Source: Micromonospora sp. MH99 | GTDB taxonomy: Bacteria > Actinomycetota > Actinomycetes > Mycobacteriales > Micromonosporaceae | Reading direction: 5' to 3' | Assembly: GCF_021442385.1 (NCBI RefSeq) | Contig: NZ_MUZA01000005.1 | Span: forward strand, 62,001 to 126,000 | Length of the DNA: 64,000 nucleotides | In this document: one piece after another, positions 1-64,000 of the stretch | How the letters are laid out: each line of letters opens with the position of its first letter | Numbering within the stretch: the first letter of the stretch is position 1 | The notes under the pieces: model-generated | Told to the model about the DNA's origin: nothing | The model's input: only the letters and a program-made list of their open reading frames with translations | The model's database searches: none | Made by a program: the position numbers and the translations under genes

Positions 1-35
1 GTCGGTTCGAGAACGACGCTGACCGAAAATGATTA

Positions 36-2837
36 TCAGGCGGAGGTGTGGTACGCCAGCACGCCCCGGTTGATGGCCGCTATCGCCTGCCGGGCGGTGG
101 AGCGCAGCTCCGGCGAGGCGCCGCCGGAGTCGGCAAGTTGACCGAGCAGGTCGACCACCTGCCGCGCCCACCTGACGAAGTCGCCGGCGGGCATGTCCCC
201 GTCGATCTCGTGCCCGCTGCCGAGCACCTTGGCCAGCGCCTCGCCCCGCGCCCACCGGTAGACCGGCCAGGCGAAGCCCAGATCCGGCTCCCGGGTCGCG
301 GCCAGACCGCGCGCCGCCTCGTCGGCCTCGATCTCGCCCCACAGCTTCAGCGTCTCGTCGACGGCGTCGGCCACCGGGCCGCGCGGCAGCGACGCCCGCT
401 CGTCGACGTCGCGACGCGCCTCGAAGACCACCACGGACACCGCGGCGGCCAGCTCGGCCGGGGAGAGCCCGTCCCACACCCGTCGGCGCAGGCACTCGGC
501 GACCAGCAGATCCGCTTCCGTCCAGATCCGGCCGAGCATCCGACCGGCGTCGGTGACCGCGCCGTCGCGGGCGAGGTAACCACGGTCGGTCAGCAGCGCG
601 ACGATCCGGTCGAAGGTCCGCGCGAGGGACCCCGTGCGCCCGGACACCCGCTCGCGCAGCTCCTCGGTGTCCCGCTCCAGGCGGCGACGCCGCTCCGCCC
701 AGCGTGCGTGCTCCTCGCGCTCCGGGCAGGCGTGGCAGGGGTGGTTACGCAGCTCGGTGCGGAGCTGGGTGAGCCGGTGGTCCTCGCCGGGCGTCTGCCG
801 GGAGCGGCCACCGCGCCGGCCGCCGTGCCGGTCCAGGCCGGTGCCGCTGACCTCGGCGGCCAGATCCCGCCGGGCGCCCGGCGAGCGGTGGTTGAAGTGC
901 TTGGGCACCCGGATGCGGGCCAGCACCTCGGCGGGGGTGGTGAAGTCGCCGGGGCTGACCCGCCCCGCCCAGCGGTCCTGGGTGAGCACCAGCGGACGGG
1001 GTTCGCCGAACCCGCCGGTCGCCGGGTCCAGTACGACGGCCAGGCCGGCCCGCCGGCCGGACGGCACCCGGATGACGTCACCGATCCGCAGGCGCTCCAG
1101 CGACGCCACGGCGGCGGCCTTGCGCTGGGTCTGCCCCTGCCGGGCGATGGCCTTCTCCCGGTCGGCGATCGCCACCCGCAGCGCGAAGTACTCGTCGAAG
1201 TCGCCGTGGTGGCAGGCGGCCTCCGCGCCGTACGCCTCGATGGTCTCGGTGTTGCGCTGCACCTGCCGAGCCAGGCCGACCACCGACCGGTCCGCCTGGA
1301 ACTGGGCGAACGAGGACTCCAGCAGCGCCCGGGCCGGCTCCGCGCCGACCGTGCCGACCAGGTTCACCGCCATGTTGTACGAGGGCCGGAAGCTGGACCG
1401 CAGCGGATAGGTGCGGGTGGAGGCGAGCCCGGCCACGTGCCGCGGGTCGGTCTCCGGGGACCACACCACGACGGCGTGCCCCTCGACGTCGATGCCGCGC
1501 CGACCGGCGCGGCCGGTGAGCTGGGTGTACTCCCCCGGGGTCAGGTCGACGTGCGCCTCGCCGTTGTACTTGACCAGGCGTTCCAGGACCACGCAGCGGG
1601 CCGGCATGTTGATGCCCAACGCCAGGGTCTCGGTGGCGAAGACCGCCTTGACCAGGCCCCGGACGAACAGCTCCTCGACGATCTCCTTGAACACCGGCAA
1701 CATCCCGGCGTGGTGGGCCGCGAGGCCGCGCTCCAGGCCGTCGAGCCACTCCCAGTAGCCCAGCACCGTCAGGTCCTCGCCGGGAATGGCGGTGACCCGG
1801 GACTCGACCACCCGGCGGATCTCGGCGCGTTCGTCGGGCGAGGTGAGCCGCAGCCCGGCGGCGAGGCACTGCTGCACGGCGGCGGCGCAGCCGGCCCGGC
1901 TGAAGATGAACAGGATCGCCGGCAGCAGCCCCTCACGGTCCAGCCGGTCGACGATGTCCGGGCGCATCGGCCCACGCCAGCGGGGGCCACGCCGACCGGC
2001 GCCCGGCCCGGCGCTGCGCCCCTCCCCCAGCTCCAGCCGGCGCATCTGGTCCCGGGTGTAGCGCAGCAGCTCCGGGTGCACGTCGTGCTTGCGGGCGGCG
2101 TCGGCGTCGTGGAACAGGTCGAACATCCGCTTGCCGACAAGCATGTGCTGCCACAGCGGCACCGGCCGGTGCTCGCTGACCACCACCGCGGTCTCGCCGC
2201 GCACGGTGACCAGCCAGTCGGCGAACTCCTCGGCGTTGGACACGGTCGCCGACAGCGAGACCAGGGTGACCGAGGCGGGCAGGTGGATGATCACCTCTTC
2301 CCACACGCCACCGCGGAACCGGTCTGCGAGGTAGTGCACCTCGTCCATCACCACGTACGCCAGCCCCTGCAGGGTGCTGGACCCCGCGTAGAGCATGTTG
2401 CGCAGCACCTCGGTGGTCATCACCACCACCGGCGCGTCGCCGTTGATCGCGTTGTCGCCGGTGAGCAGGCCGACCTGCTCGGCGCCGTACCGGGCGACCA
2501 GATCGTGGTACTTCTGGTTGGACAGCGCCTTGATCGGCGTGGTGTAGAAGCACTTGCGCCGGGTGGGTGGCGTCGCGGCGTCGTCGGCCACCGCCGGGTC
2601 GTCGGGCCGCCCGCGCAGCGCCAGGTGTACGGCGAACTCGCCGACCACCGTCTTACCGGCGCCGGTGGGGGCGCAGACCAGCACGCCGCTGCCCCGCTCC
2701 AACGACTGACACGCCTCACGCTGGAAGTCGTCGAGATCGAACCCCAGGTCCAGGGCGAACTCGTCCAGTGCCGGGAACTGCGCGGTCTGCGCGGCCCGGC
2801 GGCGCGCCGCTGCGTACCGCTCGGCGGGGCTCGACAT
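36..2837 (-). CDS. helY: HelY-like DEAD/DEAH-box RNA helicase (Ski2/Mtr4 family)
   Basis: Superfamily 2 ATP-dependent helicase of 933 residues. Walker A APTGAGKT lies at residues 56-63, the DEVH box at 165-168, followed by motif III SLSAT, a helicase C domain with QLTGRAGRRG, and a C-terminal DSHCT-like helical region. It matches the length and layout of mycobacterial HelY, a presumed RNA-processing or repair helicase whose exact role is not settled. In many actinobacteria helY sits directly beside tatC and pafBC. Here about 5 kb with a lipid kinase, an exporter and a toxin-antitoxin pair lies between. ATG at 2837 is chosen because a TAATCT hexamer ends 7 nt before it (leaderless start). Confidence 0.93.
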   Translation of the reverse strand: MSSPAERYAAARRRAAQTAQFPALDEFALDLGFDLDDFQREACQSLERGSGVLVCAPTGAGKTVVGEFAVHLALRGRPDDPAVADDAATPPTRRKCFYTTPIKALSNQKYHDLVARYGAEQVGLLTGDNAINGDAPVVVMTTEVLRNMLYAGSSTLQGLAYVVMDEVHYLADRFRGGVWEEVIIHLPASVTLVSLSATVSNAEEFADWLVTVRGETAVVVSEHRPVPLWQHMLVGKRMFDLFHDADAARKHDVHPELLRYTRDQMRRLELGEGRSAGPGAGRRGPRWRGPMRPDIVDRLDREGLLPAILFIFSRAGCAAAVQQCLAAGLRLTSPDERAEIRRVVESRVTAIPGEDLTVLGYWEWLDGLERGLAAHHAGMLPVFKEIVEELFVRGLVKAVFATETLALGINMPARCVVLERLVKYNGEAHVDLTPGEYTQLTGRAGRRGIDVEGHAVVVWSPETDPRHVAGLASTRTYPLRSSFRPSYNMAVNLVGTVGAEPARALLESSFAQFQADRSVVGLARQVQRNTETIEAYGAEAACHHGDFDEYFALRVAIADREKAIARQGQTQRKAAAVASLERLRIGDVIRVPSGRRAGLAVVLDPATGGFGEPRPLVLTQDRWAGRVSPGDFTTPAEVLARIRVPKHFNHRSPGARRDLAAEVSGTGLDRHGGRRGGRSRQTPGEDHRLTQLRTELRNHPCHACPEREEHARWAERRRRLERDTEELRERVSGRTGSLARTFDRIVALLTDRGYLARDGAVTDAGRMLGRIWTEADLLVAECLRRRVWDGLSPAELAAAVSVVVFEARRDVDERASLPRGPVADAVDETLKLWGEIEADEAARGLAATREPDLGFAWPVYRWARGEALAKVLGSGHEIDGDMPAGDFVRWARQVVDLLGQLADSGGASPELRSTARQAIAAINRGVLAYHTSA

Positions 2838-2844
2838 GGCACCA

Positions 2845-2850
2845 AGATTA
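2845..2850 (-). promoter_or_regulatory. -10 element of helY (leaderless)
   Basis: TAATCT on the minus strand, 7 nt before the helY ATG, so transcription should begin at or next to the start codon. No Shine-Dalgarno sequence is present. Confidence 0.6.
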
Positions 2851-2910
2851 GTGCGTGCCGGGACACGACACCCGACAAGGCCGTGCGCGGGGGCCGTCGG
2901 CGGCGGTCGG

Positions 2911-2916
2911 TAGGGT
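2911..2916 (+). promoter_or_regulatory. -10 element of the HAD hydrolase gene (leaderless)
   Basis: TAGGGT followed by exactly 7 nt and a GTG at 2924. This favours the GTG over the in-frame upstream GTG at 2855. Confidence 0.6.
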
Positions 2917-2923
2917 GCACGGC

Positions 2924-3694
2924 GTGCCGGACCATGCCGAACCGCCCCAGACCAGTCCGCCGGGCAGCGTCGCGGATCCCACCGTCCCCCGGGCGTCCCG
3001 ACGGCCCGTCAAGGCGGTGCTCTTCGACTTCCACGGCACCCTGGCCCAGGTCGAGGAGCCCCGGCAGTGGGTCACCCAGGCCGCCGCCGCGTGCGGGGTC
3101 ACTCTGGACCGGGTCCGCGCCACCTCGCTGGCCGACCGGCTGCTCACCGCCGGCCGCGCGGGCGGCCCCCTGCCCGCCCGGGTGCCGCCCCGGCTGGCCG
3201 AGCTGTGGGCCGACCGGGACCTCTACGCGCACGCGCACCGGGGGGCGTACACGGGGCTGGCCGAAACCGTGGACGCGGGCATCGAAGGGTTCGCCGACGC
3301 GCTCTACGAGCGGCTGCTCGTCGCCGAGGGCTGGCTGCCGTACCCGGACACCGCCCCCACGCTGGCCGCGCTGCGCGACGCCGGTGTGCGGGTGGCGGTG
3401 GTCAGCAACATCGGCTTTGACCTGCGACCGCACTTCGACGCCTGGGGGTTGACCCACCTCGTCGACGCGTTCGTGCTGTCGTACGAGGTGGGGCGCTGCA
3501 AGCCCGACCCGGCGATCTTCTGGCGGGCGTGCGGGATGCTCGGCGTCGACCCCGAGCAGACGCTGATGGTCGGCGACACCCCGGCGGACGCGGGTGCGGT
3601 CGCCGCCGGCTGCGCGGTGCTGGTGCTCCCGGCCGCCGACCCGGGTCGGGAGAACGGCCTCGGCGCGGTCCTGGACCTGGCCCTGCCGACCTGA
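2924..3694 (+). CDS. HAD-superfamily hydrolase
   Basis: Haloacid dehalogenase-type hydrolase of about 256 residues with all core motifs: motif I LFDFHGTLA, motif II VVSN, the lysine in CKPDP, and motif IV MVGDTPADAGA. Motif I is D-F-H-G-T, so the second aspartate typical of phosphatases (DxD) is replaced by histidine. This also occurs in dehalogenase-like members, so phosphatase activity should not be assumed. Substrate unknown. It is transcribed divergently from helY from a separate leaderless promoter and converges on the VapC-like gene 18 bp downstream. The start at 2924 is preferred to 2855 on promoter spacing. Confidence 0.85.
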   Translation: MPDHAEPPQTSPPGSVADPTVPRASRRPVKAVLFDFHGTLAQVEEPRQWVTQAAAACGVTLDRVRATSLADRLLTAGRAGGPLPARVPPRLAELWADRDLYAHAHRGAYTGLAETVDAGIEGFADALYERLLVAEGWLPYPDTAPTLAALRDAGVRVAVVSNIGFDLRPHFDAWGLTHLVDAFVLSYEVGRCKPDPAIFWRACGMLGVDPEQTLMVGDTPADAGAVAAGCAVLVLPAADPGRENGLGAVLDLALPT

Positions 3695-3712
3695 ACCGCG
3701 CTGCGGAAACCG

Positions 3713-4111
3713 TCAGGTCGGAATGTGGATGATCGGTAGCTCGCCGTCACCGTACCGGTCCTCCCCGGTCAGGATCGAGGCGTCATGGTCGAGTACGGCC
3801 AGCACGGTGGTGGCGAGATCGGCCCGACCCGTCACCGTCCGCCAGTAGCTGAGTTCGTGCCAGGAGTGCCCCTCGGTGGAGAGCACCGCACAGGCGTCCA
3901 GGATCAGCAGCCGGTGCAGGGTCGCCCGTTCCTTCGGGTCACTGACGATCGCCAGGGCCTCCGCCGCGGTCACGGCGGTGACACCGAACCTGTTGCGGTC
4001 CTGGATCACCTCGTGCAGCGGTTCCCCGACATGCACCGACCCCGCCAGATAAGCCAGCAGCGCCGACCGATCCAGCACGAGCCGGACCGGCCGGTCGTCC
4101 GCGGCGCTCAC
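3713..4111 (-). CDS. PIN-domain protein, probable VapC-type toxin ribonuclease
   Basis: A 132-residue protein with the acidic pattern of a PIN nuclease: Asp14 in LVLDRSALLAYL, Glu51 in AAEAL, Asp98 in GRADLA, and an acidic ILTGEDRYG strand near 115-121. PIN toxins of VapBC modules cleave RNA in a Mg2+-dependent way and are neutralised by a cognate antitoxin. The ATG overlaps the stop of the upstream RHH-like gene by four bases (ATGA), the usual antitoxin-toxin coupling. RNA target unknown. It could alternatively be a non-toxin PIN regulator. Confidence 0.75.
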   Translation of the reverse strand: MSAADDRPVRLVLDRSALLAYLAGSVHVGEPLHEVIQDRNRFGVTAVTAAEALAIVSDPKERATLHRLLILDACAVLSTEGHSWHELSYWRTVTGRADLATTVLAVLDHDASILTGEDRYGDGELPIIHIPT

Positions 4112-4416
4112 GCGGCCGGCTGGTCGGCGGTGTCCCGCATGTGTTGGCGTGCCCGCTCGCGCAGCGCATGCCGGCGCTCCGGCGACCAGTCGGCCTCAAC
4201 GGCGGCACGACGGGCACGCGCCTCGGCCACACCCTGCTCGGTGATCTGGATGCCCTGGTGGGCCAGCTCCGCGTCCAGGGCGTCCAGACGCATCCGGTCC
4301 CGGACGGCCTGGGTGATGTACGCGCTGGCGTTGGACTCGTGCTCCAGGCGCTCCGCCACGTCGGGTGGGACGGAGATGGACAGCTTCCGCATCGCGCTGG
4401 TCATACCCGAGACCAT
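4108..4416 (-). CDS. Ribbon-helix-helix antitoxin-like protein (VapB type)
   Basis: A 102-residue protein whose N-terminus (MRKLSISVPPDVAERLEHE) has the beta strand and first helix typical of ribbon-helix-helix DNA-binding antitoxins. A long charged helical tail rich in Glu and Arg probably wraps the toxin. It lies immediately upstream of and overlaps the PIN gene, so the pair is likely one operon repressed by its own antitoxin-toxin complex. The true start may be ATG 4404 or ATG 4392, because the segment MVSGMTSAM is not typical of the fold. Confidence 0.7.
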   Translation of the reverse strand: MVSGMTSAMRKLSISVPPDVAERLEHESNASAYITQAVRDRMRLDALDAELAHQGIQITEQGVAEARARRAAVEADWSPERRHALRERARQHMRDTADQPAA

Positions 4417-4497
4417 ACGCCGGTAGCACCGCCTCGGCGAACACCCACGGCCGCGTCCGGCGCTCGGGTGCCTGCGGCGTCGGAAGATCGCGCCGAG

Positions 4498-4545
4498 GCG
4501 CCCGGCCCCGAACGGCGGAACCCGCCGTCGTTCGGGGCCGGGCGC
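4498..4545 (-). terminator. Strong hairpin terminator after the MFS gene
   Basis: A perfect 17-bp inverted repeat (arms 4498-4514 and 4529-4545, 14-nt loop) directly abutting the MFS stop codon. There is no long U tract, which is common for GC-rich actinobacterial terminators. Confidence 0.7.
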
Positions 4546-5751
4546 TCAGGCGACCGCCTCCCGCAGGGGCCGCCAGGCGATGGCGGCGATCGCCGCCATC
4601 GCGACGGCGGCGATCCAGAACGGCGTGGTGATCTCCCAGGCGCTGGCGAACAGGCCGCCGAGGAGCGAGCCCACCGCGGCGCCGCCGAGATCCAGCACTG
4701 CGTACACGCTGCCGACCCGGCCGCGCAGGTGCGCAGGCACGACCCGTTGCCGGACCGAGGTGACGGTGATGCCCCACACCATGGCATGGATGCTGAACAC
4801 GACCAGGACGACGGCGGCGATCCAGGGTGTCATCGTGGTCGCGAGGCACACGTGCGTCACGACCTCGATCACCAGGCCGGCACGCAACAGGGTGGCGCTG
4901 CCGAACGCGCGCGTCAGCCTCGCGGCGACAGCGCTGCCGACCAGACCGCCGACCGCGAACGCGGACAACAGGAAGCCGTAGCCGACGGTGGACACACCCA
5001 GGCGCTCCCGGCAGTAGAGCACGAACACGGCGAACGCGGCACCGAACGCGATGTTGCCCAGTCCCATGCTCACGGCGAGGGTCCGCAGCAGTCGGTGCCG
5101 CCACAACCACCGCACACCGGCGGCGACCTCGGCACGCAGCGAGGCCCGCCGAGGCGGGTCGCCACTGACGGGGACTCGCCGGATGCCCGCGATCAGCGCC
5201 GCGGACGTCGCGAAGGTGAGCGCGTCGACCCCGAACGGCACGGCCGCCGAGACGACGAACAACCACGCGCCCAGCGGCTTCGCGACGAACTGGTTGCCGA
5301 TGGTGAAGCTCGCGTAGAGCCGAGCGTTGGCGCGCGGCAGGTCCACCGGGGCGACGACCGCCGGGAGCAGGGCACCCAACGCGGTGTCCGCGAGGGTCTC
5401 CCCCGTACCCAGAAGGAAGAGCACCGCGTAGACGACGGCCACCGAGACGGTTCCGGTCGCGATGGTCGTCGACAACGCCGCCAGAGCCGCGGCGCGGGCC
5501 AGGTTGACGGCCACGACCAGCCGGCGACGGTCGAGCCGATCGACGTAGGCACCGCTGGCCAGGGCGAACAGCAGCCAGGACAGCTGCTGGGCGAAGACGG
5601 CGCCGGCGATGAGGGCCGGGTCGTCGCTGACGGAGGCGACCAGCAGCGGGCCGGCGGCCATCGTGACGCCGTCGCCGACGTTGGACACCGCCGCAGCGGT
5701 CCACAGTTTGGTGAAGTCCGCGCCGAGACGCGCGGATACAGGGGCACGCAC
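4546..5751 (-). CDS. MFS exporter (MFS_3 / macrolide-efflux-like family)
   Basis: A 401-residue integral membrane protein with about 12 hydrophobic segments and the MFS loop motif between TM2 and TM3 (SGAYVDRLDRRRLV). It resembles the MFS_3 group of macrolide and siderophore exporters, so a small-molecule efflux role by proton antiport is likely but the substrate is unknown. The GTG start at 5751 has GGAG 5 nt upstream. It is preceded by a short translated-looking leader ORF and hairpins (5795-5904) that could regulate expression, and it is followed by a strong hairpin terminator, so it appears to be a self-contained transcription unit inserted between helY and the tat genes. Confidence 0.85.
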   Translation of the reverse strand: MRAPVSARLGADFTKLWTAAAVSNVGDGVTMAAGPLLVASVSDDPALIAGAVFAQQLSWLLFALASGAYVDRLDRRRLVVAVNLARAAALAALSTTIATGTVSVAVVYAVLFLLGTGETLADTALGALLPAVVAPVDLPRANARLYASFTIGNQFVAKPLGAWLFVVSAAVPFGVDALTFATSAALIAGIRRVPVSGDPPRRASLRAEVAAGVRWLWRHRLLRTLAVSMGLGNIAFGAAFAVFVLYCRERLGVSTVGYGFLLSAFAVGGLVGSAVAARLTRAFGSATLLRAGLVIEVVTHVCLATTMTPWIAAVVLVVFSIHAMVWGITVTSVRQRVVPAHLRGRVGSVYAVLDLGGAAVGSLLGGLFASAWEITTPFWIAAVAMAAIAAIAWRPLREAVA

Positions 5752-5794
5752 AAGAACTCCTCGAGCCAGGAAAGGAAACGGTCGTCGTGGGACC

Positions 5795-5840
5795 GCTCCG
5801 CGGCGAGGAGCACCGGACCACCGGAGGTGAACTCCGGCGG
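5795..5840 (-). promoter_or_regulatory. Candidate attenuator hairpins in the MFS leader
   Basis: Two stem-loops in the leader RNA between the leader-peptide stop and the MFS start. The first is a 9-bp stem with one G-U pair (arms 5832-5840 and 5818-5826, 5-nt loop). The second is a weaker 5-bp GC stem (5807-5811 with 5795-5799). A ribosome at the leader stop (5848) would overlap the first stem, so its progress could change RNA folding. No clear U tract is seen, so control could be transcriptional or translational. Confidence 0.45.
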
Positions 5841-5847
5841 CGCACGA

Positions 5848-5904
5848 TCAGTGCCGGGCGTGCCCTCGCGGCGAGGCGGAGACCGTGACCATGGCGAGGC
5901 GCAT
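5848..5904 (-). CDS. Putative 18-residue leader peptide upstream of the MFS exporter
   Basis: A short ORF encoding MRLAMVTVSASPRGHARH, with a strong Shine-Dalgarno GGGAG exactly 5 nt before its ATG. That is better than many annotated genes here and argues that it is translated. It ends 96 nt before the exporter GTG, with hairpins in between. The layout matches ribosome-mediated attenuation known for resistance genes (for example erm leaders and actinobacterial efflux or ABCF genes), where an antibiotic-stalled ribosome turns on the downstream gene. The sequence matches no leader family I know, and the inducer is unknown. Confidence 0.5.
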   Translation of the reverse strand: MRLAMVTVSASPRGHARH

Positions 5905-5940
5905 GTCAGCTCCCAACTGTCGATCAATACCGGTCCGAGC

Positions 5941-5946
5941 AGAATA
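5941..5946 (-). promoter_or_regulatory. Possible -10 box for the leader peptide-MFS transcript
   Basis: TATTCT on the minus strand, 36 nt before the leader-peptide ATG. It would give a short 5' UTR containing the GGGAG ribosome site. No convincing -35 is visible. Confidence 0.4.
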
Positions 5947-6063
5947 GCCGGCCATCGACGTTCTCGTATCCCCCAAGCGCGACCCGCTCGCCACCTGCCG
6001 GGCGACGCGCCTCGCGTTGTTCCGGAGGTGGACACCGCCGCAGATCCCCGCGGGCCGACCGCC

Positions 6064-6069
6064 TAGCGT
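6064..6069 (+). promoter_or_regulatory. -10 element of the EamA gene (leaderless)
   Basis: TAGCGT followed by 7 nt and GTG 6077. Confidence 0.6.
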
Positions 6070-6076
6070 CGTGCTC

Positions 6077-6988
6077 GTGACGGAGACCCTGCTGCCCGAC
6101 CCGCGCCCGACCGACGCGCCCCCACAGCGGCGCGGCGGCGTGCTCGCCGTGGGGCTGGTGCTCGGCGGGGCGCTGTCGGTGCAGTTCGGCTCCGCCCTGG
6201 CCGCGCTGCTCTTTCCGCGTACCGGGGTGGCCGGGGCGGTCACCCTGCGGCTGACGATCTCGGCCGTGCTGCTGCTCATCGTGTGCCGGCCCCGGCTGCG
6301 CGGGCACGACCGCTCGGCCTGGCTCGCGGCCGGCGCGTTCGGGCTGGCCCTGGCCGGCATGAACTCGCTGTTCTACCAGGCCATCGAGCGGATCCCGCTC
6401 GGCCCGACGGTGACCCTGGAGGTGCTCGGCCCCCTCGCTCTGTCGGTGTTCACCGCCCGTCGGCTGGCGAGCTGGTGCTGGGCGGGGCTCGCGCTGGCCG
6501 GGGTGGCGCTGCTCGGGCAGGGCGGCTTCGACCGGCTCAACCCGGCGGGGGTGGCCTTCGCGTTCGGCGCGGGCGCCATGTGGGCGGCGTACATCGTGCT
6601 CAGCGCGCGGGTCGGCGACCGGTTCCCGGGCGCGGACGGGCTGGCCCTCGCGCTGACCCTCGCCGCGCTGGTCACCCTGCCCCTGGGCATCGTCGACGGC
6701 GGCGCCGCCCTGCTCGACCCGCAGGTGCTGGCGCTGGGCACCGCCCTCGCGGTCCTCGCCTCCGGACTGCCGTACACCCTGGAACTGCTGGCGCTGCGCC
6801 GGATGCCCACCGCCACCTTTGCGGTGCTGATGAGCCTCGGCCCGGCCATCGCCACCCTCGCCGGATGGCTGGTGCTGCGGCAGGCGCTGACGCTCCTGGA
6901 ATGCGCCGCCATCGTGCTGGTCATCGCCGCCAGCATCGGCGCGGTACGGGTCAGAGCAGCAGTCGTAGAGCCCCCGGCACAGCGGTGA
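6077..6988 (+). CDS. EamA/DMT-family transporter
   Basis: About 303 residues with roughly ten hydrophobic segments forming two EamA repeats, as in RhaT/YdcZ-like drug/metabolite transporters that export amino acids or other metabolites. Cargo unknown. The second repeat ends in a typical terminal helix before a short hydrophilic tail. GTG 6077 is chosen over an upstream in-frame TTG at 6017 because of the TAGCGT hexamer 7 nt before it. The 3' end overlaps the convergent lipid kinase gene by 38 bp, so the two transcripts are antisense over their last codons. Confidence 0.85.
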   Translation: MTETLLPDPRPTDAPPQRRGGVLAVGLVLGGALSVQFGSALAALLFPRTGVAGAVTLRLTISAVLLLIVCRPRLRGHDRSAWLAAGAFGLALAGMNSLFYQAIERIPLGPTVTLEVLGPLALSVFTARRLASWCWAGLALAGVALLGQGGFDRLNPAGVAFAFGAGAMWAAYIVLSARVGDRFPGADGLALALTLAALVTLPLGIVDGGAALLDPQVLALGTALAVLASGLPYTLELLALRRMPTATFAVLMSLGPAIATLAGWLVLRQALTLLECAAIVLVIAASIGAVRVRAAVVEPPAQR

Positions 6989-7940
6989 TCGTCACCGGCA
7001 GGCGCAGCGAGCGTTCCCCGTCGGCGTACGTGACGATGTCGTCGGCGGCCAACTCCACGGTGCGGGCCCGGTAGCTGCTCACCAGCGGGTGGCTCACGTG
7101 GGTGCCCTGGTAGATGCGCGGCTTGACCCGGATCAGGGTTCGCCGGTCGACGCGACCGGCCACCACCACGTCGAGCAGCCCGTCGGTCGGGTCGGCGTCG
7201 GGACAGATCCGCATCCCCCCGCCGTACGTCGGGCAGTTGCCCACCGCCACCAGCACCGCGTCCAGCTCGTGCGGCACCCCGTCGAGGCGCAGCGTGTAGC
7301 GGCGCGGCCGGAGCCGGGCCAGCTCGACCACGATCGCCAGGTCGTACCGGCGGGGGCCGCGCGGCCAGCGCATCCGGTTGGCGCGCTCGTTGACGATCGC
7401 GTCGAAGCCCGCCGCGAGGACCGCCCCGTACCAACGCTCGGCCCCGTCGACGCCGGCCATCCGGGCCAGGTCGACGACGCGGGCCCGACCGGCGCGCAGC
7501 GCCTCGGCGATCACCGCCACGGCGGCGACGGGATCGGCCGGGAAGCCGGTGTCGAGGGCGAAGTCGTTGCCGGTGCCGGCCGGCACCGGCCCGAACGGCA
7601 CGTCGGTGCCGGCGACGGCCTGCATGGCCCGGTGCACGGTGCCGTCCCCGCCGATAGCGACAAGCGCGTCGACACCGTCGGCGACCGCGGTACGACACGC
7701 CGCCTCCGCCTCGTCCGGGTCGGACGCCGACAGCTTCCGGACCGGCCGGCCGGCGGCGGCCAGCCCGTCCAGCAGCCGGGGCAGCAGCGCCCGGTGCCGT
7801 CCCCGGCCGGCCGTCGGGTTGACGAGCACGGCCACCGGGCCACCCTCATCCCGGGCGCGCTCGACCGGGTCGCCGGCGGAAGGGGTGCGCTCGCCCGGGC
7901 CGTCGGTGGGCGGGCCGGACAGGTGATCGTCTGCGGTCAC
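6951..7940 (-). CDS. Diacylglycerol kinase-family lipid kinase
   Basis: A 329-residue DAGK catalytic-domain protein. The phosphate-binding stretch VLVNPTAGRGR and nucleotide motif GGDGTVHRAM are clear, followed by GPVPAGTGNDFA and the second beta domain with PDADPTDGLLDVVV. Such enzymes phosphorylate diacylglycerol or related lipids with ATP at the membrane (YegS/DgkB/sphingosine-kinase-like). The exact lipid is not predictable. The start is set to GTG 7940, 7 nt after TACGGT, which removes a 12-residue low-quality extension. It converges on, and overlaps by 38 bp, the EamA gene. Confidence 0.88.
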   Translation of the reverse strand: MTADDHLSGPPTDGPGERTPSAGDPVERARDEGGPVAVLVNPTAGRGRHRALLPRLLDGLAAAGRPVRKLSASDPDEAEAACRTAVADGVDALVAIGGDGTVHRAMQAVAGTDVPFGPVPAGTGNDFALDTGFPADPVAAVAVIAEALRAGRARVVDLARMAGVDGAERWYGAVLAAGFDAIVNERANRMRWPRGPRRYDLAIVVELARLRPRRYTLRLDGVPHELDAVLVAVGNCPTYGGGMRICPDADPTDGLLDVVVAGRVDRRTLIRVKPRIYQGTHVSHPLVSSYRARTVELAADDIVTYADGERSLRLPVTITAVPGALRLLL

Positions 7941-7947
7941 GGGCAGC

Positions 7948-7953
7948 ACCGTA
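7948..7953 (-). promoter_or_regulatory. -10 element of the lipid kinase gene (leaderless)
   Basis: TACGGT on the minus strand, 7 nt before GTG 7940. Confidence 0.55.
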
Positions 7954-8051
7954 CCGGTCGGACACCCGCTGTTCACCCGGGGCGGCCGACGTCACGATCA
8001 GTCTCGCCGCCGGCGCGTCGGGTGAGCGCCCTGCGGGGCCGCTGACACGAC

Positions 8052-8082
8052 GACGCCGCCCCCGGCAGGCGGGGACGGCGTC
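8052..8082 (-). terminator. Hairpin terminator downstream of tatC
   Basis: A 13-bp inverted repeat with one mismatch (arms 8052-8064 and 8070-8082, 5-nt loop), starting 26 nt after the tatC stop. It probably ends the tatAC transcript. Confidence 0.6.
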
Positions 8083-8107
8083 GGTGCAGTCCGGCGGCGC
8101 GGGGCCG

Positions 8108-9058
8108 TCAGGTCATGTCGTCGTAGCGGCGTTCGATGGGCGCCGGCTTCGCGATCGGTTCGGGCGCACCGATCGGCGCTGTCGCGTCGACCCGCTGCCC
8201 GGCCACGACCGGGTCCGTGTCGAACTCCAGCGGCGAGACCTCGTCGTCGTCGAGACCGGCGTAGACCTCCTTGCCCCGCCCACGCCGCCGGTCGTTGATG
8301 AACGCCACGCCGACCGCCCCGAAGTAGAGCGCGGAGAGGCAGACCGCCAGGGCGGTCATCCCGAACGGGTCCGGCGTGGGGGTGACCACGGCGGAGAACG
8401 CGAAGAACACGAAGATCGCCACCCGCCACCAGCTGAGCAGCCGCTTCGCGCTGGCGAGGCCCACGAAGTTGAGCATCAGCACGATCAGCGGGAACTCGAA
8501 CGCCACCCCGAACAGCAGGATCAGGTTGGTGACGAACGAGATGTAGCGGGTGACTTCCAGGGTCGTCGAGATGTCATCGCCGGACACGTTCATCAGGAAC
8601 TCGAGGCCCTTGGCGGTGACGAAGAACGCCAGCACCGCACCGGCGGCGAAGAGCGGTGCCGCCAGGGCCGTGAACGCGTACGCGTAGCGCCGCTCGTGCC
8701 GGTGCAGACCGGGCGCGATGAACGCCCAGAGCTGGTAGAGCCAGATCGGCGCCGCGATGATCAGGCCCACCCAGAGGCCGATCTTCAGGTTCAGCAGGAA
8801 GAGGTCCGCCGGGCCGAGCTGGACGAACAGGCACTTGCCGGACGCGTCCTTCGACCCCGGCAGGTCGCAGTACGGCTGCGACAGCAGGTGCCGCACCGGC
8901 TCGGCCAGCCAGATGCCGAAACCGAAGCCGACAAGGATCGCCAGCGAGGCGCGGAACAGACGGTTGCGCAGCTCACGGACGTGCTCGATGAGCGTCATCG
9001 AGCCGTCGGCGGCCCGTTCGAAGGTGCTCGGGCCGCGCTTACGCAGGGCGAAGGCCAC
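8108..9058 (-). CDS. tatC: Twin-arginine translocase subunit TatC
   Basis: A 316-residue polytopic membrane protein with six hydrophobic helices. The N-terminal MTLIEHVRELRNRL is the signature that recognises twin-arginine signal peptides, and the conserved Glu and Pro of the first periplasmic loop are in place. With TatA it moves folded proteins across the membrane. The C-terminus carries an extra charged tail of about 60 residues after the last helix, common in actinobacteria. It starts 18 nt after tatA with a weak ribosome site and is co-transcribed with it. Confidence 0.96.
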   Translation of the reverse strand: MAFALRKRGPSTFERAADGSMTLIEHVRELRNRLFRASLAILVGFGFGIWLAEPVRHLLSQPYCDLPGSKDASGKCLFVQLGPADLFLLNLKIGLWVGLIIAAPIWLYQLWAFIAPGLHRHERRYAYAFTALAAPLFAAGAVLAFFVTAKGLEFLMNVSGDDISTTLEVTRYISFVTNLILLFGVAFEFPLIVLMLNFVGLASAKRLLSWWRVAIFVFFAFSAVVTPTPDPFGMTALAVCLSALYFGAVGVAFINDRRRGRGKEVYAGLDDDEVSPLEFDTDPVVAGQRVDATAPIGAPEPIAKPAPIERRYDDMT

Positions 9059-9076
9059 TGTGGTGGGGCCCTTCGG

Positions 9077-9391
9077 TCAGTTGTCGCGGACGCGGTGCAC
9101 CGGGTCGACGACCGGCTGCTGCGGCGGCGCCTGCTGGTACGGCGCCTGCTGCGGCTGCCCGGCGTACGGCGCCTGCTGGCCGGCGTGCGGCGGCAGCGGC
9201 TGGTAGCCGGCCTGCGCGTCGGCCTTCTCGGCCAGGTCGCGGTCGTCGTCCTGCAGGCTCTTGGTCTCGGCCTTGATGATCCGCAGCGAGCGACCCAGCG
9301 AGCGGGCCGCGTCGGGAAGCCGCTTCGCACCGAAGAGCAGGATCAGCACAACCACGAGAACTGCGATGTGCCACGGCTTGAGGGCACCCAT
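9077..9391 (-). CDS. tatA: Sec-independent translocase subunit TatA
   Basis: A 104-residue protein with one N-terminal transmembrane helix ([32 protein letters not shown]), the FGAKRLPD hinge and an amphipathic helix, then a Gln/Pro/Tyr-rich tail of QAPYAGQ-like repeats. It oligomerises to form the Tat pore. ATG 9391 has GGAG 6 nt upstream. One of the two secreted proteins near 44-47 kb carries an SRRWSR-type signal and may be a client. Confidence 0.95.
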
Positions 9392-9498
9392 GAGAAGCTC
9401 CAGTCGCTCTGTGTCCGGGGGGTGATACGCAGCCCATCGTACGTGCGGATGGACCGAATGCCACAGGCCGGGGATGATGATCAGGGCCCGGCCGGTGA

Positions 9499-9527
9499 AG
9501 TCTTGACCAACCGCGATGATCAGTCAA
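9499..9527 (-). promoter_or_regulatory. Candidate sigma-A promoter for tatA
   Basis: TTGACT (9522-9527) and AAGACT (9499-9504) on the minus strand with a 17-bp spacer. This would give a leader of about 100 nt before tatA. Confidence 0.4.
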
Positions 9528-9572
9528 CCATCGCCACCCGACCGGGTGACGGCGGTGGCCGGCAGAGGTCGG

Positions 9573-9818
9573 TCAGCCGCGCTTGGCCTTGATCACGGCG
9601 AGTCGCTGCTGGGCGGTGTCGAGCTGGCGCTGGACACCCTCGGCGCGCTGCTGCAACGCCTCGGCGGTCTCCCGTAGCGCCTCCGCCTCGGTGGCCCGCC
9701 GCTGCAACGCCACCGCGGCGCGGCGCAGCTGGGGCAGCCGGCTCACCACCGGGCGTACGGCCAGCGCGAGCGCCACGAGCGGGAGCAGCACCACCGCGAG
9801 CACGATCCAGATCAGCAC
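9573..9818 (-). CDS. Small membrane-anchored coiled-coil protein
   Basis: An 81-residue protein with one N-terminal transmembrane helix (LIWIVLAVVLLPLVALALAV) followed by a basic stretch and a continuous Ala/Glu/Arg/Gln-rich helix with heptad pattern, predicted coiled coil. I do not recognise a named family. It lies between pafC and tatA on the same strand. Its GTG is preceded at 7 nt by a TAGGCT hexamer that contains the pafC stop codon, so it probably has its own leaderless transcript as well as operon readthrough. Confidence 0.75.
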   Translation of the reverse strand: MLIWIVLAVVLLPLVALALAVRPVVSRLPQLRRAAVALQRRATEAEALRETAEALQQRAEGVQRQLDTAQQRLAVIKAKRG

Positions 9819-9825
9819 GCCGGTC

Positions 9826-9831
9826 AGCCTA
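9826..9831 (-). promoter_or_regulatory. -10 element inside the end of pafC
   Basis: TAGGCT, 7 nt before GTG 9818. Its first three bases are the TAG stop codon of pafC. Confidence 0.55.
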
Positions 9832-10887
9832 CTGGGTGCGGGCAGGCACCGCCGGATCGCCCGACGGCACGCCGACCGGCACGGAATCGGCCGGCGCGCG
9901 CCGGGGAACGGCCGCCGGCACGGCGTACGCGTCGAGCGCGGCGGCCGCGGTCGCCCGGACCTGCTCGGCCAGCTCGACCGGGGCGACCACTGTGACGTCC
10001 GGGCCCAGGCCCAGCACGAACCGCCGCGCCCACCCCAGGTCGGTCACCCGCAGCGAGACGAGCCACTGGTCGCCGTCGCCGGCCTCCACCCGCTCGCACG
10101 GGTAGTACTCGGTGATCCACCGCTCGCCCCGCCCGATCCGCAGGGTGATCAGCGGCAGGTCCGGCGACGGCCGGAACACACCCTCGGTGAGGTCGTGCGG
10201 GACGGCCTGCGGCGGGACGGTGGCCGGCTCGTCCAGCTCGGTGATCGCGTCGATCCGGTCGGCCCGGAACAGCCGGACGGCCTCCGCGCGCCGGCACCAC
10301 GCCTCCACGTACGCCCGGCCGCCGACCATCAGCATCCGCAGCGGGTCGACGACGCGCTCGGTGGTCTCGTCCCGGGCCGCCGTGTAGTAGGTGATCCGCA
10401 GCGCCTTTCCGCCCTCGACGGCGGCGCGCAGCGCCTCGACCCGCCGGGTGTCCCCGGGCAGCCGGACCGCGACCGGTGCGCCCACCAGGTCACCGGCGGC
10501 GTCCTCGATCTTCGCGAGGGCGCGTTCGATGGCCTCCCGGTTGGCCACGCCGGGGGTCTCGGCGAGCATGCGCAGCGCCACCACGAGCGCGAGGGCCTCG
10601 TCGGGGGTGAGCCGCAGCGGCCGGTCGATGCCGGCGTCGTAGGTGATGGTCACCCGGTCGCCGTCGAACGCCATGTCGATCAGGTCACCGGGGCCGTAAC
10701 CGGGCAGCCCACACACCCACAGGAGCTCCAGGTCCTCCCGGAGCTGCCGTTCGGTGACGCCCAGGTCACCGGCCGCCTCGGCGATCTCGATGCCAGGCCG
10801 GGCCAGCAGGTAGGGAACCAGGTTGAGCAGCCGCGCCAGTCGGTCTGCGGAGGCGCGGGAACCGCCGCGGGCGGCCGGACGCGTCAT
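9829..10887 (-). CDS. pafC: PafC, WYL-domain DNA-damage transcription activator subunit
   Basis: A 352-residue protein with an N-terminal winged helix-turn-helix (about residues 12-75), a WYL domain (about 140-230, with AYVEAWCRR in place of the classic WYL) and a C-terminal WCX domain. In mycobacteria PafB and PafC form a heterodimer that activates the RecA/LexA-independent DNA-damage regulon, and the genes are linked to the Pup system. The ATG overlaps the pafB stop by four bases (ATGA), which fixes the start and indicates translational coupling. Confidence 0.92.
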   Translation of the reverse strand: MTRPAARGGSRASADRLARLLNLVPYLLARPGIEIAEAAGDLGVTERQLREDLELLWVCGLPGYGPGDLIDMAFDGDRVTITYDAGIDRPLRLTPDEALALVVALRMLAETPGVANREAIERALAKIEDAAGDLVGAPVAVRLPGDTRRVEALRAAVEGGKALRITYYTAARDETTERVVDPLRMLMVGGRAYVEAWCRRAEAVRLFRADRIDAITELDEPATVPPQAVPHDLTEGVFRPSPDLPLITLRIGRGERWITEYYPCERVEAGDGDQWLVSLRVTDLGWARRFVLGLGPDVTVVAPVELAEQVRATAAAALDAYAVPAAVPRRAPADSVPVGVPSGDPAVPARTQ

Positions 10888-11882
10888 CGGGCACCCCCGG
10901 TGACGGTCAGCTCGTCGTGCCGGACGGCGATCTCCTTGAGTCGCTGGATGACCGCTTCGCGGACCTCCGGCGGGTCGAGCACCCGCACGTCCGGGCCGTA
11001 CCCGACGAGTTGGCCGGCCAGAGAGTCCGGGTCGGCGTACGGCAGGACGAGGTGGTCGCCGTCCGGCCCGGCGGTCACCTCCACCGCCCAGCGGCGCAGA
11101 CCGGCGGCCCGCCCGGACGCCGCCAGCACGGTGGCCCGGCCGGTGCGCTCCACCGGCCCGGACCAACGGGCCACGTGGCTGATCAGGTCGACGCCGGCCG
11201 GTGGCTCGTACGCGCCGGATGCGCCGGTGACCCGGACAGCGCCGACCACCCGGGACAGGCGGAAGCAGCGGGTCGCCGCGCGGTCCAGGTCGTGGCCCAC
11301 CACGTACCACCGCCCGCGCCAGCAGACCACGCCCCACGGCTGGAGGCGGCGGCGGGTGGGCGCGTCCTGGTCGGGCACCCGGTAGTCGAATCCGACCTCG
11401 CGGCGGTCCCGCGCGGCGGCCGTCAGCGGCGCGAACGCCGGATCGACGGTGACCATCGGCTCCAGGCCGAGGGTGGCCTGCGGGTCGACGTCCACCCCGG
11501 CGGCACGCAGCTTGGCCAGCCCGGACGACGCGGCGGCGGCCAGCCCGGCGTGCTGCCACAGACGGGCGGCGATGCCGACCGCGGCGGCCTCGTCGGGTTC
11601 CAGGGGGATGTCGGGCAGCGCGTACTCACGGTGGGCGATGCGGTAGCCGGGCTCGGCGTCGAAGACACTGGCCGTGCCGGTCTCCAGCGGCACGCCCAGC
11701 TCGCGCAGCTCGGCCTTGTCCCGCTCGAACTTGCGCTGGAACGCCTCATGGTCGCGCGCGTCGTCGGGGTCGTGCTCGTAGCCGGGCACGGTCGCGGCGA
11801 TCTGCGCGGCGGTCAGGAACCGTCGCGTGGACAGGAGGCAGATCACCAGGTTGACCAGGCGTTCGGTGCGGGTCCGCGACAC
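10884..11882 (-). CDS. pafB: PafB, WYL-domain DNA-damage transcription activator subunit
   Basis: A 332-residue partner of PafC: N-terminal winged HTH (RLVNLVICLLSTRRFLTAAQ), WYL domain with the motif WRGRWYVVGHDLDR, and WCX C-terminal domain. WYL domains are thought to sense a nucleic-acid ligand (single-stranded DNA). GTG 11882 is the chosen start because TAGCGT ends 7 nt before it. An in-frame codon 60 nt further upstream would overlap the promoter. It is first gene of a pafB-pafC unit that may run into tatA-tatC, and it faces away from the CDF transporter gene. Confidence 0.93.
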   Translation of the reverse strand: MSRTRTERLVNLVICLLSTRRFLTAAQIAATVPGYEHDPDDARDHEAFQRKFERDKAELRELGVPLETGTASVFDAEPGYRIAHREYALPDIPLEPDEAAAVGIAARLWQHAGLAAAASSGLAKLRAAGVDVDPQATLGLEPMVTVDPAFAPLTAAARDRREVGFDYRVPDQDAPTRRRLQPWGVVCWRGRWYVVGHDLDRAATRCFRLSRVVGAVRVTGASGAYEPPAGVDLISHVARWSGPVERTGRATVLAASGRAAGLRRWAVEVTAGPDGDHLVLPYADPDSLAGQLVGYGPDVRVLDPPEVREAVIQRLKEIAVRHDELTVTGGAR

Positions 11883-11889
11883 GCGGTAG

Positions 11890-11895
11890 ACGCTA
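11890..11895 (-). promoter_or_regulatory. -10 element of pafB (leaderless)
   Basis: TAGCGT on the minus strand, 7 nt before GTG 11882. Confidence 0.65.
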
Positions 11896-11988
11896 GCAGC
11901 CGACACGCCAAGGACGTGCACCCACGCGGGCGTGCCGCACACTTGTTCGGATCGAGCCCCTCCCCCGGCGAGCCGCCGCCCGCCGCCA

Positions 11989-11994
11989 TAGTGT
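11989..11994 (+). promoter_or_regulatory. -10 element of the CDF transporter gene (leaderless)
   Basis: TAGTGT, 7 nt before ATG 12002. It lies about 100 bp from the divergent pafB -10. Confidence 0.65.
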
Positions 11995-12001
11995 TGCCCT
12001 C

Positions 12002-13003
12002 ATGTCGCAGGGCGAGATGAAGACCGAGAGCGAAAGCGTCGGCACGGTGGTCGTCGCGGGCGCCGCCAACCTCGCCATCGCGATCGCCAAGCTGATCGCC
12101 GGGCTGATCTCCGGGTCGGCCGCGATGCTCTCCGAGGCGGCGCACTCGGTCGCCGACACGACCACCGAGGTGCTGCTGTTCCAGGCGCTGCGCCGCGGGG
12201 CCCGCCCGGCCGACCGACGACACCCCTTCGGGTACGGCAAGGAGAGCTACGTCTGGGCGTTCTTCGCCGCCATGTTCACCTTCGTGGCCGGCGCCGGCTT
12301 CGCCGTCACCCACGGCGTCACCACGATCCTCGTGCACGAGCACAGCGGCGACTATCTGATCTCGTACATCGTGCTGGCGGTGTCGTTCGTCATCGAGTCG
12401 ATCTCGCTGGCCCGGGCCGTGCGGCAGGTCCGCCGCGAGTCTGCGCGCTGGCAGACGACACCTCGGCGGTTCCTGCGACTGACCGCCGACACCACGGTCA
12501 AGGCGGTCTTCCTGGAGGACAGCGCGGCCCTGATCGGCCTGCTGCTGGCCGCGCTGGGCGTCGGCCTGTCCGAGGCCACCGGCGACGAGGTGTGGGACGG
12601 CGTCGCGTCGATCCTGATCGGGTTGCTGCTGCTGACCGTCGCCGGGATCCTGGCCAGCAACAACCTGTCGCTGCTGGTCGGCCGGGCCGTTCCGGAGCGG
12701 CTGCGCCGCGAGATCGAACGCGACCTGGCCGGGCTGCCCGAGGTGGAACGCATCGACACCCTGCTGACGATGCAGCTCGGCCCGGACGACATCCTCGTCG
12801 CCGCGAAGGTCGACTTCCGCGACGAGGCCACCGGCGCGGCCATCGAGGCCACCGCCGACGAGGCCGAGCGGCGGCTCACCGGGCGGTACCCGGAGATCCG
12901 TTTCGTCTTCCTCGACCCCACCCGCTCGCAGCCGGGCGTCACCGGCACCGCCCGGCACACCCAGGCCGCGCCGCCCACGCCCACCGGCGACGAACCGACC
13001 TGA
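12002..13003 (+). CDS. Cation diffusion facilitator (CDF) metal transporter
   Basis: A 333-residue CDF protein with six predicted transmembrane helices and a cytoplasmic C-terminal domain. SAAMLSEAAHSVADT in TM2 carries the characteristic Ser/His/Asp metal-site residues, and the long TM4-TM5 region contains the second site. CDF proteins export divalent metals (Zn, Mn, Fe or Co) by proton antiport. Some close actinobacterial relatives are annotated as FieF-like, but the metal is not predictable here. Leaderless ATG start. Confidence 0.88.
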   Translation: MSQGEMKTESESVGTVVVAGAANLAIAIAKLIAGLISGSAAMLSEAAHSVADTTTEVLLFQALRRGARPADRRHPFGYGKESYVWAFFAAMFTFVAGAGFAVTHGVTTILVHEHSGDYLISYIVLAVSFVIESISLARAVRQVRRESARWQTTPRRFLRLTADTTVKAVFLEDSAALIGLLLAALGVGLSEATGDEVWDGVASILIGLLLLTVAGILASNNLSLLVGRAVPERLRREIERDLAGLPEVERIDTLLTMQLGPDDILVAAKVDFRDEATGAAIEATADEAERRLTGRYPEIRFVFLDPTRSQPGVTGTARHTQAAPPTPTGDEPT

Positions 13004-13046
13004 GGCCGGGGTCGCACCCGGTCGCGGTCCGCCGCGCCCGCGCGGC

Positions 13047-13052
13047 TAGCGT
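13047..13052 (+). promoter_or_regulatory. -10 element of the DUF3866 gene (leaderless)
   Basis: TAGCGT, 7 nt before ATG 13060. Confidence 0.65.
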
Positions 13053-13059
13053 GCCCGTC

Positions 13060-14145
13060 ATGGTGCGATGGCGGGCGGGGACGGTGGCGGCGTTGCGGCG
13101 GCAGTGGACCGGGGCGGTGGAACTCGACGTCGACCTGCCCGACGGCACGCGCATGCGGGCGCTGGCCTATCCCGAGCTGGTCGGCACGCCCGAGCCGGGT
13201 GACCGGGTGCTGCTCAACGCGGGCGCGCTGCTGATGGGGTTGGGCACCGGTGGCTACGCCCTCGTGGTGGCCCTGCCGGACCGGCTGCCGCCGGACCCGC
13301 CGGACGCCGGTGACACCCGCGACGCCGGGCACCTGGTCAAGGCCCGCTACACCCCGTTGCAGCCGATCCTGCTCGGCGTCGACGAGGAGGCCAGCCCGCA
13401 CCGGGCCCTGCTGGCCGACACCGACGACCTGGGTGGAATGCCGGTGGTCACCGCCGACCTGCACTCGGCCCTGCCGGCGATCCTGGCCGGCATCCGGGCC
13501 GAGGCCCCGCAGGCCCGGGTGGCGTACCTGCTCACCGACGGCGGGGCGTTGCCGGCCTGGTTCTCCCGCACGCTCGCCGGGCTGCGCGCCGAACTGGCCG
13601 GGACGATCACCGTCGGGCAGGCGTTCGGCGGCGACCTGGAGGCCACCACCCTGCACGGCGGTCTGCTCGCCGCCCGCCACGTGCTGCACGCGGACGTGGC
13701 CATCGTGGCCCAGGGGCCCGGCAACCTGGGCACCGGCACCCGGTGGGGTTTCTCCGGCGTCGCCGTCGGCGAGGCCGTCAACGCGATCGCCACGCTCGGC
13801 GGCCGCCCGATCGGCTCACTGCGCATCTCCGACGCCGACCCCCGCCCCCGACACCGGGGCGTGTCGCACCACAGCCTCACCGCGTACGGCCGGGTCGCCC
13901 TCGCCCCGGCGGAGCTGGTGGTGCCCGACGACCTGGACCCGGCCCTCGCGGCCGAGGTCGACGCGGCGCTGGCGCCGCTGACGGCCCGACACCGGATCGT
14001 CCGGGTGCCCACCGCCGGCCTCGACGCCGCGCTGCGCGCCAGCGCCGTGCCGCTGTCCACGATGGGCCGCAACCTGGACGCCGACCACGCCTACTTCCTG
14101 ACGGCCGCCGCCGCCGGCCGCCACGCCACCACCCACCTCCCCTAA
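13060..14145 (+). CDS. DUF3866 family protein
   Basis: A 361-residue protein that I assign to DUF3866 from the pattern RVLLNAGALLMGLGTGGYALVVA, then HLVKARYTPLQ, GMPVVTADLHSAL and a C-terminal GRNLDADHAYFLTAAAAGRHA. The family is widespread in actinobacteria and some Firmicutes, is cytosolic and has no assigned function. The start is set by TAGCGT 7 nt before ATG 13060, which excludes a long upstream open frame running back into the CDF gene. It ends 11 bp before the convergent bicupin gene. Confidence 0.85.
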   Translation: MVRWRAGTVAALRRQWTGAVELDVDLPDGTRMRALAYPELVGTPEPGDRVLLNAGALLMGLGTGGYALVVALPDRLPPDPPDAGDTRDAGHLVKARYTPLQPILLGVDEEASPHRALLADTDDLGGMPVVTADLHSALPAILAGIRAEAPQARVAYLLTDGGALPAWFSRTLAGLRAELAGTITVGQAFGGDLEATTLHGGLLAARHVLHADVAIVAQGPGNLGTGTRWGFSGVAVGEAVNAIATLGGRPIGSLRISDADPRPRHRGVSHHSLTAYGRVALAPAELVVPDDLDPALAAEVDAALAPLTARHRIVRVPTAGLDAALRASAVPLSTMGRNLDADHAYFLTAAAAGRHATTHLP

Positions 14146-14156
14146 CCCACCCGGGG

Positions 14157-15299
14157 TCAGCGGATCACCGGGCGTTGGTCTCTTGGTAGGGCTTCGATCA
14201 GCTCTCGGGGAAGGTTGAGGGTGTCGGCGCTGACCTGGGCCGGGGTGTTCGCCATCCACTGGGTCAGCGAGACGGACTCGAACCGGGGCTTGCGGAACAT
14301 CTCCAGGAAGACCAGCGGTTCGGTGCCGAGGTTCTCGATGTAGTGGCCGTAGGCGAACGGCACGTACCCGACGTCACCCGAGCGCATGTCGAAGGTGCCC
14401 GCCACGCCCTGAGAGGCGAACACGCCCATCCGGCCGTGGCCGGAGAGGTAGTACTGCCACTCGTCGTCGGTGGGGTGCCAGTGCAGCTCGCGCATCCCAC
14501 CCGGGTCGACCTCGACCAGCGCGGCGCAGATCGTGGTGGCCGCCGGGAACTGGGTGACGTCGGCGATGCGGACCTGGCCGCCGGCGAACCGTTGTGGCTG
14601 CTGCGCGAGCAGCCGGTGGCTCAGGCTGCGGGGCAGGTCCCCGCTCGGGCTGACCACCTTGTCGCGGTCCAGCGGCGGCGGCACCTGCCCCGCGAAGATG
14701 TACCTCTCCCGCTCCGGGATCGAGTCGAGCTGCTCGGGTCGCCAGCCGAAGTTCTTGGCCAGCACATCCTTCGGGGTGTGCGCGAAGAAGTCGCTGATCA
14801 GGAACGTGCTGTTCTCGGTGAACGCGCCGTCGTCGAAGACGAGCAGGAACTCCACGCCCTCATCGAGCGCCTGGATGTGGTGTGGCACCCCCTGCGGGAA
14901 GAACCACAGGTCCCCGGCGCGTACGTCGTCGAGGAAGTTGCGGCCCTCCTGGTCGACGGCACTGATCCGGGCGCTGCCGCGCGACACGTACGCCCACTCG
15001 GACTGCTTGTGCCAGTGCATCTCCCGGTAGCCGCCCGGTTCCAGCGCCATGTCCACGCCGCTGAGCTCGGTGGCAATTGGCAGCTCCCGTACGGTCACCT
15101 CGCGGGTCCAGCCGCCGCGTTGCACGCGGGTGTGCGCGTCGGAGAACGAGAACCGCAGGTTGGGCAGCGTCCCCGCATCCGTGCTCGGCGGGGTCAGCAG
15201 ATCGGGATTCTGCCGGTCCCGGACCACGTCGCGCGGACCGGGGTCCTGCCAGCCTCCCCCACCGCGTTCCGGCTGCGGCACCGTCCGGTCGTCGTCCAT
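14157..15299 (-). CDS. oxdC: Bicupin, oxalate decarboxylase-like
   Basis: A 380-residue two-domain cupin with two metal sites. Site 1 has His95, His97, Glu101 and His140; site 2 has His273, His275, Glu280 and His319, both consistent with Mn2+. The flexible lid reads TENST (161-165), close to the SENST lid whose glutamate makes Bacillus OxdC a decarboxylase rather than an oxidase. Predicted reaction is oxalate to formate plus CO2 in the cytosol, since no signal peptide is seen. ATG 15299 has GGGAGG 5 nt upstream. It is monocistronic by context. Confidence 0.85.
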   Translation of the reverse strand: MDDDRTVPQPERGGGGWQDPGPRDVVRDRQNPDLLTPPSTDAGTLPNLRFSFSDAHTRVQRGGWTREVTVRELPIATELSGVDMALEPGGYREMHWHKQSEWAYVSRGSARISAVDQEGRNFLDDVRAGDLWFFPQGVPHHIQALDEGVEFLLVFDDGAFTENSTFLISDFFAHTPKDVLAKNFGWRPEQLDSIPERERYIFAGQVPPPLDRDKVVSPSGDLPRSLSHRLLAQQPQRFAGGQVRIADVTQFPAATTICAALVEVDPGGMRELHWHPTDDEWQYYLSGHGRMGVFASQGVAGTFDMRSGDVGYVPFAYGHYIENLGTEPLVFLEMFRKPRFESVSLTQWMANTPAQVSADTLNLPRELIEALPRDQRPVIR

Positions 15300-15453
15300 G
15301 ATCGCCTCCCGCGTCGTCGCGTCCGGGTGTCGTCGGCGCGGTGGGCGGGCGGGCCCCCCGCGGCGGCGGCATCGGCGGGTACCCGTCGACGCGACCCGGC
15401 CGGGCCAACCTCTGGCCCCGGTGGGTCACCGCTCGCGCGACAGCGCGGAGGGA

Positions 15454-15657
15454 TCAGGAGAGGAAGATCAGGGCGAGCCAGCCGCCCACGATGAGCACCA
15501 GCGCCAGGGCCAGCACCCACGTCGGCACGGTGTACTCACCGCGCCGGTTGCGGTCGACCTCGGCGCGGATCTTCTCCCGCCGGCGTTCGACCCAGTTCTG
15601 CCGTTCGGTGCCGCGCTCGGAGCGCTCGGAACGGTCGGATGGTCCAGAAGTCGTCAT
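15454..15657 (-). CDS. Small single-pass membrane protein
   Basis: A 67-residue protein: a very hydrophilic N-terminal half rich in Arg, Glu and Ser, then one C-terminal transmembrane helix (VLALALVLIVGGWLALIFL), so probably a tail-anchored protein with its charged part in the cytosol. No family recognised. It lies just downstream of pafA on the same strand with a TAGGCT hexamer 9 nt before its ATG, so it may be expressed both from its own promoter and by readthrough. Confidence 0.7.
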   Translation of the reverse strand: MTTSGPSDRSERSERGTERQNWVERRREKIRAEVDRNRRGEYTVPTWVLALALVLIVGGWLALIFLS

Positions 15658-15666
15658 GGCGGGCCC

Positions 15667-15672
15667 AGCCTA
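15667..15672 (-). promoter_or_regulatory. -10 element of the small membrane protein gene
   Basis: TAGGCT on the minus strand, 9 nt before ATG 15657, giving a leaderless or nearly leaderless transcript. Confidence 0.45.
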
Positions 15673-15725
15673 CCGGGCCGGCCGACCCCGTCGGCGGCAC
15701 ACCACCGCCGGGGCCGGCACACCCG

Positions 15726-17084
15726 TCACATGCTGGCGATCAACCGCTCCACGCGCTCGTCGTACGCCCGGAAGGGGTCCTTGCAGAGCACGGTGCGCTG
15801 CGCCTGGTCGTTGAGCTTCAGGTGCACCCAGTCGACGGTGAAGTCGCGCCGCTTCTCCTGGGCGTGCCGGATGAACTCGCCGCGCAGCCGCGCCCGCGTG
15901 GTCTGCGGCGGGGTCTCCTTGGCCTCGAAGATCTCCGGGTCGGTGGCCACCCGGTCCACCTCGCCGCGACGCTCCAGCAGCCCGTAGAGGCCACGCCCAC
16001 GGCGCACGTCGTGGTACGCCAGGTCCATCTGCGCGACCCGGGGGTGGGACAGCGGCAGGTCGTGCTTGCGCTGGTAGCGCTCGATCAGCCGCAGCTTGCT
16101 GACCCAGTCGATCTCGCGCGAGACCGGCTCCAGATCGCCGCTCTCCACGGCGTTGAGCACCCGGCCCCACAGCTCGACGACCCGCTTGGCGGCCTGGTCG
16201 CCGCCGCGACGCTCGACGAACTCGGTGGCCTTGGCCAGGTACTCCTGCTGGATGTCCAGCGCGCTGACCTCCTTGCCGGAGGCCAGCCGCACCTTGCGCC
16301 GACCGGTGATGTCGTGCGACACCTCGCGGATCGCCCGGATCGGGTTCTCCAGCGACAGGTCCCGCATGACGACCCCGGCCTCGATCATCCGCAGCACGAT
16401 GTCGGCGGTGCCGACCTTGAGCAGCGTGGTGACCTCGTTCATGTTCGAGTCGCCGACGATCACGTGCAGGCGCCGGTAGCGCTCGGCGTCGGCGTGCGGC
16501 TCGTCGCGCGTGTTGATGATCGGCCGGCTGCGGGTCGTCGCCGAGGAGACGCCCTCCCAGATGTGCTCGGCCCGCTGGGACAGGCAGTAGACCGCGCCAC
16601 GCGGGGTCTGCAGGACCTTGCCGGCCCCACAGATCAACTGCCGGGTGACCAGGAACGGGATGAGCACGTCAGCGAGCCGGCCGAACTCGCCGTGCCGCGA
16701 GACCAGGTAGTTCTCGTGGCAGCCGTACGAGTTGCCGGCCGAGTCGGTGTTGTTCTTGAACAGGTAGATCTCACCTGCGATGCCCTCGTCGTGCAGCCGC
16801 TTCTCCGCATCGACGAGCAGCCCCTCCAGGATCCGCTCGCCGGCCCGGTCGTGGGCCACCAGGTCGGTCACCGAGTCGCACTCCGGTGTCGCGTACTCCG
16901 GATGCGACCCGACGTCCAGGTAGAGACGGGCTCCGTTGCGCAGGAACACGTTGCTCGACCGGCCCCAGGACACGACGCGCCGGAACAGATACCGCGCGAC
17001 CTCGTCCGGGGACAGCCGCCGCTGCCCGCGATAGGTGCAGGTGACGCCGTACTCGGTCTCGAGGCCGAAGATTCGCCGCTCCAT
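15726..17084 (-). CDS. pafA: Pup-protein ligase PafA
   Basis: A 452-residue carboxylate-amine ligase of the glutamine-synthetase-like fold. The ATP/Mg site begins with Glu9 in FGLETEYG, and Asp57 in [11 protein letters not shown] is the expected catalytic base. [19 protein letters not shown] and [14 protein letters not shown] form the rest of the active cleft. It couples the C-terminal glutamate of deamidated Pup to substrate lysines, marking proteins for the proteasome. [13 protein letters not shown] is the standard N-terminus, and a TAATGT hexamer ends 6 nt before the ATG. It is separated from prcA by rmlA/rmlB. Confidence 0.97.
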
Positions 17085-17090
17085 GATGAG

Positions 17091-17096
17091 ACATTA
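17091..17096 (-). promoter_or_regulatory. -10 element of pafA (leaderless)
   Basis: TAATGT on the minus strand, 6 nt before ATG 17084. Confidence 0.6.
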
Positions 17097-17207
17097 GCCG
17101 CCCGGAGGCCCGGTTCGTCACTGTCACACCACAGGTCGTACTCCGGGGGTGTTCACATAACGGTTGAGTGCGACATTCCGTCCGGCCCGAGGCTCGCTCC
17201 CGGATCT

Positions 17208-18092
17208 TCATCGGGTCAACGGCGCGTTCTTCTCGGTCAGCAGACCGAACAGGTAGTCGCCGAAGCCGCTCTTGGTCAGCGGCTCGGCGAGCGCGGCCAG
17301 CTGGTCGTCGTCGATGAGGCCGGCCCGCCAGGCCACCTCCTCGACGCAACCGATCTTCAGGCCCTGCCGCTCCTCGATCACCCGGACGAACTCGCCGGCC
17401 TGCATCATCGAGGCGAACGTGCCGGTGTCCAGCCAGGCCGTGCCCCGGTCCAGCAGGGTGACGGTCAGCTCACCGGTCTCCCGGTACACCTCGTTGACCG
17501 CCGTGATCTCCAGCTCGCCCCGGGCGCTGGGCGTGATCTTGTGGGCGATGTCCACCACGCGGTTGTCGTAGAAGTACAGGCCGGGCACCGCGTAGCGCGA
17601 CTTCGGCCGAGCCGGCTTCTCCTCGATCGAGAGCACCCGACCCTCGGCGTCGAAGTCCACCACGCCGTAATCCTGCGGGTTGGACACCGGGTACGCGAAC
17701 ACCCGGCCGCCGACGAGGTCGCTGTGGGTGGCCAACTGCCGACCCAGACCGACGCCGTGGAAGATGTTGTCGCCGAGGATCAGCCCCACCGAATCGTCGC
17801 CGATGAACTCCGCGCCGAGGATGAACGCCTGGGCGATGCCCTCCGGGCGGGCCTGCGTGACGTACTCCAGCCGCAGTCCGAACTGGCTGCCGTCGCCGAG
17901 CAACCGGCGGAACTGGTCCTGGTCCTCCGGTGTGGTGATCATCAGGATCTCCCGCACACCGGACATCACCAGCGTGGAGAGCGGGTAGTAGATCATCGGC
18001 TTGTCGAAGATCGGCATCAGCTGCTTGGACACTGCCCGCGTGATCGGCCAGAGCCGAGAGCCGGTGCCGCCAGCGAGTACGATTCCGCGCAC
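17208..18092 (-). CDS. rmlA: Glucose-1-phosphate thymidylyltransferase RmlA
   Basis: A 294-residue nucleotidyltransferase with the signature [20 protein letters not shown] at the N-terminus and GDNIFHG further in. It makes dTDP-glucose from glucose-1-phosphate and dTTP, the first step to dTDP-rhamnose. GTG 18092 is chosen because TAAGCT ends 7 nt before it and MRGIVLAGG is the canonical N-terminus. It is divergent from rmlB. RmlC and RmlD are not in this window, so the pair supplies dTDP-4-keto-6-deoxyglucose and relies on genes elsewhere. Confidence 0.95.
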
Positions 18093-18099
18093 CCGGGGG

Positions 18100-18105
18100 A
18101 GCTTA
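18100..18105 (-). promoter_or_regulatory. -10 element of rmlA (leaderless)
   Basis: TAAGCT on the minus strand, 7 nt before GTG 18092. Confidence 0.6.
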
Positions 18106-18168
18106 GCCGCAACCAACCAGCCCGTCGCATGTCGGTTTTTGCCGGACAGCCGGGCCCACCGCTTCGCG

Positions 18169-18174
18169 TACACT
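18169..18174 (+). promoter_or_regulatory. -10 element of rmlB
   Basis: TACACT, 9 nt before GTG 18184; leaderless or nearly so. Confidence 0.5.
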
Positions 18175-18183
18175 CCTGGACAC

Positions 18184-19185
18184 GTGAGGTTCCTCGTCAC
18201 CGGCGGCGCCGGATTCATCGGTTCAGAATTCGTCCGCATGCTGCTGGGCGAGCCTGGTGGCACCGCCTCGGGTGTGCCCGTGGTCGACCCCGCCGGCGTG
18301 ACCGTGCTCGACAAGCTCACCTACTCGGGCAACCTGGCGAACCTCGACCCGGTGCGCGACGACCCGCGGCTGCGCTTCGTCCAGGGCGACATCTGCGACC
18401 CGACCGTCGTCGACGAGGTGGTCCCCGGGCACGACGTGATCGTGCACTTCGCGGCGGAATCGCACGTCGACCGCTCGATCGCCGGCCCCGCGCCGTTCGT
18501 CACCACCAACGTGCTCGGCACGCAGACCCTGCTGGACGCCGCGCTGCGCCACGGCACCGGCCGCTTCGTGCACGTCTCCACCGACGAGGTGTACGGGTCC
18601 ATCGACGAGGGCTCCTGGACCGAGACCTGGCCGCTCGCACCGACCTCGCCGTACTCGGCCTCGAAGGCCGGCTCCGACCTGCTCGCCCTGGCCTACCACC
18701 GCACCCACGGCATGGACGTGGTGGTCACCCGCTGCTCCAACAACTACGGGCCGTACCAGTTCCCCGAGAAGGTCATCCCGCTGTTCGTCACCAACCTGCT
18801 CGACGGCGGCACCGTTCCCCTCTACGGCGATGGCGGCAACATCCGCGACTGGCTGCACGTGCACGACCACTGCCGGGGCATCGCGCTGGTTGCGCAGAAG
18901 GGCCGTGGCGGCGAGGTCTACCACATCGGCGGCGGCACGGAACTGACCAACAAGGAGCTGACCGGCCTGCTGCTGGATGCCTGCGGCGCCGACTGGGACC
19001 GGGTCGTCCCGGTCGCCGACCGCAAGGGCCACGACCGCCGCTACTCGCTGGACATCACCAAGATCAAACAAGAGTTGGGGTACGCCCCGAGCATCGACCT
19101 CGCCGACGGCCTGGCGCAGACCGTGCAGTGGTACCGCGAAAACCGGGCCTGGTGGGAGCCGTTGAAGGCCGCACCGGCCGCATGA
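18184..19185 (+). CDS. rmlB: dTDP-glucose 4,6-dehydratase RmlB
   Basis: A 333-residue extended SDR. The NAD-binding GGAGFIG is at residues 7-13, followed by the catalytic THR region (HVSTDEVYG), the YSASK pair ([11 protein letters not shown]), and [14 protein letters not shown]. It converts dTDP-glucose to dTDP-4-keto-6-deoxyglucose. GTG 18184 starts at the canonical [13 protein letters not shown]. It is divergent from rmlA, with 91 bp between the two start codons carrying both promoters. Confidence 0.95.
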
Positions 19186-19366
19186 CCCGGTCGTCCGACG
19201 CCGACGATCGGGCCGCCGCGAGTCGGCCACTGCTTCCGGGCTGGCACACCACCGTTCGCCTCCGCCATTACCGGCGACCGAAACGGCTTCAACGGCCCCG
19301 TCGTCGGTCCATGCGACCACACGTACAAGCTCGGTGGAGCCGAGCCAGGACAGGGCGTTCAACGCC

Positions 19367-19404
19367 GTCGGCGGGCACCCCGTTCCTCCGGGCCGCCCGC
19401 CGAC
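19367..19404. terminator. Inverted repeat between convergent rmlB and prcA
   Basis: A perfect 10-bp inverted repeat (arms 19367-19376 and 19395-19404, 18-nt loop) in the 229-bp space between the two stop codons. It could end either transcript. No gene is visible elsewhere in this gap. Confidence 0.45.
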
Positions 19405-19414
19405 ACGACGCGCG

Positions 19415-20245
19415 CTACTTGCCGTCCGCCGGCTTGTCCTCCAGATCGGCGGAGCCCGCCGACGTCGTCGGCTTGTGCGCCTCCGTGGTCGGCTGCGCCG
19501 GCGTGTCCGGCCCTCCCGCCTCGGCCGGCTGCTCGGCTGCCGCGACATCACCGTCCAGCAGCGCCGTCAGCGCCGCGCCCGTGATCCGACGGAACGTACG
19601 ACCCACCCGCTGGCGGTCCAGCACCGCCACCTCGAGCTGGTTGGCGGCGATCGTGCGGGCCGCGCCGCCCTCACCACCGACGCTGCTCAACGCCTGCACC
19701 GCCACCCGGGCCGCCTCGCCGAGGGACATGTCCGCCCGGTGCTGGGACTTCAGCACACCGGTGATCGCCTCGGCCTGACCACCCATGGCCATCCGGCCGG
19801 GCTCGTCGTTGACCGACCCGTCATAGGTGAGCCGGTACAGCTCGTCGTCGTCCGGAGTCGCCCCGACCTCCGCGACACAGATCTCCACCTCGAACGGCTT
19901 CGACTGCTCGGTGAAGATCGCGCCGAGCGTCTGCGCGAACGCGTTGGCGAGCGCCCGCCCGGTGACGTCACGCCGGTCGTAGCTCAGGCCGTTCAGGTCG
20001 GCCATCCGCACGCCCGCCCGACGCAGATTCTCGAACTCGTTGTACCGACCGACAGCGGCGAAGCCGATCCGGTCGTAGATCTCGCTGACCTTGTGCAGGG
20101 CGCTGGAGAGGTTCTCCGCGACGAAGAGCACCCCGCCGGAGTAGCTCAGGACCACCGCGCTGCGACCCCGAGCGATGCCCTTGCGGGCCAGCTCGGAGCG
20201 GTCGCGCATGATCTGTTCGGGCGAGGCGTAGAACTGCATGGCCAC
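19415..20245 (-). CDS. prcA: Proteasome subunit alpha PrcA
   Basis: A 276-residue alpha subunit of the 20S core. The N-terminal [23 protein letters not shown] contains the YxSPEQ gate segment and helix H0, and no catalytic threonine is present, as expected for alpha rings, which control entry and dock the Arc ATPase. The C-terminal tail of about 45 residues is acidic and Thr/Ala-rich. GTG 20245 (MAMQFYA) is chosen because GGAG lies 10 nt upstream. It follows prcB by 61 nt on the same transcript. Confidence 0.95.
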
Positions 20246-20306
20246 GGCGGCGGTTCTCCTTACGGCGCTGTGCTGACGACTGCGGACTGGTGGGGGTGGA
20301 CGGGGC

Positions 20307-21146
20307 TCATCCGCCCGGGTTCTCCATCCGGCCGGCGACCACACCCTCGGCGATCGCCGCCGTCTCGGTGTCGGTCAACCGGCGGGTGCCCTCGGCGGTA
20401 GCGGTCATCACCACCGGATAGATCCGGCGGGTCAGGTCCGGTCCACCGGTCGCGGTGTCGTCGTCGGCCGCGTCGTAGAGCGCCTCGACCGCGAGCCGGG
20501 TCGCGTCGTCCACGGACAGGCCGGCCCGGAAGCGCTTCTTCAACGCCGACTTCGCAAACAGCGAGCCCGAGCCGATCGCGTCGTACCCGGTCTCCTCGTA
20601 GGGGCCACCGGTCACGTCGAAGCTGAAGATCCGCCCCGCCCGCGCCGGGTCGGCGGCGGCCAGGTCGAAGCCGGCGAACAGCGGCACCACCGCCAGGCCC
20701 TGCATGGCCGCGCCCAGGTTGCCCCGGATCATCGACGCCAGCCGGTTGGCCTTGCCGTCGAGCGAGAGCATCGCGCCCTCGATCTTCTCGTAGTGCTCCA
20801 GCTCCACCTGGAACAGTCGCATCAGCTCGATGCCGATGCCCGCGGTGCCCGCGATGCCGACCAGCGAGTACGCGTCGGCGGGGTGCACCTTCTCGATGTC
20901 GCGCTGGGCGATCAGGTTGCCCATGGTGGCCCGTCGGTCGCCGGCCATCACCACACCGCCGGCGGCCGAGATCGCCACGATGGTGGTCGCGTGCGGCGCC
21001 AGGTCGGCGGCCATGCCCGGCGGCAGCGGCCGACGACCGGGCAGCATCTCGGGCGCCACCCGGCTCAGAAACGTGGTGAAGGAGGACGTCCCCGCGTTGG
21101 TGAACACATCTGGTAGACGCCCGGATGGATCAAAGCCCGCTGCCAC
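20307..21146 (-). CDS. prcB: Proteasome subunit beta PrcB (with propeptide)
   Basis: A 279-residue beta subunit. Autocleavage is expected before Thr54 (HA|TTIVAI), giving a 53-residue propeptide and the catalytic N-terminal threonine. The lysine and aspartate partners lie in [12 protein letters not shown] and IEKVHPAD. It is the protease of the 20S core that degrades pupylated proteins. GTG 21146 is preceded by GAGAGGA at good spacing. The first 82 nt overlap, out of frame, the end of the upstream endonuclease VII-like gene, so the prcB ribosome site lies inside that gene. Confidence 0.95.
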
Positions 21147-21751
21147 GTGGTTCCTCTCAGGTACGTGATCGCCCTGGCCAGCCTCGTAGGACTGTCACGG
21201 AACTGGCCAAGACCACCGTTGCAGTTGAAGCAGAGTATCCCGCGCACCCATCCGGTGCGATGATCGTGGTCCAGATGTTGCGGGTCCGCGCCGCCGCAGA
21301 TCGCGCAGACCCCGCCCTGCTCGGCCAGGAGCTCCTGAAACTCCTTCTCCCCGATGCCGTAGCGCTGCCGTAGGTGGTATTCGCGGTTACCCCCGTACAG
21401 CCTTTCTTTCGTCTCTCTGGTCCTGGTGTTGTGGCAGGGCTTGCAGTAGCTGGCATACCCGGAGCTGTCCGCCCGGTTCCGGGGAAAGGCATCGAACGGC
21501 TTGGCCACCTCGCATGCCGGGCAGTACCTGTGTCCCTCTGGCACGACCCGCCCTGCCCGCACCTCACGATCGAACTTGGCCTTTACCCGACGCGCGTAAC
21601 TTGCCTTGGACCGCACGTTGAAGCAGGGCTTGCAGTAGCTGCCCCGCCCATCTGGCCGCTTCGAACTGGCGCAGAAATCATCGAGCGACTTCCATTCGCC
21701 GCAGTCTCGACAGCGGCGAAGTCCGTCGTGATCATCACTCACGTAAGGCAT
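21065..21751 (-). CDS. Recombination endonuclease VII-like protein with two zinc ribbons
   Basis: A 228-residue protein. Residues 14-43 and 77-106 each form a CxxC...CxxC zinc-ribbon-like repeat. Residues 149-190 carry the endonuclease VII His-Me finger: CAIC (149-152), LDHDH (160-164), then [14 protein letters not shown], giving metal ligands plus catalytic His and Asn. T4 endonuclease VII resolves branched DNA; cellular homologues are uncharacterised as far as I know. It sits between pup and prcB, 21 nt after pup, and its last 82 nt overlap prcB. The local sequence upstream of its ATG is unusually AT-rich for this window. The substrate and any link to proteasome function are unknown. Confidence 0.88.
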
Positions 21752-21772
21752 GTCCGAATTAACCCTATATGT

Positions 21773-21988
21773 TCACTGACCTCCTTTTTGTACATAACCC
21801 CTGACGAACTCCTCTGCGTTCTCTTCCAGGACGGAGTCGATTTCGTCGAGGAGGTCGTCGACGTCCTCGGTGATCTCGGCGTGCCGCTCGGCCACCTCGG
21901 GGTTGGCCTCCGTGGTGACGTCCTCGATCTCCTCGCCCTGACGGGACTTGCCGGACTGCGACTGGCCGCCGCTGTCATGAGTGGCCAT
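21773..21988 (-). CDS. pup: Prokaryotic ubiquitin-like protein Pup
   Basis: A 71-residue, acidic, mostly disordered protein ending in GYVQKGGQ. The C-terminal Gln must be deamidated by Dop to Glu before PafA can ligate it. The helical segment around residues 35-60 (EITEDVDDLLDEIDSVLEE) is the part that binds the Arc coiled coil. ATG 21988 is preceded by a very strong GGAGGAGG site 5 nt upstream, fitting high expression. It is followed 21 nt later by the endonuclease VII-like gene, then prcB and prcA. Confidence 0.98.
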   Translation of the reverse strand: MATHDSGGQSQSGKSRQGEEIEDVTTEANPEVAERHAEITEDVDDLLDEIDSVLEENAEEFVRGYVQKGGQ

Positions 21989-22017
21989 TGCTGCCTCCTC
22001 CACGATCGTCTGCGATG

Positions 22018-22023
22018 AACTTA
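22018..22023 (-). promoter_or_regulatory. Possible -10 box for pup
   Basis: TAAGTT on the minus strand, 29 nt before the pup ATG and just after the dop terminator hairpin. No clear -35. Confidence 0.35.
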
Positions 22024-22039
22024 CCTCGCTCGGACGACG

Positions 22040-22078
22040 AAAAGCCCGCCGCGCGCCGGCTTGCGACGCACAGCGGGC
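22040..22078 (-). terminator. Intrinsic terminator between dop and pup
   Basis: A 13-bp stem (arms 22066-22078 and 22044-22056, three G-U pairs, 9-nt loop) followed on the minus strand by TTTT. It separates dop from the pup-prcBA unit or acts as an attenuator. Confidence 0.6.
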
Positions 22079-22092
22079 ATTCGGCGGCGCGT

Positions 22093-23610
22093 TCAGCCGC
22101 CGGTCAACGTCTCCAACAGGTCCTTGGCGCTGGCGCAGCGGTCGAACAGGGCGCCGACGTGGGCGCGGGTGCCCCGCTCCGGCTCCATCATCGGCACCCG
22201 GACGAGCGACTCGCGACCCACGTCGAAGATCACCGAGTCCCAGCTCGCGGCGACCACCTCGGAGGCGTACTGGGCGAGGCAGCGGCCACGGAAGTAGGCC
22301 CGGGTGTCCTCCGGGGGCTCGGTCATGGCGCTGCGGGTCTCCTCGTCGGTGAGCAGCGTCTTCATCGCCCCTCGGGAGACCAGCCGGTTGTAGAGGCCCT
22401 TGTCCGGGCGTACGTCGGAGTACTGCAGGTCGACGAGTTGGAGCTTGTGCGAGCCCCAGCCGAGCTTCTCCCGCTCGCGGTAGCCCTCCAGCAGCCGCAG
22501 CTTGGCCACCCAGTCCAGCTCGTCGGCGCAGAGCATCGGGTCGCGGCCGAGCCGGTCCAGCACGTCCTCCCAGCGGTCCAGCACGTCGGCGGTCTGCTCG
22601 TCGACGTCGGTGCCGTAGCGGTCGTCGACAAAGGACCGCACCCGCTCCAGGTACGCCCACTGCACGTCCAGGGCGGTCAGCCGGCGGCCGTCGCGCAGCC
22701 TCATGAGGTGCGTGAGCGAGGGGTCGTGGCTGACCGCGCGCAGTTCGCTGACCGGGTCGGCGATGCCGAGGTCGGCGCCGAGCGCCTTCTCCTCGATCAT
22801 GGTGAGGATCAGCGCGGTGGTGCCGACCTTGAGGTAGGTGGAGATCTCGGAGAGGTTGGCGTCGCCGATGATGACGTGCAGCCGGCGGTACTTGTCGGCG
22901 TCGGCGTGCGGCTCGTCGCGGGTGTTGATGATCGGCCGCTTGAGGGTGGTCTCCAGGCCGACCTCGACCTCGAAGAAGTCGGCGCGCTGGGAGATCTGGA
23001 AGCCGCTCTGCCCGCCGTCCTGCCCGATGCCGACGCGGCCGGCGCCGCAGACGATCTGTCGGGTCACGAAGAACGGCGTCAGGTACGCCACGATGTCGGC
23101 GAACGGGGTCTGCCGGCGCATCAGGTAGTTCTCGTGAGCGCCGTAGCTGGCGCCCTTGTTGTCGGTGTTGTTCTTGTAGAGGTGGATCGGCTGGCTGCCG
23201 GGGATGGTGGCGGCCCGGCGCGACGCCTCGGCCATGACCCGCTCGCCGGCCTTGTCCCAGCGCACGATGTCGCGGGGCGTGGTGACCTCGGGGGTGGAGT
23301 ATTCGGGGTGGGCGTGGTCCACGTAGAGGCGTGCGCCGTTGGTGAGTATCACGTTGGCCAGGCCGAGGTCCTCGTCGGCGAGCGCCTCGGCGGGGTCGTA
23401 GGCGGCCCCGGAGTAGGTGAAGCCGCGGGCGTCGCGCAGCGGCGATTCCTCCTCGTAGTCCCAGCGGGCACGTCCGCCCCGGTTGAGCTCGGGCCGGGCC
23501 CCGTAGGCGTTGACCACCTGGGACGAGGTGACCATCGGGTTGGCTCCGGCCTGGCCGGGCACGGAGATGCCGTACTCGACCTCGGTGCCCATGATCCGTC
23601 TTACGCTCAT
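22093..23610 (-). CDS. dop: Pup deamidase/depupylase Dop
   Basis: A 505-residue homologue of PafA with the Dop-type N-terminus [14 protein letters not shown] and the Dop loop region after it (about residues 38-80), absent from Paf[15 protein letters not shown] carries the catalytic aspartate, and [19 protein letters not shown] and [19 protein letters not shown] are conserved. It deamidates Pup-Gln to Pup-Glu and also removes Pup from substrates. ATG 23610 (MSVRRIMG) fits related proteins. It is followed by a terminator before pup and preceded by its own promoter region. Confidence 0.97.
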
Positions 23611-23655
23611 CGACCTACCCGCTTCGCTCGCCCGACCCGGTCCCCCGTCATGTCG

Positions 23656-23661
23656 AGCGTA
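23656..23661 (-). promoter_or_regulatory. Candidate -10 box for dop
   Basis: TACGCT on the minus strand, 45 nt before the dop ATG. It lies between the arc terminator and dop. The rest of the 293-bp arc-dop gap shows no gene. Confidence 0.45.
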
Positions 23662-23852
23662 GTCCGACTGTTCGGGGACGGGGGCACGCCGGTGCGGGCG
23701 GGTCACCGGGTGTCGGCCCGTGGCGGCGCGCTCAGTACTTGATGATCATTGGCACGGTGGTGACCCGCGGGCGTCAGCCCGCAGAGGGTCACGACGGTTG
23801 GCCGTCGGGGTCCCCGGCTCGGCCGCGGCGCGTGGGGCCGGCCGGCGCGACG

Positions 23853-23891
23853 GGTAGGGGCCCGGGACGCGTCGCGTCCCGGGCCCCTACC
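23853..23891 (-). terminator. Very strong hairpin terminator after arc
   Basis: A perfect 18-bp inverted repeat with a 3-nt loop (arms 23874-23891 and 23853-23870), 12 nt after the arc stop codon. It marks arc as a separate transcription unit from dop. Confidence 0.75.
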
Positions 23892-23903
23892 GTCACCGTT
23901 TGT

Positions 23904-25688
23904 TCAGAGGTACTGGCCGGTGTTGCTGGCGGTCTCGATGGACCGGCCGGCCTCGGCGCCCTTGCCGCCGGAGACGAGCGTGCGGATGTAGACGATCCGC
24001 TCGCCCTTCTTGCCGGAGATGCGGGCCCAGTCGTCGGGGTTGGTGGTGTTGGGCAGGTCCTCGTTCTCGCGGAACTCGTCGACGCAGGCGTCGAGCAGGT
24101 GCTGCAGGCGCATGCCCTTGCGACCGGAGGTGAGGAATTCCTTGATGGCCATCTTCTTGCTCCGGTCGACGATGTTCTGGATCATCGCGCCGGAGTTGAA
24201 GTCCTTGAAGTAGAGGACTTCCTTGTCGCCGTTGGCGTAGGTGACCTCGAGGAAGCGGTTCTCCTCGGTTTCGGAGTACATCCGCAGCACCACGGCGTCG
24301 ATCATCGCGGCGACGGTGGCCTGGGGGTCGGCTCCGTGTTCGGCGAGGTCGTCCGGGTGCAGCGGGAGCCCGGAGAGGATGTACTTGGAGAAGATGTCCT
24401 TCGCCGCCTCGGCGTCCGGTCGCTCGATCTTGATTTTCACGTCGAGCCGACCGGGGCGCAGGATCGCCGGGTCGATCATGTCTTCCCGGTTGGAGGCGCC
24501 GATGACGATGACGTTCTCCAGACCCTCCACGCCGTCGATCTCACTGAGCAGCTGCGGAACGATCGTGTTCTCCACGTCGGAGGAGACGCCGGAGCCGCGG
24601 GTCCGGAAGATCGAGTCCATCTCGTCGAAGAACACGATCACCGGGGTGCCCTCGCCGGCCTTCTCCCGAGCCCGCTGGAAGATCAGCCGGATGTGCCGCT
24701 CGGTCTCGCCGACGTACTTGTTGAGCAGCTCCGGGCCCTTGATGTTCAGGAAGAAGCTGGTGTGCTTCTCCTTGCCCTGGCGCTCGGCGATCTTCTTGGC
24801 CAGCGAGTTGGCCACCGCCTTGGCGATGAGCGTCTTGCCGCAGCCGGGCGGCCCGTAGAGCAGGATGCCCTTGGGCGGGCGGAGCTGGTGCTCGCGGAAC
24901 AGGTCCGCGTGCAGGAACGGCAACTCCACCGCGTCGCGGATCTGCTCGATCTGCGACTGGAGGCCACCGATGTCGCCGTAGTCGACGTCGGGCACCTCCT
25001 CCAGGACCAACTCCTCGACCTCGCTCTTCGGGATCCGCTCGTACGCGTACGCCGAGCGGGGCTCGATCATGAGCGAGTCGCCGGCCCGGATCGCCGAGCC
25101 GATGAGCGTCTCGGCGAGGTGCACGATGCGCTCCTCGTCGGAGTGGGAGACCACCAGCGCCCGGTCGCCCGGCCCGCCGTTCGGTCCCTCCAGGATCTCC
25201 TTGAGCATCACGACCTCACCGACCCGCTCGTACCCGAACGCGTCGACGATGTTGAGCGCGTCGTTGAGCAGGACCTCCTGACCGCGGCGCAACTCGTCCA
25301 CGTCCAGTGAGGGCGAGACGGCCACCCGCAGCTTGCGGCCGCCGGTGAAGACGTCCACCGTCCCGTCGTCGTGTTTGGCCAGGAAGACTCCGTAGCCACT
25401 CGGCGGCTGCGCGAGCCGGTCGATCTCCTCCTTGAGCGTGACGATCTGCGTGCGAGCCTCCTTGAGGGTGCTCACCAGCCGGTCGTTGTTCTCGGTCAGC
25501 CGCGCCAACTGTGCCTGGGTGGCCGCCAGCCGCTCTTCGAGCTGCCGGACGTGTCGGGGGCTTTCGGTCAACTTCCGCCGCACCAGGGCGAGTTCCTCCT
25601 GAAGGAACGCGACCTGCGTGGAGAGATCGTGGGCTTCCTTCTCCCACCGTGCGGCGCGCGAGTCCGCGTCGTCGCTGCGTGCTGCCAC
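23904..25688 (-). CDS. arc: Proteasome-associated ATPase Arc (Mpa homologue)
   Basis: A 594-residue AAA+ unfoldase. Coiled coil at residues 15-95 binds Pup, followed by tandem OB folds (about 96-235) and the AAA domain with Walker A GPPGCGKT at 279-286 and Walker [13 protein letters not shown]. The C-terminal QYL is the docking motif that inserts into the PrcA ring. It threads pupylated proteins into the 20S core. GTG 25688 is supported by GGAGG 6 nt upstream. It is transcribed alone, with a TAGTGT -10 about 38 nt upstream and a strong hairpin downstream. Confidence 0.97.
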
Positions 25689-25725
25689 GTCCCACCTCCC
25701 CGGGGGGCTTGAACGTTCTGAGCTA

Positions 25726-25731
25726 ACACTA
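25726..25731 (-). promoter_or_regulatory. -10 element of arc
   Basis: TAGTGT on the minus strand, 37 nt before GTG 25688, giving a short leader with the GGAGG ribosome site. Confidence 0.5.
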
Positions 25732-25851
25732 GCCGCTATGAGCCCGATTCGGTCCCACGCAACACCCTCGTCACCGAACCTTGATCGCCAAGGGTGGCCT
25801 GCCGGGCCGGTACGGGCGTTCGGGTACCGTCGGAGGCTGGTACGGGAGAAC

Positions 25852-26160
25852 ATGGGGGGTGCACCGGTGGCCGAGGTCGCGACCGACCAGTTGCAGGTCT
25901 GGGTGGACCAGGATCTCTGCACGGGTGACGGGCTCTGCGTGCAGTACGCGCCGGAGGTGTTCGAGTTCGACATCGACGGCCTGGCGTACGTCAAGGGCGT
26001 CGACGGTGAGCTGCGGATGGCGCCGGGCAGCCGGGTGGACGTGCCCGCGCACCTGCGCCTCGAAGTGATCGACTCCGCGAAGGAGTGTCCGGGCGACTGC
26101 ATCCACGTGGTGCGTGGCGACGGCGTCGAGGTCGCCGGCCCGGACGCCGAGGACGACTGA
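25852..26160 (+). CDS. Ferredoxin ([3Fe-4S]/[4Fe-4S] type)
   Basis: A 102-residue small acidic ferredoxin. One cysteine group is [20 protein letters not shown] (C-x5-C) and the second is [12 protein letters not shown], the pattern of single-cluster actinobacterial ferredoxins that often serve cytochrome P450s. No P450 or reductase is nearby. The gene is divergent from arc. The start is uncertain: ATG 25852 and GTG 25867 are both possible and differ by five residues. A 14-bp hairpin follows the stop. Confidence 0.85.
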
Positions 26161-26171
26161 GCCGAACGGGC

Positions 26172-26202
26172 GCCGGCGTCGCGCGGACCGCGCGACGCCG
26201 GC
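26172..26202. terminator. Hairpin terminator between ferredoxin and the convergent gene
   Basis: A perfect 14-bp inverted repeat with a 3-nt loop (arms 26172-26185 and 26189-26202), placed between two convergent stop codons, so it can serve both strands. Confidence 0.65.
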
Positions 26203-26223
26203 TCGACCCGAACAGGGGTTGAC

Positions 26224-26796
26224 TCAGAGCATCGGGCGGCCGACCACCGACGCCACCAGCCGGGCGAACTCCTCCAGCCGGGCGATCTGCCCGGCGCCAC
26301 CGTCGTCGAGTGTCTTGCCGAAGCGCAGCGCGTCGTGCCGGGGCGTACCCGCCATGTCCTCGCTCGGCGGCGCCTCGTCCAACGAGGTGAGCAGCAGGTA
26401 GACGTCGATGCTGTCGACTCGGATCTCGCCGCTGTCGGAGCGGTTGAGCCGCCGCCGACAGCCCACCTCGGTGACCGTGGAGACCGGTACGACCCGCAGG
26501 GACGACGTCATCGATCCCGGCGGCCCCTCCCCCGGCGGCACGTCCTCGCCGTGCCAGAGGATCAGCCGGCTGCCGTCGCAGACGACGACCTCCTGCCACA
26601 CGCCGTTGACCTCGTTGACGAAGCGTTCCAGGGTGAAGCCGAGCACCGAGGCGCCGCGCAGCACTCCGCCGAGCGCTTCCAGGGCGACGTCCGGGTCGCG
26701 CAGATAGGCCCGCGCCGCCGACTCCAGGTCCTGATAGGGCGACCAGTCCGGAAACACGGCGGGCAGGTCGCCGCCGCCGTAACCCGGTCGGCTCAT
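26224..26796 (-). CDS. Conserved hypothetical protein downstream of trmI
   Basis: A 190-residue soluble protein with no signal peptide, membrane segment or motif that I recognise. The N-terminal part contains [30 protein letters not shown], the middle [22 protein letters not shown], and the C-terminus a helical [17 protein letters not shown]. The even domain structure and its place 28 nt after trmI with a GGGGGAGG ribosome site mark it as a real gene co-transcribed with trmI and the M50 protease. Function unknown. Confidence 0.8.
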
Positions 26797-26824
26797 GCCG
26801 CCGCCTCCCCCCGCACGCCGATGG

Positions 26825-28990
<2,166 letters not shown>

Positions 28991-29040
28991 CGGACCGGCC
29001 CGGCGTGGGGCGGGCGGCGGGCGGTGTCACACCGGTGCCC

Positions 29041-29046
29041 TAACCT
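29041..29046 (+). promoter_or_regulatory. -10 element of the RecB-like gene (leaderless)
   Basis: TAACCT, 8 nt before ATG 29055. Confidence 0.55.
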
Positions 29047-29054
29047 TTGCGGAC

Positions 29055-29969
29055 ATGACGGCGGAACCGGTCACCACCCCCCAGTCCTTCACCCCGGCAC
29101 AGACACCGCCGACGGTGCGGGCCTCGCTGTCCCCGTCGCGGGCGGCGGATTTCAAGACCTGCCCGCTGCTCTACCGGTTCCGCAGCATCGACCGGCTGCC
29201 GGAGCGCACGACCGTCGAGCAGGCCCGCGGCACGCTGGTGCACGCGGTGCTGGAGCGGCTGTTCGACCTGCCCGCGCAGGCCCGCACGCCGGCCGCGGCC
29301 GGCGACCTGGTGGCCCCCCAGTGGGACCGGCTGGTCACCGAGCAACCGGAGCTGGCCGGGATCTTCGACGGCGCCGAGCCGGCCGGCCCGGTGGAGTTCC
29401 TGCGCTCTGCGGCGGGGCTGCTGGAGGGCTACTTCGCGGTGGAGGATCCGACCCGGCTGGAGCCGGCCGAACGCGAGAGCCTGATCTCGGCGGTCGTCGA
29501 CGAGGAGCTGCTCATCCGGGGCTATCTCGACCGGCTCGACGTCGCCCCGGACGGCGCGCTGCGGGTGGTCGACTACAAGACCGGCGGCGCACCCCGGGAG
29601 GCGTTCGAGGCGCGGGCGCTGTTCCAGCTGAAGTTCTACGCGCTGGTGCTGTGGCGCACCCGGGGGGTGGTGCCCCGGGTGCTGCGTCTGCTCTACCTGC
29701 GCGACGCCGAGGTGTTGGATTACACCCCCGACGCCGAGGAGCTGGTCCGCTTCGAGCGCACGGTGGTGGCGTTGTGGCGGGCGATCGAGCAGGCCACCGC
29801 CCGGCAGGATTTCCGACCCCGTCCGAGCAGGCTGTGCGACTGGTGCAGTCACCAGGCGATCTGCCCCACCTTCGGTGGCACTCCGCCGCCGTTCCCCGTC
29901 GCGGCGGCGAACGCCGATCCGCTGCGTGACGCCCGATCCGCCCCGGTGGTGCCCGGCGCCGACGAGTGA
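29055..29969 (+). CDS. RecB-family PD-(D/E)XK nuclease with Fe-S cysteines
   Basis: A 304-residue nuclease resembling Cas4/AddB nuclease domains. His63 (GTLVHAVLE), Asp159 (GYLDRLD), Asp173 and Lys175 (VVDYKTG) and Gln191 (QLKFYAL) form the PD-(D/E)XK catalytic set. Cys36 plus Cys261, Cys264 and Cys270 (CDWCSHQAIC) match the iron-sulfur cluster staple of this group. It is probably a stand-alone ssDNA exonuclease in repair. No cas1/cas2 genes or CRISPR arrays are near. It is divergent from the M50 operon. Confidence 0.9.
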   Translation: MTAEPVTTPQSFTPAQTPPTVRASLSPSRAADFKTCPLLYRFRSIDRLPERTTVEQARGTLVHAVLERLFDLPAQARTPAAAGDLVAPQWDRLVTEQPELAGIFDGAEPAGPVEFLRSAAGLLEGYFAVEDPTRLEPAERESLISAVVDEELLIRGYLDRLDVAPDGALRVVDYKTGGAPREAFEARALFQLKFYALVLWRTRGVVPRVLRLLYLRDAEVLDYTPDAEELVRFERTVVALWRAIEQATARQDFRPRPSRLCDWCSHQAICPTFGGTPPPFPVAAANADPLRDARSAPVVPGADE

Positions 29970-30138
29970 CCGTCCGGCCCGGCGGTCCGACCGTCGCGAC
30001 GGTGACACGCGCGGCGCGGACCCGACCGCAGCGGTGCGGGCTCGGTCGGGACAGGGCGCCCGGCCGACCTCTACCGTGGTCCGCGACGCGTCCGCCGGTG
30101 GACGCGAGGGTGACCGGCGACGCGGGACGGGAGACGAC

Positions 30139-30825
30139 ATGAGCGATCGGGTGGCCCCGGCACGACCGGTACGGATCCTGCTCGCCGACGACCAGCCGCT
30201 GCTGCGCACGGGCTTCCGGATGGTGCTGGGCGCCGCGGGTGACCTGGACGTGGTGGCGGAGGCCGGCGACGGTGTGGAGGCGGTGGAGCTGTCCCGGCGG
30301 CTCCTGCCCGACGTCGTGCTGATGGACATCCGGATGCCCCGCATGGACGGGGTGGCGGCGACCCGGGCGATCGTCGACTCCCGCCTGCCGGTGCGGGTGC
30401 TGGTGCTGACCACGTTCGACCTCGACGAGTACGTGGTGGGGGCGCTGCGCGCGGGCGCCAGCGGGTTCCTGGCCAAGGACGTACCCGCTGAGGAGCTGAT
30501 CGCGGCGATCCGCACGGTGGCCGGCGGGGACGCGGTGGTCGCGCCGCGGATCCTGCGGCGGCTGCTGGAGCGCTTCGCCGACCTGCTGCCGGATCCGGCG
30601 GCGACGCCGTCGGCGGCGCTCAGCGCGCTCACCGACCGGGAGCGCGAGGTGCTGGTGCAGGTGGCCCGGGGGTTGTCCAACGCCGAGATCGCCGCGGTGC
30701 TGTCGGTGAGCGAGACCACCGTCAAGACCCACGTCGGGCATGTGCTGACCAAGCTGCGGCTGCGCGACCGGGTGCAGGCGGTCGTGCTGGCGTACGAGTC
30801 GGGTCTGGTCCGCCCCCGGGCGTAG
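30139..30825 (+). CDS. NarL/LuxR-family response regulator (orphan)
   Basis: A 228-residue two-domain regulator. The receiver has the acidic pair in ILLADDQPL, the phospho-acceptor Asp in DVVLMDIRMP and the lysine in FLAKD. The C-terminal LuxR helix-turn-helix is LTDREREVLVQVARGLSNAEIA...TVKTHVGHVLTKL. It binds DNA on phosphorylation. No histidine kinase is adjacent, unlike most family members, so its sensor is unknown. ATG 30139 has GGGAG 5 nt upstream. It may relate to the ABC genes 350 bp downstream, but nothing in the sequence proves this. Confidence 0.92.
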   Translation: MSDRVAPARPVRILLADDQPLLRTGFRMVLGAAGDLDVVAEAGDGVEAVELSRRLLPDVVLMDIRMPRMDGVAATRAIVDSRLPVRVLVLTTFDLDEYVVGALRAGASGFLAKDVPAEELIAAIRTVAGGDAVVAPRILRRLLERFADLLPDPAATPSAALSALTDREREVLVQVARGLSNAEIAAVLSVSETTVKTHVGHVLTKLRLRDRVQAVVLAYESGLVRPRA

Positions 30826-31179
30826 CGGACACGCGGCGGCTACCCCACCCGGCGTACTCGAAGATCCCTCCGTGGGGGGACGGCGCTGTTGCCGTGCTCA
30901 CCTACCGTGACCGTAGACGGCTCGGCGCGGTTGACCCTCCTGTGGCGTACGGGGGAAGTGTCGTGTCCGGCGGTGTTTCGTCGGTCGGGAAACCTGTCGA
31001 TCGGCGGCCGGGTCAGGGGCAACCCTGATGCGGCATGGGGGTGCACCCGCAGCGAGAAATCCGCGCCGGGTCCCCCCAGGGGCGGACGGGGCGGGCGCGA
31101 GCAGCGCCGATGATTGAACGGTCACGCCGGACCATCGGGGGGCGGCGTGAGATTCGGACAGACGGAAGAGGTAGATGAC
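30826..31179. other. 354-bp intergenic region before the ABC operon
   Basis: No plausible gene in either direction. A TTGACC near 30929 could be a -35, but no matching -10 lies at 16-18 bp. A short TACCGT-rich stretch near 30902 is also not convincing. The region probably carries the control signals of the ABC transporter operon. Confidence 0.4.
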
Positions 31180-31947
31180 GTGACCGCGACGGTAGGCCAG
31201 CAGGCGCAGGCCGCGGCCCGGGCGAACGACGTGTGGAAGGTGTACGGCAGCGGCGAGGCTCAGGTCATCGCGCTGCGGGGGGTCAGCGCGGAGTTCGAAC
31301 GTGGCCGCTTCACCGCGATCATGGGCCCGTCGGGTTCCGGCAAGTCGACGCTGATGCACTGCCTGGCCGGTCTGGACTCGGTGACCCGGGGGACGGTGTC
31401 GATCGGTGCGACGACGGTCACCGGCCTCGGTGACTCGGGGCTGACGAAGCTGCGCCGGGACAAGGTGGGCTTCATCTTCCAGCAGTTCAACCTGCTGCCG
31501 ACGCTCACCGCGAAGGAGAACATCCTGCTGCCGTTGTCGATCGCCGGTCGCAAGCCGGACCCGGCCTGGTACGACACGGTGATCAAGACGGTGGGCCTGC
31601 AGGACCGGTTGGACCACCGACCGGCGCAGCTCTCCGGCGGTCAGCAGCAGCGGGTGGCGTGTGCGCGGGCGCTGGTCTCCCGCCCCGACGTGATCTTCGC
31701 GGACGAGCCGACCGGCAACCTGGACTCGCGCTCCGGCGCGGAGGTGCTCGGCTTCCTGCGCAACTCCGTGCGTGAGCACGGCCAGACCATCGTCATGGTC
31801 ACCCACGACCCGACCGCCGCGGCGTACGCCGATCGCGTGGTCTTCCTCGCCGACGGGCAGATCGTCTCGGAGTTGATCGAGCCGACCGCCGACACGGTGC
31901 TGGACACCATGAAGAAGCTGGACACCCCGGCTGAGGTGGGCAACTGA
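31180..31947 (+). CDS. ABC transporter ATP-binding protein (MacB/LolD-like)
   Basis: A 255-residue ABC ATPase with Walker A GPSGSGKST, the Q-loop in FQQFNLLP, signature LSGGQQQRV, Walker B VIFADEPTG and the H-loop VTHD. The type matches MacB/LolD ATPases paired with FtsX-domain permeases, which use ATP to do mechanical work across the membrane. The start is set to GTG 31180, with GAGG 8 nt upstream. An upstream in-frame start at 31114 is less likely. Its stop overlaps the permease ATG by one base (TGATG). Confidence 0.93.
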   Translation: MTATVGQQAQAAARANDVWKVYGSGEAQVIALRGVSAEFERGRFTAIMGPSGSGKSTLMHCLAGLDSVTRGTVSIGATTVTGLGDSGLTKLRRDKVGFIFQQFNLLPTLTAKENILLPLSIAGRKPDPAWYDTVIKTVGLQDRLDHRPAQLSGGQQQRVACARALVSRPDVIFADEPTGNLDSRSGAEVLGFLRNSVREHGQTIVMVTHDPTAAAYADRVVFLADGQIVSELIEPTADTVLDTMKKLDTPAEVGN

Positions 31948-34502
31948 TGTTCCGGGCGACACTCAAGAGTCTGCTGGCCCGCAAGGTCCGGCTGATCCTG
32001 TCCGGGCTGGCGGTGGTGCTCGGGGTCATGTTCGTCTCCGGCGCGTTCGTGCTGACCGACACGCTGGGCCGCTCCTTCGACTCGGTCTTCGCCGACGGTT
32101 TCTCCGAGATCGACGTGAACGTCGCGGCGAAGCCGAAGGTGCAGGTCGACGAGATGGAGGGCGAGCAGACCGCCGCTCCGCTGCCGGCCGCCGTGGTGGA
32201 CCGGGTCAAGCAGGTGCCGGGCGTGGCCTCGGCGACCGGCATCGTCAACGCCGACGGGGCCCGGGTGATCGGCAGCAACGGCAAGGTGATCACCTCGTTC
32301 GGTCCGCCCCAGTTGGGCGAGAACTGGATCGGCGAGACCGACCTGATGCAGTTGCGGGAGGGGCGCGCGCCGCAGGCCGAGGACGAGATTGTTCTCAACA
32401 AGGCGCTGGCCACGGCCGCGAAGGTGCAGGTCGGCCAGAAGGTCGGGGTGCTCACCGCGTTCGAGTCGAAGAAGCGGGACTTCACCCTGGTCGGGATCAT
32501 GGGTTACAGCGGTGACCGGGACTCGATCGGCGGGGTCAACGAGGTCTTCTTCACCACGCCGGTGGCGCAGCGGCTGATGCTGGGCGAGCCGGACACGTTC
32601 AGCAGCATCACGCTGCGCGCCGCCGACGGTGTCTCGGACGAGCGGCTGCGCGACGACCTGGCCCGGACCCTGGGCGCGGACTTCGAGGTCAAGACGGGCA
32701 AGCAGGTGGCCGCGGACGCCTCTGCCGGGCTGAAGGAGGGCCTGTCCTTCTTCAACAAGATCCTGCTCGGCTTCGCCGCGGTGGCGCTGCTGGTGGGCAC
32801 GTTCCTGATCCTCAACACCTTCTCGATCATCGTGGCGCAGCGGACTCGGGAGCTGGCGCTGATGCGCGCGATCGGCGCCAGCGGCCGACAGATCATCGGT
32901 TCGGTGGTGCTGGAGGCCATCGCGGTCGGGTTGATCGCGTCGGTGCTCGGCCTGGCGGCCGGCATCGGTGTGGGGGCGCTGCTGGCGTTCCTGTTCGGCA
33001 AGTTGGCCGGTGGGCTGACCCTGGCCGGGATCGGCGTGCCGGCGGCAGCGGTGATCGGTTCCTTCGGCGTCGGTCTGGTGATCACCGTGGTGGCGGCGCT
33101 GCTGCCGGCGCTGCGGGCATCCCGGATCCCGCCGATCGCCGCCATGCAGGACGTGGCGACCCCGGACCGGCCGCTGACCAAGATCACGGTTGCCGGGTCG
33201 GTGGTCACCGGCATCGGCGCGCTGCTGCTTTTCCTTGGGCTCAGCGGCAACGCGGGTGGTCAGACTCTGTCCACCATCCTGGGTGGGGTGCTGTTCGCCT
33301 TCATCGGCGTGGCGCTGCTGACCCCGCTGATCAGTCGGCCGGTGGTGAGCCTGCTCGGCGCGATCTTCTCCTGGTCGGTGCCGGGCCAACTGGGCCGGCT
33401 GAACTCGGGGCGCAACCCGCGCCGCACCGCGATCACCGCGGCCGCGCTGATGGTCGGCATCGCGCTGGTCACCGGCGTCACGGTGATCCTCGATTCGGCC
33501 AAGGGCAGCATCAGCGCCCTCGCCCAGGACACCATCAAGGCCGAGCTGGTGATCTCCGGCCAGCAGGGCGGGCCGCGTCCGCCGAGCTTCGACCCGGGTG
33601 TCCTGGACCGGGCCAAGGCCCTGCCCGGCGTGCAGTTGGTCGACGGCGAGTACGGCGACATGGCCAGGATCAACGGCGAGGGCACCTGGGTGGCGGCGAG
33701 CAGCGACGTCGCGTCGCTGCGGCAGATCTTCGGCGCGAAGGCCACCGCCGGTGACATCGACCGGCTCGGACCGACCCAGATGCTCGCCAGCTCCGACACC
33801 GCCAAGTCCCGTGGCTGGTCGGTCGGCTCGACGGTGAACGTGCAGCTCACCCGGGGCGAGGCCCGGACGTACACGATCAGCGGCATCTACGAGTCGTCGC
33901 AGCTGACCAACCCGGTGACGTTGCCGGCGACCGCGGCGAAGGACTTCGCCATCCCGCAGCCCATCCAGGGCTTCATCCAGCTGGCGCCGGGCGCCCGGGT
34001 GGCCGACGTGCAGCCGCAGGTGGAGGCGCTGCTCGCGGACAGCCCCGAGGTGTCGGTGGCCGACCGGGACGCGTTCATCCAGCAGCAGATGAGCTCGCTC
34101 GACGGGCTGCTCACGATGATCCAGATCCTGCTGGCGCTGGCCATTGTGATCGCCGTCCTGGGCATCGTCAACACCCTCGCGCTGTCGGTGCTGGAGCGGA
34201 CCCGGGAACTGGGGCTGCTGCGGGCCATCGGCCTGCGCCGCGGGCAGACCATGGGCATGATCACGGTCGAGGCGGTGGTGATCTCCGTGTTCGGCGCGCT
34301 GCTGGGCGTGGCGGTCGGCAGCGGCCTCGGCGCCGCAGTGGTCGAGGCGCTCAAGGACGAGGGCATCACCGACCTGATCCTGCCGTGGGGGCAGATGGGC
34401 GTCTTCCTCGGTCTCGCCGCGATCATCGGGGTGGTGGCGGCGGTGCTGCCCGCCGTGCGGGCGGCCCGGATCAACGTCCTGGGCGCGATCGCCCACGACT
34501 GA
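31947..34502 (+). CDS. FtsX-domain ABC transporter permease (8-10 TM)
   Basis: An 851-residue permease with an N-terminal transmembrane helix, a large extracytoplasmic MacB-like domain (about 40-245), an FtsX core (about 270-400), a second extracellular domain and a final FtsX domain (about 710-851) ending AARINVLGAIAHD. This duplicated layout is typical of actinobacterial MacB-like systems that export peptides, lipids or antibiotics, or act in envelope stress. It is coupled to the ATPase gene by a 1-bp overlap, and a terminator follows the stop. Confidence 0.92.
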   Translation: MFRATLKSLLARKVRLILSGLAVVLGVMFVSGAFVLTDTLGRSFDSVFADGFSEIDVNVAAKPKVQVDEMEGEQTAAPLPAAVVDRVKQVPGVASATGIVNADGARVIGSNGKVITSFGPPQLGENWIGETDLMQLREGRAPQAEDEIVLNKALATAAKVQVGQKVGVLTAFESKKRDFTLVGIMGYSGDRDSIGGVNEVFFTTPVAQRLMLGEPDTFSSITLRAADGVSDERLRDDLARTLGADFEVKTGKQVAADASAGLKEGLSFFNKILLGFAAVALLVGTFLILNTFSIIVAQRTRELALMRAIGASGRQIIGSVVLEAIAVGLIASVLGLAAGIGVGALLAFLFGKLAGGLTLAGIGVPAAAVIGSFGVGLVITVVAALLPALRASRIPPIAAMQDVATPDRPLTKITVAGSVVTGIGALLLFLGLSGNAGGQTLSTILGGVLFAFIGVALLTPLISRPVVSLLGAIFSWSVPGQLGRLNSGRNPRRTAITAAALMVGIALVTGVTVILDSAKGSISALAQDTIKAELVISGQQGGPRPPSFDPGVLDRAKALPGVQLVDGEYGDMARINGEGTWVAASSDVASLRQIFGAKATAGDIDRLGPTQMLASSDTAKSRGWSVGSTVNVQLTRGEARTYTISGIYESSQLTNPVTLPATAAKDFAIPQPIQGFIQLAPGARVADVQPQVEALLADSPEVSVADRDAFIQQQMSSLDGLLTMIQILLALAIVIAVLGIVNTLALSVLERTRELGLLRAIGLRRGQTMGMITVEAVVISVFGALLGVAVGSGLGAAVVEALKDEGITDLILPWGQMGVFLGLAAIIGVVAAVLPAVRAARINVLGAIAHD

Positions 34503-34513
34503 CGTCGGGCAGG

Positions 34514-34552
34514 AAAAAGGGGGATCCCGCACTTGCGGGGTCCCCCTTTTTT
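34514..34552. terminator. Bidirectional Rho-independent terminator
   Basis: A 17-bp stem with one G-U pair (arms 34514-34530 and 34535-34551, 4-nt loop), A-tract on one side and T6 on the other. It ends the ABC operon on plus and the phosphatase gene on minus. Confidence 0.9.
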
Positions 34553-34556
34553 CGCC

Positions 34557-35276
34557 TCAGGCCACGGCGCGGTCGGCCAGCAGGGCCGCGAGCACCTCCA
34601 GGTCCACGCCCGTCAGGCTCTCCACCTGGTGTACGCCGGTCCCGTCGGGCAACGGCACCTCGGCGGGTACGGCCAGCACGGCCGCGCCGGAGGCGAGCGC
34701 GCTGGCCACCCCGGTCGGCGAGTCCTCGATCGCCACACACCGCTCGATCGGCACGCCGAGCAGCCGCGCGGCGGTCAGGTAGGGCTCCGGGTGGGGCTTG
34801 GCCGCGACCACCTCGTCGCCGGCGACCACCACGTCGAAGGTGTCCCGCCCCAGGGTGTCCAGGGCGATCTCGACGAGGGCCCGCGGGCTGGACGTGACCA
34901 GCGCCGTGGGGATTCCCGCCGCGCGGACCGCGTGCACCAGGTCGAACGCCCCCGGCCGCCAGGGCAGACCGGCCCGGAACAGGTCCAGGATCCGGGCGTT
35001 GATCCACGCCGCGCTGACCTCGGGATCCCGTTCGGGCTGCCCCAGGTCGTCGTGCAGGATGCGCATCGACTCGGCCATGGCGGTGCCGACGATCGACCGG
35101 CGGGCGTCGGCGGAGAGGTCACCGCCGTACTCGCGCGCCAGTTCCTGCAGCGCGACGTCCCACAGCTTCTCGCTGTCCACCAGCGTGCCGTCCATGTCGA
35201 AGAGCACGGCGGCGGGGTGTTGGCTGCTCAGCGGATCCTCCAGGGTCGTGGGCGACACCGGCGATCCTGCCAGCAC
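34557..35276 (-). CDS. HAD-superfamily phosphatase (beta-phosphoglucomutase/GS1-like)
   Basis: A 239-residue HAD hydrolase with the full set: motif I FDMDGTLVDSE, motif II VTSSPRAL, the lysine in AAKPHPEPY and motif IV EDSPTGVASA. A four-helix cap follows motif I, as in beta-phosphoglucomutase and sugar phosphatases. Substrate unknown. The start is uncertain: GTG 35276 gives MLAGSPVSP, while GTG 35258 is also possible and loses six non-conserved residues. It converges on the ABC permease and shares its terminator. Confidence 0.88.
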   Translation of the reverse strand: MLAGSPVSPTTLEDPLSSQHPAAVLFDMDGTLVDSEKLWDVALQELAREYGGDLSADARRSIVGTAMAESMRILHDDLGQPERDPEVSAAWINARILDLFRAGLPWRPGAFDLVHAVRAAGIPTALVTSSPRALVEIALDTLGRDTFDVVVAGDEVVAAKPHPEPYLTAARLLGVPIERCVAIEDSPTGVASALASGAAVLAVPAEVPLPDGTGVHQVESLTGVDLEVLAALLADRAVA

Positions 35277-35328
35277 GGCCCGTGGCCGGTGGCGGCAACG
35301 GGCGTCGGGGTGATCCGGGCAACCCCGC

Positions 35329-36072
35329 TCAGCCCAGGCCGCACTCGGAGAGCGAACGCTCGTAGCCGCGGAAGAACATGTCGGTGCGCTGCTCGGCGGT
35401 GCCGTGCGCGCCCTCGGCGAACCACGGCTGGTCGGGGTCGTCGCCGACGGCCGCCACCCCCTCCCGGAACTCGTCCAGGTCGCCCTCGGCGAGGCTCAGG
35501 TCGCCGGAGCGCACCGAATCGCCGAGGTACGCCCCCGCCATGCAGTCGGCCTGCAACTCCTGCTGGATGGTGTAGCTGTAGTTGATGCCGAGGCGCACCT
35601 GGATGCCGTGGGCGTACTCGTGGCCGAGCAGGTAGAACACGAACGCGTCACCGACCTCGCGGAACGCCGCCACCGACCAGGCGACGTCGTACGCGATGAA
35701 GTCGCCCTGCGAGCAGTAGACCGCGTTGTTGCGGGGCAGCGGCTGCCCGCCGCAGGACACCTCGCCGGCCCGCTGGTACGGGGTGACCCGCCGGATGGGT
35801 TGGAAGCGCTTGCCGGACGCCTTGAACTGGCCCGCCCAGTAGCGCTCGGCGACCGCCTGCGCGTCGGCGACGTCCTGCTTGAACTCGGCCACGCTCGTGG
35901 TGCTGTCGGCGCGGGTGGTGCTCGGCCCCGGCGAGGCGGCCGACGGGTTCGCTCCCGGGCGTTCGCCCTCCGGCTCGGCCAGCCCACCGCCGGCGCAGGC
36001 GAGCGACACCAGCGCGGCGACCACCAGGCCCGCCAGGGGCCCCCGGGCGTCGCGTCCTGACCATGGCCCCAC
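35329..36072 (-). CDS. Lipoprotein zinc metallopeptidase (YpfJ-like, neutral zinc metallopeptidase)
   Basis: A 247-residue exported protein. The hydrophobic N-terminus ends in a lipobox (VSLAC), so it is likely a lipoprotein. The zincin motif is HEYAHGIQ, with a further Glu in QQELQADC, as in the neutral zinc metallopeptidase (YpfJ) family. Substrate unknown. GTG 36072 is chosen because GGGGAGG lies 4 nt upstream; a longer frame to 36171 would add a non-hydrophobic Arg-rich segment before the signal. Confidence 0.85.
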   Translation of the reverse strand: MGPWSGRDARGPLAGLVVAALVSLACAGGGLAEPEGERPGANPSAASPGPSTTRADSTTSVAEFKQDVADAQAVAERYWAGQFKASGKRFQPIRRVTPYQRAGEVSCGGQPLPRNNAVYCSQGDFIAYDVAWSVAAFREVGDAFVFYLLGHEYAHGIQVRLGINYSYTIQQELQADCMAGAYLGDSVRSGDLSLAEGDLDEFREGVAAVGDDPDQPWFAEGAHGTAEQRTDMFFRGYERSLSECGLG

Positions 36073-36284
36073 TGTGCCTCCCCAGACCTCGGCGCTCGCA
36101 CGGCGCAGTACCCCGACGGTACGACCGCCACGCCCATCGGATCCCACGCACCACCGGGCCGGGCGGTTCACGGGCGGGCCGGCCGGGCGGCTCGACCCGC
36201 AGACCGGCCGGGCGGTTCACGTGGCCGGCGCTGGCCGCCACAATGGCCCGGGGCGGACGTGGCCGTCCTCGGGAGGAGGGCGAC

Positions 36285-36647
36285 GTGCACGTGCTGGGCA
36301 GCCGTCGACGAAGCCAACCGGCCCCGGCGCATGTCGTGTGGCGGTCGCTGCGTGACCCGTACGAGGCCGGCAGTCGTCAGTGGTTGGAGTTGCGCGACGA
36401 CGAGGTGCCGCCCCGGGTGGTGGCGGGCTACGCGCCGGTGCTGCTGGTGTGGTCGTCGCTGTGGCCACACCGGCCGCTGGACCGGATCCGCTTCGATGTG
36501 ACGCACGGCCTGCCCGGCGGGGACTGCACGCTGCGCTGGACCCTGACCACCGAGGCGGACCTACCGAGCGAGAGCACCCTCGGCTACCTGCGGCACCGCC
36601 TCAACTACCTGATCAACAACCGCCTCCGCCTCTCCTACGGCCAGTAA
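36285..36647 (+). CDS. Conserved hypothetical protein
   Basis: A 120-residue soluble protein with a basic N-terminus and a central DVTHGLPGGDCTLRWTLTT, ending in LRHRLNYLINNRLRLSYGQ. The pattern is steady across its length and resembles a compact alpha/beta domain, but I do not recognise the family. GTG 36285 has GGGAGGAGGG 4 nt upstream. A large hairpin repeat begins right after its stop codon. It is divergent from the metallopeptidase gene. Confidence 0.7.
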   Translation: MHVLGSRRRSQPAPAHVVWRSLRDPYEAGSRQWLELRDDEVPPRVVAGYAPVLLVWSSLWPHRPLDRIRFDVTHGLPGGDCTLRWTLTTEADLPSESTLGYLRHRLNYLINNRLRLSYGQ

Positions 36648-36649
36648 GC

Positions 36650-36716
36650 CCCGTCGATCATGAAGTTGTTGCCCTCGGACGCGGCGTGTCGGGGCAACAA
36701 CTTTCTGGTCAACGGG
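36650..36716. repeat. Imperfect 25-bp inverted repeat (REP-like or terminator)
   Basis: Arms 36650-36674 and 36692-36716, 25 bp each with four mismatches and a 17-nt loop; the inner 12 bp (AAGTTGTTGCCC) are perfect. It lies 2 bp after a stop codon. Its AT-rich inner arms stand out from the surrounding GC-rich sequence, suggesting a dispersed repeat element that may also terminate transcription. Confidence 0.65.
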
Positions 36717-36733
36717 TCTGGTGGGGGCGGGAA

Positions 36734-36760
36734 TGTCCGGGGAGCGGGGTTGGGTTCGAC
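36734..36760 (+). promoter_or_regulatory. Candidate ECF42-type promoter
   Basis: TGTCCG (36734-36739) and CGAC (36757-36760) separated by 17 bp, 49 nt before the YciI start. This closely resembles the TGTCGA / CGA-type promoter reported for ECF42 sigma factors, with one mismatch in the -35. It suggests autoregulation by the sigma factor encoded next. Confidence 0.5.
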
Positions 36761-36808
36761 GTTTCCGGTGAGCGGTGCCGGGGCGGCACCGGAGACAGGA
36801 GGGCCACC

Positions 36809-37210
36809 GTGAAGTACATGATTCTGCTCTACGGGTCGCAGCAGGACTACGACGTGCTGTCGGGGCGGGCGTCCGACCGACCGGCCATGTCCGCCGAGCA
36901 GATCGCGGCCATGCACCAGCACATGGAGACGTTCCACCAGGCGCTCGCCGAATCCGGGGAACTCGTCGACGCGCGGGGCCTCAGCGAGCCGGTGCACGCC
37001 CGTCGCGTGCGGGTACGCGACGGGGCGTCCGTCATCACCGACGGCCCGTACCCGGAGACGCAGGAGGTGCTCGCGGGTTACACGATCGTGGAGTGCGCCA
37101 GCTTCGACCGGGCCACCGAGATCGCCGCCGGCCTGGTCGACCCGGACAGCCCCGGCGCGTACGTGGACGTGCGGCCGGTGCTGGACGGCGTCGAGGACCT
37201 GGCCGGCTGA
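36809..37210 (+). CDS. YciI/DGPF-domain protein, ECF42 partner
   Basis: A 133-residue YCII-related protein with the diagnostic VITDGPYPETQEVLAGY (DGPF/DGPY loop). Such genes are almost always next to ECF42 sigma factors and are part of their regulon; their biochemical role is unknown. GTG 36809 has GGAGG 6 nt upstream. Its stop is 4 bp before the sigma gene, so the two form an operon. The usual arrangement has one to several DGPF genes; here one is present. Confidence 0.9.
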   Translation: MKYMILLYGSQQDYDVLSGRASDRPAMSAEQIAAMHQHMETFHQALAESGELVDARGLSEPVHARRVRVRDGASVITDGPYPETQEVLAGYTIVECASFDRATEIAAGLVDPDSPGAYVDVRPVLDGVEDLAG

Positions 37211-37214
37211 CCAG

Positions 37215-38471
37215 GTGCCGGCGACGCCCGTCGAGGATCTGCTGCGCGAGCTGGCGCCGCAGGTCCTCGGCGCGCTGGTCCGCCGCTACGGGCACTTCGA
37301 CACCGCCGAGGACGCGGTGCAGGAGGCGCTGATCGCGGCGGCGGACGCGTGGCCGCGCGACGGCGTACCGGAGAATCCCCGCGCGTGGCTGATCACCGTC
37401 GCGTCCCGGCGGCTCACCGACCTGCTCCGGCGCGACCAGGCGCGGACGCGGCGGGAGGAGACGGCGGCGCGCTGGGTGCTGCCGGAGCAGTGGTGGGCGC
37501 CGCCCGCCGACCGGCCCCCGGCAGACGCCGACGACACGCTCATCCTGCTGTTCCTGTGCTGCCACCCGGCGCTGACGCCGGCATCGCAGATCGCGCTGAC
37601 GCTGCGCGCGGTGGGCGGGTTGAGCACCGCCGAGGTGGCCCGCGCGTTCCTGGTGCCGGAGGCGACGATGAGCCGGCGGATCAGCCGGGGCAAGCAGCGC
37701 ATCCGCGACAGCGGCCTGCGGTTCGCGCCACCGACCGGGGCCGAGCGCGCCGACCGGGTCGCCGCGGTGCTGCACGTGCTCTACCTGATCTTCACCGAGG
37801 GGTACGCGCGGACCGCCGGTCCGGGACTGCTGCGCGCCGACCTGACCGCCGAGGCGATCCGGCTGACACGGCTGGTGCACCGGCTGCTGCCCGACGACCC
37901 CGAGGTCGCAGGGCTGCTCGCGTTGATGCTGCTCACCGACGCCCGCGCACCGGCGCGGATCGGCGTCCACGGCGAGTTGGTGCCGATGGCCGAGCAGGAT
38001 CGCGGCCGGTGGCGGGCCGACCAGATCGCCGAGGGGGTCGCCCTGATCACCAGCGCGCTGCCGCGCGGGGTGGTCGGGCCGTACCAGCTCCAGGCGGCGA
38101 TCGCGGCCGTGCACGACGAGGCGCCGAGCGCGGCGGCCACCGACTGGACGCAGATCACCGCCCTGTACGAGGTGCTGCTCGGCCTGTCCGACAATCCGGT
38201 CGTGGCGCTCAACCACGCGGTGGCGGTGGCCATGAGCCGTGGAGCGCCGGCCGGCCTGACGCTGCTGGCCGACCTGGCCGACGACGTCCGGTTGGCCGAC
38301 GATCCGCGGCTGCCTGCCGCTCGCGCCCACCTGTGGGAGCTGACCGGTGAGCGGGTCGCGGCGCGGGAGGCGTACCGGATGGCGGCGGCACGCTCGACGA
38401 ACCTGGCGCAGCAGCGCTACCTGAACGCCCGCGCGGACCGGCTGGCGGACGACCCGCCGACCGCCGGCTGA
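37215..38471 (+). CDS. ECF42-type RNA polymerase sigma factor
   Basis: A 418-residue sigma factor. Region 2 (about 10-80: VRRYGHFDTAEDAVQEAL...NPRAWLITVASRRLTDLL) and region 4 (about 115-170: FLVPEATMSRRISRGKQRIR) are followed by the long C-terminal TPR-like extension (DUF6596) that defines ECF42. In that group the extension, rather than an anti-sigma factor, is thought to control activity. It starts at GTG 37215, 4 bp after the YciI stop, and probably activates its own operon through the site at 36734-36760. Stimulus unknown. Confidence 0.93.
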   Translation: MPATPVEDLLRELAPQVLGALVRRYGHFDTAEDAVQEALIAAADAWPRDGVPENPRAWLITVASRRLTDLLRRDQARTRREETAARWVLPEQWWAPPADRPPADADDTLILLFLCCHPALTPASQIALTLRAVGGLSTAEVARAFLVPEATMSRRISRGKQRIRDSGLRFAPPTGAERADRVAAVLHVLYLIFTEGYARTAGPGLLRADLTAEAIRLTRLVHRLLPDDPEVAGLLALMLLTDARAPARIGVHGELVPMAEQDRGRWRADQIAEGVALITSALPRGVVGPYQLQAAIAAVHDEAPSAAATDWTQITALYEVLLGLSDNPVVALNHAVAVAMSRGAPAGLTLLADLADDVRLADDPRLPAARAHLWELTGERVAAREAYRMAAARSTNLAQQRYLNARADRLADDPPTAG

Positions 38472-38520
38472 GCCGACCGCCGGTGACGGATCGGCGCTGA
38501 GGGGCGCGACGCCGAGGAGG

Positions 38521-39618
38521 TCAGGGGCTGGCGGCCAGGAAGACGAACGCGGCCAGCAGCACCAGGTGCACGCCGCCCTGCAACACGTTGGCCCGCCCCG
38601 GCACCACGGTCAGCACCGCCGTCACCGCGGTGAGCGCGAGCAGCGCGAGCTGGGTGCCGCCGAGGCCGAGCAGCAGCGGGCCGTCCAGCCAGATCGAGGC
38701 GATGGCGATGGCCGGGATGGTCAGGCCGATGCTGGCCATCGCCGAGCCGAGGGCGAGATTGAGGCTGATCTGCACGCGGTCCCGGCGCGCGGCGCGGGCG
38801 GCGGCCAGGGTCTCCGGCAGCAGCACCAGCAGGGCGATGATCACGCCGACGAACGCGTGCGGCAGGTTCGCCGCGGCGACGCCGGCCTCGATGGTCGGTG
38901 AGACGGTCTTGGCGTCGCCGACCACCGCGACCAGCGCCACCAGCAGCAGCCCCAGGCTGACCAGCGCGGCGCGGGTCGTCGGCGGCTTGGCGTGCTCCTC
39001 CGCGTCGATCACCCGACCCTGGCTGTCGACCGGCAGGAAGTAGTCGCGGTGCCGGCCGGTCTGCACCAGCACGAACAACCCGTAGAGCGCCAGCGACGCG
39101 ACGGCGGCGAAGGTGAGCTGGGCCGGGCTGAACTGCGGGCCGGGCCGGGCCGTGAACGTCGGGATGACCAGGCTCAGGGTGGCCAGGGTGATCACGGTGG
39201 CCAGCGCCCCGCCGGTGCCCTCGGGGTTGAACACCGCGACGCGACGACGCAGCGCCCCGAGCAGCAGGGACAGGCCGAGTATCCCGTTACAGGTGATCAT
39301 GACGGCGGCGAAGACGGTGTCCCGGGCGAGCGACTGGGTCTTCTCCGGCCCGCTGATCATCAGCGTGACGATGAGGGCGACCTCGATCACGGTGACCGCG
39401 ACGGCGAGCACCAGCGACCCGTACGGCTCCCCCACCCGGTGGGCGACCACCTCCGCGTGGTGCACGGCCGCGAGGACCGCGCCGCCCAGCAACGCGGCGA
39501 CCACCACGACGATGGGGGCGGGAAGTTCTCGCCCCCAGGTCACGAGCAACACCAGCACCGCGAGTACGGGTACGGCGACGGTCCAATCGAGCAGGCGGGA
39601 TCGAAGCTGGGCTGGCAT
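38521..39618 (-). CDS. chaA: Calcium/proton antiporter (CaCA family, ChaA-like)
   Basis: A 365-residue membrane protein with about eleven hydrophobic segments and the two conserved acidic alpha repeats of CaCA exchangers: VTVIEVALIVTLMI near residue 78 and LLPETLAAARAARRD in the second half. Predicted to export Ca2+ (or Na+/K+) in exchange for protons at the plasma membrane. No clear Shine-Dalgarno; a CACTCT 7 nt before the ATG could be a weak leaderless -10. It is divergent from the ArsR gene. Confidence 0.85.
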   Translation of the reverse strand: MPAQLRSRLLDWTVAVPVLAVLVLLVTWGRELPAPIVVVVAALLGGAVLAAVHHAEVVAHRVGEPYGSLVLAVAVTVIEVALIVTLMISGPEKTQSLARDTVFAAVMITCNGILGLSLLLGALRRRVAVFNPEGTGGALATVITLATLSLVIPTFTARPGPQFSPAQLTFAAVASLALYGLFVLVQTGRHRDYFLPVDSQGRVIDAEEHAKPPTTRAALVSLGLLLVALVAVVGDAKTVSPTIEAGVAAANLPHAFVGVIIALLVLLPETLAAARAARRDRVQISLNLALGSAMASIGLTIPAIAIASIWLDGPLLLGLGGTQLALLALTAVTAVLTVVPGRANVLQGGVHLVLLAAFVFLAASP

Positions 39619-39698
39619 GCCGTCAAGAGTGCCAGGTCACGTGATCATGTGCCCACCATCGACGCGACGCCGGGGGCGCAGACCCGTAACCTATGAGT

Positions 39699-39704
39699 TA
39701 CGCT
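39699..39704 (+). promoter_or_regulatory. -10 element of the ArsR gene (leaderless)
   Basis: TACGCT, 6 nt before GTG 39711. A TAACCT at 39687-39692 could be an alternative. Confidence 0.45.
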
Positions 39705-39710
39705 TTCGGC

Positions 39711-40073
39711 GTGGACGAGGTGGCCACCGCGATCGCGGACCCGGTGCGGCGGCGCATCCTGACCATGCTGCGCGACGCGCCGCTGGCCGCCGGTGAGATC
39801 GCCGAACGGTTCGCCATCAGCCGCCCTGCGGTCAGTCGCCACCTGCGGGTGCTGCGGGAGAGCGGGCTGGTCCGCGACGAGCTGGTCGGCCGCCGCAGGA
39901 TCTACCGGCTCGACCCCGGCCCGCTCGCCGCGCTGATCGACTGGCTCGCCGGGTTCACCGCGGCGGAGCAGTGGGAGCAGCGCCTCGACGCCCTGGAGAC
40001 CGAGGTCCATCGCACCCGCCGGGAACGCCGCGCCCGCGGCCCGGCGGCACACCGAACGGAGCACATCGCATGA
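39711..40073 (+). CDS. ArsR-family transcriptional regulator
   Basis: A 120-residue winged-helix protein: DPVRRRILTMLRDAPLAAGEIAERF, then recognition helix SRPAVSRHLRVLRESGLV and wing GRRRIYRLD. No metal-binding cysteine motif is present (no CxC), so it is probably one of the non-metal ArsR proteins paired with SRPBCC genes. It is translationally coupled (ATGA) to the downstream AHSA1-like gene and likely represses that operon. GTG 39711 is chosen over ATG 39693, since MDEVATAIADP is the family N-terminus. Confidence 0.88.
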   Translation: MDEVATAIADPVRRRILTMLRDAPLAAGEIAERFAISRPAVSRHLRVLRESGLVRDELVGRRRIYRLDPGPLAALIDWLAGFTAAEQWEQRLDALETEVHRTRRERRARGPAAHRTEHIA

Positions 40074-40573
40074 CCCGTACACCCGCTGGCCGCCTGTTCC
40101 GCACCGCCACCGGCCACGATCTCGTCCTGACCCGCACCTTCCGCGCCCCGGCGGCGGACGTGTGGGCCAGCCTGACCGAGTCGGAGCGCACGGCCCGCTG
40201 GTTCGGCCCGTGGGAGGGCGACGCCGGGCCCGGCCGGACCATCCGGGTCCAGATGGCGTACGAGGAGCAGCAGCCCTGGTGCGAGGTGCGCATCGAGGTG
40301 TGTGAGCCGCAGCGGCGTCTGAGCGTCTCGATGATCGACGGCTCGGGCAACTGGCTGCTGGAGTTCGCGCTGACCGAGACCGACGGCACCACCGAGCTGC
40401 GTTTCGCCCAGCGCCTCACCAGCCTGGACGGCATCGCGGAGGTGGGCGCCGGCTGGGAGTACTACCTGGACATGCTCGTTGCGTCGCGGGAGGGCTCCCG
40501 TCGACCGGAGTTCTACGAGTACCACCCCGCCATGACCCCCTACTACCGGGCGCTGGCCACCGACGGCGCCTAG
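40070..40573 (+). CDS. SRPBCC (AHSA1-like) domain protein
   Basis: A 167-residue START-like protein. LVLTRTFRAPAADVWASLTESERTARWFGPW is the typical first strand and helices of the AHSA1/SRPBCC fold, which makes a hydrophobic ligand pocket; the ligand is unknown. It starts with ATG overlapping the stop of arsR by four bases, so the regulator and this protein are co-translated. The 3' end overlaps the convergent glycosylase gene by four bases. Confidence 0.87.
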   Translation: MTRTPAGRLFRTATGHDLVLTRTFRAPAADVWASLTESERTARWFGPWEGDAGPGRTIRVQMAYEEQQPWCEVRIEVCEPQRRLSVSMIDGSGNWLLEFALTETDGTTELRFAQRLTSLDGIAEVGAGWEYYLDMLVASREGSRRPEFYEYHPAMTPYYRALATDGA

Positions 40574-41139
40574 GGACCCGCCTCCCGCCGCAGCGCCGCG
40601 AACTCGGCCGTCAGCGCCGGCAGCGGGAAGTGCGCGTTCAGGCCGCTGGGGTTGGGCAACACCCAGACCCGGGCGGGGCCCAGCCGCTCCGGCTGCGGGC
40701 CCAGCCCGGCCTTCGGCCGGACGAACGCGATCCGGTACGCGGTCACCCCGAGAATCGCCACCCACCTCGGCCGGTGCCGCTCGGCCTTGACCGCCAGCCC
40801 GGTCACCCCGGCCACCAGCTCCGCCGGGGTCAGCTCGTCGGCGCGGGCGGTGGCCCGGTTGCTCAGGCTGGTGATCCCCAGCCCCTGCGCGAGCAGCTCG
40901 GCGCGCTCCCACGGGCGCAGCTCCCGGTCGGTGAAGCCGGCGCCGTGCAGGGCCGGCCAGAAGCGACTGCCCCGGCGGGCGAAGTGCTCCCCCACCGCCG
41001 CCGAGTACAGGCCCGGGTTGAAGCCGCAGAACAGCACCCGCAGGCCCGGGCCGATCACGTCCACCAGGCCACGACCGGCCGCGGCCGCGACCTCGTGGCG
41101 GGTCGGCGGCCGCCAGGGCTGCGCCGCGCCCGCGTCCAT
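40570..41139 (-). CDS. Mismatch-specific uracil-DNA glycosylase (Mug-like)
   Basis: A 189-residue protein of the uracil-DNA glycosylase superfamily. The motif VLFCGFNPGLYSA resembles the Mug/TDG motif GINPG, and the second motif VLPNPSGLNAHF matches NPSGLN. It should remove uracil or thymine from G:U/G:T mispairs and alkylated bases. ATG 41139 is chosen; AAGGA at 8 nt can act as ribosome site. It is monocistronic and convergent with the SRPBCC gene. Confidence 0.9.
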   Translation of the reverse strand: MDAGAAQPWRPPTRHEVAAAAGRGLVDVIGPGLRVLFCGFNPGLYSAAVGEHFARRGSRFWPALHGAGFTDRELRPWERAELLAQGLGITSLSNRATARADELTPAELVAGVTGLAVKAERHRPRWVAILGVTAYRIAFVRPKAGLGPQPERLGPARVWVLPNPSGLNAHFPLPALTAEFAALRREAGP

Positions 41140-41244
41140 CACACCGATCCTTGCGTACGCTCCGGCACCCGTCCCGACCTGCGCGCAACCCGAACGCACC
41201 CCACCCGGTGCGCGCCGGTGATCACGACTTGACACCCTGGACGG

Positions 41245-41988
41245 ATGCACAGCACCGACCACCTCGCCGCCAGCCGGTACGCGCGGATGCTCTGGAACAC
41301 GCCGCTCTCGGAGGAGCACGCCGCCCTGCTGCTGCGACGACTCGACGTACGCCCCGGCGCGCGCGTACTCGACCTGGGCTGCGGCTGGGGCGAGCTGCTG
41401 CTGCGCGCCGTCGCCGCCGGCGGCGTGGCGGGCCCCGTCGCGACGAGGGGCGTCGGCGTCGACACCGACGAGGCCGCTCTCGCCCGGGGGCGCCGGCTCG
41501 CCGCCGAGAAGTCGCTGAACCGGCACGTCGCCTTCGTGATGGGCGAGGCGGCAGCCTGGCACGAGCCGGCCGACCGGGTCCTGTGCATCGGCTCGGCGCA
41601 CGTCTTCGGCGGCACCGGCGCGGCTCTCGACACGCTCGCCAGCGTGGTCCGCCCGGGCGGGCGGCTGCTGCTCGGCGAGGGGTACTGGCAGTCCGACCCC
41701 ACCGCCGAGGCCACACGGATCTTCGGTGCGGACGTCACCGATCTCGCGGGCCTCGTCGAGGCCGCCCGCGCGCGGGGGTGGCGGCTGCTGCACCTGAGCG
41801 CCGCCGACCAGCGGGAGTGGGACGACTTCGAGTCCACCTGGCTCGCGGGCCGGCAGGAGTGGCTGCTGACGTACCCCGAGGATCCCCGCGCGGACCAGGT
41901 CCGCGCGGAACTCGACGACCGGCTGCGCCAGTACGTCGGCGGCTACCGGGGCGTCCTGGGCCTCGCGTACCTCGTCCTCGGTCGCTGA
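41245..41988 (+). CDS. SAM-dependent methyltransferase
   Basis: A 247-residue class I methyltransferase. Motif I is VLDLGCGWGELLLRA (about residues 42-56), motif II contains the acidic GVDTDEAAL, and the post-I segment is VVRPGGRLLLGEGYW. The N-terminal LAASRYARMLWNTPLSEEHAALLLRRL is a cap helix that may hold the small-molecule substrate. No pathway is indicated by neighbours. There is no convincing ribosome site, so the transcript may be leaderless. Confidence 0.85.
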   Translation: MHSTDHLAASRYARMLWNTPLSEEHAALLLRRLDVRPGARVLDLGCGWGELLLRAVAAGGVAGPVATRGVGVDTDEAALARGRRLAAEKSLNRHVAFVMGEAAAWHEPADRVLCIGSAHVFGGTGAALDTLASVVRPGGRLLLGEGYWQSDPTAEATRIFGADVTDLAGLVEAARARGWRLLHLSAADQREWDDFESTWLAGRQEWLLTYPEDPRADQVRAELDDRLRQYVGGYRGVLGLAYLVLGR

Positions 41989-42108
41989 CGCCACCGGCGC
42001 AAGCTGCCCGTTTCGCCCACCGACCGCGTCGCGATGAGGGAGAGTGCTGACGAGACCTGTCGTCGGCGGCCGGGCCGTGCCTCGGCGTCGTCGTGTGCGG
42101 AGGTGCGG

Positions 42109-42837
42109 ATGAGCGGCACGACCCCGACCGGGCCCGTCAACAACGTGGTCCTGGTGCACGGCGCCTACGCCGACGGCTCCTCCTGGTCCGACGTCATTCC
42201 GCTCCTGCAGCGGGCCGGGTTGACGGTCACCGCGGTGCAGAACCCGCTGACCTCCCTGGCCGACGACGTGGCGGCCACCAACCGCGCCCTCGACCGGCAG
42301 GACGGGCCGACGGTGCTGGTGGGGCACTCCTGGGCGGGCACTGTCATCAGCGAGGGCGGCAACCACCCCAAGGTCACCGCCCTGGTGTACGTCGCCGCCC
42401 GCGTGCCGGACGCCGGAGAGGACTTCACGGCGCTCGCGGCGCGGTTCCCCACCCCACCGGCGAACGCCGGGCTCGTGCACAACGACGGCTTCGCGCAACT
42501 CAGCGAGAAGGCCTTCCTCGACGACTTCGCCGGCGGCGTCGACGAGACCCGTGCGCGTTCCCTCTTCGCGGCTCAGGGGCCGATCGCAGGGGACCTCTTC
42601 GCCGGCCGCACGACTGTCGCGGCCTGGCGGGACCGGCCCTGCTACTACTCCGTCTCCACGGCGGACCGGACCACCGCGCCCGAGCTGGAGCGGTTCCTGG
42701 CCGAGCGGATGAACGCGACGACGATCGAGGTCGACTCCTCGCACCTCGCCATGGTCACGCACCCCGAGGCGATCGCCGACCTCATCCTCATGGCGACCAG
42801 GGGCACTCGCGACCCGCAGCCGGACACCCGAGGCTGA
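42109..42837 (+). CDS. Alpha/beta-fold hydrolase
   Basis: A 242-residue alpha/beta hydrolase of the EstA/salicylate-esterase-like group. The oxyanion region is VVLVHGAYADGSSW, the nucleophile elbow is VGHSWAG (Ser in GHSWG-type context), and a late EVDSSHLAMVTHPE supplies the catalytic His. No signal peptide, so cytosolic. Substrate unknown. ATG 42109 has GGAGG 5 nt upstream, which excludes a longer start at 42034. Confidence 0.88.
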   Translation: MSGTTPTGPVNNVVLVHGAYADGSSWSDVIPLLQRAGLTVTAVQNPLTSLADDVAATNRALDRQDGPTVLVGHSWAGTVISEGGNHPKVTALVYVAARVPDAGEDFTALAARFPTPPANAGLVHNDGFAQLSEKAFLDDFAGGVDETRARSLFAAQGPIAGDLFAGRTTVAAWRDRPCYYSVSTADRTTAPELERFLAERMNATTIEVDSSHLAMVTHPEAIADLILMATRGTRDPQPDTRG

Positions 42838-42861
42838 CCACCGCGACGCGGGCGCGCACCG

Positions 42862-43209
42862 TCAGGTCAGGGCGCACGCGGTGCCGCAGTACGGGCAGTG
42901 CGCGCGCTTGGCGTTCGAGGTGATTTCCACATCGCAGCGTGGACACCTGCCGTTCTCCCACAGGCCCTGATCCAGGCCGAGCTCGCCGCCGTAGTAGTCG
43001 CGGTCGGGCCAGGCGACCAGCTCGACGTCGAGGCCCGGCTCGACGTCGTCCTCGAACCAGGTGACGTTGGCCAGGGTCAGCACCGTTCGCATGCCGTACG
43101 CCTCCTGCGTGAACCCCGGCAGGGCACGCCGCAGGACGTCGACCAGCTCACGGACCGGCAGCGCCGCGAGCTGCCCGGCGAGGCGCTCGCGATCTTCGTC
43201 GGTGGACAT
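42862..43209 (-). CDS. Small zinc-ribbon protein
   Basis: A 115-residue acidic protein. The N-terminal helix region (DRERLAGQLAALPVRELVDVLRRALP) is followed by a beta-rich middle and a C-terminal zinc ribbon RCPRCDVEI...AHCPYCG. I do not recognise a named family. The ATG at 43209 is preceded at 7 nt by TAGGGT, so the transcript is leaderless and the start is well supported; a longer frame to 43302 would run through the promoter. Confidence 0.75.
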   Translation of the reverse strand: MSTDEDRERLAGQLAALPVRELVDVLRRALPGFTQEAYGMRTVLTLANVTWFEDDVEPGLDVELVAWPDRDYYGGELGLDQGLWENGRCPRCDVEITSNAKRAHCPYCGTACALT

Positions 43210-43216
43210 ACCGCCG

Positions 43217-43222
43217 ACCCTA
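43217..43222 (-). promoter_or_regulatory. -10 element of the zinc-ribbon gene (leaderless)
   Basis: TAGGGT on the minus strand, 7 nt before ATG 43209. Confidence 0.6.
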
Positions 43223-43393
43223 CGTCCCGCCCCGGCTCCGGCGCTGCGGGTGCCGTGGTGCGTCCCAGGCCGGAGCGGGTGGGCTTGACGGGGCGCAGAC
43301 ATCGGAGGTTTACTGCGTCAGCGATGTGAGTCGATGCACTGTGACCGTCCACAGAGGTTGGTCGGAGTCATCGGCTGGCCAATCGCACGTCAC

Positions 43394-43419
43394 CACCGCT
43401 CCACATCACCGCTCCACAT
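43394..43419. repeat. Tandem 13-bp direct repeat upstream of the ThuA gene
   Basis: CACCGCTCCACAT twice without a gap (43394-43406 and 43407-43419), about 103 bp before the ThuA start in the 312-bp gap (43210-43521). It could be an operator; nothing else stands out there. Confidence 0.4.
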
Positions 43420-43521
43420 CAGCCGAGCATCGGCGGCCCGGCTTCCGCACCACCGCCACCCTGGCCCCGGGCGTGCCCTCGCGCACCCCTCGGGGTCGAC
43501 GCTCAGCTAAGGAGCAGGACC

Positions 43522-44805
43522 ATGCGTTCCCGTCCCCGCCTGTTGGCATTCGTCACCGGCCTGGCCGTGTTGATGGCCGGCCTGATAACCCTTCCCACGA
43601 CAGCCTCGGCCGCACCGCTGACCAAGGTGCTGGTGTTCAGCAAGACCGCCGGCTTCCGGCACTCGTCCATCCCGACCGGGGTCGCGGCCATCCAGCAGCT
43701 CGGCGCTGCCAACGGCTTCAGCGTGACCGCCACCGAGGACGCCGGCCAGTTCACCACCTCCAACCTGGCCCAGTACCAGGCAGTGGTCTTCATGTCGACG
43801 ACCGGCGACGTCCTCAACTCCAGCCAGCAGACGGCCTTCGAGCAGTACATCGCCGCCGGCGGCGGGTACGTCGGCGTGCACGCCGCGGCCGACACCGAGT
43901 ACAGCTGGCCGTGGTACGGCCAACTCGTCGGCGCGTGGTTCGACTCGCACCCGGCGATCCAGACCGCGACCGTGAAGATCGAGGACCGGACCAACCCGTC
44001 GACCGCGCACCTCGGCGCCACCTGGGTCCGCTCCGACGAGTGGTACAACTACCGCACCAACCCCCGGTCCAGCGCACGGGTCCTGGCCAGCCTCGACGAG
44101 TCGTCCTACAGCGGCGGCAACATGAACGGCGACCACCCGATCACCTGGTGCAAGGCGTACGGCGGCGGTCGGGCCTGGTACACGGGTCTCGGGCACACCG
44201 AGGCGTCGTACAGCGACCCGAACTTCACCCGGATGCTGCTCGGTGGCCTGCAGGTCGCCGCGGGTTCGGTGAGCGCCAACTGCTCGCCGGGCTCGACGAA
44301 CCCGACCACCCCGCCGCCGACCACGGCGCCGCCGACCACCCCGCCGCCGACCACGGCGCCGCCGACCACCCCGCCGCCGACCACGGCCCCGCCGACCACC
44401 CCGCCGCCGGCCGCGACCGGCTCCACCCTGCGGGCCCGCGCCAACAACCAGTACGTCAGCGCCCCCAACGCCACCACGCCGTTGATCGCCAACAAGACCT
44501 CCGCCGGCACCAGTGAGCGGTTCGAGGTGGTCAACCTCGCCAACGGCAACGTCGCGCTGCGCGCCAAGAGCAACGGACAGTTCGTCGCGGCGGAGAACGC
44601 CGGGGCCTCGGCGCTGATTGCCAACCGGGCCACCGCCGGCGCGTGGGAGACGTTCCAGCTGATCCGTAACTCCGACGGCACGGTGAGTCTGCGGGCCACC
44701 GTGAACAGCCGGTACGTGGCCGCCGACAACGCTGGCGCGTCCCCGCTGATCGCCAACCGGACCTCCATCGGTCAGTGGGAGAAGTTCGACTTCGTCACCA
44801 ACTGA
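43522..44805 (+). CDS. Secreted ThuA-domain protein with C-terminal fascin-like beta-trefoil
   Basis: A 427-residue exported protein. A signal peptide (about 1-30, cleaved near ASA|AP) is followed by a ThuA trehalose-utilisation-type domain (about 33-250: VLVFSKTAGFRHSSI, YVGVHAAADTEY, GHTEASY), a linker of three exact TTPPPTTAPP repeats, and a beta-trefoil (about 300-427) built of NQYV-type units, as in fascin/ricin-like sugar binders. ThuA domains are glutamine-amidotransferase-like and often occur in sugar-acid metabolism or with dehydrogenases. The next gene carries the same trefoil. Confidence 0.88.
   Translation: MRSRPRLLAFVTGLAVLMAGLITLPTTASAAPLTKVLVFSKTAGFRHSSIPTGVAAIQQLGAANGFSVTATEDAGQFTTSNLAQYQAVVFMSTTGDVLNSSQQTAFEQYIAAGGGYVGVHAAADTEYSWPWYGQLVGAWFDSHPAIQTATVKIEDRTNPSTAHLGATWVRSDEWYNYRTNPRSSARVLASLDESSYSGGNMNGDHPITWCKAYGGGRAWYTGLGHTEASYSDPNFTRMLLGGLQVAAGSVSANCSPGSTNPTTPPPTTAPPTTPPPTTAPPTTPPPTTAPPTTPPPAATGSTLRARANNQYVSAPNATTPLIANKTSAGTSERFEVVNLANGNVALRAKSNGQFVAAENAGASALIANRATAGAWETFQLIRNSDGTVSLRATVNSRYVAADNAGASPLIANRTSIGQWEKFDFVTN
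44305..44394 (+). repeat. Three tandem 30-bp repeats encoding the Pro/Thr linker
   Basis: Three contiguous 30-bp units (44305-44334, 44335-44364, 44365-44394), with one base change in the third, followed by a partial fourth. They encode TTPPPTTAPP. Copy number is likely to vary between strains. Confidence 0.85.
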
Positions 44806-44893
44806 CCCGCTCCGCGGCTAGCTCCCCACCACCCTCACCTGGCCGTGGTGCGCCCCCGCACGCCCCGGCCCTGGTCGTCGAGGAAGGACGATC

Positions 44894-47722
44894 ATGCTTT
44901 CGAAATCCCGGCGCTGGTCCCGGGCACTCGTCGCGGCGGTCACCACCGTCGCGAGTGTGACCCTGGCAGTAGTCGCGCCCTCCACCGCCGCGCAGGCGGT
45001 GGTGATCCCCGCCAGTGACTACCAGCAGGTCAAACTCGCCACCGGCTCGGCCGAGCTGGGCGAGGCCATGTCCCTGGCCGTTCTGCCCAACCGCTCGGTG
45101 CTGCACACCGCCCGCAACGGCGTCCTGCGGGTCACCGACGTGGCCGGCAACACCAAGGTCTCCGGCACCCTGTCCGTCTACACGCACGACGAGGAGGGGT
45201 TGCAGGGCGTCGCCGTCGACCCCAACTTCGCCACCAACCGGTGGATCTACCTGTACTACTCGCCCACGTTGAGCACCCCGTCCGGGGATGCCCCCACCAC
45301 CGGCACGCAGTCGGACTGGGACCGGTGGAAGGGGCACCTGCGGCTGTCCCGGTTCACCCTCAACAGCGACGACACGGTCAACATGAGCAGCGAGAAGATC
45401 GTGCTCCAGGTCGCCAACGACCGTGGACAGTGCTGCCACGTCGGCGGTGACCTGGACTTCGACGCCGCCGGCAACCTGTACCTGACCACCGGCGACGACA
45501 CCAACCCGTTCGAGTCGTCGGGCTACGCGCCGCTGGACGAGCGGACCAACCGCAACCCGCAGTTCGACGCCCAGCGCTCGGCGGGCAACACCAACGACCT
45601 GCGGGGCAAGGTGCTGCGGATCAAGCCGCAGGCGGACGGGACATACACGATCCCGTCGGGCAACCTGTTCGCGCCCGGCACGGCCAACACCCGTCCGGAG
45701 ATCTACGCGATGGGTCTGCGCAACCCGTTCCGGATGAGCGTCGACAAGGCCACAGGCGTCGTCTACGTCGGCGACTACGGCCCGGACGCCGGGAGCACCA
45801 ACTCCAGCCGCGGTCCGCAGGGTCAGGTGGAGTTCAACCGCATCACGGCGCCCGGCAACTTCGGCTGGCCGTACTGCACGGGCAGCAACACGAGCACCGA
45901 AACATACAATGAATACACCTTCCCGTCCGGGCCGTCGCAGTCGAAGTACAACTGCACGGGCGGGCCGACCAACAACTCGTTCCGCAACACGGGCCTGGGC
46001 ACGCTGCCCGCGGCGAAGCCGGCCTGGATCAAGTACGCCGGCGACTCCGGGTCTCCGTCGGAGTTCGGCAGCGGCTCCGAGTCGCCGATGGCCGGGCCGG
46101 TGTACCGGTACGACGCCTCGCTCAACTCCAGCGTCAAGTTCCCGCAGTCGTTGAACGGCCTGTTCTTCGCGGGCGAGTACGGCCGCCGCTGGATCAAGCC
46201 CATCGCCATCAACTCCGACGGCTCCCGCGGCGAGATCTCCTCGTTCCCGTGGAGCGGCACGCAGGTCATGGACATGGCCTTCGGCCCGGACGGCGCGCTG
46301 TACGTGCTGGACTACGGCACGGGCTCGAACAACCAGGCGCTGTTCCGGATCGAGTACATCGGCGGCGGCAACCGCAACCCGATCGCGGTCGCCTCGGCGA
46401 ACCCGACGTCGGGGGCCAACCCGTTGACCGTGAACTTCTCGTCGGCCGGCAGCTCCGACCCCGAGGGCGGGGCGCTGAGCTACCTGTGGACGTTCGGTGA
46501 CGGCACCACGTCGACGGCGGCCAACCCCACCAAGACGTACACCACCAACGGTACCTACTCCCCCACGTTGAAGGTCACCGACCCGACCGGCCTGTCCGGC
46601 ACGGCGAGCCTGGTCGTCACCGTGGGCAACACCGCGCCGACGGTGACGCTGACCTCGCCCGTCGACGGGCAGCTGTTCAGCTTCGGTGACACCGTGTCGT
46701 ACCAGATCAGCGTGAGCGACCCACAGGACGGCACCATCGACTGTTCCAAGGTGAGCATGACGTACGCGCTGGGCCACGACAGCCACGCCCACCAGATCAC
46801 CTCGAAGAACGGGTGCAGCGGCTCGATCACCGTCCCGACCGACGGTGAGCACGACGCGGCGGCCAACATCTACGGGGTCTTCGACGCCGCCTACACCGAC
46901 AACGGCGGCCTGACCACGCACAGCATCAAGACGCTGCAGCCGAAGCACCGCCAGGGTGAGCACTTCGGCGCCCAGTCGGGTGTGCAGGCGACCGACCACA
47001 CCAGCGCCGAGGGTGGTCGTACCGCCGGGTTCATCGAGAACAACGACTGGATCTCGTACCAGCCGTACAACCTGACCGGTGCGAACCGCATCACCGTGCG
47101 GGCGTCGTCGGCCGGGGCGGGTGGCACGATCGAGGTGCGGACCGGTTCGGCCACCGGCACCCTGCTGGGCACTGTCACGGTGCCGGTGACCGGCAACTGG
47201 GAGACCTTCACCGAGGTGTCCGGCACGATCAGCAACCCGCCCAGCGCGTCGACAACGCTGTACCTGGTGTTCAAGGGCGGGTCGGGCTACCTGTTCGACG
47301 TTGACGCGTTCACCTTCGCCACCGGCACCCCCAGCACGCCGGTGACCACGCTGCGGGCCCAAATCAACAACCAGTACGTGTCGGCGGTCGGCACCACCGC
47401 GTTGATCGCCAACAAGGCCAGCGTCGGTAGCACCGAGCAGTTCGACCGGGTGGACGCCGGCAACGGCAACATCGCGCTGCGGTCGCGCGCCAACGGGCTC
47501 TACGTCTCGGCCACGAACGCGGGCGCGGGAGCGCTGGTCGCCAGCGGCACGTCGATCGGGACGTCGGAGACGTTCCAGCTCATCACCAACTCGGATGGGA
47601 CGGTGAGCCTGCGCGCCACGGTCAACAACCAGATCGTGTGCGCCGAGAACGCCGGGGCGAGCTCGTTGATCGCCAACCGCACGTCGGTGGGAGCCTGGGA
47701 GAAGTTCGTCCTGGGCAGTTAG
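44894..47722 (+). CDS. Secreted PQQ-type sugar dehydrogenase-like protein with PKD, CBM6-like and trefoil domains
   Basis: A 942-residue exported protein. The N-terminus SRRWSRALVAAV may be a twin-arginine signal. Next come a six-bladed glucose/sorbosone dehydrogenase domain (about 45-495, with HDEEGLQGVAVDP and GLRNPFRMSVDK), a PKD domain (about 500-575), a carbohydrate-binding CBM6-like module (about 665-810) and the same trefoil as the preceding protein (about 815-942). It probably oxidises a sugar or lignocellulose-derived substrate outside the cell. GAGGAAGGA gives a strong ribosome site. It lies 88 bp after the ThuA gene, likely one operon. Confidence 0.9.
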   Translation: MLSKSRRWSRALVAAVTTVASVTLAVVAPSTAAQAVVIPASDYQQVKLATGSAELGEAMSLAVLPNRSVLHTARNGVLRVTDVAGNTKVSGTLSVYTHDEEGLQGVAVDPNFATNRWIYLYYSPTLSTPSGDAPTTGTQSDWDRWKGHLRLSRFTLNSDDTVNMSSEKIVLQVANDRGQCCHVGGDLDFDAAGNLYLTTGDDTNPFESSGYAPLDERTNRNPQFDAQRSAGNTNDLRGKVLRIKPQADGTYTIPSGNLFAPGTANTRPEIYAMGLRNPFRMSVDKATGVVYVGDYGPDAGSTNSSRGPQGQVEFNRITAPGNFGWPYCTGSNTSTETYNEYTFPSGPSQSKYNCTGGPTNNSFRNTGLGTLPAAKPAWIKYAGDSGSPSEFGSGSESPMAGPVYRYDASLNSSVKFPQSLNGLFFAGEYGRRWIKPIAINSDGSRGEISSFPWSGTQVMDMAFGPDGALYVLDYGTGSNNQALFRIEYIGGGNRNPIAVASANPTSGANPLTVNFSSAGSSDPEGGALSYLWTFGDGTTSTAANPTKTYTTNGTYSPTLKVTDPTGLSGTASLVVTVGNTAPTVTLTSPVDGQLFSFGDTVSYQISVSDPQDGTIDCSKVSMTYALGHDSHAHQITSKNGCSGSITVPTDGEHDAAANIYGVFDAAYTDNGGLTTHSIKTLQPKHRQGEHFGAQSGVQATDHTSAEGGRTAGFIENNDWISYQPYNLTGANRITVRASSAGAGGTIEVRTGSATGTLLGTVTVPVTGNWETFTEVSGTISNPPSASTTLYLVFKGGSGYLFDVDAFTFATGTPSTPVTTLRAQINNQYVSAVGTTALIANKASVGSTEQFDRVDAGNGNIALRSRANGLYVSATNAGAGALVASGTSIGTSETFQLITNSDGTVSLRATVNNQIVCAENAGASSLIANRTSVGAWEKFVLGS

Positions 47723-47771
47723 GCGGCGGTACCCGGCCTGGTCGGCGGCCGGGCCGTTGAACGGCGGGAGT

Positions 47772-47803
47772 CCGGGGCGGGCGGTGCGAACCGTCCGCCC
47801 CGG
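47772..47803 (+). terminator. Hairpin terminator after the sugar-dehydrogenase gene
   Basis: A 14-bp stem with one G-U pair and a 4-nt GCGA loop (arms 47772-47785 and 47790-47803), 49 nt after the stop. Confidence 0.65.
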
Positions 47804-47854
47804 CTCCTTTCCGGTCGTCGCCTCGGGCCGGCGTGGGTCGGCTCGCACCGTGGC

Positions 47855-47890
47855 TTGACAAGCACCCCGTTCCAGAGTGGACGATGCAGC
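47855..47890 (+). promoter_or_regulatory. Possible promoter of the epimerase gene
   Basis: TTGACA at 47855-47860 and GACGAT at 47880-47885 with a 19-bp spacer, just 5 nt before GTG 47891. The wide spacer makes this tentative. Confidence 0.35.
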
Positions 47891-48799
47891 GTGCGAATCC
47901 TCGTGGTGGGTGGCAGTGGCCTGATCGGCGCGCAGATCGTGGACGTGCTGCGCGAGCGCGGCCACACCACCACCTCGGTGGCGCGGACCGCCCAGCCGGG
48001 CGTCGACCACCTGCTCGATGTCGGGTCCGCCTCGATCGAGGAGCTGCGGCCGGTGCTCGCCGGTCACGACGGTGTCGTGTACGCCACCCGCACCGACGAG
48101 CAGCGACCGCTGCCCAAGCCGATCTATCCGCAGTTCCGCAGCGACAACGTCGATCCGGTGGTGCGCCTGTTCACCGCCGCCCGCGCCGAGGGCCTCACCC
48201 GCGGCGCCGTAATGGGCTCCTACTACACCTACTTCGACCGGCGGAATCCACAGTGGCGGCTCGCCGAGCGGCACACGTACATCAGGTGCCGGGTCGAGCA
48301 GGCCCGGGAGGGACGCGCGGCGGCCGGCCCGGACCTGCCGGTCGCCGTCCTCGAACTGCCGTTCGTCTTCGGTCGTTCCGGCGACCGGCTGCCGAACTGG
48401 GCCGGGCCGCTGGACCGGTGGGCACGGTCGCGTACCCCTCTGGTCGCCCCGACCGGCGGGAGCGCCGCAGCCTCGGCGCGCAGCGTCGCCGAGGTCACTG
48501 CGGACGCTCTGGAGCAGGCAAGCGGCGCGGACATCCCGGTCGCCGACGAGAACCTCACCTGGCACGACATGATCGGGCGCATCGCGGAGTCGGTGGGCCG
48601 ACGCCGCCGGGTCGCCCGACTGCCGGCCGGCGCGGCGACTGTCGCCCTGCGACTCGGCGGCGCGATGCAGGGCCTCGGCGGCAAGGAGTCGGGCATCAAC
48701 CCCACCTACCTCGCGGACCTGCTGCTCGCCGAACTGTTCGTCGAGCCGACGACCGGCCGGTCGCTGGACGCCGCGCTGCGCGAGACCTTCCCCGCCTAG
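47891..48799 (+). CDS. NAD(P)-dependent epimerase/dehydratase family protein
   Basis: A 302-residue atypical SDR. The nucleotide loop is ILVVGGSGLIGAQIVDVL, and the middle has GAVMGSYYTYFDRRNPQW where extended SDRs place their Tyr-Lys pair; a clear YxxxK is not obvious, so catalysis may differ. Substrate unknown. GTG 47891 (MRILVVGGSG) is the natural N-terminus. It converges with the acetyltransferase gene by a four-base overlap. Confidence 0.82.
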   Translation: MRILVVGGSGLIGAQIVDVLRERGHTTTSVARTAQPGVDHLLDVGSASIEELRPVLAGHDGVVYATRTDEQRPLPKPIYPQFRSDNVDPVVRLFTAARAEGLTRGAVMGSYYTYFDRRNPQWRLAERHTYIRCRVEQAREGRAAAGPDLPVAVLELPFVFGRSGDRLPNWAGPLDRWARSRTPLVAPTGGSAAASARSVAEVTADALEQASGADIPVADENLTWHDMIGRIAESVGRRRRVARLPAGAATVALRLGGAMQGLGGKESGINPTYLADLLLAELFVEPTTGRSLDAALRETFPA

Positions 48800-49245
48800 C
48801 TCGTGGATCGGGGCGGACGGGCGAGGTACGCGGTCTTGACGTCCGCCGAGAACCCGCAGGCGCGGTAGAAGGCGTGCGTCGACGGGTCGCGCGAGCCCGT
48901 CATCAGCATCGCCTTGTAACAGCCGGCGTCCCACGCCGCCTGGAGCGTGCCGGCCATGATCTGCCGGCCCAGACCGGTGCCGCGCCGGGACTCCTCGACG
49001 ACGACGTTCTCGATGACGGCGTAGGGCGACGCCGACCGGCTGATGTTGGGGATCACGTTGAGGTACGTCGTGGCGACGACGACCCCGTCCCGTTCCAGGA
49101 CGAACAGGTGCAGCCCCGGTGAGCCCACGATCTGCGCAAAGGCCGCCTCGTCGGATCCGTCGTCCACCACCGGATCGTCCGGGTTCAGCTGCCGGTAGAG
49201 GCGGATGATCTGCGCGAAGTCATCGGGCCGGGCCGCACGGAACAT
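48796..49245 (-). CDS. GNAT-family N-acetyltransferase
   Basis: A 149-residue GNAT protein. The acetyl-CoA loop is VEESRRGTGLGRQIMAGTL (about 90-108), preceded by the YAVIENVVV strand and followed by AFYRACGF, the typical end of the fold. Substrate unknown. ATG 49245 (MFRAARPDD) is selected by TACGCT 6 nt upstream; a longer frame to 49269 would run through this promoter. Confidence 0.87.
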   Translation of the reverse strand: MFRAARPDDFAQIIRLYRQLNPDDPVVDDGSDEAAFAQIVGSPGLHLFVLERDGVVVATTYLNVIPNISRSASPYAVIENVVVEESRRGTGLGRQIMAGTLQAAWDAGCYKAMLMTGSRDPSTHAFYRACGFSADVKTAYLARPPRSTS

Positions 49246-49251
49246 GCCCCG

Positions 49252-49257
49252 AGCGTA
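49252..49257 (-). promoter_or_regulatory. -10 element of the GNAT gene (leaderless)
   Basis: TACGCT on the minus strand, 6 nt before ATG 49245. Confidence 0.5.
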
Positions 49258-49258
49258 G

Positions 49259-50158
49259 TCACCAGCCACCCTTGCCCGCGGACCCGCGGCCGGCCGCCTG
49301 CGCCTGCCGCGCGGCGAGGTCGACGAACTCCCGCACCAGCGGTGATCGATTGTCCTCGGCCCAGGCCAGGCACACCTGGTTGGGCCCGAGGTCGTCGACG
49401 GCCACGTGGGCGACGTCCGGTCGGGTGTAGAACGTCGCGATCGACAGCGGCAGGATCACCATTCCCGCGGCCGCGGCGACGTGTTCCAGCTTCTCCTCGA
49501 CGGAGGACAGCACGGGCCGGGGGCGGGGATCGCTGTCGCTCGGACGGTTCGGCAGGTCCCGCCACTCGGGCACCACGTCCGGGTCCTGGAGAAGCCGTTC
49601 CTCGACCAGCTCGGCGAGGTCGACCGACTCCTTGCCGGCCAGACGGTGCTCGCGAGGCAGGACCACGACCCGCGGTTCGCTGAACAGGGGGCGCAGGCTC
49701 AGGCCGCGCTTGTCGACCGGAAGGCGTACGTAGCTGACGTCGGCGCGTCCCTCGCGTACCACGTCGGCCTGATCGCGCGGGGAGGTGCGCACCACATCGA
49801 CGGACAGGTCGGGGTGCCGCTCGGCGATCGCGCGAGCCTCGGCGGTGACGATGATGCCGGGCATGAACGCGATGGTGAACGTCGACCTGCCGTGCGCGGC
49901 CCGTTGCACCCGTCGGTGCAGTGCCTCGGCCGAGGCGAGCAGCGGACGGGCGTCGGTCAACAGTTGACGACCGGCCTCGGTCAGTACGGTGGAGCGGCGG
50001 TCCCGGACGAACAGCTCGGCGCGAAGTTCCTGCTCGAACGCCCGGATCTGGCGCGACAGGACCGGCTGGGCGATGTGCAGCCGCGCCGCGGCCCGCCCGA
50101 AGTGCAGCTCCTCGGCGACCGCCACGAAGTAGCGGAGCTTGCGCAGATCGACATCCAT
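49259..50158 (-). CDS. LysR-family transcriptional regulator
   Basis: A 299-residue LysR regulator. The N-terminal winged HTH (LRKLRYFVAVAEELHFGRAAARLHIAQPVLSRQIRAFEQEL) is canonical and a periplasmic-binding-protein-like effector domain follows. It is divergent from an SDR gene across 143 bp, the classic arrangement in which the LysR protein controls the neighbour. Effector unknown. ATG 50158 (MDVDLRKLRYF) has a G-rich ribosome site. Confidence 0.92.
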   Translation of the reverse strand: MDVDLRKLRYFVAVAEELHFGRAAARLHIAQPVLSRQIRAFEQELRAELFVRDRRSTVLTEAGRQLLTDARPLLASAEALHRRVQRAAHGRSTFTIAFMPGIIVTAEARAIAERHPDLSVDVVRTSPRDQADVVREGRADVSYVRLPVDKRGLSLRPLFSEPRVVVLPREHRLAGKESVDLAELVEERLLQDPDVVPEWRDLPNRPSDSDPRPRPVLSSVEEKLEHVAAAAGMVILPLSIATFYTRPDVAHVAVDDLGPNQVCLAWAEDNRSPLVREFVDLAARQAQAAGRGSAGKGGW

Positions 50159-50301
50159 CCGTTCCCCCGTCCGCCCCCGCATGCGACCTGTCCGACGATA
50201 CCCTCCGGGCATCACAGCAGGTGAAAGAGGTCTTGGACGTGGGCGACGGAGTCGGCGCATGGTGGGAACCGTCCCCACCACAGATCCGAAAGGACACGAT
50301 C

Positions 50302-51021
50302 ATGAACCTCAGCGACAAGCGCGTCGTCGTACTCGGCGGAACATCGGGAATCGGGCTCTCCACCGCCGTCCGGGCCGCCAGCGAGGGCGCCCAGGTCGTG
50401 GTCGCCTCCCGCAACCAGAGCAGCGTGGACCGCGCCCTGGCGACCCTGCCGACCGGCGCCCAGGGGTACGTGGCCGACCTGACCGACCCCGCCGACGTGG
50501 CCCGACTGTTCCAGGACATCGGCCCGTTCGACCACCTCGTCTACACCGCCGGCGAGCCACTCGCGCTGATGTCCGTCGACGCCCTCGACCTCGCCGCCGC
50601 TCGTGCCGCCTTCGACCTGCGGTACTTCGGCGCCCTGTCCGCTGTCAACGCGGCGCTGCCGCACCTGCGGCCCGGTGGGTCGATCACCCTCACCACCGGC
50701 ACCGCCAACCATCGGCCGAGTGCCGGCTGGACGGTCCCGTCCAGCATCACCGGGGCGATCGACGCCCTGGTCCGCGCGCTCGCCGTCGAACTCGCCCCGA
50801 TCCGGGTCAACGCCGTCTCGGCCGGCGTGATCCGCTCGCCACTGTGGGACTCCCTGACGGAGGAGACCCGAGAGCAGATGTACGCCCAGCTCGGCGAGTC
50901 ACTTCCGCTGGGTCGGGTGGGCGAGCCGGAGGAGGTTGCCGAGACGTTCGTCTATCTGCTGCGGGCGACCTACAGCACCGGCACGGTGGTGACCATCGAC
51001 GGCGGCACCCTGGTCTCCTGA
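50302..51021 (+). CDS. Short-chain dehydrogenase/reductase
   Basis: A 239-residue classical SDR with GGTSGIG at residues 12-18 for NAD(P) binding and a C-terminal TGTVVTIDGGTLVS. The active-site region TTGTANHRPSAGWTVPSSITGAI lacks the usual Tyr-x3-Lys pair (TVPSSIT stands where YSASK is expected). It may therefore be catalytically altered or use a different residue. Likely target of the divergent LysR regulator. ATG 50302 has AAGGA upstream. Confidence 0.86.
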   Translation: MNLSDKRVVVLGGTSGIGLSTAVRAASEGAQVVVASRNQSSVDRALATLPTGAQGYVADLTDPADVARLFQDIGPFDHLVYTAGEPLALMSVDALDLAAARAAFDLRYFGALSAVNAALPHLRPGGSITLTTGTANHRPSAGWTVPSSITGAIDALVRALAVELAPIRVNAVSAGVIRSPLWDSLTEETREQMYAQLGESLPLGRVGEPEEVAETFVYLLRATYSTGTVVTIDGGTLVS

Positions 51022-51082
51022 GCCCGACCCCGCAGAGTCGACAGTGGAGCGGCCCCGCACCACAGTGCCGGACCGTCGCCGG

Positions 51083-51808
51083 TCAGGAGCCCGACGGGCC
51101 CCGGTCGTCGAACTCGTAGGTGGTGGTCAGGGCCTCCGGCAGGTCGGGGACGAGGGCGTTCGTGCCGTCGACGACCTGCACGTAGCGCCTGCCCTGAAGG
51201 ATCGAGTAGCTGCCGTCGGCGACCCGGTCGATGATGAAGAGCTGCGTCGCCGCGTCCGGGTCACAGGCGCGGGCACGGACGCTGCCCGGCGCGGCGTCGT
51301 GCACGACGGTCATGCAGACCTGGCCGGCTCCGGCCGGGGTGGCCGCCTCGATCCGGAACGCCTTTCCCGCCGGACGCAGGACCCACAGCGCCCGGTCGTC
51401 GACGCCCGCCCCGGCGGTGGCCCGTACGCGGTCGCCGTCCGGGTCGGTCGCCAGCGCCGCCCCGCCGAGGCCGGGAACCACGATCCGGACCTGTCGGCGA
51501 CCGGCGAGGATGTCCTGCGGTCCCGCCGGTGCGGTCTGGCTCGGGGTGGTCTCGGCCGGGGTGGTCTCGCTCGGGGTGGGGGGCGACACCACGCCCGCCG
51601 GGCCACCGGTCGGCGTCGTGACGTCGGCGCGTACCCGCAGCACTGTGGTGCCGACGGTCGCGACCAGCACGGCCAGCCCCACGCCGGTGACGGCCGCGCG
51701 ACGCCGCCGCCGGTCGCTGCGCCCCCGCAGCGTCGACGCCGGGGGCAGGGTGGTGACGCGTCGGACCTCGTCGACTATCGCCCGCAGGTCGTCGTGCGGA
51801 TCAGCCAT
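51083..51808 (-). CDS. Membrane-anchored partner of the ECF sigma factor (possible anti-sigma)
   Basis: A 241-residue protein: a short cytosolic N-terminal part (about 1-37), one transmembrane helix (about 38-58), a Thr/Pro-rich linker and an extracytoplasmic domain of about 140 residues ending in a beta-rich segment. The first 8 nt overlap the sigma gene, so the two are co-translated. Its position and single helix fit an anti-sigma or sensor protein, but no zinc-finger anti-sigma motif is visible. Confidence 0.7.
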   Translation of the reverse strand: MADPHDDLRAIVDEVRRVTTLPPASTLRGRSDRRRRRAAVTGVGLAVLVATVGTTVLRVRADVTTPTGGPAGVVSPPTPSETTPAETTPSQTAPAGPQDILAGRRQVRIVVPGLGGAALATDPDGDRVRATAGAGVDDRALWVLRPAGKAFRIEAATPAGAGQVCMTVVHDAAPGSVRARACDPDAATQLFIIDRVADGSYSILQGRRYVQVVDGTNALVPDLPEALTTTYEFDDRGPSGS

Positions 51809-52301
51809 GGGAGGTTCCCTCCTGGTTCGCCTCGGTCAGCAACCCGGCCATCGCGCGGCGACCACGGGCGAGGTACGTCTTGACGGTCCCGACGGGCGCC
51901 CGCATCTCGGCTGCCACCTCGGCGACACTGAGGTCGTTCAGGTGGTGCAGCACGACGGCGCGGCGCTCGTTGGCGCTGAGCCGTTGCAACGCCTGGATCA
52001 GCGCCACGTGGTCCTCGCTGAGGCCGGGCACGCTCACCTCGACGGCGGCCCGGTGGTGGGCACGGATCCGGTTGAACGTCTTACGCCAGCTGCTCACCGC
52101 CGCCCGGGAGGCCACCGCGCGGACCCACGCCTCCGGGCTGTCCGCCTCCCGGACGGTGTGCCAGCGCTGCCAGGCCCGCATGAACGCCTCCGCGACGGCG
52201 TCCTCGGCCTCGCTGCGGTTGCCGGTCAGCGCGTAGACGTGACCCACGATCCGCCCGGCGCAGGCGGCGTAGAGGGCATCGAACTCCTCAGCATCACGCA
52301 T
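51801..52301 (-). CDS. ECF sigma factor, SigE family (actinobacterial)
   Basis: A 166-residue sigma factor. Region 2 is LYAACAGRIVGHVYALTGNRSEAEDAVAEAFMRAWQRW and region 4 contains LSVAEVAAEMRAPVGTVKTYLARGRRAM. It is followed, with an 8-bp overlap, by the membrane partner and is divergent from the secreted subtilase gene, which may be in its regulon. ATG 52301 is the first plausible start; the AGGT close upstream is weak. Confidence 0.88.
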   Translation of the reverse strand: MRDAEEFDALYAACAGRIVGHVYALTGNRSEAEDAVAEAFMRAWQRWHTVREADSPEAWVRAVASRAAVSSWRKTFNRIRAHHRAAVEVSVPGLSEDHVALIQALQRLSANERRAVVLHHLNDLSVAEVAAEMRAPVGTVKTYLARGRRAMAGLLTEANQEGTSHG

Positions 52302-52391
52302 CCGACCTGCGCCCCTCCGAAGCCTTGTCCCCCTGGTCACCGCGCATGGAACTCGCCGCGTCGATCCGGCCGCCCCTCGGCGGGGTCGGTT

Positions 52392-52407
52392 TGTGACCAC
52401 GGTCACA
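52392..52407. promoter_or_regulatory. Perfect CRP-type palindrome between the sigma and subtilase genes
   Basis: TGTGA-N6-TCACA, a perfect match to the CRP-family consensus (TGTGACC-AC-GGTCACA, 7-bp arms), 78 bp before the subtilase start and 91 bp from the sigma start. An actinobacterial CRP/Cmr-like protein could bind here. Confidence 0.55.
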
Positions 52408-52484
52408 CCCGCGAAGATCAACCGGCGGGCGGGTCCAGGCGTCATCGTGCCGTCCCGGGAGACGCCCGTGGCGGAGAGGACGAT

Positions 52485-55400
52485 GTGCGACGACGTCAAC
52501 GACGCGCCCTGACGGCCGGGGTGCTCGCGACAGCACTGGTCGCGGCGGGCCTGACGGCCAACCCGGCGAGCGCGCAGGTGCGGCCGGCGGCCACCGTCTC
52601 CGGCACGCCCAGCAGGCCCGGCACGCCCGGCACCTTCACGTTGATCACCGGCGACCGGGTGTCCGTCGACGCGGCCGGCCGCCCGGCGATCGAGCGGGGA
52701 ACGGGACGGGCCGCGATGCGGTTCGTGAGCAGCCGCGAGGGTGGCCACCAGTTCGTCATCCCGGTGGACGCCATGCCGCTCCTGCGCGACGGGCGGCTCG
52801 ACCGGCGGCTGTTCGACCTCACCACGCTCGCCGAGTTCGGCTACGACGACCGGGCGGCCGAGTTGCCGCTGCTGGTGGCGTACCCCGGAAAGAGCGCCGC
52901 GGGGGCGCGGACCGCTACCGTCGGCGGCGACGGGCGTGTGCGGGCCGACCTGCCCGCCGCCCACGCCCTCGCGGTGCGGGCGGGCCGCGACGACCGGGTG
53001 ACGCTGTGGTCGTCGCTCACCCGGGGCACGTCGATGGCGCGCACGCTCACCGACGGGGTCAGCGCCATTTGGCTCGACGGCAAGCGGCGGGTGACGCTGG
53101 ACCGCAGCGTGCCGCAGATCGGCGCCCCGGCGGCCTGGCAGGCCGGCTTCGACGGCACCGGCGTCACCGTCGGCGTGCTGGACACCGGCATCGACGCCAC
53201 CCACCCCGACTTCGCCGGGCACCTCACCGAGGTCCGGGACTTCACCGGCGGCGGCGACCCCGCCGACGCCGTCGGTCACGGCACCCACGTGGCGTCGACG
53301 ATCGTGGGCAGCGGCGCCGCGTCCGGTGGCCGGTACCGGGGCGTCGCGCCGGGCGCGAAGCTGCTCGTCGGCAAGGTCTGCGCCACCACCGAGTGCCAGG
53401 ACTCGGACATCATCACCGGCATGCAGTGGCTCGCCCCGCAGACCAGGGTGGTCAACCTGAGCGTGGGCGGCGACGACACGCCCGGCCTCGACCCCCTGGA
53501 GACGGCGGTGCAGGACCTCAGCCGCCAGTACGGCACGCTGTTCGTGGTCGCCGCCGGCAACGAGGGCAAGCCGAAGTCCGTGTCCTCGCCGGCGTCCGCC
53601 GACGACGCGCTCGCCGTGGCGGCCGTCGACGCCGACGACCAGCGGGCGTACTTCTCCAGCCGGGGCCCGCGCGTCGGCGACAATCACATCAAGCCCGAGA
53701 TCAGCGCGCCGGGCGTCGACATCGTCGCGGCGGCCCCCGGCGGCGACTACGCCACCATGTCGGGCACGTCGATGGCCACCCCGCACGTGGCGGGCAGCGC
53801 CGCGATCCTCGCCGGCCAGCACCCGGACTGGACCGGCCCGCAGCTCAAGGCCGCGCTGATGGACTCGGCCAAACCGACCGGCGCGGACACCCTCTACGAG
53901 CAGGGCGCCGGCCGGGTCGACATCGCCCGCGCGGTCGCCCAGCCGGTCGCCGCCGACGTGGCCGCCATCGACTTTCCCGTCCAGCGCTGGCCACACGCCG
54001 ACGACACCCCCGTCACCCGGGTCGTCGGCTACCGCAACACCGGCGCCGCGCCGGTCACCCTGTCGCTGACCGTCGCCCCCGCGCCGGCCGGCATGCTCAG
54101 CGTCAGCCCGACCACGCTCGTGGTGCCGGCCGGCGGACGGGCCGAGGCCACGATCACCGTGGACACCCGGGTCGACGCCGCCGACGGCGTCTACCAGGGC
54201 GCGGTGGTCGCCACCGGCGCCGGCGACCTGCGGGTACGCACGCCGTTCGCCCTCAACCGCGAGATCGAGAGTTACGACGTCGCGCTCCCCCACACGGGTC
54301 GGGACGGGAAACCGGCCACCGAGTACACGACAGTCGCGGCGAACCTCACCACCGGCGAGTTCAGCACCCTCACCGCCGAGCCGGGCGGCGGCACGCTGCG
54401 GCTGCCCGTCGGCCGCTACGCGCTCTACAGCACCATCCACGAGGGAAGCGCCTCGACGCTGCTCGTCCAGCCGGTCCTGGACGTCCACGGCCCGGTGACC
54501 GAGGCCGTCGACGCCCGTACCGCCAAGCCCGTCGCACTGACCGTGCCGCAACGCGACGCCGCGCCCACCGCGATCAACGTGAGCGCGAACTGGGACGACG
54601 GCTTGCGCTACCCGGGCGTCCAGCTCAGCGGGGTGTCATTCGCGGACGTGTTCTTCGGCCGGATCGGACCCGCCGTCGCCGCCCCCGAGTTCGCCGCGAC
54701 GCTCGGCGTCGGGCTCGGCCGCCCCGGTCGGGACGGGACCTTCCGCAACAGCCCCTACACGTACGACCTCGCCTACGTCCGCCAGGGCGACATGTTCACC
54801 GGCCTGTCGACGAAGCTGACGCCGAAGAACCTCGCCACCGTCGACGTGACCTATCGCCGCCAGTCGACAACGGCGACGGCGGTCCGCTTCCACCGCGCGG
54901 CGGCGGCCGGTGGATCCGGCCCGATCGGGTCGCACACGCCCATCGACCTGCCCTTTCACGGCACGGAGTACTACAACACCGACGGCGGCCTCACCTGGAC
55001 CTCCACGTTCGTCGAGGGCGACAACTCCACCATGCAGGAGTCGTCCCTCCAACCGGGACGGACGTACACCCAGACCTGGAACGCGGCACCGTTCGGCCCG
55101 TCGGTGACCCAGGCGCCGACCCTGAGCCCCCTGGGGTACGCGGGACGCGACGGCGACACCATCTCGATCGCGTCGCTGCCCCTGTTCGGTGACGCGACCG
55201 GCCGCCCCGCCAGCCGCGACGACCTGCCGGTCGAGGTGCGGCTGTTCCGCAACGGCACCCGGATCGGCACGTCGGACAGTCCGTGGGCGGAGTTCACGGT
55301 GCCCGCCGGCAAGGCCGACTACCGGCTGGAGGCGACCGCCCGGCGCGGCGCCCCGGACACGCTGTCGACGTCGGTCACGGTGGCCTGGACGTTCACCTCC

Positions 55401-55733
55401 GCGCACACCTCGGCGCCGCAGCGGCTGCCGCTGACCACGGCCCGCCCGACGCCGAAGCTCGACGACATCAACACCGCCCGCGCGGGGCGGGTCATGCCCG
55501 TCGCTGTCAGCCTGGACCGGCAGGCCGGCTCGTCGGCAGCGGCCAACCGGACGCTCGGCGTCGCCGCGTCCTTCGACGACGGCGCAACGTGGGTCGCGCT
55601 GCCGGTGCGGCACGGCGTCGCCCTCGTCACCCACCCCCGTCGGCCCGGTTTCGTCGCGCTGCGCGTGACGGCGACGGACACCGCCGGCAACACGGTGACG
55701 CAGACGGTGCTGCGGGCCTACCGCACCGCGTGA
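52485..55733 (+). CDS. Secreted subtilisin-like serine protease (S8)
   Basis: A 1082-residue exported protease. A signal peptide (about 1-30, MRRRQRRALTAG...PASA) and prodomain (about 31-205) precede the S8 catalytic domain with Asp233 (LDTGIDATHPDF), His265 (GHGTHVA) and Ser429 (GTSMATPHV). About 600 residues of C-terminal beta-rich modules follow. Probably degrades extracellular protein. GTG 52485 has GGAGAGGA 4 nt upstream, and the upstream open frame is not coding. A CRP-like site and the divergent ECF sigma operon lie upstream, a hairpin downstream. Confidence 0.93.
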   Translation: MRRRQRRALTAGVLATALVAAGLTANPASAQVRPAATVSGTPSRPGTPGTFTLITGDRVSVDAAGRPAIERGTGRAAMRFVSSREGGHQFVIPVDAMPLLRDGRLDRRLFDLTTLAEFGYDDRAAELPLLVAYPGKSAAGARTATVGGDGRVRADLPAAHALAVRAGRDDRVTLWSSLTRGTSMARTLTDGVSAIWLDGKRRVTLDRSVPQIGAPAAWQAGFDGTGVTVGVLDTGIDATHPDFAGHLTEVRDFTGGGDPADAVGHGTHVASTIVGSGAASGGRYRGVAPGAKLLVGKVCATTECQDSDIITGMQWLAPQTRVVNLSVGGDDTPGLDPLETAVQDLSRQYGTLFVVAAGNEGKPKSVSSPASADDALAVAAVDADDQRAYFSSRGPRVGDNHIKPEISAPGVDIVAAAPGGDYATMSGTSMATPHVAGSAAILAGQHPDWTGPQLKAALMDSAKPTGADTLYEQGAGRVDIARAVAQPVAADVAAIDFPVQRWPHADDTPVTRVVGYRNTGAAPVTLSLTVAPAPAGMLSVSPTTLVVPAGGRAEATITVDTRVDAADGVYQGAVVATGAGDLRVRTPFALNREIESYDVALPHTGRDGKPATEYTTVAANLTTGEFSTLTAEPGGGTLRLPVGRYALYSTIHEGSASTLLVQPVLDVHGPVTEAVDARTAKPVALTVPQRDAAPTAINVSANWDDGLRYPGVQLSGVSFADVFFGRIGPAVAAPEFAATLGVGLGRPGRDGTFRNSPYTYDLAYVRQGDMFTGLSTKLTPKNLATVDVTYRRQSTTATAVRFHRAAAAGGSGPIGSHTPIDLPFHGTEYYNTDGGLTWTSTFVEGDNSTMQESSLQPGRTYTQTWNAAPFGPSVTQAPTLSPLGYAGRDGDTISIASLPLFGDATGRPASRDDLPVEVRLFRNGTRIGTSDSPWAEFTVPAGKADYRLEATARRGAPDTLSTSVTVAWTFTSAHTSAPQRLPLTTARPTPKLDDINTARAGRVMPVAVSLDRQAGSSAAANRTLGVAASFDDGATWVALPVRHGVALVTHPRRPGFVALRVTATDTAGNTVTQTVLRAYRTA

Positions 55734-55738
55734 CCGGT

Positions 55739-55772
55739 GGAGTCCGGGATGACCGCCGTCGCCCCGGACTCC
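55739..55772. terminator. Hairpin between the subtilase and the convergent gene
   Basis: A perfect 10-bp inverted repeat (arms 55739-55748 and 55763-55772, 14-nt loop), 5 bp after the subtilase stop. Confidence 0.55.
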
Positions 55773-55800
55773 CCCGCCGGCTGTGGGCGGCCCGCGGCCT

Positions 55801-56385
55801 TCAGGAGTCGGCCGGCACCCCCGCGTCGAGCTGGCCGATCATCGGGGCCAGAAGCTCGTTGAGCTCCCGGGCCAGCACCGTTACCGCCCTGCGCGCCGCG
55901 GCCGCCACCTGATCCTGCGGCCCGGCGGGCGCCGGCGGCAGATCACCGAGCGGGACCGGCGCCTCGACCTGGAGCAGCGCGCGCAGGTGCGGGTTGCGCG
56001 TCACGTCCTGCTCCGACGGGGTCGTGTACTGGCCGAACAGCTGCGGCCAGTCCTGCCAACCCCGGTCGCGCTGCCACTGTTTCGTCCAGGTCAGCTCCGC
56101 CGGCCAGCGGGAGATCACCGTCACCGCGCACACCATGCCCCCGTCCCACGGGCTGCGCGTGCAGGACGCCGACAGGATCCGCCGGTGCCAGCGGACGTAA
56201 CCCGGCTCCAGCTCACCCGCGATCCGCCACGCGGTCGCCGCGAAACTCACCGGCGCGATGTCGTCCCAGCTGGGAGCGAACTCGTCGATCCGCCTCAGCA
56301 CCTCGGCCTCGTAACGGCCGCGACCGTCGACGCCGTGCTCCCGGTCGAAGTTCTCGTCGAGCCAGAAAGCGCGCGGTTCCGGCAT
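55801..56385 (-). CDS. Hypothetical protein
   Basis: A 194-residue soluble protein with Trp-rich central part (SRWPAELTWTKQWQRDRGWQDWPQLFGQYT) and a helical Ala-rich C-terminal region. No family, signal peptide or membrane segment seen. The start is uncertain: ATG 56391 (MTMPEP) and ATG 56385 (MPEP) are possible; the latter has GGGGA 5 nt upstream. It is convergent with the subtilase gene. Confidence 0.6.
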   Translation of the reverse strand: MPEPRAFWLDENFDREHGVDGRGRYEAEVLRRIDEFAPSWDDIAPVSFAATAWRIAGELEPGYVRWHRRILSASCTRSPWDGGMVCAVTVISRWPAELTWTKQWQRDRGWQDWPQLFGQYTTPSEQDVTRNPHLRALLQVEAPVPLGDLPPAPAGPQDQVAAAARRAVTVLARELNELLAPMIGQLDAGVPADS

Positions 56386-56516
56386 GGTCATCCCCGTTCA
56401 CAGCGGCCACCTCTTCGGACATCGTAGGGACCGCACGCTCCGGCGTGGCGAATGTTCGCTCTCAGCGGCACGCTCCCGCCTCCCGACGCCGGCCGGCTCC
56501 GCCACGCGTTTGCTGC

Positions 56517-56522
56517 TAGCGT
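56517..56522 (+). promoter_or_regulatory. Candidate -10 of the zinc-motif membrane protein gene
   Basis: TAGCGT about 41 nt before ATG 56564, giving a short leader. Confidence 0.4.
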
Positions 56523-56563
56523 GACCCGGCTTCGACACCATGATCACGGGGGAACGACCAGGC

Positions 56564-57250
56564 ATGAACTGTGCGCGGTGCGGACAAGCGCTCGATCATC
56601 CCGGGCAGGGACACAGCTGCGTCGGCGGCCCCGACCCCGTGGCCCGGCCGCCCGCGGGCTGGCGGGCAACCCTGTGGACGCTGGTCACGCTCGCCGGGGC
56701 GTTCGCCGCGCTCTCGCTGCTCCGGGCCGCGATCGACGCCGACGTGATCAAGTCGCCCGGCGCGGGTGCCCTCACCGCGCTCTCGATCGTCGTGCCGCTG
56801 GCGCTCTTCTTCGCCTTCCTCGCCTGGTCGAACCGCACGAAGAGCGCCGTCGAAGCCCACGGGGGCACGCTCGCCGCCGTCCGCAACTGGGCTGTCGCCG
56901 GGGGGTCCCTCCTGCTCTTCCTGTCGTACCTGCTGCCGATGAAGACGCCTGTGGCGTTCCATCTCGTCCGGGCGCTGGCCGCGCTCCTCGTCATCGTCGG
57001 CGCGTGGATCCTGCACCGCCGGGTGGAACGACTGCTCGCCGAACCGGCGGCCCCACCTGCCGCCGTCCGTCCCGACGGCCCGCAGGGCGCGGGCGAGCGC
57101 GGCCACCTGCCGCAGCAACGAGGCGTGTCGACCACCGGGATGCCGCTGTCCCCTGAGCCGCAGCCCGAGGACTGGAACGCCGCCCTCTGGGACCCGGAGG
57201 TGCAGCGGGACATCGAGGCGCGGCAACGCCGCAGCAGCCCGCCGGCCTGA
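56564..57250 (+). CDS. Membrane protein with N-terminal CxxC motif
   Basis: A 228-residue protein. The first residues MNCARCGQALDHPGQGHSC form a probable single zinc-binding knuckle, followed by about four transmembrane helices (roughly 40-170) and a hydrophilic, Pro-rich C-terminal tail. Such CxxC-plus-TM proteins are common in actinobacteria without known function (compare DUF4328-like). ATG 56564 is preferred to ATG 56540, since it begins at the CxxC motif and has GGGGGA 10 nt upstream. Confidence 0.7.
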   Translation: MNCARCGQALDHPGQGHSCVGGPDPVARPPAGWRATLWTLVTLAGAFAALSLLRAAIDADVIKSPGAGALTALSIVVPLALFFAFLAWSNRTKSAVEAHGGTLAAVRNWAVAGGSLLLFLSYLLPMKTPVAFHLVRALAALLVIVGAWILHRRVERLLAEPAAPPAAVRPDGPQGAGERGHLPQQRGVSTTGMPLSPEPQPEDWNAALWDPEVQRDIEARQRRSSPPA

Positions 57251-57323
57251 CCGGGGCACCAGACGCGACCTACGGACAAGCCCGACCGACGGCCACCCGC
57301 ACGATCACGCCCAGGAGCAGACC

Positions 57324-58058
57324 ATCGACACTCCCGAGACGATCACCCTGTGGCAGCCCACCGGACAGGCCGAACTCGACCTCGTGGCGGCGTCCGGGTG
57401 GCGTGCCTGGCCACCACGTCTTCCCGACCAGCCGATCTTCTACCCGGTGCTCAACCGCTGGTACGCCACGAAAATCGCGCGGGAGTGGAACGTTCCCGCC
57501 GGGGGCGTCGGATACGTGACCCGGTTCGACGTCCAGCGGTCGTACCTGGACCGTTACGACGTCCACCAGGTCGGCGGCCGGGACGTCCTGGAGTACTGGA
57601 TCCCCGCCGAGGAGCTTGACGCCTTCAACGACCACATCGTCGGCGCGATCGTCGAGGAGGCCGACTACCGCGGCCCGGTGGACGACCAGGAGTTCACCGA
57701 CGCCGAGGTGGCGCTGGGTCGTGCTCTGCCCGCCGCCTGGCGCAGCTATCTGCAGGGTGGGTCGTGGTTACGACGAGGCTGGATGACCACCGGCGCCTAC
57801 GTCTGGCTCAACACGCCCCGCCAGACGATCGAGCTGGGGGACGTGTCCGGCGACGACACCCACCCGGGTATCGCGATCATCGGCGGTGACGGCGCCCGGG
57901 AACAGCTCGTGCTCGACCTGCGAAGCGAGACCATGCCGGTGCTGCTGGTGGACCTCACGAGCGGTGGCTGGGACAGCGCCATCCGGCAGGCCGACGACGT
58001 GAGCGAGTTCGTCAGTCGCGTCGAGGCGGGCACCTTCGAATTCACCTTCGCCGGGTAG
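57324..58058 (+). CDS. SMI1/KNR4 (SUKH) domain protein with N-terminal TLWQP-type domain; probable ATC start
   Basis: Residues up to about 115 (TITLWQPTGQAELDLVAASGWRAWPPRLPDQPIFYPVLN...) form a conserved actinobacterial domain of unknown function, and the C-terminal 130 residues (DAEVALGRALPAAWRSYL...GWDSAIRQADDVSEFVS) a SUKH-like domain, often seen in immunity proteins against toxins. The nearest canonical start (GTG 57384) would cut off the conserved TLWQP segment. A perfect AGGAG lies 6 nt before an in-frame ATC at 57324, so either ATC is used or a base is miscalled. Function unknown. No toxin gene is adjacent. Confidence 0.65.
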   Translation: MDTPETITLWQPTGQAELDLVAASGWRAWPPRLPDQPIFYPVLNRWYATKIAREWNVPAGGVGYVTRFDVQRSYLDRYDVHQVGGRDVLEYWIPAEELDAFNDHIVGAIVEEADYRGPVDDQEFTDAEVALGRALPAAWRSYLQGGSWLRRGWMTTGAYVWLNTPRQTIELGDVSGDDTHPGIAIIGGDGAREQLVLDLRSETMPVLLVDLTSGGWDSAIRQADDVSEFVSRVEAGTFEFTFAG

Positions 58059-58079
58059 CGGCGGAGTCGGACCGCGTCC

Positions 58080-58508
58080 TCAGCCGACGAACACACAGAA
58101 GGGGTGGCCGGCCAGGTCGGCGTACACCCGCAGTGGCTCGTCGGGGTCGTCGATGCGGTCGTACCGCAGGCGACCGCCGAGGCGCAGGACGCGTTCGTGC
58201 TGGACGAGCAGCTCCTCGACGGATCCCACGGTCAGGTCCAGGTGCAGTTGCTGGGGGACCTTGTTGTCCGGCCACGTCGTCTCGGGCAGGTGATCCACCT
58301 GCTGAAACGCCATCTGGGGAGCGCCCTCGGGAGTCCTGAGCACCAGCCACTCGCGTCCGCGCGGATCATCCTGCCCCGGCCCTGGCGGCTCGTCGCCGGG
58401 CCGGTAGACCAGACCCAGGAACTGCCGGTAGAACTCCGCCAGCGACCTGGCGTCGGTGCAGTCGAGCACCACCTGGTGCAGCTTCGGCACGCTCTCCTGG
58501 TCGACCAT
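58080..58508 (-). CDS. VOC/glyoxalase-family protein
   Basis: A 142-residue vicinal-oxygen-chelate fold protein with two beta-alpha-beta-beta-beta units: LHQVVLDCTDARSLAEFYRQFLGL at the start and LHLDLTVGSVEELLVQHERVLRLGG in the second half. The metal-ligand positions are only partly obvious, so it may be a dioxygenase, an isomerase, or a binding protein. A GGAGG lies 9 nt before ATG 58508. It is convergent with the preceding gene. Confidence 0.82.
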   Translation of the reverse strand: MVDQESVPKLHQVVLDCTDARSLAEFYRQFLGLVYRPGDEPPGPGQDDPRGREWLVLRTPEGAPQMAFQQVDHLPETTWPDNKVPQQLHLDLTVGSVEELLVQHERVLRLGGRLRYDRIDDPDEPLRVYADLAGHPFCVFVG

Positions 58509-58595
58509 CCTCGATCACCTCCGGCGCCCATTCTGCTGGCGCCGTGCGACACCCGCATCCGGGAGCCGCACGATCGCCTGTGCGAGGCTTGCGCG

Positions 58596-59090
58596 GTGAC
58601 CGACTTCGACATCCGCGCGGCCACCCCGGCCGACGCCGACTTCCTGGTGGACATGCTCGTCGAGGCCGTCAACTGGCTACCCGAGCGCGACTGGCCGCGC
58701 GAGCGGATCCTGGCCGATCCCGCGCTGGCCCACTACGTCACGGGGTGGATGCAGCCCACCGACGTCGGCGTGGTCGCGGTCGACCCCGCTGACCGGCCGC
58801 TCGGCGCCGCCTGGTTCCGCCACCTGAGCGCCGAAGATCCCGGCTACGGGTACGTCGCTGACGACGTGCCGGAGCTGACCATCGGAGTGCTCCGAGCCTG
58901 GCGAGGGCGGGGTGTCGGCCGGGCGCTGCTGCGCGCCGTCCTGGACGCCGCCCGGGACCGCGGCATCCGTACCGTGCCGCTGAGCGTGGAGCGGGCGAAC
59001 GCGGCCGTCCGTCTCTACGCGTCCGAAGGGTTCCGCACGGTCGAGTCGTTCGAGAACGCGGACACCATGGTCGCCGAGGTCGGAACCTGA
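58596..59090 (+). CDS. GNAT-family N-acetyltransferase
   Basis: A 164-residue acetyltransferase: FDIRAATPADADFLVDMLVEA at the N-terminus, the acetyl-CoA loop TIGVLRAWRGRGVGRALLRAVLDAA (about 96-120) and the terminal VERANAAVRLYASEGFRTV. Substrate unknown. GTG 58596 is the start; the upstream hexamer GAGGCT resembles a leaderless -10 but lacks the initial T. It converges with the VOC gene at 59101. Confidence 0.87.
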   Translation: MTDFDIRAATPADADFLVDMLVEAVNWLPERDWPRERILADPALAHYVTGWMQPTDVGVVAVDPADRPLGAAWFRHLSAEDPGYGYVADDVPELTIGVLRAWRGRGVGRALLRAVLDAARDRGIRTVPLSVERANAAVRLYASEGFRTVESFENADTMVAEVGT

Positions 59091-59100
59091 CTCTCGCGGC

Positions 59101-59541
59101 TCAGTCGAGGTGTTCGGCCAGCCCGACGATGATGCCCTCCGGGCCACGCAGGTAACAGAGCAGGAAGATGTCCTCGTACCGCTCGACGTCGCCGACGAGT
59201 TCGGCCCCGTGGGCGCGCAGCCGGGCGATGACGTCCTCGATGTCGTCGACGGCGAACATGATCCGGCGAATCCCCAGCGTGTTCGCGGGCGCGTTCTCCG
59301 GTGCCTGGCTGATCGCCTTCGGCGTGTGGAACATCGCCAGCTCGACCTTGCCGTGACCGTCCGGGGTCCGCAGCATCGCCACCTCCTGCCGGACGTCGTC
59401 GATGCCGATCACACGCTCCACCCACCGCCCCTCGACCGGCCCCCTGCCCTCCAACTCCATGCCGAGTTCGACGAAGAACGCAATGACAGCGTCAAGGTCG
59501 TTGACAACAATGAGGACGTTGTCCATCCGCTGGATCGCCAT
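59101..59541 (-). CDS. VOC/glyoxalase-family protein
   Basis: A 146-residue VOC protein: MDNVLIVVNDLDAVIAFFVELGMELEGR, VERVIGIDDVRQEVAMLRTPDGHGKVEL and a second unit RIMFAVDDIEDVIARLRAHGAELVGDVERY. The layout resembles small glyoxalases that bind a metal through His/Glu. Substrate unknown. ATG 59541 has GAGGAG 7 nt upstream, which excludes a longer start at 59622. Confidence 0.85.
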   Translation of the reverse strand: MAIQRMDNVLIVVNDLDAVIAFFVELGMELEGRGPVEGRWVERVIGIDDVRQEVAMLRTPDGHGKVELAMFHTPKAISQAPENAPANTLGIRRIMFAVDDIEDVIARLRAHGAELVGDVERYEDIFLLCYLRGPEGIIVGLAEHLD

Positions 59542-59659
59542 GCTGAATCTCCTCGCTCTGGTGCGCCGCCGTGGTCGCATCCTCCCCTGAGACGAAGCCG
59601 CCAGGGCGTTCTCGACACGCAATGGCGGCCTGGCTGGCAGGTCGCATCCCCGGATCGAC

Positions 59660-60145
59660 CTACCGAGGTGATCTCAGCCCGAGCGCGCTGTGTTCGACGA
59701 CCCCCGCGGGCAGGTCGGCGCGTCCCGACTCCTGAGTGGTCAGCGCCACCAGCTCGGCGCGTAGGTCGACGGCAGGTTCACCGAGCACGATCCCGCTGAG
59801 CACCAGCTCCACCATCACGCGGTCGTACTGATCCGAGCGGCGGCGGTAACGCGACGGATCGGACTCCACCACCAGCGCGGAGATGCGCCAGCCCCCGCCG
59901 GGCACGGGCGAGAAGGACGCTTCGTAGATTCCATTACCGGTCCAGCTGCGGTGCAGGAACGCGACCTCGTCCTCGACGAACACGTTCCACTTCTCGTCCA
60001 TGTCGCGAGCCTGGTAACCGAGCGCGATCCGCTTCCACTGCTCGTCGGACCAGGTCCGCTCAGGACGTGTCGCCACCGACATCGGCGCCACTATCGGCGA
60101 GACACGGCGCAGCGACGACCGGGTGACCGGGTCAGGTTCGATCAT
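59660..60145 (-). CDS. Hypothetical protein
   Basis: A 161-residue soluble protein with no recognised family. It contains WSDEQWKRIALGYQARDMDEKWNVFVEDEVAFLHRSWTGNGIYEASF, which looks like a compact globular domain. ATG 60145 is preceded at 6 nt by TAGGAT, so it is a leaderless gene and the start is well supported. It is divergent from the VOC fusion gene at 60229, with only 83 bp between starts. Confidence 0.72.
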   Translation of the reverse strand: MIEPDPVTRSSLRRVSPIVAPMSVATRPERTWSDEQWKRIALGYQARDMDEKWNVFVEDEVAFLHRSWTGNGIYEASFSPVPGGGWRISALVVESDPSRYRRRSDQYDRVMVELVLSGIVLGEPAVDLRAELVALTTQESGRADLPAGVVEHSALGLRSPR

Positions 60146-60151
60146 CAGCAG

Positions 60152-60157
60152 ATCCTA
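60152..60157 (-). promoter_or_regulatory. -10 element of the 59660-60145 gene (leaderless)
   Basis: TAGGAT on the minus strand, 6 nt before ATG 60145. Confidence 0.5.
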
Positions 60158-60215
60158 CGAGTCCCATCGATGATCGCCGCCAGGCGACCGGACTCCGGTT
60201 GCGGGCGTCCGATGT

Positions 60216-60221
60216 TACGTT
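60216..60221 (+). promoter_or_regulatory. -10 element of the VOC fusion gene (leaderless)
   Basis: TACGTT, 7 nt before ATG 60229. Confidence 0.55.
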
Positions 60222-60228
60222 CGCTGCC

Positions 60229-60870
60229 ATGACGCGGCAGATCACGGCCAGCGAGTTCCACGCGGCCGAGGGTGTGCAGGACTGGCGCTCCCTGTACCAC
60301 CTGGTTTCGGCCCACTTCCCCACCGGCTCGTTGACCGGGAGCATCGCTCTCGTCGAGGAGATCGGCCGGCTCACCGACGAGGCCGAGCAGAAGATTCTGA
60401 CCATCGACGTACGCGGCGCCGGCGTCACCGTGTCCCTGTCCCGGCGCGATGCCGGGCTGGCCCGGCGGATCTCGGCCGCCGCCAGGGAGCGGGGCCTGTC
60501 CGCCGATCCGACCGCCGTGCAGGTCATCAACCTCACCCTCGACGCGCTCGTCGGCGCCGACGTGCTGCCGTTCTGGCGTGCGGTGCTCGGCTACTCCCAG
60601 ATCGGCGACGACTACCTCTACGACCCGTCGCGCCGCGGCCCCGGCTTCGGCCTACAGCAGATGGACGAGCCCCGCCCGCAGCGCAACCGCATGCATCTCG
60701 ACATCGCTGTTCCGCACGACCAGGCCGAGGCGCGCATCGCCGCCGCCCTGGCCGCCGGCGGCCACCTGGTCTCCGACGCGCACGCGCCGATGTGGTGGAT
60801 TCTGGCCGACGCGGAGGGCAACGAGGTGTGCGTCGCCACCTGGGTCGGCCGCGACCGCACAACGCCCTGA
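60229..60870 (+). CDS. Fusion of pterin-dehydratase-like and VOC (glyoxalase-like) domains
   Basis: A 213-residue protein. The N-terminal 95 residues (TASEFHAAEGVQDWRSLYHLVSAHFPTGS...) resemble a pterin-4a-carbinolamine dehydratase-like fold, while residues about 100-213 form a glyoxalase-like VOC domain: ADVLPFWRAVLGYSQIGDD, NRMHLDIAVPHDQAEARI, WWILADAEGNEVCVATW. A paralogue with the same architecture is encoded at 62655-63350. Function unknown. Confidence 0.78.
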   Translation: MTRQITASEFHAAEGVQDWRSLYHLVSAHFPTGSLTGSIALVEEIGRLTDEAEQKILTIDVRGAGVTVSLSRRDAGLARRISAAARERGLSADPTAVQVINLTLDALVGADVLPFWRAVLGYSQIGDDYLYDPSRRGPGFGLQQMDEPRPQRNRMHLDIAVPHDQAEARIAAALAAGGHLVSDAHAPMWWILADAEGNEVCVATWVGRDRTTP

Positions 60871-60915
60871 GCTGCGGCCCGAAGGCACGGGCCCCACCCG
60901 CTTTTGGGTTCCCCA

Positions 60916-60921
60916 TAGGGT
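60916..60921 (+). promoter_or_regulatory. -10 element of the pyridoxamine oxidase-like gene (leaderless)
   Basis: TAGGGT, 6 nt before ATG 60928. Confidence 0.55.
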
Positions 60922-60927
60922 CGGGGC

Positions 60928-61587
60928 ATGACGCCAGCCCCTGCCGCCACCGCCTTCGACTCGCTCCGCCTCGACGCCGTGCCCGACCAGCAGACGCTGC
61001 GCCAGGCCTACGCCCTACCCAGCGAGGCTGCCGTACGGAAACAGATGACCGAACTCACCGCGCAGACCCGAGCGTTGATCGGCTGCGCATCGCTGGTCCT
61101 GGTCGCGAGCGTGGACACCGAGGGCAACTGCGACGTCTCCCCGCGCGGCGGCCCCGCCGGGTTCGTGGCCGTCCTGGACGCACGGACGCTGGCGATACCG
61201 GACGCGACCGGCAACAAGCGCCTGGACACTCTGCAGAACGTCATCGCCACCGGACGGGCCGGACTGCTGTTCATCATCCCGGGGCGCACCACGACGCTTC
61301 GGGTCAACGGCCGGGCCTGCGTCTCCACTCGCCCCGACCTGCTGTCACAGCTGACCGCCGTGGGCAAGCCGCCGGCCAGTGCGCTGGTGGTGGGAATCGA
61401 CGAGGTCTACCCGCACTGCCCCAAGTCGCTCCTGCGCACCGACGTCTGGGAGCCCGACCGGTGGCTGCCAGCGGACGCGCAGCCGACCTCGGCCGAGGTG
61501 ACGCTGGCCCAGCTACGGATGCCGGAGCTGACGATCGCCGACATCGAGCAGGCCGAGGCGGACGCGCTGAAGTACCGGTACGAGTGA
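60928..61587 (+). CDS. Pyridoxamine 5'-phosphate oxidase-family flavoprotein
   Basis: A 219-residue FMN-binding split-barrel protein: SLVLVASVDTEGNCDVSPRGGPAGFVAVLDARTLAIPDATGNKRLDTLQNVIATGRAGLLFIIPGR is the family core. The MSMEG_1061-like type usually carries this pattern and is thought to reduce flavin or F420-linked substrates, but the reaction is unknown. The leaderless start at ATG 60928 is well supported. It lies 57 nt after the VOC fusion gene. Confidence 0.85.
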   Translation: MTPAPAATAFDSLRLDAVPDQQTLRQAYALPSEAAVRKQMTELTAQTRALIGCASLVLVASVDTEGNCDVSPRGGPAGFVAVLDARTLAIPDATGNKRLDTLQNVIATGRAGLLFIIPGRTTTLRVNGRACVSTRPDLLSQLTAVGKPPASALVVGIDEVYPHCPKSLLRTDVWEPDRWLPADAQPTSAEVTLAQLRMPELTIADIEQAEADALKYRYE

Positions 61588-61639
61588 CAAGCCGTCCGAC
61601 CGTTACCGTGCATTCCCCGCCCACGGCAAGAGGACAACG

Positions 61640-61993
61640 ATGGACAACCGGACGGACCCGATCGGGATCATCGCCCGGGTCTCAGAGAACGACGGCAAGC
61701 AACGCGCCTTCGAGGTCTGGCTCTACAAGGCCCAGAAGGAAGGCTGGCCCGTCACGGTGGAGTCGACCGCCGTCGACCAGCCAGGCGACGGGTGCGGAGT
61801 CGTCGACATCGAGGGCCTGAAGTACCGGGTCCGCCACGCGAAGCGAGTCCGGCAGCGAGTCGCCATCGTGCCGGCAGGGCGACATCTGATCGCCGCCGCC
61901 GTCAACCTGACCACGGGCGACTCCGACGGCATCACCTGGACCTGGGAGTTCGGTCACGCGGCCTGGGCTGAGCCGATGATCGAGGAACACTAA
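61640..61993 (+). CDS. Hypothetical protein
   Basis: A 117-residue protein of alpha/beta character with VENDGKQRAFEVWLY-like start (residues 14-28: VSENDGKQRAFEVWLY) and a WTWEFGHAAW C-terminal stretch. No family recognised and no signal peptide. A ribosome site AGAGGA lies 7 nt before ATG 61640. Coding is supported by its fit to high third-position GC and the spacing to neighbours. Confidence 0.65.
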   Translation: MDNRTDPIGIIARVSENDGKQRAFEVWLYKAQKEGWPVTVESTAVDQPGDGCGVVDIEGLKYRVRHAKRVRQRVAIVPAGRHLIAAAVNLTTGDSDGITWTWEFGHAAWAEPMIEEH

Positions 61994-62081
61994 CGCGGGC
62001 AGCATCACCACCGAGCCGGTGGCACGCTCCATCCCCTTTGGCTCTGGCGAGTTTGTCCCATCCCTGTGCTCTACTCCCGCC

Positions 62082-62594
62082 ATGCATGTCGTCGTCACGG
62101 GCGCACTCGTTGAAAACGGCTCGGTCCTGCTCGTACACCGCAGGCCTACCAAACGGGCCTACCCCGACGTCTGGGACCTGCCCGGCGGGCTGGTCGAAGC
62201 GGGTGAGTCGGAACTACAGGCCCTCGCGCGCGAGATGCACGAGGAACTCGGTGTGCACATCGTGACGGAGTCCGCCGCACGGGTGGGCGTCGTGCATGAC
62301 GGCACTGGTGCGGACGCCCTTCACGCGGGCGTCTGGCACATCGGGGACTGGGCCGGCACTCCGACCAACCGCGCACCCGAGGAGCACGACGACATGGCGT
62401 GGTTCGCGATCAGCGAGCTGGCCGGCCTTCCGCTCGCGCATGGCGTCCTGGCGGCAATGGTCCATGCTTTGCCTGAGTTCGAGTGCGACCGCAGGCAGTC
62501 GGATGTCACCGACGGCGACCAGGACGACCGAGGAACAAGGTCCGCCTGTCGTGCCTGCGCTGGGACGGGTTCGTCAGAAACGCGGCAGGCCTAG
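62082..62594 (+). CDS. NUDIX hydrolase
   Basis: A 170-residue NUDIX protein. The Nudix box reads GGLVEAGESELQALAREMHEELGV (about 35-58), matching GX5EX7REUXEEXGU except at one hydrophobic position. Hydrolyses a nucleoside diphosphate linked to another group; substrate unknown. About 40 residues beyond the domain (from FECDRRQS) are low in complexity and may be read past a lost stop. ATG 62082 (MHVVVTGALV) is chosen over an upstream start at 62019 because the natural N-terminus begins there. Confidence 0.86.
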   Translation: MHVVVTGALVENGSVLLVHRRPTKRAYPDVWDLPGGLVEAGESELQALAREMHEELGVHIVTESAARVGVVHDGTGADALHAGVWHIGDWAGTPTNRAPEEHDDMAWFAISELAGLPLAHGVLAAMVHALPEFECDRRQSDVTDGDQDDRGTRSACRACAGTGSSETRQA

Positions 62595-62654
62595 GGTTTC
62601 CGGCGCCGCCGTAGCTGTCCCCGACGGCTTTCGAGGCGTACGCGTCAGCCCGGT

Positions 62655-63350
62655 CTATGAGTCGTCCCGGCCCTGCCAGGTCGTCACACACGCCTCGTTA
62701 CCCTCGATATCGGCGAGAACCCAGAATGCGGGGGCATGGGACGCGGATACCAGTCGACCGCCGGCGGCCAGCGCGGCTTCGATCCGCCGTGGCGCCTCGT
62801 CGTGCGGGACACAGACGTCCAAGTGGATGCGATTCCGGTCCGGGCGTGGCTGATCCATGTGCTGAAACCAGATCGCCGGACCCTGCCCGACCGGGTCGAC
62901 GATCGGATCCGTCGGACCGTCGGCTCCCGCCTCATCCGTGTAGCCCAGCACGGCCTTCCAGAACGGCCGGACCGCCGCGATGTCGAGCGCGTCGATAGCG
63001 ATCTCCACCAGCTGGACCGACCGCGGCGCTCCCGTACCAATCTCAGGTTCCGTCCGGAGCCCGACGATCCGCATCGCGGCGGAAAGCCGATGCGCGAGGT
63101 CGACATCGCAAGCGGTAAGCGCCGCCTGATCCAACGACTGCAGAGTCAGGACCACCCGGTCCGGCCGGATGTCAGCGCGTAGGTGCCGATCGGCGTCGCT
63201 ACCGCACGCCGCCACCGCGCGAGCCACCACCTCGGTTGCCTGGACCAATGAACCGACGGGAACCGAGGTGCGCAACGCGCCCAGCAAATACCGCCACCCC
63301 TGGTCGCCTACCGCGTCCGAGGCCGCCCGCCGCCCCAGTGCCCGTTCCAT
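62655..63350 (-). CDS. Fusion of pterin-dehydratase-like and VOC domains (paralogue)
   Basis: A 231-residue protein with the same two-part layout as the gene at 60229. The N-terminal half (YLLGALRTSVPVGSLVQATEVVARAVAACG...) resembles the pterin-dehydratase-like domain, followed by VRPFWKAVLGYTDEAGADG, DRNRIHLDVCVPHDEAPRRI and FWVLADIEGNEACVTTW. ATG 63350 is chosen; AGGA or the GAGGAT hexamer upstream may act as ribosome site or -10. It faces away from the edge gene. Confidence 0.8.
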   Translation of the reverse strand: MERALGRRAASDAVGDQGWRYLLGALRTSVPVGSLVQATEVVARAVAACGSDADRHLRADIRPDRVVLTLQSLDQAALTACDVDLAHRLSAAMRIVGLRTEPEIGTGAPRSVQLVEIAIDALDIAAVRPFWKAVLGYTDEAGADGPTDPIVDPVGQGPAIWFQHMDQPRPDRNRIHLDVCVPHDEAPRRIEAALAAGGRLVSASHAPAFWVLADIEGNEACVTTWQGRDDS

Positions 63351-63364
63351 GTAGGCATCCTCAC

Positions 63365-64000
63365 ATGCGCGCCTGGAGGGGGAGTTCCGCACCGCTGGCA
63401 AGTGCGGCGCCAGGAAGAAGAACGGCCAGCGTTGCGGGAACGCCACGGGTGGCGGTCGCTGCGCGCCACCAGAACAGACGTGCGTGGCACGTAATGGGGA
63501 GGACGACCGTGAGCGCGCCTGGCAGGGTGAACTGGTGCCGGATATCGACCCCACTGACGCGGAGTACCTCCGCGAGATAGAGCTCCTTGCCAATGACGTC
63601 GTCGATCGGGCGCTGGACGAGGGCTGGCTGAGCTTTGATCCCGATCCTGACGATGCGACGCCTCTCCAGCGTGCCGTCAACGCGCTGGGACGCCAGCTGC
63701 GGCACTACCACTTCGAGGATGACGGCTGCGTCGATCCGGACGCCCCGCTGGTCGGTCTGGCCGGAGCACTCCTGGTTCGTCCCACGACCGTCCTGAGCGA
63801 GCAGGAGTACATCGACATCTGCGAGCGACTCGGCGTTGAGGCACGGCCGCAGGGGTGGGCGTTGTGGCACACCTGGGATCAGAAGGGCCGACGGATCACC
63901 ATGGTCACGACGAGGATCAGCACCACTGAAGGAATGCTGCTGGTCTGGTCGAAAGGCCGCCATATGGTCCCGATCAAACCGCCACGTGCCGCGGTGGCAG
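63365..64000 (+). CDS. Truncated gene at the window edge with Cys-motif N-terminus and apparent frame break
   Basis: From about 63484 the plus-strand frame encodes a convincing protein (LVPDIDPTDAEYLREIELLANDVVDRALDEGWLSF...) that runs off the window with no stop. The same frame extends upstream to 63355 and encodes CGARKKNGQRCGN...GGGRC, a cysteine-rich knuckle-like segment, but it has no canonical start there. ATG 63365 lies in another frame and would join if the G5 run at 63377-63381 had one more base. So there may be an indel, a nonstandard start, or a shorter gene starting at GTG 63484 or 63535. Family unknown. Confidence 0.5.

Follow-up and report, generated by a model that had tools for sequence, protein, structure and literature searches.

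The stretch of DNA analysed here (the window, 64,000 nucleotides in full) contains a gene for an MFS exporter that is preceded by a short open reading frame (ORF) with its own Shine-Dalgarno (SD) site and by two hairpins, and this arrangement raises the question of whether the leader controls the exporter and, if it does, at which level of expression and in response to which signal.

The leader region and its exporter

The 18-codon leader, its GGGAG site at 5-nt spacing and the 96 nt that separate the leader stop from the exporter GTG (position 5751) are as the initial annotation had described them (Table 1), and the exporter indeed has an SD of its own, GAGGAG at 5762-5757, before that GTG; a short ORF with its own SD is thus found 5' of the exporter gene. 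The 5-bp hairpin, read from the sequence as GCTCC/GGAGC (5811-5807 with 5799-5795), is present too. The hairpin 3' of the leader that had been given as 9 bp exists at 5841-5817, where it folds as 10 bp, and the "17-bp terminator hairpin" behind the exporter is found at 4545-4498, but with 14+7 pairs and without a T run. A purine-rich SD-like site (loose pattern) lies ahead of the leader in 42 of 42 relatives, the leader ATG is invariant in the 42 aligned rows (which were selected for having a leader), and the exporter SD GAGGAG (5762-5757) is invariant in all 42 rows. A loose TANNNT-like pattern, counted without a chance control, occurs 25-60 nt 5' of the leader ATG in 30 of the 42 relatives, and a sigma-70 consensus scan found no promoter. 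Folding energy is ordinary for the 206-nt leader region (z -1.25, 24/200 shuffles equally good), and the part 3' of the leader folds somewhat stably (z -2.31, 4/200 shuffles equally good). It is conservation, not folding stability, that shows the leader element to be more than chance.

Table 1. Features of the leader region and the exporter in the window, with coordinates, strand and basis
Feature	Position	Strand	Basis or remark
Candidate -10 box of leader promoter, TATTCT	5941..5946	-	TANNNT-like pattern
Leader Shine-Dalgarno site GGGAG	5910..5914	-	sequence; 5-nt spacing to ATG
Leader ORF MRLAMVTVSASPRGHARH plus stop	5848..5904	-	18 codons; ATG at 5904, stop at 5850-5848
P0a 5' strand CCTCG, leader codons 2-4	5895..5899	-	able to pair with exporter SD; 88.6% of cells paired
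P0b 5' strand ACGGTC, leader codons 7-8	5881..5886	-	96.0% of cells paired
P1a 5' strand, leader codons 9-12	5871..5880	-	partner is inner stem 5' arm; 89.9% of cells paired
P1b 5' strand GCGAGGGCAC, leader codons 12-15	5860..5869	-	partner is anti-SD segment; 88.9% of cells paired
Spacer stem-loop, leader to anti-SD, 10 bp	5817..5841	-	folding; conserved in part of the relatives
Segment 2 (anti-SD) GTGCTCCTCGC	5803..5813	-	common to ON and OFF folds
Inner stem 5' arm GAGCGGTC	5791..5798	-	inner stem helix 97.0% of cells paired
Inner stem 3' arm GACCGTTT	5776..5783	-	first six bases double as P0b 3' strand
Segment 4 (exporter SD) CGAGGAGT	5756..5763	-	OFF helix 3' strand; 96.7% of cells paired
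MFS exporter, 401 aa, GTG start	4546..5751	-	Pfam MFS_3, 112.8 bits
GC-rich hairpin 3' of exporter, possible terminator without T run	4498..4545	-	14+7 pairs, z -5.6

The exporter matches TIGR00900 at 166.5 bits (cut-off 319.6) and, in sequence, distantly resembles Tap (58.8 bits, cut-off 625), Mef(A) (36.4 bits, cut-off 675) and Tet(V) (27.1 bits, cut-off 640) of NCBIfam, far under the cut-offs of all three. Its family makes drug transport probable, and a sequence search at E up to 0.001 found no solved structural relative. Two overlapping small genes lie 3' of the exporter (3713-4416, minus strand). One product, of 102 aa, matches no family and the other is PIN-domain-like (21 bits, under the Pfam cut-off), an arrangement that resembles that of a VapBC toxin-antitoxin pair. 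The neighbourhood also includes a divergent gene for an EamA transporter (6017-6988, plus strand), which at 195.5 bits (cut-off 354) comes closest to the RhtA-type exporters of threonine/homoserine, as well as a diacylglycerol/lipid kinase gene, tatC and tatA (6951-7976 and 8108-9391, minus strand).

Distribution of the leader element

We compared the upstream regions of the best 30 exporter loci from 151 related genomes together with those from genomes of named species. Removal of 11 duplicates of the window or of another locus (L001, L009, L012, L013, L015-L018, L022-L024) and of seven paralogues of the own genome (L002-L008) left 61 distinct exporter loci, of which 42 carry the same leader element (type 1), one carries a divergent version (L067, from a Pseudonocardiaceae MAG), 11 carry a second type (type 2) and seven are without a leader (L031, L068, L070-L072, L075, L078). 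The leader element is thus found at homologous upstream regions, and its conservation at 42 of 61 loci supports the proposal of the initial annotation that a leader controls attenuation ahead of the MFS exporter. Named type-1 loci come from Micromonospora, Salinispora, Couchioplanes, Actinoplanes, Planosporangium, Nonomuraea, Acrocarpospora, Actinomadura and Actinoallomurus, among others, and the usual leader peptide is close to MRLxxVTVxASPREHTAR. The alignment used below (A1) has 42 rows; outside it stand the duplicates, the paralogues, the loci without a leader, the 11 type-2 loci, L067, the later finds L088, L090 and L109 and the other class-level loci. The automatic leader pattern missed L014 and L067, which were both recognised on inspection (L067 by eye).

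Type-2 loci, with leader peptides such as MGMALLGTVLVSASPLGTTVS and MGMALLGTVLVSAS, show the same pairing scheme in other letters, and their leader duplex reaches -30.2 compared to -20.2 for shuffled letters (11 loci). Five of them (L026, L027, L033, L034 and L035) have, 3' of an SD-like GAGGGAG, a second small uORF whose stop overlaps a downstream ATG as ATGA; this overlap suggests translational coupling to the exporter. An exporter tree of 67 rows, made by a quick method, places type 2 on one side of a branch (SH-aLRT 100), and three changes suffice for all leader labels, the type-1 label of L067 and L109 having been given by eye. From these sequences an old origin of the leader element with later losses is plausible. 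The tree omits the duplicates and L003-L008, as well as four loci that are partial or distant (L073, L074, L075, L078); it also omits six (L116, L118, L119, L121-L123) of the 13 class-level loci that lack the element (see below) and, because of a length filter, L088 and L090.

Exporter orthologues with at least 71% identity occur in 18 of the 151 related genomes, and the exporter gene is therefore accessory. One genome (G090) has three exporter copies (C1 2903100, C2 4845756 and C2 4849380), two with equal score and 81% identity and one with 76%. A class-wide exporter search of 296 genomes gave hits in 17 (E up to 1e-85), and among the 15 new loci, judged by eye, L109 is type 1, L111 is type 2 and 13 are without the element.

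Searching the own genome with an RNA model returned the leader locus at E 5.6e-45 and the next best match at E 0.05; three of the ten weak matches were inspected (L080, L082, L083), and none of these resembles the leader element. Across 200 genomes of the order the model gave 23 matches at E up to 0.01, five of them strong, and all five (own included) sit ahead of this exporter or its remnant. Inspection of four of the 18 weak matches showed L091, L093 and L094 to be chance-like and L095 to be a type-2 element; another weak match, L097, lies directly 5' of a type-2 exporter by coordinates. Two loci of the same genus retain the RNA element next to a broken exporter, the exporter match covering residues 2-46 only in L089 (G026) and residues 1-127 and 319-399 in L088 (G057). 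Rfam (4227 families) gave no match in the whole window at the gathering threshold and, at 5700-6000 with E up to 5, a single hit, weak (E 3.7) and on the opposite strand, in line with the earlier remark that the peptide resembles no recognised leader family; among the open-licence PMC papers listed by the literature searches, whose lists were capped, no title or abstract opening describes the leader element.

Two exclusive RNA folds

Sequence comparison shows that the leader RNA can adopt two mutually exclusive folds, both of which need segment 2. In the OFF fold this segment acts as an anti-SD by pairing with the exporter SD, with the inner stem enclosed between the two (96.9% of cells paired). 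The ON fold joins leader codons 7-15 to segment 2 and to both arms of the inner stem (the 3' arm in part), and codons 2-4 are additionally able to pair with the exporter SD. The ON fold comprises 31 pairs with 90.6% of cells paired over the 42 rows, while slid versions of it reach 35-50%. Two-sided changes occur at 12 of its pairs compared to 6.1 in shuffled alignments, with 29 such cells compared to 10.2, and 0/500 shuffles score as high on any of five measures, statistics for which the structure was drawn from the same rows and in which shuffles and swaps leave relatedness in. Such changes fall on 5 of 10 pairs in P1a (8 of 10 pairs form in the window's copy) and on 5 of 10 pairs in P1b.

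Pairing of each leader with its own downstream partner averages -38.1 kcal/mol compared to -35.2 kcal/mol when partners are swapped between rows, and 0/2000 permutations are as low. For the leader/anti-SD helix alone, 4/2000 permutations reach the own value in 19 diverse rows and 6/2000 in all 42. The OFF helix gave no covariation signal in the swap test (895/2000 in the 19 diverse rows, 444/2000 in all 42); it is nearly invariant, and its support is complementarity, not covariation. Comparison and modelling (see below) both yield two exclusive folds, one of which hides the SD. We rejected the two hairpins named in the initial annotation as the switch, as the spacer hairpin is absent or weak in 8 of 42 rows and the 5-bp hairpin is fully paired in only 17 of 42.

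Modelled effect of ribosome position

We modelled the RNA by equilibrium folding in which the ribosome's leading edge set the 5' boundary and the sequence beyond it could fold, a model that leaves aside transcription kinetics and the ribosome as a body. With no part of the leader covered, ON pairing exceeded 0.5 in 39 of 42 rows; it did so in 35 of 42 with the boundary at nt 18, in 26 at nt 21-24, in 18 at nt 27 and in 3 at nt 30; the range of arrest positions that give ON pairing is, in this model, narrow. OFF pairing exceeded 0.5 in 39-40 of 42 rows with the boundary at nt 39 or further. If a ribosome covers about 15 nt past the first P-site base, a ribosome on codons 1-4 would place the boundary at nt 16-25. 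Even when nothing covers the leader, the exporter SD has a probability of only about one in four of being unpaired (0.25 with the boundary at nt -22, 0.17 with it at nt 0). Opening it costs on average (42 rows) 6.9-7.6 kcal/mol without a ribosome; the figure drops to 4.9-5.7 for boundaries at nt 9-18, is 6.5 for nt 27 and climbs to 9.4-10.4 kcal/mol for nt 42 and further, with the minimum when the ribosome is at the first codons and the maximum after its passage; in 32 of 42 rows the minimum lies between nt 3 and 24.

The window's own copy has an ON pairing of 0.10 when its leader is uncovered. Boundaries at nt 6 and nt 12 give 0.57 and 0.43, and from nt 18 onward, where a real ribosome would sit, the value does not exceed 0.01. 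Opening its SD costs 6.5 kcal/mol with the boundary at nt 0 and 6.6 with it at nt 15, then 7.2 (nt 18) and 8.1-8.5 (nt 21-27), and further along 7.9 (nt 42) and 9.5 (nt 48-57). The modelled choice of fold by ribosome position is thus clear over the 42 rows and weak in the window's copy, and therefore the proposed mechanism rests on the family, not on a single copy.

Codon choice versus peptide

Judged from the alignment, the constraint on the leader sits in codon choice rather than in the peptide. In a codon table of 41 rows (L059 is outside because of a three-base insertion), codon 3 is CTC in all 29 rows that have Leu there, whereas five neighbouring genes use CTG over CTC (184:75). Arg13 is CGA in 37/41 rows, Ala10 is GCT in 31/41 and Thr7 is ACG in 34/41, and the retained leader codons run against usage in the same five genes. 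The leader duplex is stronger with its own codons (-38.1) than in synonymous leaders (mean -30.3), with only 13 of 42 rows beating all 200 recodings and with 9/200 recodings of the window's leader equally strong. The SD opening cost at boundary nt 18 behaves similarly, with 5.7 for own codons compared to 8.9 for random synonymous codons encoding the same peptide; own codons are below the mean of their own 12 recodings in 40 of 42 rows, and the window's copy has 7.2 compared to 9.4 when recoded.

Variation in codons 2-8 is 0.105, 0.211 and 0.102 at codon positions 1, 2 and 3, respectively: positions 1 and 3 vary about equally and less than position 2, a pattern unlike selection on the peptide. 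L052 has a stop after codon 11, yet the paired sequence beyond this stop is kept. The stalling leader peptide suggested by the initial annotation is not supported, in view of this pattern of variation, of the unusual codons kept for pairing and of the stop in L052. We also considered a peptide-level signature, xAS-P-R, as the main signal and rejected it, as those codons lie in the paired strand and unusual codons are retained there.

Discussion

We favour, with reasonable though incomplete confidence, the reading that the element is a cis-acting, ribosome-controlled attenuator that senses arrest at initiation or in early elongation, probably via the exporter SD. When the leader is freely translated, ribosomes would cover and then leave its second half, the OFF hairpin would prevail and the exporter would stay silent. 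A ribosome held within roughly the first three to four codons would keep codons 7-15 available for the ON fold and would also cover codons 2-4, keeping them off the exporter SD, such that the SD would be most open and the exporter would be made; a leader without a ribosome would give an in-between state. Ribosomes that stop or slow at initiation or in early elongation would provide the signal, not a peptide that stalls them through its sequence, and the inhibitor of translation would be what the exporter removes. Control would most likely act on translation, through the exporter SD, perhaps with some contribution of premature termination. We offer only tentatively, as a possibility that may well go too far, the more specific proposal of a three-state translational switch in which leader codons 2-4 and 7-15 are complementary to their own expression platform, the codon choice and not the peptide carries information, and the element is a general sensor of initiation or early-elongation failure, not of one drug.

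A transcriptional version would make the OFF hairpin and the T-rich stretch over the start codon an intrinsic terminator, with the leader fold as antiterminator, as for whiB7 and lmrC. The eight bases 3' of the OFF helix contain a mean of 4.7 T, TTG is at the start position in 40 of 42 tails, and the nearest actinobacterial precedents are transcriptional in the excerpts of the papers drawn on here (whiB7, PMC10727445; lmrC, PMC8546547). However, although the stem is strong, its T run is short and in many rows interrupted, the start position in the window is GTG, the exporter SD itself lies inside the stem of the OFF hairpin and a terminator scan found no terminator-like site within the leader region, and we regard this version as somewhat improbable. 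Nascent-peptide stalling of the ErmC/Mef(E) kind, in which a drug-bound ribosome would stall on MRLxxVTV and the RNA fold would merely read this out, draws on the recurrence of MRL and TV in many leaders, on the leader Mef(E)L, which is MTASMRLR as given in an excerpt of PMC4335068, and on Mef(A) being a distant relative of the exporter (36.4 bits). It seems unlikely in view of codon 4, which is never Arg in the 41 rows, unlike in MRLR, of type-2 leaders that differ (e.g. MGMALLGTVLVSAS) and of third bases in codons 2-8 that are no more variable than first bases.

Strong constraint at the RNA level and weak constraint on the peptide would also be expected of a structured RNA or operator that is bound by a protein or small molecule, the small ORF being incidental. 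An ATG with an SD-like site in 42 of 42 aligned rows and a conserved pairing that begins within the ORF argue against this, as does Rfam, with none at gathering level and a single weak match (E 3.7) on the other strand, and we consider it very improbable. A chance small ORF with hairpins in GC-rich DNA would agree with the ordinary folding energy of the whole region; conservation over several actinobacterial families with two-sided base changes has already refuted this reading, the probability of which is practically negligible.

The element would represent a new attenuator family of an already known kind, in which the SD belongs to the switch and most of the leader ORF's constraint acts on the RNA, along much of its length. 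If the attenuator reading is true, actinobacterial attenuators would gain a type in which the leader ORF is constrained as RNA and the SD is part of the switch. From the RNA one could then predict the class of inducer, namely drugs by which ribosomes are stopped on or close to the start codon. This would open a route to the substrate of the exporter and supply a reporter for drugs of that class, which the phylum is known to produce.

Comparison with known systems

In ermC the stalled ribosome covers the first segment and thereby frees the SD, whereas here the first segment would have to stay uncovered. The ermC translational attenuator is alike in that the SD of a resistance gene is hidden until the ribosome on the leader brings about another pairing that frees it, as described in an excerpt of PMC4191407. 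In mef(E)/mel of Streptococcus pneumoniae (PMC4335068, excerpt) a short leader likewise lies 5' of an MFS exporter, one that handles macrolides and belongs to the same broad superfamily, but the peptide MTASMRLR is required and a terminator is involved; the leader core in common is MRL only, and an MRLR-type stalling motif (Mef(E)/ErmD type) was not found in the leader, codon 4 never being Arg in 41 rows. The bmrB-bmrCD attenuator of Bacillus subtilis likewise has alternative folds inside a leader ORF and, as would be expected here, controls an exporter (a multidrug one) in answer to ribosome-targeting drugs, but according to the same excerpt of PMC4191407 its terminator lies inside a 53-aa leader, its transporter is of the ABC type and blocking leader translation lowered expression.

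For the lmrC uORF2 attenuator of Streptomyces lincolnensis, as excerpted from PMC8546547, the OFF state needs translation of the uORF and disruption of the uORF2 start leads to strong constitutive expression; a weaker shift in the same direction is predicted here on loss of the start codon. It differs from the window's element in its transcriptional terminator, its ABCF gene and a uORF that partly overlaps the terminator. The whiB7/wblC uORF attenuator, in the part of PMC10727445 drawn on here, has a uORF that pairs with part of the attenuator, halted ribosomes that favour the freeing fold and a role in the response to translation stress; it serves a regulator gene and has a rho-independent terminator, whereas here a transporter gene follows and the SD lies inside the attenuator stem, the two being compared by logic, not by sequence. 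The logic of the leader element is nearest to that of the whiB7 attenuator, lmrC and bmrB.
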